The notes under the pieces are model-generated. The model saw only the letters and a program-made list of their open reading frames with translations, was not told the origin of the DNA and did no database searches. A stretch of 64,000 nt of DNA, taken from assembly GCA_022842325.1 (NCBI GenBank), contig JALHPU010000004.1, positions 1-64,000 of the forward strand, read 5' to 3'. The translations under genes were made by a program, and so were the position numbers. This document shows positions 1-64,000 of the stretch, piece after piece (the first letter of the stretch is position 1; each line of letters begins with the position of its first letter). Source of the DNA: Sulfuritalea sp. (GTDB taxonomy: Bacteria > Pseudomonadota > Gammaproteobacteria > Burkholderiales > Rhodocyclaceae).

Positions 1-1
1 G

Positions 2-340
2 CTGGCAAGCGACGACGGGCAGTGGGTACTGCGCCGCCGCGCCGATGCCGCCGCCGAACTGGCGCTGGCAGGAGCCGGCCCCGGCGGGACGGTGGCGACG
101 CGCGTCGTCGACCGCAGTTTCGTCGAGGACGGCGTGCGCTGGATCATCGACTACAAGACCGCCGATCTGGGCGCCGGCGCCGATGCGGCAAGGCTTGCGG
201 CGCATGCCGTGCGCTTCCGGCCGCAGCTCGAAGCCTATGCCGCGTTGTTCGCCGGCGACGGCTTGCCGCAGCGCCTGGCGGTGTTTTATGTTGCGCATGG
301 CATCCTCGCCACTCTGGAATACAATCCCGCTATCGACTGA
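2..340 (+). CDS. AddA/UvrD-type helicase-nuclease, C-terminal fragment
   Basis: Only the last ~112 codons are present; the gene runs in from the left edge in frame 2. The visible part carries the PD-(D/E)XK nuclease signature near the end (RVVDRSFVEDG then WIIDYKTA, with the Asp and Lys of the D-x-K pair), as in the C-terminal RecB-like nuclease domain of AddA/UvrD-family double-strand-break repair enzymes. The family processes DNA ends together with an AddB-type partner, which would lie to the left. The stop codon is 16 bases upstream of the next gene, so the two may be co-transcribed. The helicase motifs lie outside the window, so the exact family name is inferred from the nuclease tail alone. 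Confidence 0.7.
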   Translation: MASDDGQWVLRRRADAAAELALAGAGPGGTVATRVVDRSFVEDGVRWIIDYKTADLGAGADAARLAAHAVRFRPQLEAYAALFAGDGLPQRLAVFYVAHGILATLEYNPAID

Positions 341-356
341 GTTTCAGGGGGAAGCC

Positions 357-1289
357 ATGTCCGACAAAAAATATCGCCTCGTCACGCGCAGCGACTTCGA
401 TGGTCTGGCCTGCGCGGTCCTGCTCAACGAACTCAACATGATCGACGAGATCAAGTTCGTCCATCCCAAGGACATGCAGGACGGCAAGGTCGAGATCAGC
501 GAACGCGACATCACCACCAACCTGCCGTTCGTCCCCGGGGTGTTCCTCGCCTTCGATCACCACATCTCCGAGACTTTCCGCAATCCCGGCGAGCGCCCCA
601 ACCACATCATCTATCCCGATGCGCCGTCGGCGGCGCGCGTGGTGTTCGAGCACTTCGGCGGCAAGAGCCGCTTCCCGGCGTCTTTCATCGAAATGATGAT
701 CGCGGTGGACAAGAGCGACTCGGCCAGCTTCACGCGCCAGGAAATCCTCGATCCGAAGGACTGGGTGCTGCTCAACTACCTGATGGATTCGCGCACCGGC
801 CTCGGCCGCTTCCGCGAGTTCCGCGTCAGCAACTACCAGCTGATGATGGATCTGATCGCCTACTGCCGCAACCACGGCATCGACGACATCCTGGCCCTGC
901 CCGACGTCAAGGAGCGGGTCGACCTCTACTTCGAACACGCCGAAAAGGCCAAGGAACAGATCCGGCGCTGCACCACGGTGTATCGCAACCTGGTGGTGTT
1001 CGATTTGCGCAACGAGGACGTCATTTATGCCGTCAATCGCTTCATGATCTACGCGCTGTTTCCGGAAGCCAACATTTCCATCCATGTCATGTGGGGCGTG
1101 CAGAAGCAGAACACGGTATTCGCCGTCGGCAAGTCGATCCTCAACCGAACCTCGAACACCAACATCGGCGAGCTGATGCTGTTCTACGGCGGCGGCGGGC
1201 ACGAGAATGCCGGCACCTGCCAGATCGACAACGACAAGGCCGGCGTGGTGCTGCAGAAGCTCATCGCCACGATCAACTCAGACGGCTAA
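357..1289 (+). CDS. DHH/DHHA1 phosphoesterase (exopolyphosphatase-like)
   Basis: The 310-residue product has the DHH phosphoesterase layout. Motif DFDG lies at residues 13-16, the family triplet D67-H68-H69 follows (FDHHIS), and near the C-terminus there is a glycine-rich DHHA1 motif (GGGGHENAG). Members hydrolyse phosphoester or phosphoanhydride bonds with two Mn2+ ions; substrates include oligoribonucleotides, cyclic dinucleotides and polyphosphate. The substrate of this soluble variant is not evident, and the exopolyphosphatase label is only the customary name. The start was chosen because MSDKKYRLVTRSDFDG begins right before motif I and a GGGG(A) Shine-Dalgarno precedes it; a longer upstream frame reads through the preceding gene. 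The stop codon overlaps the left arm of a repeat element. Confidence 0.8.
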   Translation: MSDKKYRLVTRSDFDGLACAVLLNELNMIDEIKFVHPKDMQDGKVEISERDITTNLPFVPGVFLAFDHHISETFRNPGERPNHIIYPDAPSAARVVFEHFGGKSRFPASFIEMMIAVDKSDSASFTRQEILDPKDWVLLNYLMDSRTGLGRFREFRVSNYQLMMDLIAYCRNHGIDDILALPDVKERVDLYFEHAEKAKEQIRRCTTVYRNLVVFDLRNEDVIYAVNRFMIYALFPEANISIHVMWGVQKQNTVFAVGKSILNRTSNTNIGELMLFYGGGGHENAGTCQIDNDKAGVVLQKLIATINSDG

Positions 1290-1433
1290 AACCTTGTGAT
1301 AAATCTACTGCGCGTGCCGGATCGGGGCTTGGGCGGTGCTCGCTATCCTCATGTACAACAACGTACATTCCGGTAGCTGCGCTCCGGCCGCACTCCGCTG
1401 CGGCCCGCTCGCTACGATTTCTTCACAAGGTTT
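1288..1433. repeat. MITE-like element with ~18-bp terminal inverted repeats
   Basis: The space between the DHH gene and potA is bounded by near-perfect inverted repeats: AAAACCTTGTGATAAATC at 1288-1305 and GATTTCTTCACAAGGTTT at 1416-1433, differing by one substitution and one inserted base. The interior holds a second perfect palindrome, ATGTAC-AACAAC-GTACAT, around 1351-1368. There is no coding capacity. The shape is that of a miniature inverted-repeat element, and it occupies almost the whole promoter region of potA. Confidence 0.6.
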
Positions 1434-1473
1434 GCGCTAGCCCTCGTCTTCTAAGGCTGGGACGTTTCCCGCC

Positions 1474-2559
1474 ATGGCCCTGCTCGAAATCCGCAACGTC
1501 ACCCGCCGCTTCGGCACGCTCGAGGCGGTGAAGGACGTTTCGATCGCCATCGAGCCCGGCGAGTTCTTCACCCTGCTGGGGCCTTCCGGCTGCGGCAAGA
1601 CCACGATACTGCGCATGATCGCCGGCTTCGACGCGCCCGACGCCGGCGAGATCCTGCTCGACGGCAAATCGCTCGCCGGGGTGCCGCCGGAACGGCGACC
1701 CCTGCATACGGTGTTCCAGAGCTACGCCCTGTTTCCGCACATGACCGTGGCCGGCAACATCGCCTTTCCGCTGGAGATGGCCGGAGAGTCGGCGCCGGCG
1801 ATACGGCGCCGGGTCGGCGAGACGCTGGCACTGGTGCACCTCGAAGACAAGGCGGCGAGCTTTCCGCACGAACTCTCCGGCGGTCAGAAGCAGCGCGTGG
1901 CGCTGGCGCGCGGCCTGGTAAACCAGCCGCGCCTGTTGCTGCTCGACGAACCGCTGGGCGCGCTCGACGCCAAGCTGCGCGTCGAAATGCAGATCGAGCT
2001 GATCGCCTTGCAGCGCGAAGTCGGCATCACTTTCATTTTCGTCACCCACTCGCAGCAGGAGGCGCTGGCGCTGTCGCACCGCATCGCGGTGATGCGTGAC
2101 GGCCGCGTCGAGCAGCTCGACGAGCCGGACCAGCTCTACACCCAGCCGGCCAACCGCTTCGTCGCCGACTTCATCGGCAAGATCAACCTGCTTGATGTCG
2201 AAGTCACCGCCTCGAGCAGGATTCTGCTGGGCTTGCGTGCCGAAGGTCTGGGCGCGATCGCGGCGACCGACCCGCGGCCGCTGACGGTGGGCGAGCGGGG
2301 CGCTTTCGCGCTGCGCCCGGAACTGATCCGCGTCCATGGGCACAAGGAATCGGCCGACCTCAAGAACCGCTTCGCGGGCCGCGTGCGCGAACTGCTCTAC
2401 CTCGGCGACGTCACGCTGTACAAGGTCGAGCTGGCCAATGGCGCCGTGATCGAGGCACTGATGCCCAATGCCGCCCCGGGCCGCGCCAAGTTCCACGAGG
2501 TCGGCGACGCGGTCTGGGTCTGCTGGCGCCACGACGCCGGCGTGTTCCTCAGAAATTGA
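1474..2559 (+). CDS. potA: Polyamine ABC transporter ATP-binding protein PotA
   Basis: This 361-residue ATPase powers a spermidine/putrescine-type importer at the inner membrane. The ABC motifs are complete: Walker A GPSGCGKT at ~36-43, Q-loop Q82, signature LSGGQ at ~134-138, Walker B LLLLDEP at ~154-160 and switch His192 (VTHSQQ). A C-terminal regulatory TOBE-type region of ~110 residues follows, as in PotA/MalK-like ATPases. It heads potA-potB-potC, with potB starting 13 bases later. Codons ~104-112 (GESAPAIRR) are encoded by a copy of the dispersed repeat at 1785-1810, inside the variable helical linker, which evidently tolerates it. Confidence 0.92.
   Translation: MALLEIRNVTRRFGTLEAVKDVSIAIEPGEFFTLLGPSGCGKTTILRMIAGFDAPDAGEILLDGKSLAGVPPERRPLHTVFQSYALFPHMTVAGNIAFPLEMAGESAPAIRRRVGETLALVHLEDKAASFPHELSGGQKQRVALARGLVNQPRLLLLDEPLGALDAKLRVEMQIELIALQREVGITFIFVTHSQQEALALSHRIAVMRDGRVEQLDEPDQLYTQPANRFVADFIGKINLLDVEVTASSRILLGLRAEGLGAIAATDPRPLTVGERGAFALRPELIRVHGHKESADLKNRFAGRVRELLYLGDVTLYKVELANGAVIEALMPNAAPGRAKFHEVGDAVWVCWRHDAGVFLRN
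1785..1810 (-). repeat. REP-A copy inside potA
   Basis: The core GTCGGCGCCGGCGATACGG followed by CGCC is identical, over 22 bases including the preceding A, to copies at 22151 and 52411. It folds as GGCGCCG-N6-CGGCGCC. It is read in frame as part of the PotA helical subdomain. Confidence 0.6.
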
Positions 2560-2572
2560 CGCGAGGCCCAGC

Positions 2573-3415
2573 GTGAGCGCAATCCGCAGCCAGCCCGCAG
2601 GCCTCACCCGATGGATCGTCACGCTGCCGCCGACGCTCTTCCTGCTGGCCTTCTTCCTGCTGCCGGCGCTGATCGTGGTCATCGCCGGATTTCGCGAGAC
2701 CGGCGAGTTCGGCGGCCTGGCGCCGCTCGACAGCTTCGCGGCGCTGTCGCTCGATGCCTACCGCTTTCTGCTCGGCGACATCATCTACCTCGAAATCTTC
2801 GCCCGCTCCTTTTTCGTCGCGGCGTTGACCACGCTGCTGTGCATCGTGCTGGCCTACCCGCTGGCCTGGCTGATCGCCCGCAGCCCGAAGTCGCGCCGCG
2901 ATTTTCTGGTGTTGCTGGTGATCCTGCCCTTCGCCAGCAACTTCCTGGTCCGCATCTATGCCTGGATCATGCTGCTGGGCCCGGCCAACCTGCTGTACAC
3001 GCCCTACGCCGTGATCGTCGGCATGGTCTATGCGCACCTGCCCTTCATGGTGCTGCCGCTGTACACCAATCTCGAAAAGCACGACCCGGCGCTGCTCGAA
3101 GCCGCGCAGGATCTCGGCGCCGGTGCCTGGACGCGCTTCTGGCGAGTGACCTTTCCGCTCTCGCTGCCCGGCATATTTTCCGGTTCGGCGCTGGTCTTCA
3201 TCCCGGTACTGGGCATGTTCGCCGTGCCGGAACTGCTGGGCGGCACCGGCGACATCCTGATCGGCAACCTGATCAAGGAACAGTTCCTCGAAAACCGCGA
3301 CTGGCCGCTGGGCTCGGCGCTGTCGATCATGCTCACGGCCTGCGTGCTGCTGTTGGCCGGCCTCGCGGCCTGGGCGGCGAAGCGCGGCCTGCATGGGACG
3401 GAGGCGGTGACATGA
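2573..3415 (+). CDS. potB: Polyamine ABC transporter permease PotB
   Basis: This is a 280-residue inner-membrane permease with about six hydrophobic segments, the first at residues ~15-35. The EAA loop that docks on the ATPase is clear (LLEAAQDLGAGAWTRFWRVT then LPLSLPG), placing it in the MetI-like permease superfamily; context makes it the PotB half. The GTG at 2573 was taken as start because it follows potA by 13 bases, is preceded by GAGG, and gives the short cytoplasmic N-terminus expected before the first membrane helix. Earlier in-frame starts lie inside potA. Its end overlaps potC by ATGA, so translation is probably coupled. Confidence 0.88.
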   Translation: MSAIRSQPAGLTRWIVTLPPTLFLLAFFLLPALIVVIAGFRETGEFGGLAPLDSFAALSLDAYRFLLGDIIYLEIFARSFFVAALTTLLCIVLAYPLAWLIARSPKSRRDFLVLLVILPFASNFLVRIYAWIMLLGPANLLYTPYAVIVGMVYAHLPFMVLPLYTNLEKHDPALLEAAQDLGAGAWTRFWRVTFPLSLPGIFSGSALVFIPVLGMFAVPELLGGTGDILIGNLIKEQFLENRDWPLGSALSIMLTACVLLLAGLAAWAAKRGLHGTEAVT

Positions 3416-4299
3416 ACCGCCCACCCCCCAGCCCCCGCCCCAAGGGCGGGGGTGACCACGGTTCGCCGCCCAAGGGCGGCTCCGGGTTGTTGGCTGGCGC
3501 CGCCTTGGAGCGGCCCGGCGGAGGCGCCGGCCGTTTTTGGCTGTGGGCGGCATCCCTGCTGACTTACGCCTTCCTCTACATCCCGCTGGCGGTGGTGGTG
3601 CTGTTCTCCTTCAACGACTCGATGCTCAATGCCGAGTGGGTCGGCTTCACCACGCGCTGGTACGTCAAGCTGCTGCACGACGAGGACATGCTGCGCGCCG
3701 CCGCCAACTCGCTCTTGATCGCCTTGGCATCGAGCAGCATGGCGACGCTGCTCGGCGCCATGGCCGGCCTCGCCATGCACCGCTACCGGCCGCGCTGGCT
3801 GCCCTTCCTGGTGCTGACGCCGGTGGCGATGCCGGAAATCCTGCTCGGCGTCTCGCTGCTGCTGTTCTTCCGCCAGGTGCTGGATCTCTCGCTGGGGCTG
3901 TTCTCGATCCTGGTCGCGCACATCACCTTCAGCATCGGCTTCGTCGCCGTGATCGTCCGCGCCCGCCTGGCCGGCATGGACGAAAGCATCTTCGAGGCGG
4001 CGCGCGACCTCGGCGCCTCGCCCTGGGCCACCTTCCGCCGCATCACCCTGCCGCTGATCTTGCCGGCGCTGGTGGCCGGCTTCCTGATGGCCTTCACGCT
4101 CTCGATCGACGATTTCGTGATCACTTTCTTCGTCGCCGGCGTCGGCGTAAACACCCTGCCGCTGCAGATCTACTCCATGATCAAGGTCGCCGTGACGCCC
4201 GAGGTCAATGCCGTGTCCACGCTGCTGATGGCGCTGACCCTGACGCTGATCCTGGTCGCCAGCCGCTTCGCGCCCGACGTGCTGAAGGGGCGCGGCTAG
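3412..4299 (+). CDS. potC: Polyamine ABC transporter permease PotC with repeat-derived N-terminus
   Basis: The 295-residue product is the second permease of the polyamine importer. About six membrane segments begin near residue 45 (FWLWAASLLTYAFLYIPLAV), and the EAA loop is present (ESIFEAARDLGASPWATFRR). The ATG overlaps the potB stop (ATGA). The first ~40 residues are proline- and glycine-rich and unlike a normal PotC, which starts just before the first helix. The DNA encoding them matches, in reverse orientation, the intergenic repeat before lpxA, so the N-terminus looks like an in-frame repeat insertion. A downstream start such as the TTG codons at 3487 or 3490 cannot be excluded. Confidence 0.85.
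   Translation: MNRPPPSPRPKGGGDHGSPPKGGSGLLAGAALERPGGGAGRFWLWAASLLTYAFLYIPLAVVVLFSFNDSMLNAEWVGFTTRWYVKLLHDEDMLRAAANSLLIALASSSMATLLGAMAGLAMHRYRPRWLPFLVLTPVAMPEILLGVSLLLFFRQVLDLSLGLFSILVAHITFSIGFVAVIVRARLAGMDESIFEAARDLGASPWATFRRITLPLILPALVAGFLMAFTLSIDDFVITFFVAGVGVNTLPLQIYSMIKVAVTPEVNAVSTLLMALTLTLILVASRFAPDVLKGRG
3419..3515 (-). repeat. Repeat C copy 1, within the potC 5' end
   Basis: Read on the minus strand, it contains the ordered blocks GGCGCCAGCCAA, GGAGCCGC, GCGGCGAACC, TCAC, CCCTTGGGGCGGGG and CTGGGGG. The same blocks in the same order occur at 23612-23708. Two internal palindromes (CCGCCC..GGGCGG types) are visible. It encodes the low-complexity start of PotC. Confidence 0.65.
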
Positions 4300-4347
4300 G
4301 ATGGCGCCGCTGTGGTATCTTTACATATGACCATTCCGGAGCATGAA

Positions 4348-4605
4348 ATGACCACTCAAGCCATCAGCGTATCCAAGTTCAAGGCGCATTGCCTCGATGT
4401 GATTCGCCATGTCGAAACGGACGGCACAAGTGTCGATCTCGTGCGCCACGGCAGGGTCGTCGCGCGCCTGGTGCCAACGACATCCGCTGCGTCCGGCGTG
4501 CCGGCCTGGCTGCGCTTGCGCCAGCACGGCGCACTCAGCGCGGCAGCGGATGAATCGGTGCTCGACGCCGGCGACTTCATGGCGAATCGCGACACGGCAC
4601 GATGA
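4348..4605 (+). CDS. Antitoxin of the Phd/YefM type
   Basis: The 85-residue protein begins MTTQAISVSKFKAHCLDVIRHVE and continues with VDLVRHGRVVARLVP, the N-terminal DNA-binding fold of Phd/YefM antitoxins; the C-terminal third would wrap the toxin. The ATG at 4348 has GGAG six bases upstream; two earlier in-frame ATG/GTG codons (4312, 4327) lack comparable sites. It overlaps the PIN toxin gene by ATGA, the normal translational coupling of such pairs. Antitoxins of this type usually repress their own promoter, which would lie in the short gap after potC. Confidence 0.82.
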   Translation: MTTQAISVSKFKAHCLDVIRHVETDGTSVDLVRHGRVVARLVPTTSAASGVPAWLRLRQHGALSAAADESVLDAGDFMANRDTAR

Positions 4606-5012
4606 AGCCGCCGCTGCTGCTCGATACCCATGTCTGGCTCTGGTGGCTGCTGGGCCAGCCGGAACTGCCGGCAAGGGAGCGCGCTGCCCTCGACGCACTC
4701 GCGGCCGCCGGCACGCCGCCGGGGCTTGCCGCCATCAGTTTGTGGGAAGCGCAAATGCTCGCCGCGAAGGGCAGGCTCAAGGTCGATGTGCCACTGACCC
4801 ATTGGCTGCCTACCGCCGCTGCGCCCGAGGTGGTCGACCTGATACCGATGGACGTCGCCGTCATTCTCGCGCTGGATAAGCTGCCCGCTGGATTTCACGG
4901 CGATCCCGCCGATCGCATCATCGTTGCCAGCGCCCGCGCCCGCGGCATACCGCTGGCAACCAGGGATGGCAACATCCGTCGTTCGCGAGCAGTCAAGCTA
5001 TGGAAAGCCTGA
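4602..5012 (+). CDS. PIN-domain toxin (VapC-like ribonuclease)
   Basis: This 136-residue PIN-domain protein is expected to cleave RNA when not bound by its antitoxin. The four acidic positions are present: LLDTHVWLW (Asp8), ISLWE (Glu), DPADRIIVA (Asp) and ATRDGNI (Asp). Length and motifs fit the VapC family, specifically the subgroup paired with Phd-type antitoxins. It directly follows the antitoxin with a four-base overlap. The pair separates potC from the potD-like gene, so it probably entered an existing pot operon. The cellular RNA target is unknown. Confidence 0.83.
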   Translation: MKPPLLLDTHVWLWWLLGQPELPARERAALDALAAAGTPPGLAAISLWEAQMLAAKGRLKVDVPLTHWLPTAAAPEVVDLIPMDVAVILALDKLPAGFHGDPADRIIVASARARGIPLATRDGNIRRSRAVKLWKA

Positions 5013-5044
5013 CAGTTGAATTCCGCAAGAAAAGCGGCCGTGTC

Positions 5045-5434
5045 ATGCCATCGTCGCCGTCCCGCCAGCGCCGACTTCTGGCCTGCGTGCTGGCCCTGGT
5101 GGCCGGAGCGGCAGTTGCCGAGGCGCCGGCGCCGGGCCGCTATCGCTGCTACGAGCCGCCGGACTACACCGTGATGGCCTGGTTCGACCTCGACGCCAGG
5201 GGCATCAGCGTCCATGGCGACCCGCCGCAGGCCGTGCGCGTCGATGCCGCCAGCGGCCGCCTGACCCTGCCGCGCGATGCGCTGCCGCCTTACCGCCACG
5301 GTTTCTACTTTCCGCCCGGCGCCGAGGGCCGCGATGCCGAGCGCGTGACCATCGTCCTCGCCGCGCGTGCCGATGTGCGTCCCACCCAGCGCATCTGGGC
5401 CAGGCTGCCGCGCTGCTACCTGACCACCCATTGA
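5045..5434 (+). CDS. Small secreted or periplasmic protein of unknown function
   Basis: I do not recognise the family. The 129-residue product starts with a clear signal peptide (MPSSPSRQRR, then a hydrophobic stretch LLACVLALVAGAAVAEA), so it should be exported. The mature part has few distinctive motifs; it contains the paired cysteines RYRC and RCYLTTH, which could form a disulfide, and a tyrosine/proline-rich centre. An in-frame ATG at 5000 would add 15 charged residues and overlap the toxin gene; 5045 gives a better signal peptide. The n-region SPSRQRRLL is encoded by a dispersed-repeat copy. It ends four bases before potD and could belong to the transporter operon. Confidence 0.6.
   Translation: MPSSPSRQRRLLACVLALVAGAAVAEAPAPGRYRCYEPPDYTVMAWFDLDARGISVHGDPPQAVRVDAASGRLTLPRDALPPYRHGFYFPPGAEGRDAERVTIVLAARADVRPTQRIWARLPRCYLTTH
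5056..5079 (+). repeat. REP-A copy in a signal-peptide region
   Basis: CCGTCCCGCCAGCGCCGACTT matches the copy at 6794-6814 base for base over 21 bases and differs by one base from 31249-31269. It encodes the positively charged n-region of the secreted protein. Confidence 0.6.
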
Positions 5435-5438
5435 CGGC

Positions 5439-6533
5439 ATGGCTGCCAGCCAAATGCGCCGACTGCGCCGGACGCTCCGCCTGTTCGCCGCGCTGCTGGC
5501 GCTGCCCGTCATGGCGCCGGCGCGCGCCGCCGACACGCTCTACCTCTACAACTGGAACAACTACATTTCCGAGGACACGGTGCAGCGCTTCGAGGCGCAT
5601 TGCCGCTGCCGTCTGAAGCAGGACTACTACTCCGACAACGAGGAAATGCTGGCCAAGCTCGAAGCCGGCGCCGTCGGCTACGACGTCCTGGTGCCGACCG
5701 GCAATGCCGTCGAATCGCTGATCCGCAGGAATGCCCTGCGCGCGATCGACCGCACGCAACTGCCGCACTACGCCAACGTCAAGCGCGAGTTCCTCGGCAC
5801 CTGGTTCGATCCCGGCAACCGCTACTCGGTGCCCTATGCCACCTCGGTCACGCTGCTCGGCTACAACGTCGAGAAAATGCGCGAGCTGAAGCTGCCCACC
5901 GACAGCTGGGCGCTGATCTTCGAGCCGCGGCACCTGCAGAAGCTCAAGGGCCGCGTCACCGTGCTCAACAGCCAGCGCGAACTGATGGCCGCGGCGATGC
6001 GCTACCTCGGCCATTCGGTGCAGGAGCATGACCCAAATAAGTGGGACGCGGCCAAGCGCCTGATCCTGCGCGCCAAGCCTTACTGGGCCGCCTTCTCCAA
6101 CAGCACCTACATCAAGGATCTGGCGATCGGCACGGTCTGGGTCGCCCACGGCTATTCGAACGACATGTTCCGCGCGCAGCAGGACGCCGCCGCGGCCAGG
6201 CGCCCATTCAGCATCGGCTTCGCCACGCCGAAGGAGGGCGCGGTGCTGGCGGTGGACAACTTCGTGCTGCACAAGTCGGGAAGGCGGCCGGACCTCGCGC
6301 ACAAGTTCATCGACTTCATGCTGGCCGGCGAAAACGCCGCCGATGTCTCCAACCTGATCGGCGCCGGCAACACCAATGTCGCCGCGACCCCGCACATCCT
6401 GCCCGAGATCGCCGCCAACTCCGGCATCTTCCCGCCGGCCGCGGATCTGGCGCGGCTGGAAATGCTGAGGGACTTCGACCCGAAACTGCGCCGCACGCTG
6501 TCGCGCATGTGGACCGAGATCAAGGTGCGCTGA
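5439..6533 (+). CDS. potD: Polyamine-binding periplasmic protein (PotD/PotF family)
   Basis: The 364-residue product is the extracytoplasmic binding protein of the polyamine importer. It has a signal peptide (charged RRLRRTLR, hydrophobic core, ARA-AD cleavage site near residue 31) followed by LYLYNWNNYISEDTVQRFE, the hallmark start of PotD/PotF. Further family features are YDVLVPTGNAVESLIR, a VPYATSVTLLGYN stretch and an acidic/aromatic C-terminal lobe (VAHGYSNDM). It delivers the ligand to PotBC. It lies about 1.1 kb after potC, separated by the toxin-antitoxin pair and the secreted protein, an unusual spacing for this operon. Ligand preference (putrescine or spermidine) cannot be decided from sequence alone. 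Confidence 0.88.
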   Translation: MAASQMRRLRRTLRLFAALLALPVMAPARAADTLYLYNWNNYISEDTVQRFEAHCRCRLKQDYYSDNEEMLAKLEAGAVGYDVLVPTGNAVESLIRRNALRAIDRTQLPHYANVKREFLGTWFDPGNRYSVPYATSVTLLGYNVEKMRELKLPTDSWALIFEPRHLQKLKGRVTVLNSQRELMAAAMRYLGHSVQEHDPNKWDAAKRLILRAKPYWAAFSNSTYIKDLAIGTVWVAHGYSNDMFRAQQDAAAARRPFSIGFATPKEGAVLAVDNFVLHKSGRRPDLAHKFIDFMLAGENAADVSNLIGAGNTNVAATPHILPEIAANSGIFPPAADLARLEMLRDFDPKLRRTLSRMWTEIKVR

Positions 6534-6562
6534 AAGAGTCGGCGCTGGCGTTACGGCGAATT
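6533..6562 (-). repeat. REP-A copy after potD
   Basis: AAAGAGTCGGCGCTGGCG followed by TTACGGCGAATT starts on the last base of the potD stop codon. It is in inverted orientation to the copy at 6792-6816. Confidence 0.6.
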
Positions 6563-6750
6563 CGATGCTATTGCCAAGATGCCGGATAAATCGTCTAATC
6601 CAATCGACGCAAATCTCCTGATGCCGGTATGAAGTTCAACTTTTCGGCGCCACTAAAAATGGACAAGTCGCTGAACACCATGAACATCGCGCATCGGCAA
6701 TCTTTTTATCCGGCCCGATTGATGGATTGCTTTCCGTATTTTAGGCAGCC

Positions 6751-6793
6751 GGTAATAGCGGACACGGTAATAGGAGACAGACCACGGTTTTCA
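6751..6793. repeat. 15-base tandem repeat plus GGAGACAGACC motif
   Basis: GGTAATAGCGGACAC (6751-6765) is followed directly by GGTAATAGGAGACAG (6766-6780), then ACCACGGTTTTC. From memory, a GGRGACAGACCACGtTTTC word is typical of REP-type repeats linked to RAYT transposases; that link is recollection, not something visible here. Confidence 0.5.
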
Positions 6794-6816
6794 CCGTCCC
6801 GCCAGCGCCGACTTTT
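6792..6816 (+). repeat. REP-A copy, intergenic
   Basis: It contains CCGTCCCGCCAGCGCCGACTT with a TT tail, identical to the copy at 5058-5078 over 21 bases and inverted relative to 6533-6562. Confidence 0.6.
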
Positions 6817-6914
6817 ATGCACCAGTCGGCAGACGACTGTTAAACATGCTTGTTGATTGAGTTCCACAATGCCGCATCGATGTCCGTCCCACAAACAAAA
6901 CAAGGAGACACCCC

Positions 6915-7229
6915 ATGACTTTCGGCGAATCCATCAGCACCTGCTTCTCGAAATATGCGAACTTCGACGGGCGGGCTTCGCGTTCGGAATTCTGGTGGTG
7001 GTTCCTGTTTACCTTCCTCGCCTCGGCGGCAGCGGGCATCATCAGCGAGACCCTGTCCGCGCTGTTTTCCCTGGCAGTCCTGCTGCCGTCGCTGGCGGTC
7101 GGCGCGCGGCGGCTGCACGACACGGACCGCAGCGCGTGGTTTCTGCTGCTCTGGTTCATTCCGATCATCGGCTGGATCGTCCTGCTGGTCTGGGCGGTGC
7201 AGGAAGCCAAGGAACCGAACCGGTTTTGA
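6915..7229 (+). CDS. DUF805-family inner-membrane protein
   Basis: The 104-residue product matches the DUF805 pattern: a short N-terminal stretch ending in the family motif FDGRASRSEFWWWFLF, three to four hydrophobic segments, and the conserved loop VGARRLHDTDRSAWFLLLWFIP. A consensus AAGGAG lies upstream of the ATG. The family is found in many bacteria without an assigned biochemical role, and nothing here adds one. It stands apart from potD by a repeat-filled gap and is followed after 47 bases by another small membrane protein. Confidence 0.85.
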   Translation: MTFGESISTCFSKYANFDGRASRSEFWWWFLFTFLASAAAGIISETLSALFSLAVLLPSLAVGARRLHDTDRSAWFLLLWFIPIIGWIVLLVWAVQEAKEPNRF

Positions 7230-7276
7230 GCGGTGGAGGGCGGATTTCTACCGCCGGATACCGGGCCGACTGAATC

Positions 7277-7750
7277 GTGTTGAAGGTCTGGCTCAGCGGA
7301 GTTTCCGCGCTTGTTCTTTTCGCCGGCATCGCCTGGTATCTGGCGCCCTTGCAGCCGGGCGTCCTCGCGCTGCAGCTGGCGTTTTCGCCGCGGGTGTTTG
7401 CCGAGGTGATCCATGCCTGGTCGGCCGACGACCTGGCGCGCTATCGGGCGCATCTGCCCTACGATTTCCTGCTGCTGGCCTGCTACGGTGCATTCGGCTA
7501 TCTGCTGATTGCGCGGACGACGCTGTTCGCGAGGCAGCCCGTCCTGCGCCGCTGCGCGATGTGGCTGCTGCCGCTCGCTGCGGCCTGCGACGCGACGGAG
7601 AACGCGTTCCACTGGTGGCTGACCGAAGTTCCGCGCTTCGGCGTCGCCTGGGCCTATGGCGTTTCCGCCGCCTTTGCCGCGGTCAAGTGGCTGCTGCTGC
7701 TGGCCTATGGGCTGGCCGTCCTCTACGCGCTCGACGCCGACCAGAACTGA
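7277..7750 (+). CDS. Small integral membrane protein of unknown function
   Basis: I do not recognise this 157-residue protein. It has about four membrane-spanning stretches (residues ~5-25, ~58-80, ~90-105 and ~125-150), with an acidic loop between the first two and the sequence CDATENAFHWW in the middle. It begins with GTG at 7277; no other start nearby gives a better N-terminus. The upstream gene is also a small membrane protein, so both may be co-transcribed. Confidence 0.55.
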   Translation: MLKVWLSGVSALVLFAGIAWYLAPLQPGVLALQLAFSPRVFAEVIHAWSADDLARYRAHLPYDFLLLACYGAFGYLLIARTTLFARQPVLRRCAMWLLPLAAACDATENAFHWWLTEVPRFGVAWAYGVSAAFAAVKWLLLLAYGLAVLYALDADQN

Positions 7751-7774
7751 GCCGCGCGCGCGGCTGCCTGTTGG

Positions 7775-7801
7775 GGCGCCGTGCCACCGGCGCCGACTGT
7801 T
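7775..7801 (+). repeat. REP-A copy, intergenic
   Basis: GGCGCCG-TGCCAC-CGGCGCC followed by GACTGTT: the hairpin form of the repeat with a different six-base loop, between the membrane protein and the Cys-containing small protein. Confidence 0.5.
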
Positions 7802-7879
7802 GCAGCGCGACATCGAGGCCGCGGCGGTCACCCCTGCGGAGGGTTAAAATCCTGAAAAAGACATAAAGGAGGGGAGCCC

Positions 7880-8155
7880 GTGAAATATCACCTGACGAAG
7901 CAGGGCGACGAAGTCGTCATCAGCTTTGAAGACATCGATGGCAACGCGCAGGCGGTGATCGACGCCATGGGGCGTTGCCGTGCCAGTGCCTGGGCCTGTC
8001 CGTCGGCCCAATGCACCAGGATCGGGACCATGGAAACCTGTGTCGTGGGCGATGGCCTTGCGGTCCGGTTGAAGCCGCGCGACCAGCTGGATCTGAGCGT
8101 GGTCAGCCTCGGCGAATGCCTGAAATACCATTTGCCGAAGGAAATCGACGCCTGA
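7880..8155 (+). CDS. Small cysteine-containing protein of unknown function
   Basis: The 91-residue soluble protein starts with GTG and has an unusually strong Shine-Dalgarno (AAAGGAGGGG, 7865-7874), which supports real expression. I do not recognise a family. Five cysteines are present, three in a cluster (CRASAWACPSAQC) and a fourth shortly after (METC), which could hold a metal or form disulfides. The ends share the word KYHL (MKYHLTKQG at the start, LKYHLPKEI at the end), as if the chain closes a small beta barrel. It is convergent with glnD, whose stop codon lies three bases beyond. Confidence 0.6.
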   Translation: MKYHLTKQGDEVVISFEDIDGNAQAVIDAMGRCRASAWACPSAQCTRIGTMETCVVGDGLAVRLKPRDQLDLSVVSLGECLKYHLPKEIDA

Positions 8156-8158
8156 TTC

Positions 8159-10732
8159 TCAGACCTGGAGCACCTCGAGCAGGTCCTGCTCCAGCCTGAC
8201 CAGCGTGGCGGTCTGCGCCAGTTCCTTGCCGCTGATCAGGAAGCTGTCTTCAATGCGCTCGCCGAGCGTGGAAATTTTCGCCGTGTGCAGCGTGATGCCG
8301 TGCTGGCCCAGCACCCGGGCGATGGCGTAGAGCAGGCCCGGCCGGTCGGCGGCGGTGAGCGACATCAGATACTGGCTGCCGCGCTCGTCGGCGCGGATAT
8401 CCACTTCCGGCGTCACCGGGAAGTGGCGCACCTGGCGCGACAGGCGCCCGCTGAAGGAGGTCGGCAGCGGCGGCAACTTGGTCAGTTGTTCGGCGATGTC
8501 GTGTTCGATGAGGCCGATCATGTCGCGATAGGGCAGGCTGTCGTCGATCGGGAAGACGACGAAGCTGTCCAGCGCGTAGCCGTGGCGCGTAGTGTGGATC
8601 TTGGCGTCGACGATGCTGAAGCCCAGGCGCGCGAAGAAGCCGCAGAGGCGGGCGAACAGCAGCGGCTGGTCGGGCACGTAGGCCATCACCTGCAGGCCTT
8701 CGCCCATCGGATTGAGGCGGGCGCGCACCACGGGTTCGGCGGCGGCGGGGCGATGGTAGAGGGTGCGCGTATGCCATGCGATTTCGTCGGCGGCATGGCG
8801 CATGAAGTAGCCGGTGTCGAGCTGGTTCCACAGTTCGAGTTCGACGTCGGGGCGCAGGCCGTGATAGCGCAGGATTCCGCGCGCCTCTTCCTGGCGCTCG
8901 GCGACGCCGGTCAGCTGCAGCACCGTGGTGCCCTTGAGCACCGCGGCGGTCATGCGGAACAGGTCTTCCAGCAGCTTGCCCTTCCAGGCGTTCCACACCT
9001 TCGGACTGGTGCCGCGGATATCGGCCACGGTCAGCAGGTAGAGGCCGGTCAGCTGGCGCAGGTTGCCGACCCTGGCGGCAAACGCCAGGATGACGTCGGG
9101 ATCGGCCAGGTCCTGCTTCTGCGCCACCTGCGACATGGTCAGGTGATGCTCGACGAGGAACACCACCAGCGCGGCATCCTCGCCGGTGATGCCATGGTCG
9201 CGGCAGAAGTTGGCGGCATCGCGGCGGCCGAGCTGGGAGTGGTCGCCGCCGCGGCCCTTGGCGATGTCGTGGAACAGCGCGCCGATATACAGCAGCCAGC
9301 GCTTGTCGAAGCCGGTGATGAGGCGCGAACAGAACGGATATTCGTGGGCGAACTCGGGCATCACGAAGCGGCGCAGGTTGCCCATCACCTGCAGGATGTG
9401 CTGGTCCACGGTGTAGACGTGGAACAGGTCGTGCTGCATCTGGCCGACGATGCGGCCGAAGGCGGGCAGGTAGCGGCCGAGGATGTCGTACTGGTTCATG
9501 CGCCGCATCGGGTGGGTCAGGTGCGTCTGCTGGAACAGCCTGAGGAACAGCGCGCGGTTTTGCGGATCGCGGCGGAAGGCGGCGTCGATGCGGCCCTGGG
9601 CGCGCCACAGGGCGCGCAGGGTGCGCGGCGTCATGCCCTTGATTTCGGAACGCTGCATCTGCAGCAGGAAGCATTCGAGGATGCTGCGCGGGTGGCGCTG
9701 GAACACCTCTTCGTCGCGCACGTCGAGCAGGTCGCGCACCATTTGGAAGTGCGCATCGATGATGATCGGCGGTCCCTGCCGGGCCGGCAGCAGGCGGTCG
9801 GCTAGCACCTGCATGACCAGTGAATTGAGCTGGGTGACCAGCTTGGCGTTCTGGAAATAGCGCTGCATCAGCACTTCCGAGGCGCGCTTGGTGTCGGTCG
9901 GGACGATGCCCAGCGCCCCGGCCAGCTTTTCCTGGTGATCGAACAGCAGCCGGTCTTCGCGGCGGCCGGCGATCAGGTGCAGTTCTATGCGCACCTCGGC
10001 CAGCATCTGGTCGGCGCGCTCGAGCTGGCGTACTTCCGGTGCGGTGACCAGTCCGGCGCGGGCCAGGGCTTTCCAGTCGTCGCCGATCCCGGCCGCCTGC
10101 GCCACCCACTGGATCACCTGCAGGTCGCGGCGGCCGCCGGGGCTTTCCTTGCAGTTGGGTTCCAGGCTGTAGGGCGTGTCGTGGAACTTGGCATAGCGCT
10201 CGGCTTGTTCCAGCTGTTTGGCGGTGAGGAAGGCGGCCGGGTCCAGCGCCGCGTTGCAGCTCTGGTCGAAATCCTCGTAAAGCGTCCGCGAGCCGGCCAG
10301 CCAGCGCGCTTCGAGCAGCGCAGTCTTGACCGTGATGTCGCGCTCGGCCTCGTCCAGGCACTGCTTGACGCTGCGCACGCTGTGGCCGATGTCGAGGCCG
10401 ATGTCCCACAGCAGGCCGACCAGCTGTTCCAGACGCGGCGCCGTCGCGGCGTCGCAAGCCGTGTGCTCGTCGTCGGGGACCAGGATCAGCAGGTCGACGT
10501 CCGAGCCGGGATACAGCTGTCCCCGGCCATAGCCGCCGACCGCGGCCAGCGTGCATTCGGCGGGCATGGCCAGCGCCTGCCAGACATCCCGCAGCACGCT
10601 ATCCACCAATGCGGCGCGGCCATCGAGCAGGGCGGCGCCGTGCCTGTCTTCGCGCCAGGCCGCGTTGAGTTGCTGCTGCCCGGCGGCCAGGCGCTGGCGC
10701 GCCGACGCGGCAAGCTGGCGCAGATCGCCCAT
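8159..10732 (-). CDS. glnD: Bifunctional PII uridylyltransferase/uridylyl-removing enzyme GlnD
   Basis: This 857-residue sensor adds UMP to PII proteins when glutamine is low and removes it when glutamine is high, setting nitrogen-assimilation control. All parts are visible: nucleotidyltransferase motif GGYGRG (66-71) with GSDVDLL (76-82), a central HD phosphohydrolase region (LLYIGALFHDIAKGRGGDHS), and two C-terminal ACT domains, the second starting LMSLTAADRPGLLYAIARVLG. The start MGDLRQLAASARQ lies two bases after the map stop. A frame continuing 309 codons upstream is an artefact of reading through map in another phase. Map-glnD is the usual betaproteobacterial pair. Confidence 0.96.
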   Translation of the reverse strand: MGDLRQLAASARQRLAAGQQQLNAAWREDRHGAALLDGRAALVDSVLRDVWQALAMPAECTLAAVGGYGRGQLYPGSDVDLLILVPDDEHTACDAATAPRLEQLVGLLWDIGLDIGHSVRSVKQCLDEAERDITVKTALLEARWLAGSRTLYEDFDQSCNAALDPAAFLTAKQLEQAERYAKFHDTPYSLEPNCKESPGGRRDLQVIQWVAQAAGIGDDWKALARAGLVTAPEVRQLERADQMLAEVRIELHLIAGRREDRLLFDHQEKLAGALGIVPTDTKRASEVLMQRYFQNAKLVTQLNSLVMQVLADRLLPARQGPPIIIDAHFQMVRDLLDVRDEEVFQRHPRSILECFLLQMQRSEIKGMTPRTLRALWRAQGRIDAAFRRDPQNRALFLRLFQQTHLTHPMRRMNQYDILGRYLPAFGRIVGQMQHDLFHVYTVDQHILQVMGNLRRFVMPEFAHEYPFCSRLITGFDKRWLLYIGALFHDIAKGRGGDHSQLGRRDAANFCRDHGITGEDAALVVFLVEHHLTMSQVAQKQDLADPDVILAFAARVGNLRQLTGLYLLTVADIRGTSPKVWNAWKGKLLEDLFRMTAAVLKGTTVLQLTGVAERQEEARGILRYHGLRPDVELELWNQLDTGYFMRHAADEIAWHTRTLYHRPAAAEPVVRARLNPMGEGLQVMAYVPDQPLLFARLCGFFARLGFSIVDAKIHTTRHGYALDSFVVFPIDDSLPYRDMIGLIEHDIAEQLTKLPPLPTSFSGRLSRQVRHFPVTPEVDIRADERGSQYLMSLTAADRPGLLYAIARVLGQHGITLHTAKISTLGERIEDSFLISGKELAQTATLVRLEQDLLEVLQV

Positions 10733-10734
10733 GC

Positions 10735-11544
10735 TCAGGGCGTGATGCGGATGTGCGGCGGGCAGGGCGGCGCGCCGGCGGACATGGTCATCACCTCGAC
10801 GCCGGTTTCGGTGACGCAGATGGTGTGTTCCCATTGCGCGGACAGGCTGCGGTCCTTGGTGACGATGGTCCAGCCGTCGGGCAGCTCGGAGATTGCCGCC
10901 TTGCCGGCATTGATCATCGGCTCGATGGTGAACACCATGCCCGGCACCAGCAGCGGACCATCGCTGGCCTTGCCGTAGTGCAGCACCTGCGGTTCCTCGT
11001 GGAAATTGCGGCCGATGCCGTGGCCGCAGAATTCGCGCACCACGGAGAAGCCGGCGCCTTCGGCATGCTTCTGGATCGCGGCGCCGACCGCGCCGAGGTG
11101 CACGCCCGGCCTGACCTGGGCGATGCCGACCCACATGCATTCGTGGGTCATGGAGACCAGCCGTTTGGCCATGATCGAGGTGTCGCCGACGCAGAAGGTG
11201 CGGCTGGTGTCGCCGTGCCAGCCGTCCTTGATGGTGGTGATGTCGAGATTGACGATGTCGCCCTTCTTCAGCACGCGGTCGTTGGGGACGCCGTGGCAGA
11301 CCTGGTGATTGACCGAGGCGCAGATCGATTTCGGGTAGGGCGCATAGCCGGGCGGCGCATAGTTGAGCGGTGCCGGGATGCAGCCCTGCACATTGACCAT
11401 GTAATCGTGACAAAGCCGGTCGAGTTCGGCCGTGTTTATCCCCGGCTTGACGAAGGGTTCGATGTAGTCGAGGACTTCGCCCGCCAGGCGGCAGGCAACC
11501 CGCATCTCGGCGATGTCTTGAGGGGTTTTTATGGAAATGGGCAT
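10735..11544 (-). CDS. map: Methionine aminopeptidase, type I
   Basis: The 269-residue enzyme removes the initiator methionine from new proteins. The five metal ligands of the pita-bread fold are in place: Asp101, Asp112, His175, Glu208 and Glu239, with His80 in SVNHQVCHG at the substrate pocket. Length and lack of an N-terminal zinc extension fit type Ia. It is divergent from rpsB, the standard arrangement, and directly followed by glnD. Upstream on the minus strand, a weak TAAAAT lies near the start and two CTGGTGCGC direct repeats (11606-11614 and 11617-11625, period 11) could be operator-like. Confidence 0.96.
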   Translation of the reverse strand: MPISIKTPQDIAEMRVACRLAGEVLDYIEPFVKPGINTAELDRLCHDYMVNVQGCIPAPLNYAPPGYAPYPKSICASVNHQVCHGVPNDRVLKKGDIVNLDITTIKDGWHGDTSRTFCVGDTSIMAKRLVSMTHECMWVGIAQVRPGVHLGAVGAAIQKHAEGAGFSVVREFCGHGIGRNFHEEPQVLHYGKASDGPLLVPGMVFTIEPMINAGKAAISELPDGWTIVTKDRSLSAQWEHTICVTETGVEVMTMSAGAPPCPPHIRITP

Positions 11545-11694
11545 GAACGCAGTACTTTAAGGGGAAAGGGTATTTTAACTGCACGCGGTGGCGCGGCGGG
11601 TGGCGCTGGTGCGCAACTGGTGCGCAGCAAGACCCCTTGTGGCGCATGGGAACCCGCATTCTTCGCGCAGCAGCCCGGCTGGCGCCGCCGTGGC

Positions 11695-11723
11695 TTGTGC
11701 CTGGCGGCTCCAGCCGCTATAAT
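11695..11723 (+). promoter_or_regulatory. Sigma-70 promoter of rpsB-tsf
   Basis: -35 TTGTGC (11695-11700), 17-base spacer, perfect -10 TATAAT (11718-11723). Transcription would start near 11730, giving a leader of about 115 bases before rpsB. Confidence 0.75.
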
Positions 11724-11781
11724 CGCGGGCTTGTTCGGGGTGGTCCCGGGCAAAATCCACACGCCCGGCGCCGATAGGGTG

Positions 11782-11803
11782 GCTTTGCGCAGCAGCGCAA
11801 AGC
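11782..11803 (+). promoter_or_regulatory. Hairpin in the rpsB leader
   Basis: GCTTTGCGC-AGCA-GCGCAAAGC forms a nine-base-pair stem with a four-base loop in the 5' UTR. In gammaproteobacteria the rpsB-tsf leader is a target of feedback by ribosomal protein S2; a similar role here is an inference from position. Confidence 0.45.
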
Positions 11804-11846
11804 AGCACGGCCAGGCGGAGGTTCAACCCATATCGGAGATAGTTCT

Positions 11847-12596
11847 ATGAGCACTACCATGCGCCAGATGCTGGAGGCCGGCGTTCATTTCGGCCACCAG
11901 ACCCGTTTCTGGAACCCCAAGATGGCCCCGTACATTTTCGGCCATCGCAACAAGATCCACATCATCAACCTCGAAAAGACCCTGGGCAAGTACCAGGAGG
12001 CGATCGCTTTCGTGCGCAAGATGGCGGCCAAGAAGGGCACCATCCTGTTCGTCAGCACCAAGCGCCAGGCGCGCGAGATCATCGCCGAGGAAGCCCAGCG
12101 TTGCGGCATGCCTTATGTCGATGACCGCTGGCTGGGCGGCATGATGACCAACTTCAAGACCCTCAAGCTGTCGGTCAAGCGCCTCAAGGACCTTGAAACC
12201 GCCATGTCGGAAGGCAACTTCGAGAAGCTGTCGAAGAAGGAAGCCCTGACCCTGCAGCGCGAAATGGACAAGCTGCGCAAGTCCATCGGCGGCATCAAGG
12301 ACATGGGCGGCCTGCCCGATGCGATTTTCATCATCGACGTCGGCTATCACAAGATCGCCATTACCGAAGCCGGCAAGCTGGGCATTCCGGTGATCGGCGT
12401 GGTCGATACCAACCATTCCCCGGAAGGCGTCAGCTACGTGATCCCGGGCAATGACGATTCCTCCGGCGCGATCCGCCTGTATGCCCGCGGCGTGGCCGAT
12501 GCGATCCTCGAAGGCAAGAGCCAGGGTATCAACGAGGTGGTGCAGCAGCTGGCTGGCGACGACGAGTTCGTCGAAGTCCCGGACGCGGCAGCGTAA
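11847..12596 (+). CDS. rpsB: 30S ribosomal protein S2
   Basis: The 249-residue product matches S2 from end to end: [22 protein letters not shown] at the start, then [26 protein letters not shown] and [26 protein letters not shown]2 joins the small subunit late and bridges to S1. GGAG precedes the ATG. It leads the rpsB-tsf operon and has a strong upstream promoter and structured leader. Confidence 0.98.
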
Positions 12597-12606
12597 GCAC
12601 GCGCAG

Positions 12607-12668
12607 CACAGAGGCGCAGAGATGCGGGGTAGGAGCCTTTTCATGCTCCCTGCCTCCGCGTCGCTGTG
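12607..12668 (+). promoter_or_regulatory. Nested stem-loop between rpsB and tsf
   Basis: Outer arms CACAGAGGCGCAGAG and CTCCGCGTCGCTGTG pair imperfectly around an inner hairpin GGAGC (12632-12636) / GCTCC (12645-12649). No U-run follows, so it is not a simple terminator; it may be an attenuator, an RNA-processing site or a relic repeat. Confidence 0.4.
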
Positions 12669-12697
12669 GTGAAAGCATTTGATTCTGGAGTAAAGCA

Positions 12698-13597
12698 ATG
12701 GCGGAAATTACCGCAAGCATGGTCAAGGAACTGCGCGAGAAGACCGACGCGCCGATGATGGAATGCAAGAAGGCGCTGACCGAAGCGGCCGGCGACATGG
12801 CCAAGGCCGAGGAGATCCTGCGCGTCAAGCTCGGCAACAAGGCGAGCAAGGCCGCGACCCGCATTGCCGCGGAAGGCGTGGTGGCGATCCACATCGCCGG
12901 CGACGGCAAGCTGGGCAGCATTTTCGAAATCAACAGCGAGACCGACTTCGTCGCCAAGAATGACGAGTTCCTCAAGCTGGCCGCCGATTGCGCGCGGCTG
13001 GTTGCCGAGAAGAATCCGGCCGACGTCGCCGCCTTGTCGGCGCTGGCGCTGGGCGAGGGCACGGTCGAATCGACCCGCACCGCGCTGGTGGGCAAGATCG
13101 GCGAGAACATGAGCATCCGCCGCTTCGTCCGCGTTGCGGCCAAGGGCAAGCTGGCGTCCTACATCCACGGCGGTTCCAAGATCGGCGTGCTGGTCGACGT
13201 GGTCGGCGGCGACGAACAGCTGGCCAAGGACCTGGCGATGCACATCGCGGCCTCGAAGCCGAAGTCGCTGGATTCGTCGGGCGTGCCGGCCGAGTTGCTG
13301 GACATGGAACGCCGCATCGCCATCGAAAAGGCGCGCGAAGCCGGCAAGCCGGAAGCCATGCTGGAAAAGATCGCCGAAGGCACGGTGCAGAAATACCTCA
13401 AGGACGTGACACTGCTGGGCCAGGTCTTCGTCAAGGCCGAGGACGGCAAGCAGACCATCGAACAGCTGCTGAAGGCCAGGGGCGCTTCGGTGGCCGGCTT
13501 CGCCCTGTTCATCGTCGGCGAGGGCATCGAGAAGAAGGTCAACGACTTCGCCGCCGAAGTGGCTGCGCAGGCGGCCGCTGCCGCAGGCAACAAGTAA
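12698..13597 (+). CDS. tsf: Elongation factor Ts
   Basis: The 299-residue protein is the nucleotide exchange factor for EF-Tu. It starts with the UBA-like domain carrying the signature [22 protein letters not shown] and continues through [17 protein letters not shown], part of the EF-Tu contact surface, to the typical C-terminus with [20 protein letters not shown]. It follows rpsB by about 100 bases containing a stem-loop and precedes pyrH by 13 bases. Confidence 0.98.
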
Positions 13598-13610
13598 TAG
13601 CCGGCACGCC

Positions 13611-14327
13611 ATGACCGCACCGAAATTCCGCCGCATCCTGCTCAAGCTTTCGGGCGAGGCACTGATGGGTGACGATGCCTACGGCATCAACACGGCGATG
13701 CTGGCCAGCATCGTGGCGGAAATCAAGGCAGTCACCGATCTCGGCGTCGAAGTCGGCGTGGTCATCGGCGGCGGCAACATCTTTCGCGGCATCGCCGGCA
13801 CGTCGACCGGCATGGATCGCGCCACGGCGGACTACATGGGCATGCTGGCGACGGTGATGAACGCCATGGCGCTGTCGGATGCCATGCGCCAGGCCGGCAT
13901 CAATGCCCGCGTGCAGTCGGCGCTGAACATCGAGCAGGTGGTCGAGCCCTATATTCGCGGCAAGGCGATCCGCTACCTCGAAGAGGGCAAGGTGGTGATT
14001 TTCGGCGCCGGCACCGGCAACCCCTTTTTCACCACCGATACCGCGGCGGCCTTGCGCGGCTCGGAAATCGGTGCCGAGATCGTGCTCAAGGCGACCAAGG
14101 TCGATGGCATCTACACGGCAGATCCGAAGAAGGATCCGACGGCCACCCGCTTTGCCCGCATCAGCTTCGACGAAGCGATCAACCGCAATCTCGCGGTGCT
14201 GGATGCCACGGCATTCGCCCTGTGCCGCGACCAGAAATTGCCGATCAACGTGTTCTCGATCTTCAAGGCCGGCGCGCTGAAGCGCGTGGTAATGGGCGAG
14301 GACGAGGGCACCCTGGTTCACGTTTAG
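13611..14327 (+). CDS. pyrH: Uridylate kinase
   Basis: This 238-residue enzyme of the amino acid kinase fold phosphorylates UMP to UDP. Family landmarks are [14 protein letters not shown] at the N-terminus, [11 protein letters not shown] for phosphate binding, [19 protein letters not shown], and the C-terminal GTLV. As in other proteobacteria it sits between tsf and frr, linking nucleotide supply with translation genes. The start follows tsf by 13 bases. Confidence 0.97.
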
Positions 14328-14353
14328 GACTTTTGGACTTTAGGAGTGGGGGC

Positions 14354-14911
14354 ATGATTCCCGAACTGAAAAAGACGTCCGAACAGAAAATGCAGAAAAG
14401 CCTCGAGGCGCTCAAGGCCGACCTGGGCAAGGTGCGCACCGGACGCGCACACACCGGCATCCTTGATCACGTCATGGTCGATTACTACGGCTCCCCGGTG
14501 GCGATCACCCAGGTCGCCAACGTGACCCTGATCGACGCCCGCACCATCGGCGTCCAGCCCTGGGAAAAGCCGATGGTGGGGAAGGTTGAGAAGGCCATTC
14601 GCGATTCCGACCTGGGGCTGAATCCCTCATCGCAGGGCGAGATCATTCGCGTGCCGATGCCGGCTTTGACCGAGGAGCGCCGGCGCGACCTGATCAAGGT
14701 GATCAAGCACGAAGGCGAGAACGCCAAGGTGGCGATCCGCAACCTGCGCCGCGATGCGATCTCGCACCTCAAGGACGCACTGAAGAAGAAGGAAGTGTCC
14801 GAGGACGACGAGCGTCGCGCCCAGGACGATATCCAGAGGCTGACCGACCGCTATGTCGCGGAAGTGGATCGGGCACTGGCGGAAAAAGAGAAGGACTTGA
14901 TGGCGATCTGA
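14354..14911 (+). CDS. frr: Ribosome recycling factor
   Basis: The 185-residue product is exactly the usual RRF length. With EF-G it splits post-termination ribosomes. Typical elements are [24 protein letters not shown] near the start, [16 protein letters not shown], and the long helical C-terminus [26 protein letters not shown]. The start [11 protein letters not shown] is preceded by TAGGAGTGGGGG; an upstream in-frame start would lie inside pyrH. Confidence 0.97.
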
Positions 14912-14977
14912 TTCAGGATCGCCGGCAAGACGATCCGGTTGCGCAGCAGCTTCATCCACTGGCTCTGAGAGGGTGTC

Positions 14978-15790
14978 ATGGCAGGAAATTTCACCAGCTC
15001 GACGCAGGCCATTCCCGACGTGGGCAATGTGCCGCGCCACATCGCCATCATCATGGACGGCAACGGCCGCTGGGCCAAGAAGCGCTTCATGCCGCGTGTC
15101 GCCGGGCACAAGCGCGGCGTCGAGACGGTGCGCGCCATGGTCAAGGCCTGCATTGCGCGGGGCGTCGAATACCTCACCCTGTTCGCATTTTCCTCGGAGA
15201 ACTGGCGGCGTCCGGCCGAAGAAGTTTCCTTCCTGATGAACCTGTTCATCAGCGCCTTGCAGGGCGAGATCGGCAAGCTGCACGCCAACGGTGTCCGGCT
15301 CAAGGTGGTCGGCGACCTCGCCGCCTTCGAGCCGCGCCTGGTGGCGCTGATCCGCGAAGGCGAGGCCAAGACCGCCAACAACTTTCGCCTGACGCTGACC
15401 ATCGCCGCCAACTATGGCGGGCGCTGGGACATCCTGCAGGCCATGAACCAGCTGGCGCTGGCGCATCCTGAAAAAGTCGGCTGCTTCGGTGAGGCCGACC
15501 TGGCGCCGCATTTGATGATGGCCTATGCGCCGGAGCCGGATCTGTTCATCCGCACCGGCGGCGAGCAGCGCATCAGCAACTTCCTGCTCTGGCAACTGGC
15601 CTACAGCGAACTGCATTTCACCGATACCCTGTGGCCGGATTTCGACGATGCGGCGCTGGATGCCGCAATCAGTTCCTACCGCCGGCGCGAGCGCCGCTTC
15701 GGGCGCACCAGCGAGCAACTGGTGGGACCGGCGGCCGCCGTCGCGCCAGCGCCGACTCTTGCGTCTCCGTCCGCAGGCACCGATGCTTAA
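14978..15790 (+). CDS. uppS: Undecaprenyl diphosphate synthase
   Basis: This cis-prenyltransferase builds the C55 lipid carrier for peptidoglycan and O-antigen from farnesyl diphosphate and isopentenyl diphosphate. It shows [14 protein letters not shown] with catalytic Asp27, [11 protein letters not shown], and the C-terminal [21 protein letters not shown]. At 270 residues it is longer than usual (about 250); the extra tail after SEQLVG is alanine/proline-rich and is encoded by a dispersed repeat at 15737-15760. The stop overlaps the cdsA start by eight bases. Confidence 0.96.
15737..15760 (+). repeat. REP-A copy in the uppS tail
   Basis: GCCGTCGCGCCAGCGCCGAC followed by TCTT. It encodes AVAPAPTL in the non-conserved C-terminal extension of UppS. 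Confidence 0.55.
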
Positions 15791-16586
15791 AACGCGGGTC
15801 ACCACCGCGCTGCTGCTGGTCGCCGGTCTCGCGCTGATCCTGTTTGCCCTGCCGCCGCTGGCGGCGGTGCTGGGCTTTGCCGCCATCGCCGCGCTGGCGG
15901 CATGGGAGTGGGGCGGACTGATGCGCCAGGACCAGCCGGCGCGCTTCATGTATGCGTTTGTGCTGCTGCTGTTCTGCTGGCAACTGACGGTGGGTGCGCC
16001 GCAACTGGTCCCGGTATTGCTGGGCGTGTCGGCGGCATTCTGGATCCTGGTCGTGCCGCTGTGGTTCCGCTTCAAATGGACGCTGGCCGGCAACGATTTC
16101 TTCGGCTACCTGCTCGGCGCCCTGGTGATCCTGCCGACCTGGGCTGCCATGGTGGCCCTGCACGCGGTGAGTACCTGGCTGCTGCTGGCGGCCATGGCGC
16201 TGGTCTGGGTTGCGGACATTTCCGCCTATTTCGCCGGTCGGGCCTTCGGCAAGCACAAGCTGGCGCCGACCATCAGCCCCGGCAAGACCTGGGAGGGCGT
16301 GGCGGGCGCCGTGGTCGGCGTCATGATCTATGGCGGCGTCGTGTTGAGCTGGTCGCCGCTCGCCGGGCAGGTGCCGCTGCCGGTGCCGCTGCTGGTACTG
16401 CTGCTGATCCTGCTCACGGCAGTGAGCGTGATGGGCGACTTGTTCGAGTCGCTGCTGAAGCGCCAGGCCGGCGTCAAGGACAGCAGCAATCTGCTGCCCG
16501 GGCATGGCGGCGTGCTCGACCGCATCGATGCGCTGACTTCGGCCTTGCCGCTGGCGGCGCTGATTTTGTATTTCGTCCGCACATGA
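15783..16586 (+). CDS. cdsA: Phosphatidate cytidylyltransferase
   Basis: The 267-residue inner-membrane enzyme makes CDP-diacylglycerol from phosphatidate and CTP, the branch point of phospholipid synthesis. It has about seven to eight membrane segments and the C-terminal CdsA signature [20 protein letters not shown] followed by [15 protein letters not shown], with the catalytic acidic pairs. An upstream frame into uppS exists, but [15 protein letters not shown] gives the expected first helix. It overlaps uppS by eight bases and dxr by ATGA. Confidence 0.96.
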
Positions 16587-17770
16587 AACTGACTGTTCTT
16601 GGCGCCACGGGTTCCATCGGTGTCAGCACGCTCGACGTGGTGGCGCGCCATCCCGATCGCTTCGAAGTGGTGGCGCTCACCGGGCACAGCCGGGTGGACG
16701 TGCTTGCCGCCCAGTGCCTGCAGTTCCGTCCGGCCTTTGCCGTGGTCGGCGCCGCAAGCGATGCGCAGCGCCTTGAACTGCTGCTGAAGAACGCCGGCTC
16801 GCGCACCGAAGTGCTGCACGGGGCCGCGGCCTTGAGCCAGGTCGCCAGCCTGCCCGAGGTCGATGCCGTGATGGCTGCCATCGTCGGCGCCGCGGGGCTG
16901 CCGCCGACCCTCGCTGCGGCACGTGCCGGCAAGCGCGTACTGCTGGCCAACAAGGAGGCGCTGGTGATGGCCGGCGCCGTGTTCATGGCCGAGGTGAAGC
17001 ATGCCGGCGCGGTCCTGCTGCCGATCGACAGCGAGCACAACGCCGTATTCCAGTCGATGCCATACGCCTACGCCGGCGACATGGCGCGCGGCGGTGTCCG
17101 GCGCATCCTGCTGACGGCTTCCGGCGGACCGTTTCGTACCGCCTCGCACCAGGTGTTGACGCAGGTGACGCCCGAGCAGGCGGTGGCGCATCCCAACTGG
17201 GTGATGGGGCGCAAGATCTCGGTCGATTCGGCGACCATGATGAACAAGGGGCTCGAGGTGATCGAGGCGCACTGGCTGTTCAACGCGCCGGCCGACCGCA
17301 TCCAGGTGGTGATCCATCCGCAGAGCGTGATCCACTCCCTGGTCGATTACGAGGACGGTTCGGTGCTGGCGCAACTGGGTAACCCGGACATGCGCACGCC
17401 GATCGCCCATGCCCTGGCCTGGCCGCAGCGGATCGATTCCGGGGTCGCGCCGCTTGATCTGTTCGCCGTGGCGCAGCTCAATTTCGAACGTCCGGACCTG
17501 GCGCGCTTCCCGTGTCTCGACCTTGCCTATCGGGCCCTGCGCGCGGAAGGCAACGCCGCGGCGGTGCTGAATGCCGCCAATGAGGTCGCCGTGGCGGCTT
17601 TCCTCGAACGCCGTTTGTCCTTTCTCGGCATCGCCGAACTGATTGCCGCCACGCTGGATGCGGTGCCGCAAGCGGCGCTGCCCGATCTGGCTGCCGTGCT
17701 CGAGGCGGACCGGCAGGGGCGCACGATGGCAACGGAAATTCTCGCGCGCCTGGGTGCCAGGTCAGCGTGA
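16583..17770 (+). CDS. dxr: 1-deoxy-D-xylulose 5-phosphate reductoisomerase
   Basis: This 395-residue enzyme converts DXP to MEP in the non-mevalonate isoprenoid pathway, feeding UppS next door. It has the NADPH-binding [17 protein letters not shown] at the start, [12 protein letters not shown], the metal-site [11 protein letters not shown], and the flexible loop with [23 protein letters not shown]. The start overlaps cdsA by ATGA and the end overlaps rseP by GTGA. Confidence 0.97.
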
Positions 17771-19140
17771 ATCCGCAAATGCTGGCCTGGTACGTGGGCG
17801 CCTTCCTGGTGGCGCTGGCGGTGCTGGTGGTGGTGCATGAAATGGGTCATTACCTGGCGGCGCGGGCATGCAACGTCAAGGTGCTGCGCTTCGCCTTCGG
17901 CTTCGGCAAGGTGATCTGGATGCGCCGCCATGGTCGCGATGGCACCGAGTGGGCGATCTCGGCGTTCCCGCTGGGCGGCTACGTCAAGATGCTCGACGAG
18001 CGGGAAGGAGCGGTTGCGGCGGGCGAACTCGACCGCGCCTTCAACCGGCAATCCGTGGGTCGGCGCGCGTTCATCGTGGCGGCGGGCCCTGCGGCAAATT
18101 TTCTGCTGGCGATCCTGCTCTACTGGCTGCTGTTCATGTATGGCGTCACCGAGCTCAAGCCGCGCCTCGGCACGCCACCGGTCGGGACGCCGGCGGCGAT
18201 GGCCGGCATAGGCGAGGGCGGCACGGTGCGCGCGGTGAATGGCACTCCGATCCAGACCTGGCAGGAATTGCGCTGGGAAGTCATGCGGCGGGCGCTGGAC
18301 AAGGAACCCCTGCAACTCGAAGTCGCCAGCCTGCAGCGGGACATTGGCATATACCGCCTCGCCAGCGATCGCTTCGATCTGGAAGAACTGGAGAAGGATC
18401 CTCTGCGTCTGCTGGGCCTGGTCTTGTACCGGCCGCCGCTACCGGCCGTGGTAGGTAGTGTGCAGTCGGGTTCGGCTGCCGCCGAGGCGGGTTTTCGCGA
18501 AGGCGACCGGGTGCTGGCGGTCGACGGCAAGGCGATTGCGGTCTGGGCGGAACTGGCCGCCGCCGCGCGCGCAGCCGCCGGACGACCCTTGCGTATTGCC
18601 GTCGAGCGCGAGGGCAGGCAAGTGGAATTGACCGCCATTCCGCGCCTGGCGGAGGAGGGCGGGCAGAAGCTGGGACGACTGGGCCTGATGGCCAGGGAAG
18701 GCCATGGCGAGATATTCGAAATGACCACCGTGGTGAGTTACGGGCCGCTGGTATCGATCGGTCGGGCGCTGCAGCAGACCTGGGATACATCGATCCTGAG
18801 CCTGCGCATGATGGGGCGCATGCTGACCGGCGAACTTTCCTGGAAAAACCTCTCCGGTCCGGTGACGATTGCGGATTACGCCGGGCAGTCGGCGCGGCTG
18901 GGCCCCACTTATTACCTGCGCTTTCTGGCACTGATCAGCATCAGTCTCGGCGTGCTCAATCTGCTGCCGGTGCCTGTGCTGGACGGAGGGCATTTGATGT
19001 ATTATCTCGTCGAGTTTCTGAAGGGGGGGCCGGTGTCAGAACGGGCTCTGGAAATCGGCCAGCAGATCGGTTTCGCCTTATTGGCGCTACTTATGGCTTT
19101 TGCCTTCTACAACGATATCAACCGTCTTGTCTCCGGCTAA
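17767..19140 (+). CDS. rseP: RIP metalloprotease RseP
   Basis: The 457-residue site-2 protease cuts the anti-sigma factor RseA inside the membrane and clears signal-peptide remnants. The zinc site HEMGH is at residues 24-28 in the first membrane helix; the second metal motif [13 protein letters not shown] lies near the C-terminus. Two periplasmic PDZ domains lie between, the second with [24 protein letters not shown]. The GTG start overlaps dxr by four bases and gives the right N-terminus. It precedes bamA, matching its role in envelope stress. Confidence 0.96.
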
Positions 19141-19156
19141 TTTTCGTCCAAAACAC

Positions 19157-21436
19157 ATGAACAAGAAACTGCTTGCCGGTCTGGTTTTTGCGCTGCTGGC
19201 GCGTTCCGCTTTGGCCTTCGATCCGTTCCAGATCAAGGATATTCGCGTCGAGGGGATCCAGCGCACCGAGGCCGGAACGGTGTTCTCCTACCTGCCGGTC
19301 AAGGTCGGCGACACCATGAACGACGAAAAGGCGGCGGCCGCGATCAAGGCCTTGTTCGCCACCGGCTTCTTCAAGGACGTGCGGCTGGAGATCGACGGAC
19401 AGGTTCTGGTGGTGGTGCTGGAAGAACGCCCGGCGATTGCCTCGCTCGAATTCAGCGGCCTCAAGGCGTTCAAGCCGGAGGACCTGAAGAAGTCGCTGCG
19501 CGACGTCGGTCTCGCCGAGTCGCGGATTTTCGACCGCGCCATGGTCGAGCGCGCGGAACAGGAACTGAAGCGCCAGTATCTGGCGCAGGGGCATTATGCC
19601 GTTCAGGTGACGACCACGATCACGCCGCTGGAGCGCAACCGGGTCGGCGTGAACTTTGCGGTCAATGAAGGCGACATCGCCAAGATCAAGCAGATCAACA
19701 TCATCGGCGCCAATGCCGTGGCGGAATCCGACCTGCTCGACCTGATGGTGCTGCGTACGCCGGGCTGGCTGACCTGGTACACCAAGAACGACCAGTATTC
19801 CAAGCAGAAGCTCGCCGGCGATCTCGAGGTCGTGCGTTCGTATTACCTTGATCGCGGCTACCTCGAATTCAACATCGAGTCGACCCAGGTTTCGATTTCG
19901 CCCGACAAGCAGGACATTTACATCACCATCAACATCACCGAGGGCGAGAAATATACCGTCTCCTCGGTCAAGCTGGCCGGCCAGTTGCTGTTGCCCGAGG
20001 AGGAGCTGACCAAGCTGGTTCAGGTCAGGCCCGGCGAAGTGTTCTCGCGCGAAAAAATGGCCGACACTACCAAGGCCATCAGCGAACGCCTGGGCAACGA
20101 GGGTTATGCCTTTGCCAACGTCAATGCGGCCCCCGAGCTGAACAAGGAAAAGCGCGAAGTGGCGTTCACCGTGTTCATCGATCCGGGCCGCCGGGTCTAC
20201 GTGCGGCGCATCAATGTGACCGGCAATACGCGGACGCGCGATGAAGTGGTGCGCCGCGAATTGCGCCAGGCCGAGTCCAGCTGGTACGACGGCGAGAAGA
20301 TCAACAAGTCGCGCACGCGCGTCGATCGCCTGGGCTATTTCGACGAAGTGAGCGTGGAAACGCCGCCGGTCGCCGGCACCACCGACCAGGTCGACGTCGA
20401 GGTCAAGGTCAAGGAAAAGCCCACCGGCAACATCATGCTCGGCGCGGGTTTTTCCAGTGCCGAGAAGTTCACGCTGTCGGGTTCGGTGCAGCAGCAGAAC
20501 CTGTTCGGCAGCGGCAAGCATGTCGGCGTCCAGGTCAGCACCAGCAAGTCGAACAAGGTCTATTCACTGTCGCATACCGATCCGTATTTCACGGTCGATG
20601 GCGTCAGCCTGGGTTTTGACCTCTATCTTCGCAACACCGATACCAGCTCCCTTTCGGTCGGCAGCTTCGGTTCCGATTCGATGGGTGCGGGCCTGCGCTG
20701 GGGCCTGCCGATCGGCGAAGAGGACTATCTCAACCTCGGCTTGTCGGTCGATCGCACCAAACTCAAGACCGATGCCAACAGTCCGCTGCGCTATCAGGAC
20801 TATGTCGCCCGCTTCGGCGACAAGAGCAATACCCTGCTGGCCAACGTAGGCTGGCAGAAGGATGCGCGCGACAGCCTGCTGGTGACTACCAAGGGTACCC
20901 TGCAGCGGGCCACCGTCGAGGTGTCATTGCCGGGCAGCACGGCGACTTATGTCCGCGCCACTTACCAGCACCAGCATTTCTTTCCGCTGGATCGCAAGCT
21001 GACGCTGGCACTGAATGGCGAGGTCGGCCTGGCCCAGAAATATGGCGACAAGGAACTGCCCTTCTTCAAGAATTTCTACGCCGGCGGCATCGGTTCGGTG
21101 CGCGGCTTCGAGTCCGGTTCGCTCGGGCCGCGCGATCTTGCCACCGGCGAAGCCGTGGGCGGCAGCAAGCGGCTGATCGGCAACGTCGAACTCCTGTTCC
21201 CCGTCCCCGGCATGGGGCGCGACAATTCGATGCGTCTCTCCGGCTTCCTCGATGCCGGCAATGTCTGGGGCTATGACACCAAGTTCAGTCTGGAGAGCCT
21301 GCGTTACAGTGGCGGGATTGCGCTTTCGTGGAATTCGCCGATGGGCCCGCTCAAGTTCTCCTATGCCAATCCGTTCAACAAGAAAGCCGAAGACAAGGTA
21401 CAGCGTCTGCAGTTCCAGATGGGCTCGGTCTTTTGA
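19157..21436 (+). CDS. bamA: Outer membrane assembly factor BamA
   Basis: The 759-residue product inserts beta-barrel proteins into the outer membrane. A signal peptide (MNKKLLAGLVFALLARSALA) is followed by five POTRA repeats, beginning FQIKDIRVEGIQRTEAGTVFSYLPVKVGD, and a C-terminal 16-strand barrel with the conserved loop motif ending in a terminal phenylalanine (QMGSVF). The VRGFESGSLGPRD segment matches the family VRGF/Y motif in loop 6. The start was set at MNKKLL; an upstream in-frame codon would destroy the signal peptide. The skp gene follows at once. Confidence 0.97.
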   Translation: MNKKLLAGLVFALLARSALAFDPFQIKDIRVEGIQRTEAGTVFSYLPVKVGDTMNDEKAAAAIKALFATGFFKDVRLEIDGQVLVVVLEERPAIASLEFSGLKAFKPEDLKKSLRDVGLAESRIFDRAMVERAEQELKRQYLAQGHYAVQVTTTITPLERNRVGVNFAVNEGDIAKIKQINIIGANAVAESDLLDLMVLRTPGWLTWYTKNDQYSKQKLAGDLEVVRSYYLDRGYLEFNIESTQVSISPDKQDIYITINITEGEKYTVSSVKLAGQLLLPEEELTKLVQVRPGEVFSREKMADTTKAISERLGNEGYAFANVNAAPELNKEKREVAFTVFIDPGRRVYVRRINVTGNTRTRDEVVRRELRQAESSWYDGEKINKSRTRVDRLGYFDEVSVETPPVAGTTDQVDVEVKVKEKPTGNIMLGAGFSSAEKFTLSGSVQQQNLFGSGKHVGVQVSTSKSNKVYSLSHTDPYFTVDGVSLGFDLYLRNTDTSSLSVGSFGSDSMGAGLRWGLPIGEEDYLNLGLSVDRTKLKTDANSPLRYQDYVARFGDKSNTLLANVGWQKDARDSLLVTTKGTLQRATVEVSLPGSTATYVRATYQHQHFFPLDRKLTLALNGEVGLAQKYGDKELPFFKNFYAGGIGSVRGFESGSLGPRDLATGEAVGGSKRLIGNVELLFPVPGMGRDNSMRLSGFLDAGNVWGYDTKFSLESLRYSGGIALSWNSPMGPLKFSYANPFNKKAEDKVQRLQFQMGSVF

Positions 21437-21460
21437 CCCCCTCCTTTTAGCGAGAAAGTC

Positions 21461-21961
21461 ATGCTGAAGAAATACATTTGTGCCGGTGTCGTCCTCTTGA
21501 GCTTTTCTGCCGCGGTTCTGGCGGAAAGCAAGATCGGCTTCGTCAATAGCCAGAAGATCCTCAACGACGCGCCGCAGGCGGCGCGGGCCAAGAAGAAGAT
21601 CGAAAAGGATTTCGAGAAGCGCGACCAGGATTTGCAGCGCATCGCCAAGCAGTTGCAGGGCATGCAGGAGAATCTCGACAAGAACGCGGTGACCATGGGC
21701 GAGAGCGAACGGCGTACCAAGGAACGCGAATTCGGCGACCTCAATCGCGACTTCCAGCGCAAGCAGCGCGAGTTCCGCGAGGACCTGAGCCAGAGGCAGA
21801 ACGAGGAAATGGCCGCGATTTTCGAGCGCGTTAACAAGATCATCAAGCAGATCGCCGAAGCCGAGAAGTACGACGTAATTTTCCAGGAGGCGGTCTACGC
21901 CAACCCGCGCATCGACATCACCGACAAGGTGATCAAGGCGCTGGGCGACGGCACCAAATGA
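21461..21961 (+). CDS. skp: Periplasmic chaperone Skp (OmpH family)
   Basis: This 166-residue periplasmic chaperone hands unfolded outer-membrane proteins to BamA. It has a signal peptide ending in VLA-ESK, then KIGFVNSQKILNDAPQA, and a long charged helical arm rich in K, E, R and Q that forms the jellyfish tentacles. The C-terminal ANPRIDITDKVIKAL completes the trimerisation core. It lies 24 bases after bamA, as expected. Confidence 0.93.
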   Translation: MLKKYICAGVVLLSFSAAVLAESKIGFVNSQKILNDAPQAARAKKKIEKDFEKRDQDLQRIAKQLQGMQENLDKNAVTMGESERRTKEREFGDLNRDFQRKQREFREDLSQRQNEEMAAIFERVNKIIKQIAEAEKYDVIFQEAVYANPRIDITDKVIKALGDGTK

Positions 21962-22103
21962 AAAAGCAAAGGCGGCAAGAACGCCCGCCCCCTCCCGTCC
22001 TCCCCCTCGCGGGGGAGGCTACCAATCTGCTCGCTTCGCTCGATGGTGACGGGGTGCTTCGTCCGTCGCGTTAAGCGTATTTCACTCGAATAGGACGTCG
22101 GCG
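21962..22103. repeat. GC-rich palindromic repeat between skp and lpxD
   Basis: It contains CCTCCCC-CTCG-CGGGGGAGG at about 22000-22020 and a run CTGCTCGCTTCGCTCGATGG. A CTCGCTGCGCTCG word with similar surroundings recurs at 29125-29145. No U-run follows, so termination is doubtful; more likely a dispersed intergenic element. Confidence 0.4.
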
Positions 22104-23129
22104 GTGGAACTGCGGCTCGACGAGATCGTCGCACGCTTCGGCGGGGAAATAGTCGGCGCCGGCGATACGGCGATTTCCGGCATCGGCACCCTGCAACAGG
22201 CCGGCCCCGGCGAGCTGGCCTTCCTCGCCAATCCGAAATACCGCCACCAGCTGGCGACCACCCGCGCCGGCGCGGTGATCATGGCGCCGCCCGCCGTCGC
22301 AGGTTTGGCGGCAGCGATCCTGACCCCGCAGCCCTATCTCTACTACGCCCGCGTCGCGCAGTGGCTGAATCCGCCGCCCGCCGCTCTGGCCGGCATCCAT
22401 TCAACTGCCGTGGTCGAAGGCGCTGTAGCCGCCAGCGCCAGCATCGGGCCCAATGTCTGGATCGGGCCCGGTGCGGTAATTGGTGATGGCGCCATCATCG
22501 GCGCCAACTGCAGCATCGCTGAGGGCGTGACGATCGGCCCCGGCAGCCGCCTGGCCACCAATGTGGCGATCTATGCGGACTGCCATCTTGGGGCGCGCTG
22601 CCTGGTCCATGCGGGGGCGGTGATCGGTGCCGACGGCTTCGGTTTTGCGCGTGAGGCGGAGGGCGCCTGGGTCAAGATCCCGCAAGTCGGCCGCGTGCTG
22701 ATCGGCGACGATGTCGAGATCGGCGCCGGTACCACGATCGACCGCGGCGCTCTCGGTGACACGGTGATCGCCGACGGGGTCAAGCTCGACAACCAGATCC
22801 AGGTCGGGCACAACGTGCACATCGGCGTCCATACCGCGATGGCGGGCTGCGTCGGCATCGCCGGCAGCGCCGTGATCGGCGCACGCTGCACGGTGGGTGG
22901 CGGCGCGGTGATCCTGGGACATCTGGAGATCGCCGATGACGTCAATGTGGCGGCCGGAACGCTGGTGGCGAAGTCGATCGGCAAGGCCGGGACCTACAGC
23001 GGTGCAGTGCCTTTCCTCGCCCATGGCGATTGGCTCAAGAATTTTTCGCGGTTGCGCCATCTTGACGCGATGGCCGATAAAATCCGTGCCCTCGAACAGC
23101 GGCTCGCCGCACTGGAGAACAAATCATGA
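22104..23129 (+). CDS. lpxD: UDP-3-O-acylglucosamine N-acyltransferase
   Basis: The 341-residue enzyme adds the second hydroxyacyl chain in lipid A synthesis. It has the N-terminal uridine-binding domain, a left-handed beta helix of hexapeptide repeats (residues ~100-300), the catalytic-type His236 in [10 protein letters not shown], and a C-terminal helix. It starts with GTG at 22104; [15 protein letters not shown] fits the family. Codons 16-25 coincide with a dispersed-repeat core, though the encoded [10 protein letters not shown] is also natural for LpxD. The end overlaps fabZ by ATGA. Confidence 0.95.
22151..22176 (-). repeat. REP-A core in lpxD
   Basis: AGTCGGCGCCGGCGATACGG followed by CG is 22 bases identical to 1788-1809 and 52411-52432. 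Because the encoded residues suit LpxD, shared codon use cannot be fully excluded at this site. Confidence 0.45.
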
Positions 23130-23602
23130 GCAATTCCACTGCCGCCGCGGCAAGCGATTCCCGCATGGACATTCACGAAATCCTCGATTACCTTCCGCAT
23201 CGCTATCCCTTCCTGCTGGTCGATCGCGTGCTCGAAGTGATTCCCGGCGAGCGCATCACTGCCTTGAAGAACGTCAGCATGAATGAGCCGTTCTTTCCCG
23301 GCCACTATCCGCATCATCCGGTGATGCCCGGCGTGCTGGTGGTCGAGGCGATGGCACAGACGGCGGCGATCCTGTCCTTCAAGACCATGGACAGCAAGCC
23401 CGACGACAAGTCGGTCTACTACTTCGTCGGCATCGACAATGCCCGCTTCAAGAAACCGGTCGGTCCCGGCGACCAGCTGGTGATCGACGTTGCGCTTTCC
23501 GCCAACAAACGCGGCATCTGGAAATTCTCGGCGACGGCGAAGGTCGACGGGCAGGTGGCGGCGGAAGCCGACCTGATCTGCGCCGTGCGTCCCACGCCCT
23601 GA
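23126..23602 (+). CDS. fabZ: 3-hydroxyacyl-ACP dehydratase FabZ
   Basis: The 158-residue hot-dog enzyme dehydrates 3-hydroxyacyl-ACP in fatty acid elongation and competes with LpxA/LpxD for substrate. Catalytic residues are His60 ([14 protein letters not shown]) and Glu74 (VVEAMAQ). About 13 residues precede the usual [16 protein letters not shown] start; the upstream ATG was kept because it overlaps lpxD by ATGA, but the second ATG at 23165 is possible. A repeat element separates it from lpxA. Confidence 0.95.
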
Positions 23603-23611
23603 TGAGCGCCC

Positions 23612-23708
23612 CGCCCGGCCGCCCGCAGGGGCGCCAGCCAAAGCATGGAGCCGCGTCGCGGCGAACCACCGTCACGCCTCCCTTGGGGCGGGGCTGGGGG
23701 AGGGTATT
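23612..23708 (+). repeat. Repeat C copy 2, between fabZ and lpxA
   Basis: It holds blocks GGCGCCAGCCAA, GGAGCCGC, GCGGCGAACC, TCAC, CCCTTGGGGCGGGG and CTGGGGG in the same order as the minus strand of 3419-3515. It lies inside an otherwise tight operon and supplies the GGGGGAGGG that acts as ribosome site for lpxA. Confidence 0.65.
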
Positions 23709-23711
23709 CAT

Positions 23712-24485
23712 ATGAGCATCCATTCCACCGCCATCGTCCATCCGGCGGCGAAGCTCGGCCGCGGCGTGGTGGTCGGCCCCTATTCGATCGTCGGCGAGCA
23801 TGTCGAGATCGGCGAGCATACGGTGATCGGCCCCCATGTCGTTGTCACCGGACACACCAGGATCGGCAGCGACAACCGGATTTTCCAGTACTGTTCCATC
23901 GGCGAGCAGCCGCAGGACAAGAAATATGCAGGTGAACCGACACGCCTCGAAATCGGCGACCGCAACACCATCCGCGAGTTCTGCACCTTCAACTGCGGCA
24001 CCGCGCAGGATGCCGGCGTGACGCGGCTTGGCAATGACAACTGGATCATGGCTTACGTACACCTGGCGCACGATTGCCAGGTCGGCAACCAGACCATCTT
24101 CGCCAACAACGCGCAGATCGCCGGCCACGTCCATGTCGCGGACTGGGCCATCCTCGGCGCCTTCACGGCGGTGCATCAGTTCGTGCGCATCGGCGCGCAC
24201 AGCATCACGGCGATGGGCACCATCCTGCTGCAGGACCTGCCGCCCTTCGTCATGGCCGCCGGCAATCCTGCCGAACCACGCACCATCAATGCCGAGGGCC
24301 TCAAGCGTCGCGGTTTCTCGGCCGATGCTGTGGTCGCGGTCAAGCGCGCCTACAAGACACTGTACAAGAGCGGCATGTCGCTCGACGATGCGCGCGCCGC
24401 CGTCGCCACAGAGTCGGCCGCGGTACCGGAACTGGCCTTGCTGGTCGATTTCCTCGCGGCTCCCGGACGCGGGATCATTCGCTGA
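23712..24485 (+). CDS. lpxA: UDP-N-acetylglucosamine acyltransferase
   Basis: This 257-residue enzyme performs the first acylation of lipid A synthesis. Hexapeptide-repeat beta-helix sequence fills the first two thirds; the catalytic His is His120 in [11 protein letters not shown], and the family stretch [22 protein letters not shown] is intact. Helices at the C-terminus follow. The ATG is preceded by GGGGGAGGG supplied by the repeat. It overlaps lpxB by one base (TGATG). Confidence 0.96.
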
Positions 24486-25627
24486 TGGTACGGATTGCCA
24501 TGGTGGCCGGCGAAGCCTCCAGCGACCAGCTTGCCGCCCACCTGATCACCGCCCTCAAGCAGCATTTGCCGCAGGCGCAGTTCTATGGCATCGGCGGGCC
24601 GAAGATGCAGCGCGAAGGCTTCGATTCGCTGTGGCCGGCGGAGATGCTGGCGGTGCGCGGCTATGCCGAAGTCCTGCGCCATTACCGGGCCATCACCCGC
24701 ATGCGCCGACAACTCCTGCGCCGCCTGTTGCAGGACAAGCCGGATGTCTTCATCGGTGTCGACGGCTCGGACTTCAACCTTTGGCTGGAAAAACGCCTCA
24801 AGGCCAGCGGCATTCCCACCATCCATTTCGTCAGTCCCTCGATCTGGGCCTGGCGCCGCAAGCGGATGAGCCGGATCGTCGAATCGGTCAGCCACATTCT
24901 CGCCCTGTATCCATTCGAACCCGAGTTGTATCGGGGTACTCCGGTCAAGTGCAGCTATGTCGGGCATCCGCTGGCCGATGTGATTCCGCTGCAGATAGAC
25001 CAGCGCGCAATACGCGAACGTCTCGGCGTGGCCGCCGATCGACCGGTGATTGCACTGCTGCCGGGCAGTCGCCAGGCCGAGCTGCATTTCATGGCCGAAA
25101 CCTTCATCGAGACCGCCAAGCTGCTGCTGGCGCGCCATCCGAAATTGCAGTTCCTGGTGCCGCTTGTATCGCGCGAGACGCGGCTGCAGTTCGAAACGGC
25201 GTTATGGAAACTCAAGGCCGACGAACTGCCGTTCACCCTGATGTTCGGTCATGCCGCCGATGCCGTCGCCGCCAGCGATCTCGCGCTGGTGGCGAGCGGC
25301 ACTGCGACGCTGGAAACCGCGCTGGTCGGCCGGCCGATGGTGATCGCCTACAAGATGTCGCCGTGGTCCTGGCGCCTGATGCGCGGCATGCGTTACCTGC
25401 CCTGGATCGGGTTGCCGAATATCCTCGCCGGCCGCTATGTCGTGCCGGAGTTCCTGCAGGACGAGGCGAACCCGGAGAATTTGGCACAGGCACTGGGCAA
25501 TCTGCTGGTCGATCGCCAGGCCGGCGCTGCGATTGCGCGTGTCTTCGCCGGCATCCATCGCCTGCTGCGCCAGGACACTGCGCAGAAGGCGGCCGACGCG
25601 GTACTGCCTTACCTGCAACGGGCATGA
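24485..25627 (+). CDS. lpxB: Lipid-A-disaccharide synthase
   Basis: The 380-residue GT19 glycosyltransferase joins lipid X to UDP-diacylglucosamine. It has the N-terminal [15 protein letters not shown] motif, [29 protein letters not shown], and [11 protein letters not shown] in the nucleotide-binding half. The ATG at 24485 shares one base with the lpxA stop; the longer frame upstream is a shadow of lpxA. Its end overlaps rnhB by ATGA. Confidence 0.96.
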
Positions 25628-26199
25628 TCCACTTGGTATGCGGTGTCGATGAAGCCGGCCGCGGTCCGCTCGCCGGGCCGGTCTATGCCGCCGCCGTAAT
25701 CCTCGATCCGTTGCGGCCGATCATTGGCCTGGCCGATTCGAAGAAACTCTCCGAGCGCAAGCGTGAACGGTTGGCCATCGAGATCCGCGACAAGGCGCTG
25801 GCCTTCGGCATCGCCTCGGCATCGGTGGAGGAGATCGACCGCATCAACATTCTGCAGGCCACCATGCTGGCCATGTGCCGCGCCGTTGCTGCGCTGCCGC
25901 TGCAGCCGGCCGAGGCGCTGATCGACGGCAACCGCTGTCCGTCGCTGACCATGCCGGCGCGAGCCATTATTGGCGGCGACGCCACGGAGCCGGCGATTTC
26001 CGCGGCATCGATTCTGGCCAAGACGGCGCGCGACGCCGACATGCGGCGCATTCACGAGGCATTTCCCCAGTACGGCCTCGATCGGCACAAGGGCTACGAT
26101 ACGGCGGCGCATCGTGCCGCGCTGCTGCAGCATGGCCCGGCCAGTTTTCATCGCAGGACATTTGCACCGATCCGCGCGCTGCTTGAAGGACGCAAGTGA
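25624..26199 (+). CDS. rnhB: Ribonuclease HII
   Basis: The 191-residue enzyme removes single ribonucleotides and RNA from RNA-DNA hybrids. Catalytic residues appear in [13 protein letters not shown] (Asp9, Glu10), IDGN, and [26 protein letters not shown] is the conserved C-terminal motif. RnhB after lpxB is a common proteobacterial order. It overlaps lpxB and the following methyltransferase gene by four bases each. Confidence 0.96.
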
Positions 26200-26978
26200 G
26201 CGATCCGCGCTACATCAGTTCGCGCGCAAATCCGAAGTTCAAGGCCTTGCGTGCGCTGCTCGATGATCCCCGCCGTCATGGCCGTGCCCTGGTGGATGGC
26301 GTTCATCTGGTCAGGACCTGCCTCGCCAGCGGCGTTAGCATCAGGCAGTTGCTGGTGAGCGATAGCGCGCAGCAGAACACCGAAATACTCGGTCTATTGC
26401 AGGTCGCGGATGGCATGGAGCAACTGATGCTGAGCGACAGCCTGTTCCGCGAACTGTCCGGTGTCAGCACGCCGACCGGGATTGCCGCCGTGATCGATAT
26501 TCCGCTCGCACCGTCCGGCGCGCCGGACGGCGATGCGGTGCTGCTCGATGCGGTGCAGGATGCGGGCAATGTCGGTGCCATCCTGCGCACGGCGGCGGCG
26601 GCGGGCATATCCGAGGTCTTGCTGGGAGCCGGCTGTGCCGGTGCCTGGACCGCGCGCGTATTGCGTGCCGGACAGGGCGCGCATTTCTCGCTGGCGATTC
26701 GGGAACAAATGGATCTGGTTGCGGCACTGGCGACCCGTTCCGCGACGTCGATTGCAACCGTCGCGCATGGCGGCACCAGTCTCTATGACGTCGACCTCAG
26801 GCGGCCGCTGATCTGGCTGGTGGGCAACGAAGGCGCCGGCCTGTCGGCAGATCTCGTTGCGGCGGCCGACGTGCGCATCACGATTCCGCTGACCGGCGGC
26901 ACCGAATCGCTGAACGTGGCGGCCGCGACGGCGATCTGCCTGTTCGAGGCGCGGCGCCAGCGGGCCCCGGGCGCGTAA
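26196..26978 (+). CDS. SpoU/TrmH-family RNA methyltransferase
   Basis: This 260-residue SPOUT methyltransferase has an N-terminal substrate-binding domain ([15 protein letters not shown]) and a C-terminal knotted SAM-binding domain with the three SpoU motifs: [27 protein letters not shown] and [18 protein letters not shown]. It probably 2'-O-methylates rRNA or tRNA; the exact nucleotide cannot be read from sequence. The GTG start overlaps rnhB by GTGA. Its stop codon sits on the edge of a REP-B repeat. Confidence 0.88.
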
Positions 26979-27048
26979 TCCCGTCAGGGGATTCCGGAGA
27001 CATAATCCCGCCAGGGGATACCGTCTCCGGACTCTGTCGGAGACATAA
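26978..27048 (+). repeat. REP-B double unit
   Basis: A first unit, CCCGTCAGGGGATTCC ending GGAGACATAA, is followed by a second, CCCGCCAGGGGATACC with stem GTCTCCG/CGGAGAC and the same GGAGACATAA tail. The same two-unit layout is at 34331, one unit at 52436, and an inverted unit at 54990. Confidence 0.65.
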
Positions 27049-27052
27049 AACA

Positions 27053-27079
27053 ATCAGGCCCGCTCGTGGCGGGCCTGAT
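27053..27079 (-). terminator. Rho-independent terminator of hupB
   Basis: ATCAGGCCCGC-TCGTG-GCGGGCCTGAT is a perfect 11-base-pair stem. On the minus strand it is followed by TGTTTTAT, giving a U-rich tail after hupB; it may also stop transcription from the lipid A operon. Confidence 0.8.
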
Positions 27080-27101
27080 GGAAAACTCGATACCCTGAGT
27101 C

Positions 27102-27398
27102 TTATTTTTTCTTCGCAGCCTTCTTGCCGGCAACGCTGGCCTTGAAGGTAGCACCGGCGGTGAAGCGCGGCACGGTGGTTGCGGCGATCTTGAGTTCCTT
27201 GCCCGTTTGCGGGTTGCGGCCGATACGTGCAGCACGCTTGGAGGACTTGAAGCTGCCGAAGCCGACGAGAGTGACGGTGTCACCCTTGGAGACGGCCTTG
27301 ACGATGGCGGCCATGACGGCGGAGAGCGCCTTCTCGGCAGCGGCCTTGCTGATATCGGCTTCCTTGGCGGTGATTTCGATCAGTTCAGACTTGTTCAT
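27102..27398 (-). CDS. hupB: DNA-binding protein HU
   Basis: This 98-residue nucleoid protein bends and compacts DNA. It begins MNKSELIEITAKEADISKAAAEKALSA, contains the family signature GFGSFKSSKRAARIGRNPQTGKE, and has the DNA-intercalating arm around RIGRNPQTG. An extra alanine/lysine-rich tail (VAGKKAAKKK) is common in betaproteobacteria. The ATG at 27398 has GAGG upstream; the longer frame to 27473 starts in the promoter. It stands alone, with its own terminator. Confidence 0.96.
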   Translation of the reverse strand: MNKSELIEITAKEADISKAAAEKALSAVMAAIVKAVSKGDTVTLVGFGSFKSSKRAARIGRNPQTGKELKIAATTVPRFTAGATFKASVAGKKAAKKK

Positions 27399-27690
27399 GT
27401 GTGACCTCGTGGGAGTGGTGGTGGTAGTGACGGGTTGAATTCTATGCGAATGGTAACGCAGTGTGCCAAACAATTCTTTGCCGGGGTCAAGGTTTTTTAA
27501 TTATGTGTGCAGGCCCGGCAGGCGGCCGACCGGGGGGAAGGGCGCTCGCCGTTCGAATAATCTGCCGCACTGCAAAGGCTGTGCCAGCCAAAGACGATAA
27601 AATGGCATCAGGTTACCGGCGGAGGATCGCCTGATCCTGGCGGGTGACGCCGCGAACGTTTGGCGTAGGCAACGAAAGGAAGCGAAGCAG
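27399..27690. other. Divergent hupB/nfeD promoter gap
   Basis: This 292-base gap holds no gene. On the minus strand TAGAAT at about 27439-27444 is a likely hupB -10 box, with a weak TTGGCA 19 bases upstream. An AGGAAGCGAAG-type purine run precedes nfeD. Confidence 0.45.
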
Positions 27691-28143
27691 ATGGAACTAG
27701 CCTGGTGGCACTGGATGGTGCTCGGCCTTGGTCTGGGCCTGGTCGAACTCGTCGTTCCCAGCTTCTTCATCATCTGGTTCGGGCTCGGGGCCCTGCTGGT
27801 CGGGGTCGCCATGCTGGTGGCACCGGGGATGGCGTTCAGCGCGCAGATCCTGTTGTGGACCCTGGCTTCCGTACTGATGACCGTGCTCTGGTTTCGGGTC
27901 TTCCGTCACGATGACAGCAAGACGCGGTCGGGTCAGGCGAACGAGGCGCTGGGCGAAATCGGCATCCTGGTGCGGGCCGTCGAGCCGCTGGGAGTGGAGT
28001 CGGCGCGCGGCGAGGTGCGTTTCCAGAAGCCGGTGATGGGTTCCGATGTCTGGCCCTGCCTCGCCGATGAAGCGATTGCGGCCGGCGAGCGGGTCAGGGT
28101 ACTGGCGGTCGACGGGCAGATACTCAAAGTTGGCAAATACTGA
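27691..28143 (+). CDS. NfeD-family membrane protein
   Basis: The 150-residue protein has two to three membrane helices in its first half (WWHWMVLGLGLGLVELVVPSFF, then LLVGVAMLVAPG and the IL..LLW segment) and a soluble C-terminal OB-fold domain (GEIGILVRAVEPLG ... VRVLAVDGQILKVGKY). NfeD proteins pair with SPFH/stomatin partners, and such a gene follows 11 bases later. The pair is thought to organise membrane domains or membrane protein quality control; the precise role is not established. Confidence 0.88.
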   Translation: MELAWWHWMVLGLGLGLVELVVPSFFIIWFGLGALLVGVAMLVAPGMAFSAQILLWTLASVLMTVLWFRVFRHDDSKTRSGQANEALGEIGILVRAVEPLGVESARGEVRFQKPVMGSDVWPCLADEAIAAGERVRVLAVDGQILKVGKY

Positions 28144-28154
28144 AAGGTCGGGTC

Positions 28155-29009
28155 ATGGGCGAGTTCGCATTTTTTGTCATTGCCGTTTTTGTCTTTGTCG
28201 CGGTCACCATCGCCAAGGGCGTGCGCATCGTGCCACAGGGCGAGGAATGGATCGTCGAGCGACTGGGCAAGTACCACTCCACGCTGCGCCCCGGCCTCAA
28301 CATCATCGTTCCCTACTTCGATCAGGTGCGTTACAAGCTGACCACCAAGGACATCATTCTCGATGTGCAGGAGCAGGAGGTCATCACCAAGGACAACGCG
28401 GTGATCCTGACCAACGCGATTGCCTTCATCAAGGTCACCGATCCGATCAAGGCCGTTTACGGCGTGACGGATTTCTCCGAGGCGATCCGCAACATGATCA
28501 TGACCACCTTGCGTTCGATCATCGGCGAGATGACGCTCGACGAGGCGCTCTCCAACCGCGACAAGATAAAGGCGCGGCTGCGTGAAGGCGTGGCCGACGA
28601 GGCGATCGACTGGGGCCTGACCGTGAAATCGGTCGAGATCCAGGACATCAACCCGTCCGAATCCATGCAAAAGGCCATGGAGGCGCAGGCCTCGGCCGAG
28701 CGCGAGCGCAAGGCGATGGTCACCAAGGCGGAAGGTACCAAGCAGGCGACCATCCTCAACGCCGAGGCGCAGTTGCAGGCGGCGCGGCTTTCCGCCGAGG
28801 CGCAGGTGACGCTGGCAGAGGCCTCGGCCGAGGCGATCAAACGCGTCGCCGCGGCGATCGGCACCGAGGATGCGCCGATGCGCTACATGCTGGGCGAAAA
28901 ATACATTCATGCCATTGGCAATCTGGCCAAGTCGGACAATGCCAAGACGGTATTGATCCCGGCCGACATCCAGGAAACGCTGCGCGGCATCCTCGGCAGT
29001 CGCAAGTAA
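28155..29009 (+). CDS. SPFH/stomatin-like membrane protein
   Basis: The 284-residue product has one N-terminal membrane anchor (residues ~4-22), then the SPFH/band-7 domain (RIVPQGEEWIVERLGKYHSTLRPGLNIIVPYFD), and a C-terminal coiled coil rich in A, E and K (SAERERKAMVTKAEGTKQATILNAEA). It resembles the QmcA/stomatin subgroup, which oligomerises at the inner membrane. The upstream nfeD gene is its expected partner. Confidence 0.9.
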   Translation: MGEFAFFVIAVFVFVAVTIAKGVRIVPQGEEWIVERLGKYHSTLRPGLNIIVPYFDQVRYKLTTKDIILDVQEQEVITKDNAVILTNAIAFIKVTDPIKAVYGVTDFSEAIRNMIMTTLRSIIGEMTLDEALSNRDKIKARLREGVADEAIDWGLTVKSVEIQDINPSESMQKAMEAQASAERERKAMVTKAEGTKQATILNAEAQLQAARLSAEAQVTLAEASAEAIKRVAAAIGTEDAPMRYMLGEKYIHAIGNLAKSDNAKTVLIPADIQETLRGILGSRK

Positions 29010-29193
29010 GCCTGACGCCCATGGCTCCGACAACCACCCGCAAATCATGAAACGCCCGCATCCTTGCCTGGCCATGGGCGAGCCAACTCGGCCCGCCCCG
29101 CTTCGCCCCGCGCGCGCGGGGTTCCCGATCAGCTCGCTGCGCTCGATATCACCAGCGACTGATCTCGCGGTATCTCGCTAAGCCGCCGTCATC
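29010..29193. other. GC-rich gap before tsaB
   Basis: No gene seen in 184 bases. It holds a CCCCGCGCGCGCGGGG palindrome near 29107 and CTCGCTGCGCTCGATATCACC, resembling the skp-lpxD repeat. Confidence 0.4.
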
Positions 29194-29883
29194 ATGCGCC
29201 TGCTGGCTTTCGAGACCGCGACGCGGCGCCTGTCGGTGGCCCTGTGGCAGGACGGCGAGTTGCTCGAGCGCAGCGCGGAGCTGGCCAACGGCGGCTCCGA
29301 ACTGCTCTTGCCCTGGGTACGGGAGCTGCTCGCGGAAGCCGGCCTGACGCTGGCGCAAATCGATGGCATCGCCTTCGGCGCCGGCCCCGGCGGCTTCACC
29401 GGGCTGCGCCTGGCCTGTGGCGTGGCGCAGGGCCTGGCCTTCGGCCTTGATCGGCCGGTGCTGCCGGTGTCGACCCTCGAAGCGCTGGCGCTGGCCTGCG
29501 GCGAACGCGAAGTCTGGACCTGCCTCGATGCACGCATGAACGAGGTGTACTGCGCGGCGTATCGGGTCGCGGGCGACAGTGTGGAGCAGCTCATGGCGCC
29601 GGTTTGCCTGCCGCCCGCCGTGGCGCCGGCGCCGACTTTTGCCGGCGGCTGGGGCGTCGGCGACGGCTTTGCGACCTATGGTTCCGTGCTCGCCGTGCGC
29701 AAGCCCGACCTGGCGGGGCTGCATGCCGACGTATTTCCCACGGCCGCCGCCGTGCTGCGCCTGGCCGCGCCGGCGTTTGCGCAAGGCCGCACGCTTGCCG
29801 CCGCCGCGGCGCAGCCGATCTATGTGCGCGACAAGGTGGCCATGACCACCCGCGAACGACTGGCGCGCGGTGGGCTCAGATAG
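29194..29883 (+). CDS. tsaB: tRNA threonylcarbamoyladenosine complex subunit TsaB
   Basis: This 229-residue ASKHA-fold protein scaffolds TsaD and TsaE for the t6A modification of tRNAs reading ANN codons. It starts RLLAFETATRRLSVAL and has the core GIAFGAGPGGFTGLRLACGVAQGLAF. The middle region LPPAVAPAPTFAGG is encoded by a dispersed-repeat copy (29617-29640) in a stretch that varies in the family. The start of rimI overlaps its stop codon. Confidence 0.93.
   Translation: MRLLAFETATRRLSVALWQDGELLERSAELANGGSELLLPWVRELLAEAGLTLAQIDGIAFGAGPGGFTGLRLACGVAQGLAFGLDRPVLPVSTLEALALACGEREVWTCLDARMNEVYCAAYRVAGDSVEQLMAPVCLPPAVAPAPTFAGGWGVGDGFATYGSVLAVRKPDLAGLHADVFPTAAAVLRLAAPAFAQGRTLAAAAAQPIYVRDKVAMTTRERLARGGLR
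29617..29640 (+). repeat. REP-A copy inside tsaB
   Basis: GCCGTGGCGCCGGCGCCGAC followed by TTTT. It encodes AVAPAPTF, nearly the same peptide as the repeat in the UppS tail. Confidence 0.5.
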
Positions 29884-30323
29884 TGCTGCACTACCGGGTC
29901 ATGACGGTCGACGATCTCGATGCGGTGGCCGAGACGGAGCGGCGGGTCTATCCTTTTCCCTGGACCCGCGGCAATTTTGCCGACTCGCTGGCGGCGAGTC
30001 ATGGCGCCTGGCTGGCGCTGGAGCGCGGGCAAATGATCGGCTATGCCGTGATGATGCAGGTGCTGGACGAAGCACATCTGCTGAACATTACGGTGTTGCC
30101 AGAACTGCAGCGCAAGGGGCGCGGTTCGGCGTTGCTGCAGCACCTGTTCGGGCTGGCGCGCATGCGCCTGGCGATCCGCATGCTGCTCGAAGTGCGGCCC
30201 GGAAACATTTCCGGACAGGCCTTGTACAAGCGGCACGGCTTCGTCGAAATCGGGCGGCGCCGCGATTATTATCCGGCACATCAGGGCCGTGAGGATGCCA
30301 TCGTGATGGCGCGTGAGCTATGA
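29883..30323 (+). CDS. rimI: Ribosomal protein S18 alanine N-acetyltransferase
   Basis: The 146-residue GNAT enzyme acetylates the N-terminal alanine of ribosomal protein S18. The acetyl-CoA loop is LPELQRKGRGSALLQHL, followed by LLEVRPGNISGQALYKRHGFVEIGRRRDYY, typical of RimI. The GTG at 29883 overlaps the tsaB stop and gives the expected first strand (LHYRVMTVDDLDAVAETE); ATG at 29901 is an alternative that would lose part of that strand. The end overlaps the UDG gene by ATGA. Confidence 0.9.
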   Translation: MLHYRVMTVDDLDAVAETERRVYPFPWTRGNFADSLAASHGAWLALERGQMIGYAVMMQVLDEAHLLNITVLPELQRKGRGSALLQHLFGLARMRLAIRMLLEVRPGNISGQALYKRHGFVEIGRRRDYYPAHQGREDAIVMAREL

Positions 30324-31060
30324 GTCGAGAGGGCGAACGACTGCTGCACGAGATGGGACTGGGTCCGGTCTGGAAACTGCGCGCCAAGCCTGCTGCGGCC
30401 ATGCCGCCGGAAGACGCTGCGGTGGCGACTCCGGTCGCAGTTGCAGTCCCGGCGCCGGAGCTGGCGGCGGTCACGGCGACCGCTGCGCCGGTCGCCACCA
30501 TGTCCTGGGACGAACTCGCCGCCACTGTCGCGGCGTGCCGCCTGTGCCCGCTGTGCGCGGCGCGCAAGCAGGCGGTGCTCGGTGTCGGCGACCGCAATGC
30601 CGACTGGCTGTTCGTCGGCGAGGGCCCCGGCGCCGAGGAAGACCAGCGTGGCGAACCCTTCGTCGGCCAGGCCGGCAAGCTGCTCGACAACATGCTGGCG
30701 GCAATCGGCCTCAAGCGCGGCCAGGACGTGTATATCGCCAATGCCGTGAAGTGCCGCCCGCCGGAAAATCGCACGCCGACGACGGAGGAGACCGCGACCT
30801 GCCGGCCTTATCTCGCGCGGCAGATCGAGTTGCTGCAACCCAGACTGATCGTCGCGCTGGGCCGGCCGGCGGCGCAGACCCTGCTGCAAAGCGACGTCAA
30901 GATCGCCGCCGCGCGCGGCAAAATCCACGACTACCGCGGCATTCCGCTGATCGTCAGCTACCACCCCGCCTATCTGCTGCGCACCCTGCTCGACAAGGCC
31001 AAGGCCTGGGAAGACCTCTGCTTCATGCGGCGCACCATGCAGACACGAAAGGACACCTGA
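30320..31060 (+). CDS. Uracil-DNA glycosylase, iron-sulfur type 4
   Basis: This 246-residue enzyme excises uracil from DNA. Four cysteines for a [4Fe-4S] cluster are placed as in family 4: Cys73, Cys76, Cys145 and Cys161. The active-site motif FVGEGPGAEEDQRGEPFVGQAGKLL and the C-terminal motif SYHPAYLLR are intact. The first ~60 residues form an alanine/proline-rich extension, common in proteobacterial homologues next to rimI. It overlaps rimI by ATGA and the next gene by TGATG. Confidence 0.92.
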   Translation: MSREGERLLHEMGLGPVWKLRAKPAAAMPPEDAAVATPVAVAVPAPELAAVTATAAPVATMSWDELAATVAACRLCPLCAARKQAVLGVGDRNADWLFVGEGPGAEEDQRGEPFVGQAGKLLDNMLAAIGLKRGQDVYIANAVKCRPPENRTPTTEETATCRPYLARQIELLQPRLIVALGRPAAQTLLQSDVKIAAARGKIHDYRGIPLIVSYHPAYLLRTLLDKAKAWEDLCFMRRTMQTRKDT

Positions 31061-31974
31061 TGTCGCATGGCAACGAAGGCTCGGTGCGGGCCATTTTCTA
31101 CGCGCTGGGTGCCAACTTCGGCATCGCCGTGGCGAAGTACTTCGCCGCCTTCTGGACCGGTTCCGGCTCGATGCTGGCCGAGGCGATCCACTCCACGGCC
31201 GATTGCGCCAACCAGCTGCTGTTGCTGCTGGGTCTGAAGCAGGCGCGGCGTCCCGCCAGCGCCGACTTTCCGCTGGGCCATCATCGCGTCACCTACTTCT
31301 GGTCGATGATCGTGGCGCTGATGCTGTTCTTCATGGGCGGCGCGTTTTCCGTCTACGAAGGCGTCGAGCGCCTGCTGCATCCGCAGCCGCTGCAGAATGG
31401 ACTGATCGCCCTGGCGGTGCTGGGCAGTGCCGTGGTGCTGGAGGCATTCTCGCTGTGGGGCGCGTTGAGGGAAATTCGCAAGATCGCCGGCCGCCAGCCT
31501 TTCCTCGCCTGGTTCCGCGAGACGCGGCAGTCCGAACTGATGGTGGTGGCCGGCGAGGATATTGCCGCGCTGCTCGGCCTGGCGCTGGCCTTCGTCGCGG
31601 TCGCGGCCAGTGTCGTCACCGGCAATCCGCTATGGGATGCGCTGGGCACGCTGGCGATCGGCATCGTGCTGATGGTGATCGCGATCGCGGTGATGATCGA
31701 GGTCAAGGGCCTGATCGTCGGCGAATCGGCGGCGCCGCAACTGCGCGCCGAGATCGAAGTCTTTGTCGCGGCCCAGCCGGAAGTCGAGCAGGTGCTGAAC
31801 GTCATCACCCTGGCCTGGGGCGACAAGGTGGTGATCGCGGTCAAGGCGCGCATGCGCGGCATGGAAACCCAGACCGGATTGCAGATGGTCGAGGCCATCA
31901 ATGCCGTCGAGGCGCGCATGCAGGAGCGCTTTCCAAGTGCGCAGTGGGTGTTCTTCGAGCCGGACGTCCGCTAA
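31060..31974 (+). CDS. Cation diffusion facilitator family transporter
   Basis: The 304-residue protein has five to six membrane helices and a cytoplasmic C-terminal domain, as in CDF metal/proton antiporters. Metal-site candidates are HSTADCANQ in helix 2 and GEDIAALLG in helix 5. The HHR-containing loop ADFPLGHHRVTYFWS corresponds to the conserved PxGHxR loop. The substrate (Zn2+, Fe2+, Mn2+ or other) cannot be assigned. The start at 31060 overlaps the UDG stop by one base. A repeat-like word lies at 31248-31270. Confidence 0.88.
   Translation: MSHGNEGSVRAIFYALGANFGIAVAKYFAAFWTGSGSMLAEAIHSTADCANQLLLLLGLKQARRPASADFPLGHHRVTYFWSMIVALMLFFMGGAFSVYEGVERLLHPQPLQNGLIALAVLGSAVVLEAFSLWGALREIRKIAGRQPFLAWFRETRQSELMVVAGEDIAALLGLALAFVAVAASVVTGNPLWDALGTLAIGIVLMVIAIAVMIEVKGLIVGESAAPQLRAEIEVFVAAQPEVEQVLNVITLAWGDKVVIAVKARMRGMETQTGLQMVEAINAVEARMQERFPSAQWVFFEPDVR
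31248..31270 (+). repeat. Possible REP-A copy in the CDF gene
   Basis: GCGTCCCGCCAGCGCCGACT followed by TTC differs by one base from the 21-base core at 5058-5078. The encoded RPASADFPLGH fits the family loop, so this may be chance. Confidence 0.35.
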
Positions 31975-31992
31975 GAACGGCGACTTTTCTTC

Positions 31993-32898
31993 GTGCATCT
32001 GGATCGCTACGTCAATACCCTCGGGCGCCATTTGAAGGCCCGCTTCGGCGAACGCGTGCGGAAGCTGGCGCTGCATGCCGGTTTCACCTGCCCCAATCGC
32101 GACGGTACGCTGGGCCGCGGCGGCTGCACGTTTTGCAGCGTGCGCTCCTTCAGCGCCAGCGATGCGGAAATCTCCGTCGCTGAGCAACTCGCGGCGCGCC
32201 GCGCGGAACTGAAGCGCGCCAGTCGCTATATCGCCTATTTCCAGGCCTATACCAGCACCTACGCCGAGGTCGAGGAATTGCGCCGCCTGTATGCCGAGGC
32301 CACCCGCGAGACCGACATCGTCGGCCTCTGCGTCGGCACCCGCCCCGATTGCGTGCCCGATTCGGTGCTGGAAATCCTGGCCGACTATCGCCAGCGCGGC
32401 TACGAGGTGTGGCTGGAACTGGGCCTGCAAAGCGCGCATGAGGAAACCCTGCGCCGGATCAATCGCGGCCACGGCTTCGCGGCCTACGCGGATGCGGTGT
32501 CACGCGCCCATCGCCACGGGGTCCCGGTGTGCACCCACCTGATTCTCGGCCTGCCCGGGGAATCGGCGGTCATGTGCCGCGAGACGCACCGCCGCGTTCT
32601 GGAACTCGGTGTCGGCGGCCTCAAGCTGCATCCGCTGATGATCGTCAAGGGCAGTGTCATGGCTGCCCAGCATTCACGCGGTGAACTGCAGGCGCCGCTG
32701 ATCGGAGACTATGCCGGCATGGCGGCCGAACTGATCCGGCGGACGCCGCCGGAGATCGTGTTTCACCGGGTCACGGCTACCGCCCGGGAACCGACGCTGA
32801 TCGCGCCGGACTGGTGCCATACCTCGTGGCCCGCGATCCATGCCATATGCGAAGACCTGATGCAAGACGGCATGCAGGGCTGCCATGCGAATCAGTGA
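31993..32898 (+). CDS. YhcC-type radical SAM protein
   Basis: The 301-residue protein carries the iron-sulfur signature of the YhcC (TIGR01212) group: CPNRDGTLGRGGCTFCS, with the three cluster cysteines, then VGTRPDCVPDSVL and WLELGLQSAHEETLRRINRGH. The reaction is not firmly known; the family is widespread and related to Elp3-like radical SAM enzymes. It starts with GTG at 31993, 19 bases after the CDF gene, and its last seven bases overlap the convergent lplT gene. Confidence 0.88.
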   Translation: MHLDRYVNTLGRHLKARFGERVRKLALHAGFTCPNRDGTLGRGGCTFCSVRSFSASDAEISVAEQLAARRAELKRASRYIAYFQAYTSTYAEVEELRRLYAEATRETDIVGLCVGTRPDCVPDSVLEILADYRQRGYEVWLELGLQSAHEETLRRINRGHGFAAYADAVSRAHRHGVPVCTHLILGLPGESAVMCRETHRRVLELGVGGLKLHPLMIVKGSVMAAQHSRGELQAPLIGDYAGMAAELIRRTPPEIVFHRVTATAREPTLIAPDWCHTSWPAIHAICEDLMQDGMQGCHANQ

Positions 32899-34157
32899 TG
32901 TGACACGTCTTCCAGATGGGCGACGTCGTCGCGCTCGCGCTGGTTGATCTCGTGCTGGCGTTTGACCAGCCACATGGTGCCGGCGACGAACAGGCCGAAG
33001 AGGACGATGATCCAGTAGATCGACAGCTTGGCCGTCAGCAGCACCGAATAGGTGCTGGTCATGATCAGGATTGAAAGATTCTCGTTGAAGTTCTGCACCG
33101 CGATGGAGTGCCCTGCGCCCATCAGGATGTGGCCGCGATGCTGCAACAGCGCGTTCATCGGCACCACGAAAAAGCCCGAGAAGATGCCGATCAGCACCAG
33201 CAGCGGCGCCGCCAGCCACATGTCGCGCACACCGATCATGATGATGACGCCGACGCCCATGGCGATGCCGAGCGGGATCACGCGCACCGACTTCTTCAGG
33301 GTGATCATGCGCGCCGCGAGGATGGCGCCGATCGCCACGCCGACCGCCACCACGCCCTGCAGCATGCTGGCCTTGGACAGGTCGAGATTCAAGGCCACCT
33401 TGGCCCACTCGAGCACGATGAACTGCAGCGTCGCTCCGGCGCCCCAGAACAGGGTGGTGACGGCCAGCGAGATCTGTCCCAGCTTGTCGCGCCAGAGCAG
33501 CTTCAGGCAGTGGTTGAATTCATGGAACAGATACACGGGATTCTTTTTCAGCGGCTTGTGGTCGACGCCGGTATCCGGAATGTAAAGATTGAACAAGGCG
33601 GCGATCAGGTAGAGCGTGCCGACGATGATCAGTGTCATCTCGGCGACGGTATCGACCCCGGTCTCTATGACCGGAAAGTCCAGCGCGAGCAACCCGTGAG
33701 CGATTTCCGGCTTGATCAGCGCGCCGCCCAGCACCACGCCGAGAATGATCGCGCCGACCGTGAGGCCTTCGATCCAGCCATTGGCGACCACCAGCAGGCG
33801 GTGCGGCAGGTATTCGGTAAGGATGCCGTACTTGGCCGGCGAATAGGCGGCGGCGCCGAGTCCGACCACGGCATAGGCCAGCAGCGGATGCATGTCGAAG
33901 AACATCAGGCTGCAGCCGAACACCTTGATGCCATTGCTGATGAACATGACCCGCCATTTCGGCATGGAGTCGGCAAAGGCGCCGACGAAGGCCGCCAGCG
34001 CGACATAGGAAACGGTGAAAAAGGTTTTCAGCAGTGGTTCGTATTCCGCGGGGGCGTGCATGTCGCGCAGGATGGCGATGGCGGCGATCAGCAGGGCATT
34101 GTCGGCCAGCGCGGAAAAAAATTGCGCTGCCATGATGATGTAAAAACCAGGACTCAT
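32892..34157 (-). CDS. lplT: Lysophospholipid transporter LplT
   Basis: This 421-residue MFS-type protein has about 12 membrane segments and starts GFYIIMAAQFFSALADNALLIAAIAILRD, typical of LplT. It flips lysophospholipids inward across the inner membrane for reacylation. In many bacteria it is linked or fused to an acyltransferase; here it is alone, with a PlsC/PlsB-like gene 8 kb away. The C-terminal tail is rich in His, Glu and Asp. It converges with the YhcC gene. Confidence 0.92.
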   Translation of the reverse strand: MSPGFYIIMAAQFFSALADNALLIAAIAILRDMHAPAEYEPLLKTFFTVSYVALAAFVGAFADSMPKWRVMFISNGIKVFGCSLMFFDMHPLLAYAVVGLGAAAYSPAKYGILTEYLPHRLLVVANGWIEGLTVGAIILGVVLGGALIKPEIAHGLLALDFPVIETGVDTVAEMTLIIVGTLYLIAALFNLYIPDTGVDHKPLKKNPVYLFHEFNHCLKLLWRDKLGQISLAVTTLFWGAGATLQFIVLEWAKVALNLDLSKASMLQGVVAVGVAIGAILAARMITLKKSVRVIPLGIAMGVGVIIMIGVRDMWLAAPLLVLIGIFSGFFVVPMNALLQHRGHILMGAGHSIAVQNFNENLSILIMTSTYSVLLTAKLSIYWIIVLFGLFVAGTMWLVKRQHEINQRERDDVAHLEDVSHH

Positions 34158-34234
34158 TGAATCGCGACGCGGGAGAATATTTTGGCCGTAAAGGGCTTTG
34201 GGACCGGTGGTCCGGTCGCGTTTTGGTCTGCGGG

Positions 34235-34243
34235 TTTATAGCA
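34235..34243 (-). promoter_or_regulatory. Extended -10 element for lplT
   Basis: Minus-strand TGCTATAAA matches TGnTATAAT with one mismatch. It lies about 80 bases upstream of the lplT start; no good -35 is needed for an extended -10. Confidence 0.4.
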
Positions 34244-34330
34244 CGAAAGGGATGACGGATTTGCGATGTTGCGGTGCAGCAGGGGCGATATACGAAAGGC
34301 ATAGATCTGCATTGCCGGCACAGCGGGTGG

Positions 34331-34412
34331 ATTCCGTCAGGGGATATTGGGGGTTGCGGGGACCTATTCCACCAAGGGATACCGTCCCCTCCACAGGGTT
34401 TCGGGGACATAA
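34331..34412 (+). repeat. REP-B double unit
   Basis: Unit one is TTCCGTCAGGGGATATTGG to GGGGACCTA; unit two is TTCCACCAAGGGATACCGTC to GGGGACATAA. This is the same two-unit structure as at 26978-27048. Confidence 0.6.
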
Positions 34413-34485
34413 ATTGCGCTCATGAGGGATGATTTGTGATTGAATACCGCCCAAACAGCAATTCTTCAATTTGGAGGTAGCGGGT

Positions 34486-35400
34486 ATGGCCGATCGCCGG
34501 CTTCAGGTTTTTCACGCGGTTGCCAAGCAGTTGTCGTTCACCAAGGCAGCCGAAGTGCTGTTCATGACGCAACCGGCTGTGACGTTTCAGATCAAGCAGC
34601 TGGAAGAGCATTTCAATACGCGGCTGTTCGATCGCGGTCATGGACGCATTGCGCTGACGCCTGCCGGTGAAGTCGTGCTCGGCTATGCGGAACGAATTCT
34701 CGGACTTTCCTCGGAAATGGACGTGCGCCTGTCCGAACTGACGGGCGAAATCAGCGGCTCCCTGATGGTCGGCGCCTCGACCACGATCGCCGAATTCATG
34801 CTGCCCGGCATCCTCGGCGAATTCAAATCGACCTACCCGAGCGTGCGCTCGCGTCTGATGGTCGGCAATTCCGAGTCGATCGAGAATCGCGTCATCGAGC
34901 ACACCATCGACATCGGCTTCATCGAGTCCCTGTCGCATGAGCCGAACCTGGAATGCGAGGTGTGCTGCGACGACGAACTGGTGGTGATCTGCCATCCGCG
35001 TTTTCCGCTGGCGCGGCACAAGGAACTGACGCCGCAGAAACTCCTGGAGCATGCCTTCATTTCCCGCGAGCCCGGTTCCGGCACGCGCGAATTCACCGAA
35101 AACTACCTGCGCCATGCGGGGGTCGCCCTCGATCAGCTGAATGTGGTGATGGAACTTGGCAGCCCGATTGCGCTTAACGGCGTGGTGGAGACCGGACTGG
35201 GTTTCGCCATCGCGTCGCGTGCTTCGGTGAGCAAGGAGCAGCGGCTGGGCGACATCGTGGCGATACCGCTCAAGCCGCGCCTGATTCGCACGCTGTCGAT
35301 GGTGTACCCGAAGGAAAAGTTCCGCTCGCGGCTGGTGGCCACGTTTGTCGAATTCGCTTCCAACCGGCTCAGGGCCCTGATCTCGAAGAAGACCGCGTAG
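34486..35400 (+). CDS. LysR-family transcriptional regulator
   Basis: The 304-residue protein has an N-terminal winged helix-turn-helix (LQVFHAVAKQLSFTKAAEVLFMTQPAVTFQIKQLEEHF) and a C-terminal substrate-binding domain starting near GSLMVGASTTIAEFMLPGIL. It looks closest to the CysL/YeiE/CbbR branch of LysR proteins, but neither ligand nor target is evident. The ATG at 34486 with GGAGG upstream was preferred over a TTG at 34471 that overlaps the ribosome site. It is divergent from lplT, so it may act on the shared region, and lies six bases before alr. Confidence 0.9.
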   Translation: MADRRLQVFHAVAKQLSFTKAAEVLFMTQPAVTFQIKQLEEHFNTRLFDRGHGRIALTPAGEVVLGYAERILGLSSEMDVRLSELTGEISGSLMVGASTTIAEFMLPGILGEFKSTYPSVRSRLMVGNSESIENRVIEHTIDIGFIESLSHEPNLECEVCCDDELVVICHPRFPLARHKELTPQKLLEHAFISREPGSGTREFTENYLRHAGVALDQLNVVMELGSPIALNGVVETGLGFAIASRASVSKEQRLGDIVAIPLKPRLIRTLSMVYPKEKFRSRLVATFVEFASNRLRALISKKTA

Positions 35401-35405
35401 CGGAT

Positions 35406-36497
35406 ATGTCGCGACCGATACGCGCACGCCTGGACTGGGCGGCGCTGCGCCACAACCACAGCATAGTTAAGCGGCATGCCGGCGCGGCCCGGGTCTGGAG
35501 CGTGCTCAAGGCCGACGCCTATGGTCATGGCCTGATGTCGGCAGCGCAGGCCTTGCGCGAGGTCACCGACGGCTTTGCGCTGGTGGAGCTCGAAGGCGCC
35601 ATGGCCTTGCGCGACGCCGGATTTTCCCAACCGATCCTGATGCTGGAAGGCCCTTACCAGGCCGACGACCTGCCCCTGTTTGCCGAGCTCGAGCTGACGC
35701 CCGTGCTGCACACGATGTGGCAGGTCGAGGCACTGATCAATGCCGGCCTGCCGCTGCGCCTGCCGGTCTATCTCAAGCTCAATACCGGGATGAACCGCCT
35801 CGGCTTCGATGCCGGCGAATTTCATTCCGCCCTGGATCGGCTGGCGGTCGCCGATTGCATCGATGCCGTGACGCTGATGACACATTTTTCCGATGCCGAC
35901 GAGGCGCGCGGCGTCGAGCAGCAACTGCAGCGTTTTCACGCCATGGCGGGAGGCCGCGCGCTGCCGACCTCGCTGGCCAACTCGGCGGCCTTGCTGCGGT
36001 TTCCCGAAGCCATCGGCGACTGGGTGCGCCCCGGCATCATGCTCTACGGTTCTTCGCCGTTCCCTGCGATGCAAACGGCGGCCGCACTCGGATTGCAGCC
36101 GGTGATGACGCTGGAGAGCGAACTGATCGCAGTGCGCGAACTCATCCCCGGCGATACGGTGGGCTACGGCAGCAGTTTCACCGCCGAGCGCCCGATGCGC
36201 ATCGGCGTGGTGGCCTGCGGTTATGGCGACGGCTATCCGCGCCACGCGCCGACCGGCACCCCGGTGCAGGTCGCGGGACAGCGCACGCGGACCCTGGGCC
36301 GCGTCTCGATGGACAAGATCTGCGTCGACCTCGGCGACTTGCCGTCAACAGTCGGCGTTGGCGACACGGTGACGCTGTGGGGCGGTGCGGGAAACATGTA
36401 CCTGGCGGCCGATGACGTCGCCACGGCGGCCGGCACGGTGTCTTACGAAATGTTCTGCGCGCTTGCCGCGCGTGTGTCCATCGACGAAGTCGATTGA
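35406..36497 (+). CDS. alr: Alanine racemase
   Basis: This 363-residue PLP enzyme makes D-alanine for peptidoglycan. The PLP lysine is Lys35 in VWSVLKADAYGHG; the second catalytic residue is the tyrosine in DTVGYGSSFTA; the substrate loop RVSMDKICVDLG is present. It lies directly upstream of radA, a common betaproteobacterial neighbour. Read with the dadA-type gene at 55046, it suggests D-/L-alanine interconversion and catabolism, although the two are far apart. Confidence 0.96.
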   Translation: MSRPIRARLDWAALRHNHSIVKRHAGAARVWSVLKADAYGHGLMSAAQALREVTDGFALVELEGAMALRDAGFSQPILMLEGPYQADDLPLFAELELTPVLHTMWQVEALINAGLPLRLPVYLKLNTGMNRLGFDAGEFHSALDRLAVADCIDAVTLMTHFSDADEARGVEQQLQRFHAMAGGRALPTSLANSAALLRFPEAIGDWVRPGIMLYGSSPFPAMQTAAALGLQPVMTLESELIAVRELIPGDTVGYGSSFTAERPMRIGVVACGYGDGYPRHAPTGTPVQVAGQRTRTLGRVSMDKICVDLGDLPSTVGVGDTVTLWGGAGNMYLAADDVATAAGTVSYEMFCALAARVSIDEVD

Positions 36498-36501
36498 TCC
36501 G

Positions 36502-37869
36502 ATGGCCAAGGCGAAAACGCAGTACAGCTGCACCGAGTGCGGCGCCAGTTCGCCCAAATGGCAGGGTCAGTGCCCCGGCTGCGGCCAATGGAACACCCTG
36601 GTCGAGGCGGTGATCGAAACCGCGCAGCCGGCGGGGCGCAACTTCGCCGCGCTGGGCGGCGCCAGCGGTCTGCAGATGCTGGCAGAAATACGGCCGCGCG
36701 AGGAACCGCGCCAGCCCACCGGCGTCGAGGAATTCGATCGCGTGCTGGGCGGCGGACTGGTCGCCGGCGGCGTGGTGCTGATCGGCGGCGATCCCGGCAT
36801 CGGCAAATCGACGCTGCTCTTGCAGGCCCTGGCACGTCTGGCCCAGGCCAGCGAAAACGTGCTCTACGTCTCGGGCGAGGAATCGGGCGAGCAGGTCGCG
36901 CTGCGCGCACGGCGCCTGCAGCTCGATGTCGGCCGCATGCAGCTGCTGGCCGAGATCAACCTCGAGAAAATCCTCGCCACCCTGGTCAAGCTGCGCCCGG
37001 CCGTGGCGGTGATCGACTCGATCCAGACCGTCTGGTCGGATGCCATGCAGTCGGCGCCGGGCTCGGTGGCGCAGGTGCGCGAATGCGCGGCGCAGCTGAC
37101 GCGCTTCGCCAAGCAGAGCGGTACCTGCGTGATCCTGGTCGGCCATGTCACCAAGGAAGGCAGCCTTGCAGGGCCGCGCGTGCTGGAGCACATGGTCGAT
37201 ACGGTGCTGTATTTCGAGGGCGACACGCATTCGAGTTTTCGCCTGGTGCGCGCGGTGAAGAACCGCTTCGGCGCGGTCAATGAACTCGGCGTCTTCGCCA
37301 TGACCGAGAAGGGCCTGCGCGGCGTCGCCAATCCCTCGGCGCTGTTCCTTTCGCAGCACTCGCTGGAGGTCGCCGGTTCCTGCGTATTGTGTACCCAGGA
37401 AGGCACGCGGCCGCTGCTGGTGGAAATCCAGGCGCTGGTCGATGGCTCGCAGGCGCCGAGCCCGCGCCGGCTGGCGGTCGGTCTCGAACAGAATCGCCTG
37501 GCGATGCTGCTGGCGATTTTGCACCGTCATGCCGGCATCGTCTGCGGCGACCAGGACGTGTTCGTCAATGCCGTCGGCGGCGTCAAGATCGCCGAGCCGG
37601 CGGCCGACCTCGCGGTGCTGTTGGCCATCGTTTCCTCGCTGCGCAACAAGCCCTTGCCGGGCAAGCTGGTGGTGTTCGGCGAAGTCGGCCTGGCCGGCGA
37701 AATCCGCCCCGCGCCGCGCGGCCAGGAGCGCCTCAAGGAAGCTGCCAAGCTCGGCTTCAGCCACGCCATTGTGCCCAAGGCCAATGCGCCGCGTGCGGCG
37801 ATCAAGGGCATCGAGGTCATTGCCCTCGACCGTGTCGAGCAGGCCATCGAGCAGATGCGCGCATGGTAA
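36502..37869 (+). CDS. radA: DNA repair protein RadA
   Basis: The 455-residue RecA-like protein helps branch migration in recombination. The N-terminal zinc finger has Cys10, Cys13, Cys24 and Cys27 (CTECG...CPGCG). The ATPase core has Walker A GGDPGIGKSTLLLQ and the RadA-specific KNRFGAVNELGVFAM motif, followed by a Lon-like C-terminal domain. The start MAKAKTQYSCTECG lies four bases after alr; the longer upstream frame is a shadow of alr. It overlaps the permease gene by seven bases. Confidence 0.96.
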   Translation: MAKAKTQYSCTECGASSPKWQGQCPGCGQWNTLVEAVIETAQPAGRNFAALGGASGLQMLAEIRPREEPRQPTGVEEFDRVLGGGLVAGGVVLIGGDPGIGKSTLLLQALARLAQASENVLYVSGEESGEQVALRARRLQLDVGRMQLLAEINLEKILATLVKLRPAVAVIDSIQTVWSDAMQSAPGSVAQVRECAAQLTRFAKQSGTCVILVGHVTKEGSLAGPRVLEHMVDTVLYFEGDTHSSFRLVRAVKNRFGAVNELGVFAMTEKGLRGVANPSALFLSQHSLEVAGSCVLCTQEGTRPLLVEIQALVDGSQAPSPRRLAVGLEQNRLAMLLAILHRHAGIVCGDQDVFVNAVGGVKIAEPAADLAVLLAIVSSLRNKPLPGKLVVFGEVGLAGEIRPAPRGQERLKEAAKLGFSHAIVPKANAPRAAIKGIEVIALDRVEQAIEQMRAW

Positions 37870-40364
37870 TTCTCCTGTCTTCACTGCGCCTTGCGCTGCG
37901 CATGCTCGCGCGCGACTGGCGCGCCGGCGAACTCACCGTACTCGGCATCGCGCTGATGCTGGCAGTGGCGGCCTTGACCAGCGTCGGCTTCCTCACCGAT
38001 CGCGTCGAGCAGGCGCTGCGCCTGCAATCCCACCAACTGCTCGGCGGCGATTTGCTGCTGACCGCCGATCATCCGTTGCCCGGGCGCTTCCGCCAGGAGG
38101 CGGCGGCGCGCGGCCTGCGCCAGGCCGAGAGCGCCACTTTCCCGAGCATGGTCAGCCTCGGCGATGCCTCGCTGCTGGCCGAAATCAAGGCCGTGTCGGC
38201 GGGCTATCCCCTGCGCGGCAGCTTGCGCACCACGCCGGTGTTGAATACCGCCGATGCCGACACGGCGCGCGTGCCGCAAGCGGGTGAGGCCTGGCCCGAC
38301 GAACGTCTGGCGACCACGCTGCGCCTCGCTCCCGGCACCGAATTGGCGCTGGGAAACATTGCGGTGCGCAGCGGTCCGATCCTGACCCTGGAACCCGATC
38401 GCGGCATGAACGTGTTCGCGCTGGCACCGCGGCTGATGATCAATCTCGCCGACCTGCCGGCCACCGGCCTGATCCAGCCCGGCAGCCGGGCCAGCTACCG
38501 CCTGCACCTGGCCGGAGAAACCGCCATCGTCAAGGCCTACGAGGCTTGGGCGACGGAACAGCTCGGACGCGGCGAGAAGATCGAAAGCCTCGATAACGCG
38601 CGGCCCGAGATACGCAACGTCACCGAGCGCGCGCAGCGTTTCCTGCGCCTCGCCGCATTGCTGGCGGTGATCCTCGCCGCGGTGGCCGTGGCTCTGGCAG
38701 CCGAGCGCTACATGCGTCGCCACCTCGACGGTTGCGCGGTGATGCGCTGCATGGGCGCGTCGGGAGCGCAATTGCTGCTGATCCACGGCGGCGAATTTCT
38801 GATTTTCGGTCTCGCCGCCACCCTGGCCGGCTGCGGCGTCGGCTTTGCCGTACAGGGCGCCTTGCAGCAACTGCTGGCGGGCCTGATGGTGACCAGACTG
38901 CCGGCGCCCTCGCTGTTGCCCTGGCTGCATGGCCTGCTGGTCGGACTGACGCTGATCATCGGCTTTGCCCTGCCGCCGCTGCTGCGCCTGAAGCGGGTGC
39001 CGACGATCCGCGTGCTGCGCCGCGAGTGGAGCGGTTCGGAGCCGGCCTCGGTCGGCGCCTACCTGCTCGGCGCCATGGTGCTGGCGGCGCTGATGCTGTG
39101 GATGGCGGGCGACCTGCGCCTGGGCCTGATCGTGCTGGCCGGCTTTGTGTTCGCGCTGGGTTTCTTCGCCCTGATGGCGCGTGTGCTGCTCGCCGCGTTG
39201 GGCCGCCTGCGTCCGGCCGGCCGCGGTTATGGCTGGCGTCACGGCCTGGCCAACCTGCGCCGGCGGCTGGCGGCGACGCTGGTGCAGGCCGTGGCGCTGG
39301 CGCTGGGATTGACGGCGCTGCTGCTGCTCACCGTGGCGCGCGGCGATCTGCTCGACAGCTGGCTGGCGCGCGTGCCGGCCGACGCGCCGAACCGTTTCGC
39401 GATCAACATCCAGCCCGATCAGCGTGTCGCCATCGCCGACTTCTTCAAGGCGCGCGGTCTGCCGGCGCCGGAACTCGAGCCGATGGTGCGCGGCCGTCTG
39501 GTGCAGGTCAATGCGCAGGCCGTCGGGCCGGAGAGCTATGCCGACGATCGCGCCCAGCGTCTGGTGGATCGCGAGTTCAACCTGTCCTGGTCGGAACGGA
39601 TTCCGCCGGGCAACACGGTCAGCGGCGGACGCTGGCATGGCGCGACCAGCGTCGCCGAGTTCTCCGTGGAACAGGGCCTGGCCGAGACGCTGAAACTCAA
39701 GCTCGGCGATCGCCTGACCTACGACATCGCCGGCAATCGGGTCGAAGCGGTGATCACCAGCCTGCGCAAACTCGACTGGGATTCGATGCGCGTCAATTTC
39801 TTCGTCATGTCGCCGCCGGCCGTGCTGCGGGACTATCCCGCCAGCTTCATCACCAGCTTCCACCTGCCGGCCGACAAGGCCGGCGCGATCCCTGAACTGG
39901 TGCGGGCCTTTCCCAACATTACGGTGATCGACGTCGCCGCCCTGGTCAGGCAGTTGCATGCGACGATCGATCAGGTGGCGCGTGCCGTGCAACTGGTATT
40001 CGGCTTCGCCGTGTTGGCCGGGCTGGCGGTGCTCTACGCCGCACTGCAGGCCAGCAGCGACGAACGCCGCCACGAACTGGCGGTGCTGCGCGCGCTGGGT
40101 GCACGCAGCCGGCAGCTATCCTCCGCGCTGCTCGCCGAGTTCGCCGCGCTCGGTGCGCTGGCCGGGCTGCTCGCCGGCATCGCTGCCAGCCTGATCGGCT
40201 GGGGCCTGGCACGCTTCGCCTTCCGCCTCGATTACCTGCCGCAGCCGCAGTTGTGGCTGATCGGGCTGCTGGCGGGCGTCGTGCTGGTCGTCGTCGCCGG
40301 ATGGCTCGGCGCTTCATCGATGTTGCGCCAGTCGGCGCTGCCGGCACTGCGGGCGGCGCAGTAG
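37863..40364 (+). CDS. FtsX/MacB-type ABC transporter permease (YbbP-like)
   Basis: This 833-residue membrane protein has the YbbP pattern. An N-terminal helix (RAGELTVLGIALMLAVAALTSVGF) is followed by a large periplasmic MacB-PCD domain, then clusters of helices at residues ~260-430 and a second half repeating the plan, with the last FtsX domain (VFGFAVLAGLAVLYAALQAS). The partner ATPase is not adjacent. Such systems are linked to export or envelope lipid/enzyme functions; the substrate is unknown. The start overlaps the radA stop. Confidence 0.85.
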   Translation: MVILLSSLRLALRMLARDWRAGELTVLGIALMLAVAALTSVGFLTDRVEQALRLQSHQLLGGDLLLTADHPLPGRFRQEAAARGLRQAESATFPSMVSLGDASLLAEIKAVSAGYPLRGSLRTTPVLNTADADTARVPQAGEAWPDERLATTLRLAPGTELALGNIAVRSGPILTLEPDRGMNVFALAPRLMINLADLPATGLIQPGSRASYRLHLAGETAIVKAYEAWATEQLGRGEKIESLDNARPEIRNVTERAQRFLRLAALLAVILAAVAVALAAERYMRRHLDGCAVMRCMGASGAQLLLIHGGEFLIFGLAATLAGCGVGFAVQGALQQLLAGLMVTRLPAPSLLPWLHGLLVGLTLIIGFALPPLLRLKRVPTIRVLRREWSGSEPASVGAYLLGAMVLAALMLWMAGDLRLGLIVLAGFVFALGFFALMARVLLAALGRLRPAGRGYGWRHGLANLRRRLAATLVQAVALALGLTALLLLTVARGDLLDSWLARVPADAPNRFAINIQPDQRVAIADFFKARGLPAPELEPMVRGRLVQVNAQAVGPESYADDRAQRLVDREFNLSWSERIPPGNTVSGGRWHGATSVAEFSVEQGLAETLKLKLGDRLTYDIAGNRVEAVITSLRKLDWDSMRVNFFVMSPPAVLRDYPASFITSFHLPADKAGAIPELVRAFPNITVIDVAALVRQLHATIDQVARAVQLVFGFAVLAGLAVLYAALQASSDERRHELAVLRALGARSRQLSSALLAEFAALGALAGLLAGIAASLIGWGLARFAFRLDYLPQPQLWLIGLLAGVVLVVVAGWLGASSMLRQSALPALRAAQ

Positions 40365-40368
40365 GCTT

Positions 40369-41796
40369 TCAATCCGGCGCGGGATCGAGGTGGGCGATCG
40401 AGCCCGCGTAGTAATTCAGCATGTGCAATTGATCCGGCGCGGCGCGGAACAGTCCGTCCTCTTCCAGCACGATGCGGCGCAGGGTCAGCATGCGCAGGCC
40501 GACGCCGAAGGCATAGTCGTGGTCGTGGCGCGGGATGTAGAGATGGGCGCCGCGCGCTTCCAGCTCGCCCATGCGCGCATGGGCGGCGGCCTTCAGTTCC
40601 AGTTCGCTCAGCGCACGCTCCGGCTCGCGCATCAGGATGCTGGCGACCAGCGGCACCGGCAGCACCGGAATCACGCCGCCGATGGCATCCATCAGGCGCG
40701 CGGCGACCTCGCCGACAGCGTCGCGCCGCGCCGCATCGTCCAGCGTCGGAAAATGCAGATTGTGCTCGCGGGCCCAGATACGCATCGAGAGTGGCGCGCC
40801 GAAATTGACGCAGGCATAGCCGAAGCGGTGCCAGCTGCCGCCCAACATTTGCGCGGCATTGCGCAGGGCGAAGCCGGCGGTGATCGCCAGCGCGCGCAGG
40901 CCGCCCGGCCGCGCCGTCTGCGGATGCAGCTTGAGCAACTGGCTGCGGTCTTCCAGCACGCGGTCGTAGTTGATGCCGACGGGGATGAATACCAGGTCGC
41001 GGCGGCCGTCCTCGGGGCGCTCGTCGAAGGTCTTCAGCATGTAGTCGAGCAGGCCGAACTTCGGCGGACGCAGGCGGCCGTCGATGGTCAGGCCGCCTTC
41101 GGGAAACACGGCCTGGGTGACGCCGGCCTCGGAGGCCATCTGCACGTAGCGCGAGAGCACGGTGCGATAGAGCAAATCGCCCGAATTGCGCCGCACGAAA
41201 TAGGCACCCATGGCGCGGATCAGTTGCTGCAGCGGCCAGATGCGCGCCCACTCGCCGACCGCGAAGGAGAGCGTGGCGCGCTCGGCGGCGAGGAAGGCGA
41301 CCAGGATGTAGTCCATGTTGCTGCGATGATTGATGACGAAGACGATGGTCGATTTTGGATCGATGCGCGCCAGCCCCTGCTCGTCGACGAAGCCGATGCG
41401 CACCCGGTACAGCGCGCGCGCCGCGGCGCGGGCCAGCGCATAGCCGATGCGGTAATAGACGTAGGCATTGAAGGAGGGCACGATCTCGCGGGCGTAACGG
41501 TCGACGCGCCGCCAGACGTCGCCCAGGGTCTCGTTGCTGGCCGTGGCATGTGCCGCGGCGGCGGCCTGCACCTTGTGGTCGTGGAACAGGCGATCGATCA
41601 GCACCTGGCGCCGGGTCAGCTTGAAGGACGGCAGTTCGATCTGCAGGCGGCTGCCGATCTGGCGGATGACCAGCTTGATGCGGCGCCGGAAGAACCAGCG
41701 CATGCCCGGCACCAGCAGCATCACCAGCGCCGCCCAGGCGGCCAGCCCGGCGAGAATCAGGAACGCCCACAGTGGCATCGCAACCGTCTGGCCCAT
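40369..41796 (-). CDS. Acyltransferase of the PlsC/PlsB superfamily
   Basis: The 475-residue protein has an N-terminal membrane helix (MPLWAFLILAGLAAWAALVMLL) and the glycerolipid acyltransferase motifs: block I NHRSNMD (H-x4-D) and block III FPEGGLTIDGR. The extra helical N-terminal part and long C-terminal domain resemble PlsB-type glycerol-3-phosphate acyltransferases more than the short PlsC, but 475 residues is shorter than PlsB (~800), so substrate choice is open. ATG at 41796 was chosen because MGQTVAMPLW leads straight into the helix; a tract of ten G's sits three bases upstream. Confidence 0.82.
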   Translation of the reverse strand: MGQTVAMPLWAFLILAGLAAWAALVMLLVPGMRWFFRRRIKLVIRQIGSRLQIELPSFKLTRRQVLIDRLFHDHKVQAAAAAHATASNETLGDVWRRVDRYAREIVPSFNAYVYYRIGYALARAAARALYRVRIGFVDEQGLARIDPKSTIVFVINHRSNMDYILVAFLAAERATLSFAVGEWARIWPLQQLIRAMGAYFVRRNSGDLLYRTVLSRYVQMASEAGVTQAVFPEGGLTIDGRLRPPKFGLLDYMLKTFDERPEDGRRDLVFIPVGINYDRVLEDRSQLLKLHPQTARPGGLRALAITAGFALRNAAQMLGGSWHRFGYACVNFGAPLSMRIWAREHNLHFPTLDDAARRDAVGEVAARLMDAIGGVIPVLPVPLVASILMREPERALSELELKAAAHARMGELEARGAHLYIPRHDHDYAFGVGLRMLTLRRIVLEEDGLFRAAPDQLHMLNYYAGSIAHLDPAPD

Positions 41797-41798
41797 CG

Positions 41799-41808
41799 CC
41801 CCCCCCCC
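41799..41808 (-). repeat. Ten-base G tract in the acyltransferase ribosome site
   Basis: On the minus strand the sequence reads GCG10CG-ATG-like: ten consecutive G's between two and twelve bases before the start codon, acting as or next to the Shine-Dalgarno. Slippage would alter spacing. Confidence 0.55.
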
Positions 41809-41955
41809 GCTGCCCATGCGGCCCGCTGCGCGGGCGCCCGCAGGGGCCGTGGCGCGATCATAGCAGCGCTGGACCGGTATCCCGCGCCCGCTGCCCGGTA
41901 GCCGGAGGGATCGCGAATCGCGATACGGGCCGCGTATGGGCGGATAAGGACTGCG

Positions 41956-41961
41956 TATAAT
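41956..41961 (+). promoter_or_regulatory. -10 box for icd
   Basis: A perfect TATAAT 155 bases before the icd start; the -35 region 17 bases upstream (CGTATG) is poor, so strength is uncertain. Confidence 0.4.
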
Positions 41962-42116
41962 GCGCGCCTTCGCCACCGGGCGGCACGCCGGCAGTAAGCG
42001 GCCGGTCAGCCCGCCGTGGCATGCTTGATGGTCGGCGCAGCGACCCCGTCCCTGGCGTGGCAATGCGGCGCAGACAAAAGCATCCCGTCCCTTTTTGCCG
42101 ACTTGCGGAGACCGAA

Positions 42117-43154
42117 ATGAGTGCAACCCAGACCCCTATTCCAGCCACCCTGATCCCTGGCGATGGCATCGGCCCCGAGATTACCGCGGCCACCGTCGAA
42201 GTTCTCGAAGCGCTCGGCGCGCCTTTCGTCTGGGAAACCCAGGTTGCCGGCCTGGCCGGTGTCACGGCCTGCGGCGATCCACTGCCGCAAGCCTGCATCG
42301 ACAGCATCCGCAAGAATCGCCTGGCGCTCAAGGGGCCGCTGGAAACGCCGTCGGGCGGAGGCTATCGTTCCTCGAACGTGCGCTTGCGCGAGGAGTTCAA
42401 GCTCTACGCCAACCTGCGTCCGGCCAAGACCATCGTTCCCGGCGGTCGTTTCGAAGACATCAACCTGGTGATGGTGCGCGAGAACAACGAAGGCCTCTAC
42501 ATGGGCTACGAGCACTACATTCCGATCGACGGCGACCCCCACGCGGTGGGCATGTCCACCGGCATCAACACCCGCCAGGGCTGCCGCAAGATCGTCCGCT
42601 TTGCCTTCGACTACGCGGTCAAGCAGGGTCGCAAGAAGGTGACCGTGGTGCATAAGGCCAACATCATGAAGGCGCTGACCGGCATCTTCCTCGAAACCGC
42701 GCGCGAGATTTACGCCGCCGAGTACAAGGACAAGATCGTCATGGACGAGATCATCGTCGACGCCTGCGCCATGAAGCTGGTGATGAATCCCTGGCAGTTC
42801 GACGTGCTGGTCACCACCAACCTGTTCGGCGACATCCTCTCCGACCAGATGGCCGGCCTGGTCGGCGGCCTCGGCATGACGCCGGGCGCCAACATCGGTG
42901 AGGACGCGGCGATCTTCGAAGCCGTGCATGGCTCGGCGCCTGACATCGCGGGCAAGGGCATCGCCAATCCCACCGCGCTGCTGATGGCGGCCGGCATGAT
43001 GCTCGATCACGTCAAGCGCAAGGATCTCGGCGACCGGCTGCGCCAAGCGATCGACGACGTGCTGAACAAGGACAATGTGCGTACCGGCGATCTCGGCGGT
43101 ACCGCCACCACGGATCAGTACGCCAAGGCTCTGGTAGCGCGCATCAAGGGCTGA
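42117..43154 (+). CDS. Isocitrate dehydrogenase, NAD-dependent type
   Basis: The 345-residue enzyme oxidatively decarboxylates isocitrate to 2-oxoglutarate. It has ATLIPGDGIGPEIT, the substrate loop GPLETPSGGGYRSSNVRLRE, the catalytic VHKANIMK, NPWQFDVLVTTNLFGDILSDQMAGLVGGLGMTPGANIG for metal binding, and AVHGSAPDIAGKGIANPTA. Its short length and these motifs group it with homo-isocitrate/IDH3-like NAD enzymes rather than the ~415-residue NADP form. Cofactor is an inference. GGAG precedes the ATG. Confidence 0.9.
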   Translation: MSATQTPIPATLIPGDGIGPEITAATVEVLEALGAPFVWETQVAGLAGVTACGDPLPQACIDSIRKNRLALKGPLETPSGGGYRSSNVRLREEFKLYANLRPAKTIVPGGRFEDINLVMVRENNEGLYMGYEHYIPIDGDPHAVGMSTGINTRQGCRKIVRFAFDYAVKQGRKKVTVVHKANIMKALTGIFLETAREIYAAEYKDKIVMDEIIVDACAMKLVMNPWQFDVLVTTNLFGDILSDQMAGLVGGLGMTPGANIGEDAAIFEAVHGSAPDIAGKGIANPTALLMAAGMMLDHVKRKDLGDRLRQAIDDVLNKDNVRTGDLGGTATTDQYAKALVARIKG

Positions 43155-43231
43155 GTTTCAGGCGGCGGCGCGGCATCTGCCCGCGGCCGTCGCAATGCGC
43201 CGGTGCGCCGGGGCCTGATGCATAATGGGCC

Positions 43232-44965
43232 ATGCATGCGCCATTGAACCGCTCTTCAATGCATGGCGGCCTGTCAAGCGTGTGGGCTCGCCCGGCAGTG
43301 ATGTTGTTCATTGTTCTGTTCGGCGTCATGATTTCCTATGCGCTGGACTGGCGACAAGCCGAAAACAATATGGGATCCGTCGCGCGCGAACGCGGCGCTG
43401 CCCTGTTCCGCTTGGTGGAGCTGGCGCGCGACTGGAATGCCAGCCATGGCGGCGTGTATGTGCCGGTGACCGAAGCCACCCGGCCCAATCCTTACCTCGA
43501 ACATCCGCAACGCGATCTGGTGACGCGCAAAGGCCTGGCGCTGACCATGATAAACCCGGCCTACATGACCCGTCAGATCGCCGAGATCGCGCAGCGGGCC
43601 GACGGCATCCAGCTGCATATCACCAGCCTGAACCCGCTGCGGCCGGCCAATGCCCCGGACCCATGGGAAGCCGAGGCGCTGCGTCGCTTCGAGACGGGGT
43701 TGGCCGAAATCACCGAGCTGATTCCGGGCGAGGTTCCGGTGCATCGCTACATGGCCCCGCTCCGGGTAAAGGCCGCCTGCCTGCAGTGCCACGAGAAACA
43801 GGGCTATGCATTGGGGCAGATCCGGGGCGGGATTTCCGTGACCATGCCGGCCGCGCATTTGCTGGAAATGCGCGATGCCGGACGGATTCGCTCGGGGGCG
43901 GTGCACCTGCTGAGCTTCGCCGTGGTTGCCGCCCTGTTGCAGTTGCTGGCAAGCCGTGCGCGCAGCCACCTCGGGGCGCTGGAACGACTCACCGACGAGC
44001 AGGAGCAGGTGATCGTCGACCGCACCCAGGCCTTGTCGCGAGCCAATACCGCGCTGGAACTCCAACTGGCGGATCGTGAGCTGGCGGCGGCCGTGTTCCA
44101 GAATGCGGCCGAGGCCATCATCGTCACCGACGAGAAGGGTAATTTCGTCCAGGTCAATCCGGCGTTTTCCAGGATGACGGGCTACGCCGCCGCCGAGGTG
44201 CTGGGCCAGCCGGCGGCACTGCTCAAGTCCGGCCGCCATCCGCCGGAGTTTTATTCGGGCATGTGGCAGAGCGTGAATCGGGAAAACGGCTGGCAGGGTG
44301 AAGTCTGGAACCGGCGCAAGAACGGCGAGCTATTCGTGGTCTGGCTCTCGATCGGGCGCGTGGCCCGCCCCGGCCAGCCGGCGCGCTTCGTGGCGACGCT
44401 GACCGACATTACGCGCAGCAAGCAACTGGAACAGGAATTGCGCCACCGCGCCTATCACGATCCGCTCACCGACCTGCCCAACCGCTCACTGTTCGCGGAC
44501 CGCCTGCGCGTCGCCATTTCCCAGGCGCAGCGGCATGACCGTACCTTCGCCCTGTGCTTCATCGACCTCGACAGTTTCAAGCCGGTGAATGACAGGTTCG
44601 GCCATGCCGCCGGCGATGAACTGCTGGTGGAAACCGCCCGCCGCCTGCGTCTCGGAGTACGTGCGGCGGATACGATTGCACGCCTGGGCGGCGACGAGTT
44701 TGCCGCGATCCTGACCGAAGCCGGCTCACGAGCGGAAGTGGAAGAGGTCGCCGCGCGCATCGTCGCCGATCTGGCGCGGCCCTTCGAACTGCAGGCCGGC
44801 AGCGTCAGCATTTCCTGCAGCATCGGGATTGCCCTGTTCCCCATTCATGGTGCCGATGCCGAAGCGCTGCAGCACAACGCCGACGCCGCGCTCTACGCCG
44901 TCAAGGAATCGACGCGCAATGCCTTCCGCATCTGCCCGGATGGGGTAGCTGGCACTAACGCCTGA
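43232..44965 (+). CDS. Membrane sensor with heme motif, PAS and GGDEF domains
   Basis: This 577-residue diguanylate cyclase should make c-di-GMP. Order of parts: membrane helix ~20-38; periplasmic DUF3365/Tll0287-like domain ending in CLQCH (183-187), a c-type heme-binding motif; second helix ~222-240; short coiled linker; PAS domain ~280-400 ([24 protein letters not shown]); GGDEF domain with intact active site [11 protein letters not shown]. No EAL domain follows. Heme suggests gas or redox sensing. Its last 11 bases overlap the convergent tex gene. Confidence 0.9.
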
Positions 44966-47366
44966 GCTTGGCAAAGGCCGCCGCCATGGCGCCGGCGGTT
45001 TCCGCCTCGCGCTTGCCGGTCGCCGCTTTGCCGGCCACGCTGCCGCGATTCGCCGTTGCCTGCCCGCGAAGCGGCGTTCCAGGCACGCAAGGCGAGCCAG
45101 CGCCGTCCGAGTGGATACCGCTACGCATAACTCTTGTGCCGGCTTGCGTTCCCGCTGCAGGCAGTTCGTCGGCCAGGCGCATGGTCAGCGCGATGCGCTT
45201 GCGCGGCAGATCGACTTCGAGCACCTTGACCTTGACCACGTCGCCGGCCTTGACCACCTCGTGCGGATCCTTGACGAAGCGGTTGGCGAGTGCCGAAACA
45301 TGCACCAGGCCGTCCTGATGGACGCCGATATCGACAAAGGCGCCGAAGTTGGTGACGTTGGTAATCACGCCTTCGAGCAGCATCCCGGGCTGAAGATCCT
45401 TGAGGTCTTCGACACCGTCGCGGAATGACGCCGTCTTGAACTCGGGACGCGGATCGCGCCCGGGCTTTTCGAGTTCCTTGAGGATGTCCTGCACGGTCGG
45501 CAGGCCGAAGCGCTGGTCGGTGTATTTCGTCGCATCGAGCGCACGCAGCCGGCGCGTATCGCCGACCAGTTCGCGCACGCCGGCCCTGATGTCGGCGAGG
45601 ATGCGCTCGACCACCGGATAGGCCTCGGGGTGCACCGCCGAAGCGTCCAGCGGATTGTCGCTGCCGCTGATGCGCAGGAAGCCGGCGGCCTGCTCGAAGG
45701 CCTTGTCGCCGAGGCGCGGCACCTGCTTCAGTTCGGCGCGCGATTTGAACGCGCCATGAGTGTCGCGGTAGCTGACGATGTTGCCGGCCAGCGTCGAGTT
45801 GAGCCCGGAAATGCGCTTGAGCAGCGCCGCGCTCGCGGTATTCACATCGACGCCGACCGAGTTCACGCAATCCTCCACCACGGCGTCGAGCGAGCGCGCC
45901 AGTCGCGACTGGTTGAGATCGTGCTGGTACTGGCCGACGCCGATCGCCTTCGGCTCGATCTTGACCAGTTCCGCCAGCGGGTCCTGCAGGCGGCGGGCGA
46001 TCGACACCGCACCGCGCAAGGACACGTCGAGATCGGGAAATTCCTGCGCCGCGAGTTCGGAGGCGGAATACACCGAGGCGCCGGCTTCGGAGACGACGAT
46101 CCGGGTCAGCTTGAGTTCCGGGTGGCGGCTCATCAGTTCGGCGGCCAGCTTGTCGGTTTCGCGGCTGGCGGTGCCGTTGCCGATGCTGATCAGGCCGGCG
46201 CCATGCTTATGCGCCAGCTGGCGCAGCACGGCGAGCGAGCCTTCCCAGTCGCGGCGCGGTTCGTGCGGGTAGATGGTCGCGGTGTCCACCACCTTGCCGG
46301 TGGCATCGACCACCGCCACCTTGACCCCGGTGCGGATGCCGGGATCGAGCCCGATGACGGTGTGCTGGCCGGCCGGCGCGGCCAGCAGCAGGTCGTGCAG
46401 ATTGCGCGCGAAAACGCGGATGGCCTCCTCTTCGGCGCGCTCGCGCAACTGGTTCATCAGCTCGGATTCGAGGTGCAGCGAGAGCTTGACCAGCCAGGCC
46501 CAGCGCGCAGTTTCCAGCAGCCATTTGTCCGCCGCGCGGCCCTGGTCGCGGATATCAAAGTGACCGGCAACCATGCCGACGCAAGGCGAGGTCTCGGGCG
46601 GCTCGCGCAGTTCCTGTTCGGTCTTCAGGGCCAGGCGCAGGATGTCCTCCTTGCGCCCGCGCAGCAGCGCCAGCGCACGGTGCGAGGGTATGGTTTTGAT
46701 GGACTCGCGGAAGTCGAACCAGTCGCGGAACTTCGCGCCTTCGGTTTCCTTGCCGGCGACGACATTGGAGGCGAGCAGGGCGTAATCATTGAGATAGCTG
46801 CGCAGTTTCGCCAGCAGCGCCGCATCCTCGCTGAAACGCTCCATCAGGATCTGGCGCGCGCCGTCGAGCGCGGCCTTGATGTCGGGCACGTGCAGCTCGG
46901 CCGGTTCCTGCTGCGGACTGAGGTACTTCGCCGCCTCGGTTTCCGGCGTCAGCGTCGGATCGGCGAACAGCGCATCAGCCAGCGGTTCGAGACCTGCCTC
47001 GCGGGCGATCTGCGCCTTGGTGCGGCGCTTCTGCTTGTAGGGCAGGTAAAGGTCTTCGAGGCGCTGCTTGGTGTCGGCGCTGGTGATCGCCGCCGCCAAC
47101 TCCGGTGTCAGCTTGCCCTGTTCCTCGATCGAGAAAAGGATCGCAGCACGGCGGTCTTCGAGTTCGCGCAGATAGTTGAGGCGTTCCTCCAGATTGCGCA
47201 ACTGGGTGTCATCGAGATTGTCGGTGACTTCCTTGCGATAGCGCGCGATGAAGGGCACGGTGGCGCCCTCGTCGAGCAGTTGCACGGTGGCGGCGACCTG
47301 TTGCGGGCGAACGCCGAGTTCTTCGGCAATGCGTTGCGCGATGCGCGAAGCGATGGATGACTGCAT
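44955..47366 (-). CDS. tex: Tex-family RNA-binding transcription accessory protein
   Basis: The 803-residue protein has the Tex plan: helical N-terminal region ([37 protein letters not shown]), a YqgF/RNase H-like core ([18 protein letters not shown]), helix-hairpin-helix ([25 protein letters not shown]) and C-terminal S1 domain ([36 protein letters not shown]). It binds RNA and affects transcription; the exact role is loosely defined. Between the S1 domain and the normal end ([13 protein letters not shown]) there is an odd insertion of about 40 residues. Confidence 0.93.
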
Positions 47367-47441
47367 GGGTTTCCTGAAAGCGACGGGGCAGGGCGCGCAC
47401 CTTACTGGCTGGCGCAGCCGAAGGCAAGTCTTGACAGCCGC

Positions 47442-48305
47442 CTAGTTCAAGGTGCGCGCCAGCTGGATGCGAAATTCGCGTACCAGATCATCGTATTGCG
47501 CGTTGCCGCCGAGCAGCGTGAACAAATCGAGCATGGATTTGCGCGCGGCTTCGTCCTGCCACTTGCGGTCGCGGCGCACGCATTCCAGCAGCTGTTCCAG
47601 CGCCGGCCGGTAGTCGTGGGCCAGTGCCAGTGCATGCGCCAGTTGCAGGCGGGCATCGAGGTCGCCGGCATTGGCGGCGATGCGCGCCGCGAGCGCCGCC
47701 GGATCGGCGCCGCCGCCCGCGACGAGCAGCTTCAGCCTGGCCTGCAGGGCGCCGTGCCGGGCGGCGTCCCTGGCGCGGTGCTCCAGCGCGTCGAGGATCG
47801 CCCGCGCGGCCTCTGTCCCGTGCTGGTCCAGATGGATTTCGGCAAGGTCGAGCTGTACGGCTTCGTTGGCCGGATCGAGTTCGCGCGCATCAGCCAGCAA
47901 CGAGCAGGCGACGTCGCTATCGCCGCGCGCCCGAGCTTCTTGCGCGGCAATGCGCAGCGGTTCCGCGGGCGAGGGCAGCAGGCCGTCGATGAAGGCGCGG
48001 ATCTGGATCTCGGGCAGCGCGCCGGTGAATTCATCGACCATTTCGCCATTGACGAAGGCCTTGACGTTGGGAATGCTGCGCACGCCGTAGCGTCCGGCGA
48101 TTTCCTGATCACGATCCGAATTGAGCTTGGCCAGAACGAAGCGCCCGCCATACTCGGCGGCGAGCTTTTCCAGGATCGGCTTGAGCACGCGGCAGGGCGC
48201 GCACCACTCCGCCCAGAAGTCGACCAGCACCAGGGTGCGGTGCGAGGCGGCGATGACTTTTTCCTGAAAGTCGGCGCTGCCGACATCGAACGAAAAGGGA
48301 TTCAT
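47442..48305 (-). CDS. Thioredoxin-fold co-chaperone (CnoX/YbbN-like)
   Basis: The 287-residue protein joins an N-terminal thioredoxin domain with a C-terminal TPR-like helical region (~residues 115-287), the CnoX/YbbN design. CnoX hands oxidised or unfolded proteins to chaperones. Unlike E. coli CnoX, which lacks the usual pair, this one keeps the redox motif WCAPC (Cys35, Cys38), so it may be an active thiol oxidoreductase. It sits between tex and divergent purL. Confidence 0.85.
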   Translation of the reverse strand: MNPFSFDVGSADFQEKVIAASHRTLVLVDFWAEWCAPCRVLKPILEKLAAEYGGRFVLAKLNSDRDQEIAGRYGVRSIPNVKAFVNGEMVDEFTGALPEIQIRAFIDGLLPSPAEPLRIAAQEARARGDSDVACSLLADARELDPANEAVQLDLAEIHLDQHGTEAARAILDALEHRARDAARHGALQARLKLLVAGGGADPAALAARIAANAGDLDARLQLAHALALAHDYRPALEQLLECVRRDRKWQDEAARKSMLDLFTLLGGNAQYDDLVREFRIQLARTLN

Positions 48306-48427
48306 GTGTCGCGGTGTCCGGGAATGTGGGGGCTGGATCCAGTTTCTCAGGCTTGCTGGCGGAATGCAATTCCCGGCGCCGCATGTCGCACCGTGCGCTG
48401 CCCGTGAGGCCGGCTCGCCGCTGAGGG

Positions 48428-48433
48428 TATAAT
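48428..48433 (+). promoter_or_regulatory. -10 box for purL
   Basis: A perfect TATAAT 51 bases before the purL start; the -35 region (TGAGGC at the right distance) is weak, so an activator or leader control is possible. Confidence 0.45.
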
Positions 48434-48484
48434 TCCGCGCCTTGCGTTATCACCCTGCCTTCTACCCGCCCCGGTCCGTCCATC

Positions 48485-51400
48485 ATGGCTGAATTCCTTG
48501 CCCTGCGGGGCTCTGCTGCGTTTTCGGCGTCCCGCCTGGCGCGCCTGCAAAAGACCGTAGTCGAGATTGCGGCCGGACTCCGGCTGACGGCGGAGCACTG
48601 GTATTTCATCGAGCTCGAGACGGCGCTGGATGCCGATGAAACGGCCCGGCTGAAGGACTTGCTGGGCGTCCCGGCGACCTTGCCGGCGCCGCCCGCCGGC
48701 GAACTGCTGCTGGTCACACCGCGCCTGGGCACGATCTCGCCCTGGAGCTCGAAAGCCACCGACATTGCGAAGAATTGCGGCTTTGCCGCGGTCAAGCGCG
48801 TCGAGCGCGCCATTGCTTACCATGCGGCCTACCATGCGCAGGGCGCAAAGGAAAAGTCGGCGCTGGCGACACGCCTCCACGACCGCATGACCGAGTCGGT
48901 GCTGGATTCGATCGATGCTGCCCGAGCCTTGTTCCATCATGTCGCACCACAACCGCTGACCACAATCGATCTCCAGTCCGGCGGGCGCGCCGCGCTGGTC
49001 GCGGCCAACGCCGAGCTGGGCCTGGCGCTGTCCGACGACGAGATCGATTACCTGGTGGAAAACTTCGGCAAGCTCGGACGCAACCCGACCGACGTCGAAC
49101 TCATGATGTTCGCCCAGGCCAATTCCGAACATTGCCGGCACAAGATCTTCAACGCATCGTGGACCGTGGATGGCCTGCCGCAGCCGCTGTCGCTGTTCGG
49201 CATGATCCGCGAAACGCACAAGGCGCATCCGCAAGGCACGGTGGTGGCTTATTCGGACAATGCCGCGGTGATCGAAGGCGCGAGCATCCGGCGCTTCTAC
49301 CCGCGCGCCGATCGCGGCTACGAATACGGCGACGAACTCACGCATATCCTGGCCAAGGTCGAAACGCACAATCATCCGACCGCGATCTCGCCCTTCCCCG
49401 GCGCGGCGACCGGCTCCGGCGGCGAGATTCGCGACGAAGGCGCGACGGGGCGCGGCTCCAAGCCCAAGGCCGGTCTCTGCGGCTTCTCGGTGTCCGACCT
49501 GAAAATTCCGGGTTATGTGCAGCCTTGGGAATCGAACTACGGCAAGCCGGAGCGCATCGCCTCGGCGCTCGACATCATGATCGAAGGCCCGATCGGCGCC
49601 GCGGCCTTCAACAACGAATTCGGCCGGCCCAACCTGGCCGGCTACTTCCGCAGCTTCGAGCAGGAATTCAATGGCGAGATGCGCGGCTACCACAAGCCGA
49701 TCATGATCGCCGGGGGCTTGGGCAACATCTCCGCCGACCACGCTTTCAAGATCCGCTTCCCGGCCGGCAGCCTGCTGATCCAGCTCGGCGGCCCCGGCAT
49801 GCTGATCGGCCTCGGCGGCGGTGCCGCGTCCTCGATGGCGACCGGCTCAAACACGGCTGATCTCGATTTCGCCTCGGTGCAGCGCGGTAACCCGGAAATC
49901 CAGCGCCGCGCCCAGGAGGTCATCGACCGCTGCTGGCAGCAGGGCGATGCCAACCCGATACTCGCCATCCACGATGTCGGTGCCGGCGGCATTTCCAACG
50001 CCATGCCCGAGCTCGCGCATGACGCCGGCTGCGGCGCGGCCTTCGACCTGCGCGCGATCCCCAGCGAGGAGCCGGGCATGAGCCCGCGCGAGATCTGGAG
50101 CAACGAGGCGCAGGAGCGCTACGTGCTGGCCATCGCGCCGGCACGCCTGGACGAGTTTCGCGCCTTGTGCGAGCGCGAGCGTTGCCCCTTCGCCGTGCTC
50201 GGCGTCGCCACCGACGACAGCCAACTGACGGTCAAGGACGATCGTTTCGGCAACAAGCCGGTGGACATGCCGATGGAAGTGCTGCTCGGCAAGGCGCCCA
50301 AGCTGCACCGCGATGCGCGGCGCCAGCGCGTGACGATGCCGCCGCTCGATGTCGCCGCCATCGACCTCAAGGAGGCCGCGCTGCGCGTGCTGCGCCTGCC
50401 GGCCGTGGCCTCGAAGAACTTCCTGGTCACCATCGGCGACCGCAGCGTCGGCGGCTTCACCGCGCGCGACCAGATGGTCGGCCCCTGGCAGGTGCCGGTG
50501 GCCGACGTCGCGGTGACCGCGATGGGCTATGACACCTTCCTCGGCGAGGCTTTCGCCATGGGCGAGCGCACGCCGCTGGCCCTGCTCGATGCCGCGGCCT
50601 CGGGCCGCATGGCGGTGGGCGAGGCGCTGACCAACCTCGCTGCCGCCGATGTCGGCGCCATCGGTCGCATCAAGCTCTCCGCCAACTGGATGGCGGCGGC
50701 CGGCCATGGCTTTGAAGACGCCGCGCTGTTCGATACGGTGAAGGCGGTCGGCATCGACTTCTGCCCGGCGCTCGGGGTCGCGATTCCGGTCGGCAAGGAT
50801 TCGCTGTCGATGCGCACCAAGTGGGAGGACGCTGGCCAGGCGAAGCAGGTCACGGCGCCCTTGTCGCTGATCGTCACGGCCTTTGCCGCGGTGGACGATG
50901 TGCGCCGCACGTTGACGCCGCAACTGCGGCCCGACGCCGAGGTGGGCGAAACCGAGTTGCTGCTGATCGACCTCGGCCAGGGCCGCAACCGGCTAGGCGG
51001 TTCGGCCCTGGCGCAGGTGTATGGCGTCTGCGGAGATACCGCACCCGATGTCGATGCCGCGTTGCTGAAAAGCTTTTTCGGCGCGATCCAGGCGCTGAAC
51101 CGTGCCGGAAAAATCCTCGCCTATCACGACCGCTCGGACGGAGGTCTGTTCGCCACGGTTTGCGAAATGAGTTTCGCCTCGCATGTCGGCGTTTCGCTGA
51201 ATCTCGACGGGCTCTGCTATGACCCGCTGATGAACGATGTCGACGGCAGCGAGCGCTTTCCGCAGATCGCCGGCCGCCTGCGCGATCGCATCATCGCCGC
51301 GCTGTTCACCGAGGAACTCGGCGCCGTGCTGCAGATTCGCCTTGCCGATCGCGCGGCCGTGATGCAGGTCCTGCGCGAAGCCGGCCTCGGCACCTGCAGC

Positions 51401-52405
51401 CATGCCATCGGCACCACCAACACGGCCGATGCGATACGCATCTGGCGCAATGCCAAGGCGGTATTCGCCGCTCACCGCAATGAATTGCAGCGCACCTGGA
51501 GCGAAACCAGCTTTCAGATCGCCCGCCTGCGCGACGATCCGGTCTGCGCCCAGGAAGAATTCGATGCGCTGCTCGACGCCGACAATCCCGGGCTGTCGGT
51601 TTCAATCAAGTCCGCGCCAGCGGCGCCCTTTGTCGCCACCGGCGCGCGGCCGAAGATTGCGATATTGCGCGAGCAGGGCGTCAATGGACACGTGGAGATG
51701 GCCGCTGCTTTCGAGCGCGCCGGCTTCGCGCCCTACGACGTGCATATGTCCGACCTGCAGAGCGGCCGCATGCATCTGGCCTCATTCTCGGGCTTCGCGG
51801 CCTGCGGTGGCTTTTCCTACGGCGACGTGCTCGGCGCCGGCCAGGGCTGGGCCAAGTCGGTGTTGTTCAACGAGCGCCTGCGCGACGAATTCACCGCCTT
51901 CTTTTCTCGCGCCGACAGCTTCGCGCTGGGCGTCTGCAACGGCTGCCAGATGATGGCTCACCTGGCGCCGATCATCCCCGGCGCCGAGTCTTGGCCGACT
52001 TTCCAGCGCAACCTTAGCGAGCAGTTCGAGGCCCGCGTGGTGATGGTCGAAATTCCGTCCTCCGCATCGATCTTTCTCGCCGGTATGGCCGGCTCGAAAC
52101 TGCCCGTGGTGGTCAGCCACGGCGAAGGCCGCGCCGAATTCGTCGTTGGCCAGAATGCCAAGCCGCTGGTGACCATGCGCTATATCGACAACCGCGGCGC
52201 CGTGGCGACCGGCTACCCCTTCAATCCCAACGGTTCGCCCGATGGACTGGCCGGCGTGACGACGGCCGACGGCCGCTTCACGATCATGATGCCGCACCCG
52301 GAGCGCACCTTCCGCAGCCTGCAGATGTCCTGGCAGCCGCCCGGACTCGGCGAAGACGGGCCGTGGCTGGAGATGTTCCGTAGTGCGAGACGTTGGCTGA
52401 GTTGA
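48485..52405 (+). CDS. purL: Phosphoribosylformylglycinamidine synthase
   Basis: This 1306-residue enzyme makes FGAM in purine synthesis using ATP and glutamine. It is the large single-chain form: N-terminal PurS-like part, FGAMS core with [33 protein letters not shown], and a C-terminal class I glutamine amidotransferase with the catalytic cysteine in [11 protein letters not shown] and the His/Glu pair in MPHPERTFR. The start MAEFLALRG follows a TATAAT box. The convergent ppiC operon lies downstream, separated by a strong terminator. Confidence 0.97.
48852..48875 (-). repeat. Possible REP-A match in purL
   Basis: AAAAGTCGGCGCTGGCGACA followed by CGCC. It fits the consensus loosely and encodes KSALATRL, which is acceptable for the family, so it may be chance. 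Confidence 0.25.
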
Positions 52406-52407
52406 CG

Positions 52408-52435
52408 GAAAGTCGGCGCCGGCGATACGGCGCCG
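52408..52435 (-). repeat. REP-A copy, intergenic
   Basis: GAAAGTCGGCGCCGGCGATA then CGGCGCCG. Perfect hairpin GGCGCCG-GCGATA-CGGCGCC, just after the purL stop and adjacent to a REP-B unit. Confidence 0.7.
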
Positions 52436-52485
52436 TAGACATATCCCACCAGGGGATACCGTCCCCGCCTCCGCGGGGACATAAA
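52436..52485 (+). repeat. REP-B unit
   Basis: AGACATATCCCACCAGGGG, then ATACC and a perfect stem GTCCCCGC-CTCC-GCGGGGAC (52461-52480), then the ATAA tail. It begins with the AGACATA end of a lost first unit. Confidence 0.7.
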
Positions 52486-52510
52486 AAACGGGAGCCGCGG
52501 CTCCCGTTTT
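52485..52510. terminator. Bidirectional terminator between purL and ppiC
   Basis: AAAACGGGAGCC-GC-GGCTCCCGTTTT is a perfect 26-base palindrome with A/T tracts on both sides, serving the converging purL and ppiC transcripts. Confidence 0.85.
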
Positions 52511-52528
52511 TGTTTGGGCCGAGACCGC

Positions 52529-53329
52529 CTACTCGACCTTGGCCTTGGCGCGCAGGTCGTCGATGTGCTTCTGCACCTGGCGCTGCTGCAACTGCTGGGC
52601 GATCTGGCCCTTGGCTTCGTCGATGCCCGGCAGCTTGAGTTCGCGCGTGTCCTCGAGCAGGATTACGTGCCAGCCGAAATCGCTCTTGACCGGGGTTTCG
52701 GTGAACTTGCCTTTTTCCAGCTTGGTCATGGCTGCCGAGAAGGGCGGGACGAAGGAGGCGGGGTTGGCCCAGCCGAGATCGCCGCCGCGTTCCTTGGAGC
52801 CCGGATCCTTGGATTCCTTGGCCAGATCCTCGATCTTTTCGCCCTTCTTCAGGCGGGCGATGATCGCCTTGGCATCGTCTTCCTTTTCCACCAGAACGTG
52901 ACGGGCCTTGTACTCCTTGCTGCCGAGCTTGGCCTTGATCTCGTCATATTCCTTCTTGATCTGGTCGTCGGTGACGGGGTGGGTGCGGACGTAGTCATTG
53001 AGGTAGGCGCCGATCAGCACGCCCTGGCGCGCCAGGTCGATCTGGCCTTGCACCTCGGGCTTCTTGTCGAAGCCCTTCTTGATCGATTCCTGCGTCAGGA
53101 TTTCGCGGCGTACCAGTTCTTCGGTCACGGCCTTGCGCAGTTCCGCGGAATCCGGCTGACCCTGTGCGGCCTGGCCGGCGATCAGCGCGTCGGCGCGGAC
53201 CTTGGGGATGGCCTTGCCATTGACCGTGGCGAAGGTCGCGGAGTCGGCCTTTTTCTGGGCCATGGCGGGCGCTGCGCCGACCGAAACGGCAAAGGCGAGC
53301 AGGAGGGCGTGACGGAGGGTACGGTTCAT
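52529..53329 (-). CDS. Periplasmic PpiC-type peptidyl-prolyl isomerase
   Basis: The 266-residue protein has a signal peptide (cleavage after PAMA), a SurA/PrsA-like helical N-terminal region and a central parvulin domain (YKARHVLVEKEDDAKAIIARLKKGEKIEDLAKESKDPGSKERGGDLGW, ending FGWHVILLED). It should help fold exported proteins. It is the last gene of the msrB-yciB-yciI-bolA-ppiC operon, a standard betaproteobacterial order, and ends at a strong terminator. Confidence 0.92.
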   Translation of the reverse strand: MNRTLRHALLLAFAVSVGAAPAMAQKKADSATFATVNGKAIPKVRADALIAGQAAQGQPDSAELRKAVTEELVRREILTQESIKKGFDKKPEVQGQIDLARQGVLIGAYLNDYVRTHPVTDDQIKKEYDEIKAKLGSKEYKARHVLVEKEDDAKAIIARLKKGEKIEDLAKESKDPGSKERGGDLGWANPASFVPPFSAAMTKLEKGKFTETPVKSDFGWHVILLEDTRELKLPGIDEAKGQIAQQLQQRQVQKHIDDLRAKAKVE

Positions 53330-53355
53330 CGTGGTTCCTGATTGGGCGGAGGTTG

Positions 53356-53619
53356 TCAGTGTTCGTCGGGGGTTTTTGCGGTAATGCTGAGTGCGTGAAT
53401 TTCCCGCTTCATCAGCGGGCCGAGCGCATCATACACCAAGCGATGTCTTTCCATTGTCCTGCAACCGGCGAAGCGCGGCGAGACGATTTGCAGCCGGAAA
53501 TGGCCGCCACCGGCCTTGGCGCCGGCGTGTCCGGCATGCTTGGCCGAGTCGTCCTGGATCTCGATGGAGACCGGATCGAGTGCGGCGAGGCTGGCGCGCA
53601 TGGCATCGATGACGCTCAT
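53356..53619 (-). CDS. BolA-family protein
   Basis: The 87-residue product has the BolA fold signature: [30 protein letters not shown], then [34 protein letters not shown], with the invariant RxxxHRxVxxxL pattern. BolA proteins bind glutaredoxins and iron-sulfur clusters and may act in regulation; the exact branch (BolA or IbaG) is unclear. It overlaps yciI by ATGA and precedes ppiC. Confidence 0.92.
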
Positions 53620-53921
53620 GATTTCGGAAAGACCTGCCTGAACGGGCGTACCGTGACGCGGGCATAGACGCCGGCGGCGACATAGGGATCGGCGTCGGCC
53701 CAGGCTTGGGCTGCGGCCAGCGAATCGAACTCGGCAACGATCAGGCTGCCGGCAAAGCCGGCGGGTCCCGGATCGGGGCTGTCGATCGCGGGGAAGGGGC
53801 CGCCCAGGACGAGGCGACCGGCGGCGTTCAGTTCGTTGAGGCGCGCCAGATGGGCCGGGCGACTGGCAAGCCGCCGATCGAGACTGTGCGGCACATCCTC
53901 GCCGACGATGGCATATAGCAT
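53616..53921 (-). CDS. yciI: YciI-family protein
   Basis: The 101-residue protein has the YciI/YCII dimeric alpha-beta barrel pattern: [28 protein letters not shown] at the start, LVLGGPFPA in the middle and a conserved Asp/Tyr segment [11 protein letters not shown]. The biochemical role of the family is poorly known, although a His-Asp pair suggests an enzyme. The start overlaps the yciB stop by one base and its end overlaps bolA, indicating tight co-expression. Confidence 0.88.
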
Positions 53922-54496
53922 CAGGGTTTCTCCGAGGGGGCTTTGGGTTGCGGGACGGGCTCTTCCTTGTCGTCGGGCAGGTACTTGGCCAGGACCAAGC
54001 CTTGCAGGACGATGAAGACGATCATCAGTCCCATGCCGCCGAAGAGCTTGAAGCTGACCCAGGTGTCGGTGCTGAAGTTGAAGGCCACGTACAGGTTGAG
54101 CACGCCCATGACCGCGAAGAAGCCTATCCAGGCGTAATTGAGCTGGCCCCAGAGCGCTTCCGGCAGTTCCACCTGCTTTTCCATCATGGCGCGGATCAGG
54201 TTCTTGCCGAAGAATTGCGCCGAGCCGAACAGCGTGGTCGCAAACAGCCAGTAGAGTACCGTCGGCTTCCACTTGATGAAGGTCTCGTCGCGCAGGACCA
54301 GCGTCGCACCGCCGAACACCACCACCAGCCCCAGGCTGACCCAGAGCATGGTGTCCACCTTGCCGTGGCGATGCCAGACCCAGCCGATCTGCGCCGCCGT
54401 GGCGGCGATCACCACGATGGTGGCGATATAGATGTCGAAAACCTTGAAGGCCGCAAAAAACAGGATGATCGGAAACAGGTCGAATAGGAATTTCAT
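53921..54496 (-). CDS. yciB: Inner-membrane septation protein YciB
   Basis: The 191-residue protein has five membrane segments and the family start [30 protein letters not shown], followed by the usual [10 protein letters not shown] and [20 protein letters not shown]. YciB affects cell division and envelope integrity in enterobacteria (also called IspZ/IspA). The C-terminal tail is proline- and charge-rich. It lies between msrB and yciI in the minus-strand operon. Confidence 0.92.
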
Positions 54497-54513
54497 GTAG
54501 TGAATTTTAACGG

Positions 54514-54918
54514 TTACTTCTTCGGCTCGAGGTCGAGCGAAGCTGAATTTATGCAGTAGCGCAGTCCGGTCGGGGCGGGGCCGTCGGGGAAGACGTGGCC
54601 CAGATGGGCGCCGCAATTGCTGCAGACCACCTCGGTGCGGCGCATGGAATGGCTGTTGTCCTGGTTTTCGGCAATGCCGCCGGCGGCGAGCGGGGCGGTG
54701 AAGCTGGGCCAGCCGCAGCCCGAATCGAACTTGGCTTCCGAGGCGAACAGCGGCTCGCTGCACCCGATGCAGCGATACACGCCGGGCTCCTTGCAGTCCC
54801 AGTAGTCGCCGCTGAAGGCACGTTCGGTGCCTTTCTCGCGAGCGACGTGGTACTGCATGGGCGTAAGTTGCGCGCGCCACTCGGCTTCGGTCTTGGTGAT
54901 CTTCGGTTTATTGCTCAT
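54514..54918 (-). CDS. msrB: Methionine-R-sulfoxide reductase MsrB
   Basis: This 134-residue enzyme repairs R-methionine sulfoxide. Two zinc CxxC pairs are visible (CIGC and CSNC), with [12 protein letters not shown] for substrate binding and the catalytic Cys in [13 protein letters not shown]. The start [18 protein letters not shown] has GGAGGGGACTC upstream. It is the first gene of the operon, divergent from dadA across about 130 bases containing a REP-B unit. Confidence 0.96.
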
Positions 54919-54989
54919 GAGTCCCCTCCGGGGCGCTGACTATAATTGGGGCCATGATTTTTCAGATCAAGCAGCATATACAAAAATTG

Positions 54990-55034
54990 TTATGTCCCCA
55001 GAGCGTGCGGCGGGGACGGAATCCCGGCGGGATC
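54990..55034 (-). repeat. REP-B unit upstream of dadA
   Basis: TTATGTCCCC, then a loop and GGGGACGGAATCCCGGCGGG: the inverted form of the REP-B unit. It ends 11 bases before the dadA start, so it occupies the 5' leader. Confidence 0.6.
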
Positions 55035-55045
55035 GGAATGATTCG

Positions 55046-56299
55046 ATGCGCGTGACCGTGCTCGGCGCCGGCGTGGTCGGCGTCACCACTGCCTGGTACC
55101 TGGCGGCAGATGGTCACGAGGTGACGGTGATCGATCGTCAGCACTCTCCGGCGCAGGAAACCAGCTTCGCCAACGGCGGCCAGATTTCGGTCAGCCATGC
55201 CGAGCCCTGGGCCAATCCCCGGGCGCCATGGAAGGCGCTGCAATGGCTGGGGCGCGAAGACGCACCCTTGCTCTGGCGCCTGCGCGCCGACCCGGCGCAA
55301 TGGGGCTGGGGCCTGCGTTTTCTGCGCGAATGCACGGCGGCACGGGCGCGCGCCAATGTTGCGGCCATCGTCTCGCTCGGCTTGGCCAGTCGCGCCGCCC
55401 TGCAGGCGCTGCGCTGCGAACTGGCGCTCGACTACGACCATCTCGAACGCGGCATCCTGCATTTCTATACCGATCCGCGCGAATTCGAGCATGCCTTGCC
55501 GCAGGCCGCACTGATGCGCGAGTTCGGCTGCGAACGGGTGCCGCAAACCGCGGCGCAATGCCTGGCCATCGAACCGGCGCTGGCCGGCTCGCGGGTGCCG
55601 GTGGTCGGCGGCACTTACACTTCCGGCGATGAATCCGGTGACGCGCGACGCTTCACCGAGGCACTGGCGCAGCATGCCGCGGCGCGCGGCGTGCGCTTCC
55701 GTTATGGCGAAACCGTGGCGGCTCTGGCACGCGATGGCGGTCGGCTGAGCGGAGTGCGTCTGGTTTCGGGGGAAACCGTGGGCGCCGATATGACGGTGCT
55801 GGCGCTCGGCAGCTATTCGCCGCTGCTGTTGCGACCGTTGGGGATACGCTTGCCGGTCTATCCGGCCAAGGGCTATTCGGTGACGCTGGCTTTGCCGGAC
55901 GGGGCAGTGGCGCCGACCGTGAGCCTGACGGACGACGGGCACAAGATCGTCATCTCGCGTCTCGGGCAGTTCCTGCGCGTGGCCGGCACGGCCGAGTTCA
56001 ATGGCTACGATACCTCGCTCAACCCGGCGCGCTGTACGGCACTGCTGCGGCGCATCGGCGATATTTTCCCGTCCCTGGCGGGCGTCAACGAGGTCGAGTA
56101 CTGGGCGGGGCTGCGGCCGGCGACTCCGGGCAATGTGCCGCTGATTGGCGACATGGCCGCTGCCGGGCTGGCCGGCCTGTGGCTCAATACCGGCCACGGT
56201 ACGTTGGGCTGGACCTTGTCCTGCGGCTCGGCGCGCCTGCTGGCCGACCTGGTTGCCGGCCGCGATCCGGGGTTGGCGGCGAAGCCCTATCGGTTCTGA
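55046..56299 (+). CDS. dadA: D-amino acid dehydrogenase (DadA family)
   Basis: The 417-residue FAD enzyme oxidises D-amino acids, chiefly D-alanine, passing electrons to the respiratory chain. It has the dinucleotide motif VTVLGAGVVGVTTAWYLAADGHEVTVID, TSFANGGQISVSHAEPWANP, and the C-terminal LWLNTGHGTLGWTLSCGSARLLADLVAGR, all typical of DadA. The start MRVTVLGAG was chosen because the upstream in-frame extension reads through the REP-B repeat. It may work with the alr product on alanine. Confidence 0.92.
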   Translation: MRVTVLGAGVVGVTTAWYLAADGHEVTVIDRQHSPAQETSFANGGQISVSHAEPWANPRAPWKALQWLGREDAPLLWRLRADPAQWGWGLRFLRECTAARARANVAAIVSLGLASRAALQALRCELALDYDHLERGILHFYTDPREFEHALPQAALMREFGCERVPQTAAQCLAIEPALAGSRVPVVGGTYTSGDESGDARRFTEALAQHAAARGVRFRYGETVAALARDGGRLSGVRLVSGETVGADMTVLALGSYSPLLLRPLGIRLPVYPAKGYSVTLALPDGAVAPTVSLTDDGHKIVISRLGQFLRVAGTAEFNGYDTSLNPARCTALLRRIGDIFPSLAGVNEVEYWAGLRPATPGNVPLIGDMAAAGLAGLWLNTGHGTLGWTLSCGSARLLADLVAGRDPGLAAKPYRF

Positions 56300-56303
56300 A
56301 CAT

Positions 56304-56328
56304 CGGCGTGCCACCGGTGCCGACTCGT
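56304..56328 (+). repeat. REP-A variant after dadA
   Basis: CGGCGTGCCACCGGTGCCGA followed by CTCGT, a degenerate copy close to that at 7775. Confidence 0.4.
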
Positions 56329-56393
56329 AGGGCCGACTTGTAGGGCCGACTTCAGTCGGCCAACGGTGGATGGCGGACTGAAGTTCGCCCTAC
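56328..56393. repeat. GTAGGGC inverted repeat (BIME-like)
   Basis: Left arm GTAGGGCCGACTTCAGTCGG then CCA (from 56340); right arm is its near-complement TGGCGGACTGAAGTTCGCCC then TAC (to 56393). Each arm is itself palindromic (GCCGACT-TC-AGTCGGC). A partial left arm precedes at 56328. Confidence 0.65.
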
Positions 56394-56432
56394 GTCCGCC
56401 CTGCGATGAAACCGTCATCTGTTTCGCAAGCG

Positions 56433-57605
56433 CTAATGCAGGTGGCGGGGTGCCGCCTCGGTCTGCTCTTCGGGCATTTCGGCGTGCACCGGCTCGCCTT
56501 CGGGATTGGGATACAGCGGGGCGCCGCAATCGTCGCAGAATTCCAGCGGAAAGCGCTGGTCGAGCATGATGACGCTGCCAACTCCGGCTTCGCGCAGCGC
56601 GGTTTCGATCTGGCTCGGCGTGTCGTGGTTTTCGTCTTCGTGTTCGAGCAGCGGCCAGACCACGCCATGCACGACGTCGCTGCTGCCGCGCAGGGCGAAG
56701 CCGATGCGGAATTCCTCAAGCTGGCGATCGTGGAACGGTGCGACCACCGCGCGCAGTTCTGCGGCCGGCTGGTTCAGCACGGTCTGCAGGTAGGCCACCG
56801 CGGCGCGCAGCGACCAGGGCCGCGAGGCGCGGTCGGCATCGCGCACGGCAGCATGGTAGGCCAGCACCGGCAGGAATTCGAGGGCACAGGCCGGCAGCAG
56901 CGGGCGCAGCGCATCGCCGCCCTGCTGCGCCCACTGGCGGAAGGACTCGGCCGGGTCGCCGTCGTCTTCCTGCCAGCGGAACAGCGGCGCGCCGCGCGGT
57001 GCGGCGACGGCGCCCAGCACGTAGCGGGTATCGGACAGGAAGCTCATGGTTTCCGGCAACTGCGCCGGATCGATTTTCAGGTTGCGGCCATGGATTGCCG
57101 CCTTGGCCAGTTTCTCGGCCATTTGTGCCGTTTCGACATAATTCTGCGGCAACTGGTCGGGGCTGTAGAGGATGTCGGAGAGGCCCAGCTTGGCATCCGC
57201 CGCCAGCACATGTGCCTGCAGATGTACGCGCAGGGCCTCGAGCTGAGTCGCGTTGATGCTGCCCGAGGGGATCTGGAAGCGCGACCAGGCCAGCAACGGC
57301 ACGGCGATCATCACCACCTCCAGCCCGCCGGCGCTTTCGGTGCGGCGGGATTCGGCGCAGGATTCGATCATGTCGGCCAGTTCGTCATAGGCGCGCGCGC
57401 CGCCGTTGTAGAGCTGGTCGAGCACGGCAATCAGGGTTTCTTCCTGGTTGTCGGCCAGCAGGCGGTCGATGTGTGCTGCCAGGCGGGCTTCCCACCAGGC
57501 ATCCTCGATCCGGTTGGACGACTGGCTGAGGCGGGTCGCCAGGCGCGTCAGAAGCTCGGAGTCCGGCGTCTGGCGGGCGCGGCGCGGAAGGCGGTTGCGT
57601 TTCAT
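56433..57605 (-). CDS. DUF2863-family protein
   Basis: The 390-residue soluble protein matches the DUF2863 family, which I know mainly from betaproteobacteria and which has no assigned function. The N-terminus is basic (MKRNRLPRRARQ) and acidic segments follow. Near the C-terminus a CDDC pair (EFCDDCGAPLYPNPEGEPVH) resembles half of a zinc ribbon. It is transcribed away from the phosphate transport genes. Confidence 0.8.
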   Translation of the reverse strand: MKRNRLPRRARQTPDSELLTRLATRLSQSSNRIEDAWWEARLAAHIDRLLADNQEETLIAVLDQLYNGGARAYDELADMIESCAESRRTESAGGLEVVMIAVPLLAWSRFQIPSGSINATQLEALRVHLQAHVLAADAKLGLSDILYSPDQLPQNYVETAQMAEKLAKAAIHGRNLKIDPAQLPETMSFLSDTRYVLGAVAAPRGAPLFRWQEDDGDPAESFRQWAQQGGDALRPLLPACALEFLPVLAYHAAVRDADRASRPWSLRAAVAYLQTVLNQPAAELRAVVAPFHDRQLEEFRIGFALRGSSDVVHGVVWPLLEHEDENHDTPSQIETALREAGVGSVIMLDQRFPLEFCDDCGAPLYPNPEGEPVHAEMPEEQTEAAPRHLH

Positions 57606-57694
57606 GGCGATGACGGGCCGAAAGGAGAAGTCCGGCGAAAGCGGCGGGCGCAGATTTTACCAGTTGCCGGGAAGCCCGGCGCGCCGGCATAAGC

Positions 57695-57703
57695 TGATAA
57701 AAT
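57695..57703 (+). promoter_or_regulatory. Extended -10 box for the Pit operon
   Basis: TGATAAAAT matches TGnTATAAT with one mismatch, 32 bases before the DUF47 gene; no clear -35. Confidence 0.4.
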
Positions 57704-57734
57704 TCGGACGTTTTTTTGCCAGCGGTGGTGCCCG

Positions 57735-58373
57735 ATGTTCTCCAAATTGATGCCCAAAGAGGCCAAGTTCTTCGATTTGTTCAATGCCCATGCGGACTTG
57801 ATCGTCAAGGGCGGACGGCAGCTGGTGGCCCTGGTGGATGATCTGGGCAAGGGCCCGGAAGTGCTGGCGCAACATGTGCAGGCCATCGACGAGATCGAGA
57901 CCGCGGCCGACAAGATCACCCACGAAACCATTGCGCTGCTGCACACCTCGTTCAACACTCCGCTCGATCGCGACGAAATCCATCAGCTGATCATGCGCAT
58001 GGACGACATCCTCGATCTGATCCAGGATTTCGCCGAGGCCATGTATCTCTACGACATCCGCCAGCTGACGCCGGAAGCCAGGCAGCTCTCGGACATCGTC
58101 GCCTCGAGTTGCGAGCGGGTGAAATCCGCCGTGATCCTGCTGCACAAGATGGACAACGCACCGGCCATGCTCAAGCTGTGCCGCGAGATCGACCAGCTCG
58201 AGTCCGATGCCGACCGCGCCATGCGCACCGGCATCACCAAGCTGTTCCGCGAAGAGGCCGATGTGCGCCACCTGATCAAGATGAAGGGCATCTACGAGCT
58301 GCTGGAGTCGGTGACCGATCGCGCCGAGGACGTCGCCAACATAATCGAGGGCATCATCCTCGAGAACTCCTGA
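57735..58373 (+). CDS. DUF47/PhoU-like Pit accessory protein
   Basis: The 212-residue all-helical protein matches the DUF47 family: MFSKLMPKEAKFFDLFNAHADLI, then DEIETAADKITHETIALLHTSFNTPLDRDEIHQLIMRMDDILDLIQD, with the E..AD and D..D metal-site patterns of PhoU-like folds. Such proteins are encoded next to Pit transporters and are thought to control them. The pit gene begins nine bases later. Confidence 0.93.
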   Translation: MFSKLMPKEAKFFDLFNAHADLIVKGGRQLVALVDDLGKGPEVLAQHVQAIDEIETAADKITHETIALLHTSFNTPLDRDEIHQLIMRMDDILDLIQDFAEAMYLYDIRQLTPEARQLSDIVASSCERVKSAVILLHKMDNAPAMLKLCREIDQLESDADRAMRTGITKLFREEADVRHLIKMKGIYELLESVTDRAEDVANIIEGIILENS

Positions 58374-58382
58374 GCGGCCGTC

Positions 58383-59390
58383 ATGCAAGCGGTCGAAATG
58401 AGTCTGACGGTGATCGTGGTGCTGGTGCTGCTGGCGCTCGCCTTCGACTTCATGAACGGCTTCCACGATGCGGCGAATTCCATCGCCACCATCGTTTCCA
58501 CCGGCGTCCTCAAGCCGCAGCACGCCGTGGCCTGGGCGGCCTTCTTCAACGTGCTGGCCATCGCGGTGTTCCAGCTCAAGGTGGCCAGCACCATCGGCAA
58601 GGGCACCATCGATCCGGCCATCGTCGACCACTATGTGGTGTTCGGCGCCCTGATCGGCGCCATCGCCTGGAACATCATCACCTGGTACTACGGCATTCCG
58701 TCGAGTTCCTCCCACGCCCTGATCGGCGGGCTGGCCGGCGCGGCGATGGCCAAGGCCGGCACCGGCTCCCTGGTCTGGGCCGGCATCGGCAAGGTGGTGG
58801 CTTTCATCCTGATCGCGCCGCTGCTCGGCTTCATCCTCGGCGGCACCTTGATGGTGGTGGTGTCCTGGGTGTGCAACCGAAGTACGCCGCGCAAGGTGGA
58901 CAAGAGTTTCCGCCGCCTGCAACTGGTCTCGGCGGCGGCCTACAGCCTCGGCCACGGCGGCAACGATGCACAAAAGACCATCGGCATCATCTGGATGCTG
59001 CTGATCGCCGCCGGGACGTTGAAGACCGGCGAAATGGTGCCGATGTGGGTGGTGATCTCCTGCTACACGGCGATGGGTCTGGGCACCATGTTCGGCGGCT
59101 GGCGCATCGTCAAGACCATGGGTCAGCGCATTACCAAGTTGCGTCCGGTGGGCGGTTTCTGCGCCGAGACCGGCGGCGCGATTACCTTGTTCGGGGCGAC
59201 CATGCTCGGCATCCCGGTGTCTACCACGCATACGATCACCGGCGCGATCGTCGGCGTCGGCACCTCCAAGGGGCCCAGCAATGTGCGCTGGGGCGTGGCC
59301 GGCAGCATCGTCTGGGCCTGGGTGCTGACGATTCCGGCCAGCGCGCTGATTGCGGCCGCGGCCTGGTGGCTGGGCCGGTTCATCCTGTAG
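58383..59390 (+). CDS. pit: Low-affinity inorganic phosphate transporter (Pit)
   Basis: The 335-residue permease has about ten membrane segments and the two PiT signature repeats: FDFMNGFHDAANSIATIV near the start and YSLGHGGNDAQKTIG in the second half. PiT proteins import phosphate as a neutral metal-phosphate complex with protons. The accessory gene lies immediately upstream, making a two-gene operon. Confidence 0.95.
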   Translation: MQAVEMSLTVIVVLVLLALAFDFMNGFHDAANSIATIVSTGVLKPQHAVAWAAFFNVLAIAVFQLKVASTIGKGTIDPAIVDHYVVFGALIGAIAWNIITWYYGIPSSSSHALIGGLAGAAMAKAGTGSLVWAGIGKVVAFILIAPLLGFILGGTLMVVVSWVCNRSTPRKVDKSFRRLQLVSAAAYSLGHGGNDAQKTIGIIWMLLIAAGTLKTGEMVPMWVVISCYTAMGLGTMFGGWRIVKTMGQRITKLRPVGGFCAETGGAITLFGATMLGIPVSTTHTITGAIVGVGTSKGPSNVRWGVAGSIVWAWVLTIPASALIAAAAWWLGRFIL

Positions 59391-59396
59391 TGCGCC

Positions 59397-59735
59397 GTGA
59401 GCCCCTGCCAGGCCTGTGGCGCCTGCTGCGCCAGCTTCGCGGTGTCATTTCACGAATCGGAAGTCGATGACATGCCGGGCGGCCGGGTGCCGGCCGGACT
59501 GACCGAGCCGGTCGGCGCACAACGCGTCTGCATGTTTGGTACGGCTGTCGCGCCCAGGCGCTGCGTGGCCTTGCGCGGGCAGGTCGGCACGGCGGTTGCC
59601 TGCGCCATCTACGAGTTTCGTCCCGGCGCCTGTCGCGACTTTGCACCGCTGGCCGCCGTCGGCCGCGGCGACGAGGCCTGCAACGAAGCCAGGCGACGAC
59701 ATCAGCTGCCGCCGCTGGGTACGGTCGCCGCGTGA
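59397..59735 (+). CDS. YkgJ-type cysteine-cluster protein
   Basis: The 112-residue protein starts with CQACGACCASF and continues with VCMFG, RRCVALRG, CAIYEFRPGACRDF and ACNEARR, the pattern of the YkgJ zinc- or iron-binding cysteine cluster. The function is unknown. It starts with GTG six bases after pit, so it may be co-transcribed. A repeat C copy follows its stop. Confidence 0.85.
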   Translation: MSPCQACGACCASFAVSFHESEVDDMPGGRVPAGLTEPVGAQRVCMFGTAVAPRRCVALRGQVGTAVACAIYEFRPGACRDFAPLAAVGRGDEACNEARRRHQLPPLGTVAA

Positions 59736-59744
59736 ACGGCCGTC

Positions 59745-59852
59745 GCCGGGCCGTCCCAAGGCGGCCACAGCCAGCTGCCTGGAATCCCGCTGCTTACTGC
59801 GGGATGAACCGTAATCGCCCCCTTCCCCGGGAAGGGGGATGGGGGGAAGGTC
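59745..59852 (+). repeat. Repeat C copy 3, diverged
   Basis: It shows CAGCCAG, GGAATCCCGC-TGCTTACT-GCGGGAT, GAACCGTAATC, CCCCCTTCCCCGGGAAGGGGG and GGGGGGAAGG, in the same order as the blocks at 3419 (minus) and 23612. The last block acts as the ribosome site of the next gene. Confidence 0.5.
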
Positions 59853-59853
59853 C

Positions 59854-60738
59854 ATGAACACGCGCGTCGCTCCCGGCCCTGCCGCCTTCGGCCTGATGGT
59901 GCTGCTGTGCGCCATCTGGGGCTTCCAGCAGGTGGCGATGAAAATTGCCACGGCCGAGATCAGCCCGATCCTGCAGGCCGGGCTGCGCTCCGGCTTCGGT
60001 GCCGTGCTGGTCTTTGCCTGGGCGCGCTGGCAGGGCATTGCGCTGTTCGCACAGGACCGGTCCTTGCGTCCCGGCCTGCTCGCCGGCCTGCTGTTCGGGC
60101 TGGAGTTCGCCTTCATCTTCGTCGGCGTAGCCCACACCACGGTGTCGCGCCTTGTGGTGTTTCTCTACACGGCGCCGTGCTTTACCGTGCTCGGCCTGCA
60201 TTTCTTCGTGGCGGGCGAGCGCATGGGCTGGCGCCAGGGTGCCGGCGTGCTGCTGGCCTTCGCCGGGTTGGTGCTGGCCTTCATCGACAAGGCCTCCGGC
60301 GGCAGTCTGCTGGGCGATGCTTTCGGCGTGCTGGCGGCACTGTTCTGGGCGGCAACGACGGTGCTGATCCGCGCCACGGCCCTGGCCAAGGTCACGGCGA
60401 CCAAGGTCCTGCTCTACCAGCTGGTGGTCTCCGCCGCGGTGATGTTTCCTTTGTCCTGGCTGGTCGGCGAGCGCGGCATCGGCGTGCTGTCAGCGCCGAC
60501 TCTGTGGGCCATGGCCTATCAGATCGTGATCGTGGCCTTCATCAGCTACCTGGCGTGGTTCTGGTTGCTGACGCGTTACCTGGCCGGGCGCCTGCTGGTG
60601 TTTTCCTTCCTGACACCGCTGTTCGGCGTCTGGTTCGGCATGGTGCTGATGCACGATCAGCCGAGCCTGCATTTCTTTGCTGCCGCCGCGATGGTGGTGG
60701 GCGGCATCGTCCTGGTCAATCTGCCGGCGCGCAAATGA
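59854..60738 (+). CDS. EamA/DMT-family transporter
   Basis: The 294-residue protein has ten membrane helices in two EamA halves; the first starts FGLMVLLCAIWGFQQVAMKIA and the second GDAFGVLAALFWAATTVLIR. Members export amino acids or metabolites; the substrate is unknown. ATG at 59854 was chosen because GGGGGGAAGG lies just upstream. It overlaps azlC by ATGA, suggesting a shared export operon. Confidence 0.88.
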   Translation: MNTRVAPGPAAFGLMVLLCAIWGFQQVAMKIATAEISPILQAGLRSGFGAVLVFAWARWQGIALFAQDRSLRPGLLAGLLFGLEFAFIFVGVAHTTVSRLVVFLYTAPCFTVLGLHFFVAGERMGWRQGAGVLLAFAGLVLAFIDKASGGSLLGDAFGVLAALFWAATTVLIRATALAKVTATKVLLYQLVVSAAVMFPLSWLVGERGIGVLSAPTLWAMAYQIVIVAFISYLAWFWLLTRYLAGRLLVFSFLTPLFGVWFGMVLMHDQPSLHFFAAAAMVVGGIVLVNLPARK

Positions 60739-61430
60739 GTCGCCGCGACAGCTTCGGCCTCGGCCTGCGTTCGGTCATGCCGATACTGCTGGGGGTCGCA
60801 CCGTTCGGCGTGCTGTATGGCGTGGTGGCGTTGCAAAGCGGGATTCCGGTGCTGGCGGCGATGGCCATGTCATCGATCGTATTCGCCGGGTCGGCCCAGT
60901 TCCTCCTGGCGCAACTGGTCGGCGCCGGCGCGCCGCTGCTGCTGACGGCGGGCGCGGTGGGTCTGGTCAACCTGCGCCACGCGTTGTACAGCGCCTCGGT
61001 CGCGCCCATGCTGGCGCACCTGCCGCGGCGCTGGAAAGTCCTGCTGGCTTATCTGCTGACCGATGAAGCCTATGCCGCAGCGATTCCCCATCTCATGGCA
61101 GCCAGGCCGGATTCGGCGCAGTCCGCACAGGCGCACTGGATCCTGTTCGGCTCGGGTTTCGGCCTGTGGGCCGGCTGGCAGCTGGCGACACTGGCGGGGG
61201 TGCTGATCGGCGCGCAACTGCCGGCCGGCATCGGCCTCGATTTCGCGCTGCCGCTGACCTTCATTGCCATCGTGGTGCCGATGATAGCCAGTCGTGCCCT
61301 GCTGCTGGCGGCGCTGACGGCGGGCGCGGTGGCGGTGGCGCTGGCCGCTTTGCCCTACAAGCTCGGCCTGTTCGTCGCCGCACTGGCCGGCCTGGCCGCC
61401 GGCGCCTTACTCAGCCGGAGGATGCAATGA
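60735..61430 (+). CDS. azlC: AzlC-family branched-chain amino acid exporter subunit
   Basis: The 231-residue membrane protein has the AzlC start SFGLGLRSVMPILLGVAPFGVLYGVVA and the conserved VFAGSAQFLLAQLV and NLRHALYSASVAP motifs. With AzlD it exports branched-chain amino acids or analogues. It overlaps both neighbours by ATGA. Confidence 0.92.
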   Translation: MSRRDSFGLGLRSVMPILLGVAPFGVLYGVVALQSGIPVLAAMAMSSIVFAGSAQFLLAQLVGAGAPLLLTAGAVGLVNLRHALYSASVAPMLAHLPRRWKVLLAYLLTDEAYAAAIPHLMAARPDSAQSAQAHWILFGSGFGLWAGWQLATLAGVLIGAQLPAGIGLDFALPLTFIAIVVPMIASRALLLAALTAGAVAVALAALPYKLGLFVAALAGLAAGALLSRRMQ

Positions 61431-61738
61431 GCATTTGGGGTCTGATGGTGGTCAGCGGCCTGCTGACTTTCGGCCTCCGCTATTCCTTCATTGCGGCCGA
61501 AGGGCATTACCAGCCGCCCGCCTGGTTTCGCCGCCTGCTGCCTTTCGTGCCGGTCGCCGCACTGACGGCGCTGACGGCGCCGGAACTGCTGCTGGTGCAC
61601 GGCGAGCTCATCTTCGGCAGCGGCAATCCGCGGCTGTGGGCCGGAGTGGTGGCCATCGTCGTTGCGGCGGTCTGGCGCAATACGCTGCTGACTATCGCCT
61701 GCGGGTTTCTGGCGCTGTTCCTGTTGCAGCAGGTCTGA
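61427..61738 (+). CDS. azlD: AzlD-family exporter small subunit
   Basis: The 103-residue protein has three to four membrane helices and the family motif LTFGLRYSFIAAEGHYQPPAWFRRLLPFVPVAAL. It partners with AzlC. GGAGG lies eight bases upstream of the ATG and the gene overlaps azlC by four bases. It converges with senA, with only four bases between the stops. Confidence 0.9.
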   Translation: MSIWGLMVVSGLLTFGLRYSFIAAEGHYQPPAWFRRLLPFVPVAALTALTAPELLLVHGELIFGSGNPRLWAGVVAIVVAAVWRNTLLTIACGFLALFLLQQV

Positions 61739-61742
61739 GCGT

Positions 61743-62927
61743 TTAGCCCGGCGCGCAGCTGCGAAAGCCGACGAAGATGTCGTCGCGCTGCGGCTCGTAG
61801 TAGTTGCGGTAACGCGGATTGCGCATGCGCGCGTGGGTGGCGAAGGAGCCGCCGCGCACGCTGCGGTGGCTGTGGAAAAACGGTGCGGCGTACTCGGCAT
61901 AGGGATCGGGACTGAAGCCCGGGTAGGGCGCGAAGGCGCTGGCCGTCCATTCCCAGACCTGGCTGCCCCAGTCGAAACCCTTGCCATGAAGCGCCGCATA
62001 TTCCCACTCCGCTTCGCTCGGCAGGCGGCGGCCGGCCCAGCGGCACCAGGCTTCGGCTTCATGCGCCGTGAGGTGGATCGCGGCCTGGTCGGGTGCCAGA
62101 TCGACCCAGTCGGCAAAGCGTCGTTGCTGCCAGCGGCCCGCTTCGCGGCGCCAGTAGCGCGGCATGGTTTGCCCGGTGCGTGCCAGCCAAGCCAGTCCGT
62201 CGGGCGACCACCAGTGCGCCTGGTGGTAGCCATCCGCCTCGACGAAGGCGAGGTAGTCCGAATTCCGGGTCGGTGTGGCGGCAATCGCGAATTCGGCGAC
62301 GCGTTGCCGATGGGCCCACTTCTCGTTGTCGAAGACAAAGCCCTTGCCCGCCGGCGAGCTGCCCATGAGGAACTCGCCGCCGTCGAGCGCGACGTCTGCG
62401 GCGGCAGGCAACCCGGCCAGTCCGTCGCGCGCCGGCCAGCCCAGGGTCTGTCGCGTGTAGCGAAAGGCTTCGGCGTGCATGTCCTCGTGGAACAGCGCGA
62501 GGCGGTGAAAGTAGAGCGCGGCATCGGTGTCCGGCAGCGTGCGCAGGGCTTCCAGCGCGGCCGCGAGCGTGTCATCCAGGTAGCGCCGGGTGCCGGCCCA
62601 GTCCGGCAGGTCGAGCCGCCAGCGGCTGCCATGCGGCACCTGGCGCGAGTCGTACCAGCGGTCGGCGTCGGCGAGGCGGGAGGGCAACGGCGCCGATGTC
62701 GCTCCCCGATAGCGCTGACACCAGTACTCCGTGAACCAGGCGACATGGCCAAGTTCCCACAGCGGCGGGTTGATGATGTCGAGGCAGGGCACATGCCGCG
62801 GGTCGGGTGCGGCGCCAGCCGGCCAGGCGGCCCAGTCGTCGAGCAGGCTGATCGTATAATCGCGTGCATCCTGCAGCGCCCCGGCGAGCGGGCTTTTCCC
62901 GGCAGTCCTCAGATCAGGCATGTCCAT
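61743..62927 (-). CDS. senA: Selenoneine synthase SenA-like (EgtB-type) enzyme
   Basis: The 394-residue protein has an N-terminal DinB-like domain with the three iron-binding histidines of the EgtB family (His61 in ELGHVAWF; His147 and His151 in HEDMHAE) and a C-terminal formylglycine-enzyme-like domain (RLPSEAEWEYAA, VRGGSFATHARMRNPRYRNYY). EgtB joins a sulfur donor to hercynine; SenA joins a selenosugar to hercynine. The adjacent senB-like and selD genes favour SenA. Start 62927 (MDMPDL) has AGGAG five bases upstream; 62921 is the alternative. It overlaps the divergent senB start by eight bases. Confidence 0.82.
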   Translation of the reverse strand: MDMPDLRTAGKSPLAGALQDARDYTISLLDDWAAWPAGAAPDPRHVPCLDIINPPLWELGHVAWFTEYWCQRYRGATSAPLPSRLADADRWYDSRQVPHGSRWRLDLPDWAGTRRYLDDTLAAALEALRTLPDTDAALYFHRLALFHEDMHAEAFRYTRQTLGWPARDGLAGLPAAADVALDGGEFLMGSSPAGKGFVFDNEKWAHRQRVAEFAIAATPTRNSDYLAFVEADGYHQAHWWSPDGLAWLARTGQTMPRYWRREAGRWQQRRFADWVDLAPDQAAIHLTAHEAEAWCRWAGRRLPSEAEWEYAALHGKGFDWGSQVWEWTASAFAPYPGFSPDPYAEYAAPFFHSHRSVRGGSFATHARMRNPRYRNYYEPQRDDIFVGFRSCAPG

Positions 62928-63888
62928 TCCATCTCCTCCCTCCGTCGCCATTATCAGCCCGGCATTGGCCAGTGCCAATAACGGCAACTGGCATACCGCG
63001 CGGCGCTGGGCGCATTGCCTGGCGTCGCGGGTGCAGGTGCGGATCGAACAGGAGTGGCGTGGCGCCAGCGCCGACTTTCTGATTGCGCTGCATGCCCGCC
63101 GCTCGGCGCCGTCGATCGCGGCCTTCGCCGAGCGCCATCCCGATCGTCCGCTGGTGGTGGTGCTGACCGGGACCGATCTCTATCGCGACATCGCCACCGA
63201 TGCCGCGGCGCAGCGATCGCTGGCGCTGGCCAGCCGGCTGGTGGTGCTGCAGGCGGAAGGCCTGCGGGCCTTGCCGTCCGGGTATGCGGCGAAGACCACG
63301 GTGATCTACCAGTCGGCGCGCCCCCTGCTGCCGGGGCGGCACAGCCGGCGCCATTTCGACCTGGCGCTGATCGGCCACATGCGCCCCGAGAAGGATCCGC
63401 TGACCGCATTGCGCGCGCTGCGCCTGTTGCCGGCCGATCTGCCGGTGCGGCTGTTCCATATCGGCGGCGAGCTCGATCCGGCACTGGCCGCCGAGGTGCG
63501 CGCCCTGGGCGCGGCCGACTCGCGCTATTGCTGGCTGGGGCCGCTGTCGCAGGCGGAAACGCGCCAGCGCCTGAAGCGCTGCCACCTGCTGCTGCTGCCT
63601 TCGCTGATGGAGGGCGGCGCCAACGTGCTGATCGAGGCGGTGACCAGCGGCGTTCCGGTGCTGGGCAGCGACATTGCCGGAAATCGCGGCATGCTCGGCG
63701 CGGACTATCCCGGCTGGTTTGCGGCGGGCGACGCAGAAGGCCTGGCCGGACTGATCCGCCGCGCCGCGAGCGATCCTGATTACTACGCGAGCCTGTCCCG
63801 CCGTTGCGCGGAGCGGGTATCCTTGTTCTCCCCGGCGCAGGAATGCGCCGCCGTTTGCAGTCTTCTTGAATTGACAAGACAACCATGA
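62920..63888 (+). CDS. senB: Selenosugar synthase SenB-like glycosyltransferase
   Basis: The 322-residue GT-B glycosyltransferase matches the family I recall as TIGR04348: [26 protein letters not shown] at the start, [34 protein letters not shown] and [35 protein letters not shown] near the end. SenB forms a carbon-selenium bond between UDP-N-acetylglucosamine and selenophosphate. ATG 62920 is the only start keeping the first beta strand; it overlaps senA. The end overlaps the selD-like gene by ATGA. A repeat-like word at 63057 encodes part of the N-terminal domain. Confidence 0.85.
63057..63080 (+). repeat. REP-A copy inside senB
   Basis: GCGTGGCGCCAGCGCCGACT followed by TTCT. It encodes RGASADFL in the first Rossmann-like domain. 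Confidence 0.4.
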
Positions 63889-64000
63889 ATTCCCCCAACA
63901 CCCCCGTTGCTCCGGTCCGCTTGACCTCATTCAGTCATGGTGGCGGCTGCGGCTGCAAGGTAGCCCCCGGCCTGCTCTCCGAAATCCTGCGCGGCGTGCG
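63885..64000 (+). CDS. selD: Selenide, water dikinase (SelD/SenC), N-terminal fragment
   Basis: The first 38 codons are present before the window ends. They read [20 protein letters not shown], then [18 protein letters not shown], matching SelD, where the first cysteine of GCGCK is the catalytic Cys/Sec position and the Lys is also essential. Here the position is Cys, so the enzyme itself needs no selenocysteine. It makes selenophosphate from selenide and ATP. The four-base overlap with senB implies coupled translation, supporting a SenC role; it may also serve selenoprotein or tRNA pathways. Confidence 0.88.

Follow-up and report, generated by a model that had tools for sequence, protein, structure and literature searches.

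The end of this stretch of Sulfuritalea sp. DNA raises the question of whether its last genes encode a selenoneine pathway, and of where the hercynine for such a pathway would come from. The window, meaning the whole 64,000-base stretch analysed, comprises bases 1–64,000 of contig C4 (176,203 bases) in a 4.89 Mb genome of 121 contigs, estimated to be 99.94% complete with 5.15% contamination. Despite this contamination estimate, the sen genes and egtD were all found on the single 176-kb contig. A preliminary description had proposed a senA-senB-selD/senC trio; all three genes were found where it had placed them and passed curated models (Table 1). The selenoneine-type identity that it had assigned was borne out by curated models, PDB matches, the SenA tree and 15 of 15 SenA-type alignment columns. 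All four genes, egtD included, scored above curated model cut-offs, which supports this identity, and we consider it highly probable (about 0.95) that they constitute a complete Variovorax-type selenoneine cluster in a Sulfuritalea-like betaproteobacterium. The gene set is an ordinary one; less ordinary is the tight back-to-back packing of two gene starts. Among genomes of the same genus, senA, senB, senC and egtD occurred together in all three sampled.

Table 1. Features of the sen cluster. Positions are those of the window; the prefix C4 marks positions on the contig.
Feature	Position	Strand	Remarks
senA, selenoneine synthase	61743–62927	−	394 aa; ATG 62927, stop 61743
senA alternative start	ATG 62921	−	direct sequence check
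senB, Se-glycosyltransferase (selenosugar synthase)	62920–63888	+	322 aa
senC/selD, selenophosphate synthetase	63885 to C4:64949	+	354 aa; first 116 bases inside the window
egtD	C4:64739–65926	−	next gene after senC; outside the window
predicted senA promoter	62950–62978	−	TTGGCA (62978–62973), 17-base spacer, GATAAT (62955–62950); in senB codons 11–20
Shine-Dalgarno-like GGAGGGAGGAG	62933–62943	−	ahead of senA, read directly
candidate senB −10 TATAAT	62855–62860	+	senA codons 23–25 (Asp-Tyr-Thr); perfect −10

Comparisons were made across 109 senB loci, all annotated by one script: the window cluster (L008), 28 loci from a family search and the best 80 of 578 confirmed places. This sample is biased towards relatives of the window, and two loci (L073 and L074) are repeats of L061 and L062. 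In the family search, the SenB cut-off was passed in 29 of 150 sampled genomes. Among the matches listed, the six closest named rows were MAGs with SenB identities of 74–85%, labelled Rhodocyclales, Rhodocyclaceae (two), Sulfuritalea (two) and Burkholderiaceae.

The glycosyltransferase had been described as SenB-type, and this assignment stands: the protein scored 412.5 bits on the SenB model TIGR04348 of NCBIfam (cut-off 300, E = 9e-124), and its best PDB match was V. paradoxus SenB (8fbx, E = 3e-78), followed by another Se-glycosyltransferase. PMC10891094 lists as important the catalytic K158, the sugar-site residues N20, T23 and E231, and also E239, H58, T83 and T85. In our 15-row alignment (A1), K158, E231, E239, R155, H58, T83 and T85 were invariant, as were N23 and T26 in window numbering, the equivalents of SenB N20 and T23. 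An EGGAHV motif is also named for SenB in PMC10891094; here it reads EGGANV, with Asn at position 235. The last-but-one letter was Asn in 56 and His in 39 of the 109 loci (best 80 of 578 included), so EGGAHV is not family-wide and the difference does not count against membership. Asn235 was accordingly rejected as a special trait, being the commonest letter in this sample.

For senC, the SelD model NF002098 gave 537 bits (cut-off 299, E = 1e-161), and the GCGCK site noted in the preliminary description is intact. The egtD product passed TIGR03438 with 364 bits (cut-off 290.9), and a PF10017 profile search of the whole genome returned a single EgtD match, the neighbour of senC. EgtD had correctly been placed outside the window, its gene's low end lying 739 bases beyond it, but the apparent lack of hercynine supply was an effect of the window edge, egtD being the next gene. 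The search for egtD and further egtB copies proposed at that stage, when run, yielded this one egtD. No protein of the genome passed the EgtB cut-off: SenA scored highest, at 222 bits, and the other sub-threshold matches were frames of 712 aa on C10 and 344 aa on C5, so a separate EgtB was rejected. The egtD frame extends about 69 codons beyond the family model, antisense into senC (C4:64739–64949). In six relatives (L060, L061, L062, L065, L072 and L075) egtD ends close to the senC stop, from 17 bases inside it to 5 bases past it; the long 3′ end would reflect either a genuine loss of the stop codon or an assembly error.

SenA reached 513.2 bits on the NCBIfam model NF041186 (cut-off 420, E = 5e-154) and 231 bits on the EgtB model TIGR03440, under its cut-off of 360. 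Its best PDB match was V. paradoxus SenA (8ryz/8k5i, E = 4e-100, 339 bits), with further matches to OvsA (212 bits) and EgtB (163 bits). The three-His iron site of an EgtB-like enzyme, noted earlier, was present: H61, H147 and H151 stand at iron-ligand positions, in columns conserved across SenA and EgtB rows, and by analogy with EgtB we take them to be the iron ligands.

The SenA tree held 93 rows (80 proteins encoded beside senB, 10 further copies and 3 known proteins) and was built by a quick method with long branches flagged and matches shorter than 1000 bases left out. The window row fell on the SenA side, within a 12-row Sulfuritalea/Rhodocyclaceae group (SH-aLRT 100), and a branch with SH-aLRT 96 parted the SenA side from MthEgtB and nine of the ten further copies. 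Clustering of SenA with true EgtB enzymes, named in the preliminary description as evidence that would speak against it, was therefore not what the tree gave. Seven of the nine EgtB-like copies have egtD within the examined stretch. The tenth further copy (L143) and OvsA stood among SenA, on long branches flagged as unsure. Fifteen alignment columns separated 81 SenA rows, the window included, from 10 EgtB rows, and the window protein carries the SenA letter in all of them.

Two cysteines of SenA, C295 and C391, both belonging to these 15 columns, were near-invariant (81/81 and 79/80 SenA rows) and also occur in OvsA, while the EgtB rows and L143 have Ala at these positions. C295 and C391 may matter for selenium handling.

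The cluster might make another selenometabolite, for example an ovoselenol-like one, with SenA acting on a histidine derivative other than hercynine. In the tree OvsA joins the SenA rows by a long branch, and it has the SenA letter in 13 of the 15 columns, so placement on the SenA side does not by itself fix the acceptor. We nevertheless regard this alternative as very improbable: SenA matched the SenA structure with 339 bits against 212 for OvsA, the equivalog cut-off was passed, and egtD, the sole EgtD match in the genome, adjoins the cluster, which points to hercynine as the acceptor. That SenA is an ergothioneine sulfoxide synthase (EgtB) lying beside a glycosyltransferase gene and selD by chance is likewise very improbable, for although the two enzymes share a superfamily and the histidine pattern, hercynine is the substrate of EgtB too and SenA still scores 231 bits on the EgtB model, it stays below that cut-off and above its own, is distinct in tree placement and in all 15 columns, and elsewhere a separate EgtB-like copy stands beside egtD near a sen cluster (e.g. 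L078, L132, L121 and L150).

As a selenoneine cluster, the genes would act as their homologues do in published work. SenC would convert selenide and ATP to selenophosphate; SenB would use selenophosphate and a UDP-sugar, with subsequent phosphate removal, to give a selenosugar; EgtD would trimethylate histidine to hercynine; and SenA, as a non-haem iron enzyme, would join selenosugar and hercynine to a selenoxide, which would break down to selenoneine. The sen cluster of Variovorax paradoxus DSM 30034 was reportedly described by Kayrouz et al. in 2022 (Nature). The Sulfuritalea cluster resembles it in SenA, SenB, SenC and the published SenB catalytic residues and differs at SenB position 235, with Asn instead of His; in the Sulfuritalea cluster egtD lies directly beside senC. 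Features of the V. paradoxus cluster follow PMC9814287, PMC10702425 and PMC10891094; PMC11929427, PMC11448449 and PMC10903977 were consulted as well.

The unusual arrangement in which novelty had initially been seen did not hold up. A divergent senA stood beside senB in 85 of the 109 loci (best 80 of 578 included), once at a distance of 2.2 kb, so the layout is standard and the cluster of an already known type; layout was rejected as a novelty. Within these 85 loci, again partly from the best 80 of 578, a SelD-type gene followed senB in 70 and egtD lay within the examined stretch in 33. The other 24 of the 109 (same sample with the best 80 of 578) had no senA on that side, partly through contig ends.

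Three loci had senB without an adjacent senA and a gene for a TehB-like SAM methyltransferase immediately beside it (L053:5248–5997, L056:6461–7543 and L058:5492–6127), making these loci candidates for a route to a Se-methylated selenosugar. A conserved neighbourhood for one senA-less type of senB was considered and rejected, as the scanned genes of L064 (lpxD, lpxB and an lpxA-like gene of lipid A, RNase HII and an rRNA methylase) have no evident selenium link.

The selenophosphate made by SenC is probably used beyond selenoneine. The genome also has SelA, a SelB-domain frame and tRNA-Sec close together on C7, and SelU on C6. Two proteins passed the SelD cut-off of TIGR00476, SenC and a 757-aa frame on C25 (C25:4435–6705). 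The latter is an oxidoreductase-SelD fusion, with 519 bits on TIGR03169 (cut-off 310) over residues 11–382 and 287 bits on TIGR00476 over residues 414–720, and it passed neither NF002098 nor TIGR04369. As senC is thus the only stand-alone SelD gene over the cut-off in a genome with SelA, SelB, tRNA-Sec and SelU, genome content suggests that senC probably supplies three pathways (selenoneine, selenocysteine and selenouridine), with the C25 fusion as a caveat. In three genomes of the same genus (G001, G069 and G117) and one of the same family (G038), senC was the sole SelD over the TIGR00476 cut-off and SelA was present in all four; hence senC probably also serves selenoproteins.

SelD-type genes of other forms were also encountered. 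In five family members (L045, L046, L047, L050 and L051) the SelD-type gene after senB lies in a frame of 757–762 aa, which in L045, the one scanned, is an oxidoreductase-SelD fusion; a separate SelD occurs elsewhere in four of the five. SelD matches with one in-frame TGA (G066:C21:4570–5496 and G114:C137:5445–6371) possibly contain selenocysteine; a SelA match was found in G114 and none in G066.

The senC start overlaps the senB stop as ATGA (63885). The coding sequences of senA and senB, in head-to-head orientation, share 8 bases at their starts, or 2 if senA starts at 62921. Model starts of senA and senB were 1–7 bases apart in the Sulfuritalea group, and outside it they were separated by −6 to 159 bases, apart from a single gap of 2248 (best 80 of 578 included). 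The predicted senA promoter was the sole site reported by a scan of 62500–63400, with 10 of 12 matches (shuffles averaged 0.1), and it occupied the same place in every one of the 12 Sulfuritalea-group rows, two of them being duplicate records. Across 84 close divergent loci (some from the best 80 of 578), the best site had at least 9 of 12 matches in 37, and 36 of these 37 lay within senB model codons 4–7. The candidate senB −10 has no −35 match and was not reported by the scan of 62500–63400.

Within the Sulfuritalea group, synonymous change over the first 25 codons of senB was 0.293, against 0.437 for the whole gene (permutation p ~0.001), and 4 of 288 windows were as low. Neither senA nor senC showed such a dip at its 5′ end in this group; their windows of low synonymous change lie elsewhere in the genes. 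RNA structure in the overlap region was dismissed, being weaker than in 180 of 200 shuffles.

Codon use at the senA −10 was counted, with repeats removed and every row covered, in 82 loci with a close divergent senA and 25 without, which include loci from the best 80 of 578, as do all counts in this paragraph and the next that extend beyond the Sulfuritalea group. The first hexamer codon, where it encoded Ile (63 codons), was ATT in 39, ATC in 23 and ATA in 1, against 68, 150 and 11 in the following senB stretch (Fisher p = 1e-5, a value that ignores relatedness, for motifs chosen after sequence inspection). When the next residue was also Ile, the pair was ATT ATC in 33 of 34 loci and never ATC ATC; when it was not, the first codon was ATT in 6 of 29. 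Ile followed the first hexamer codon in 40 of the 82 loci with a divergent senA and in 1 of the 25 lacking one. Loci lacking it had ATT in 1 of 20 and showed no Ile-Ile pair. The ATTATC hexamer itself occurred in 33/82 loci with a divergent senA and in 0/24 lacking it. On the senB tree, the link between ATTATC and divergent senA never ran the other way, with only six well-supported independent pairs and a sign test that was not significant.

On the senA side, TATAAT, likewise a motif chosen after sequence inspection, occurred within codons 5–45 in 8 of the 10 members of the group, in 19 of the 72 loci outside it, and in 0 of 80 other 40-codon senA stretches of the group. An Asp/Asn/His-Tyr pair at the TATAAT place had both codons ending in T (xAT TAT) in 20 of 20 loci, labelled Rhodocyclaceae/Sterolibacteriaceae, Gallionellaceae and Oxalobacteraceae; nearby senA codons used as a control ended in T in 134 of 278.

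If both sites are promoters, transcription would start near 62943 (−) and 62867 (+), assuming 7 bases past each −10, and the mRNAs would be complementary over about 77 nt spanning both start codons. From these sequence patterns we tentatively propose, as a possibility that we rate below even odds, that the promoters of senA and senBC face each other, each lying within the first codons of the partner gene, and that an antisense lock ties selenosugar supply (SenB and SenC) to its consumer SenA. In several betaproteobacterial families, nucleotide-level selection on the −10 elements would then have influenced codon choice and perhaps put Ile in place of Val at one position of SenB. PMC4179725 describes an overlapping 5′ UTR class of cis-antisense regulation in Listeria (its Figure 1D), in which divergent mRNAs are complementary at their 5′ ends, as predicted here; here, by comparison, each promoter is predicted to lie within the coding part of the other gene, and the overlap would span both start codons. 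The excludon is a wider relative of this arrangement. Among the literature matches listed (SenB structure papers and reviews), no title concerned sen gene regulation.

Beyond an ordinary cluster, the shared SelD and the nested gene starts add modest interest. A Sulfuritalea-like lineage with selenocysteine machinery and SelU is shown here to carry a pathway dedicated to a selenium metabolite as well. With the sole stand-alone selD inside the selenoneine cluster, the sharing of selenophosphate among three uses becomes testable, and the nested promoters, if true, would offer a compact means of matching the production of a reactive intermediate to its consumption.
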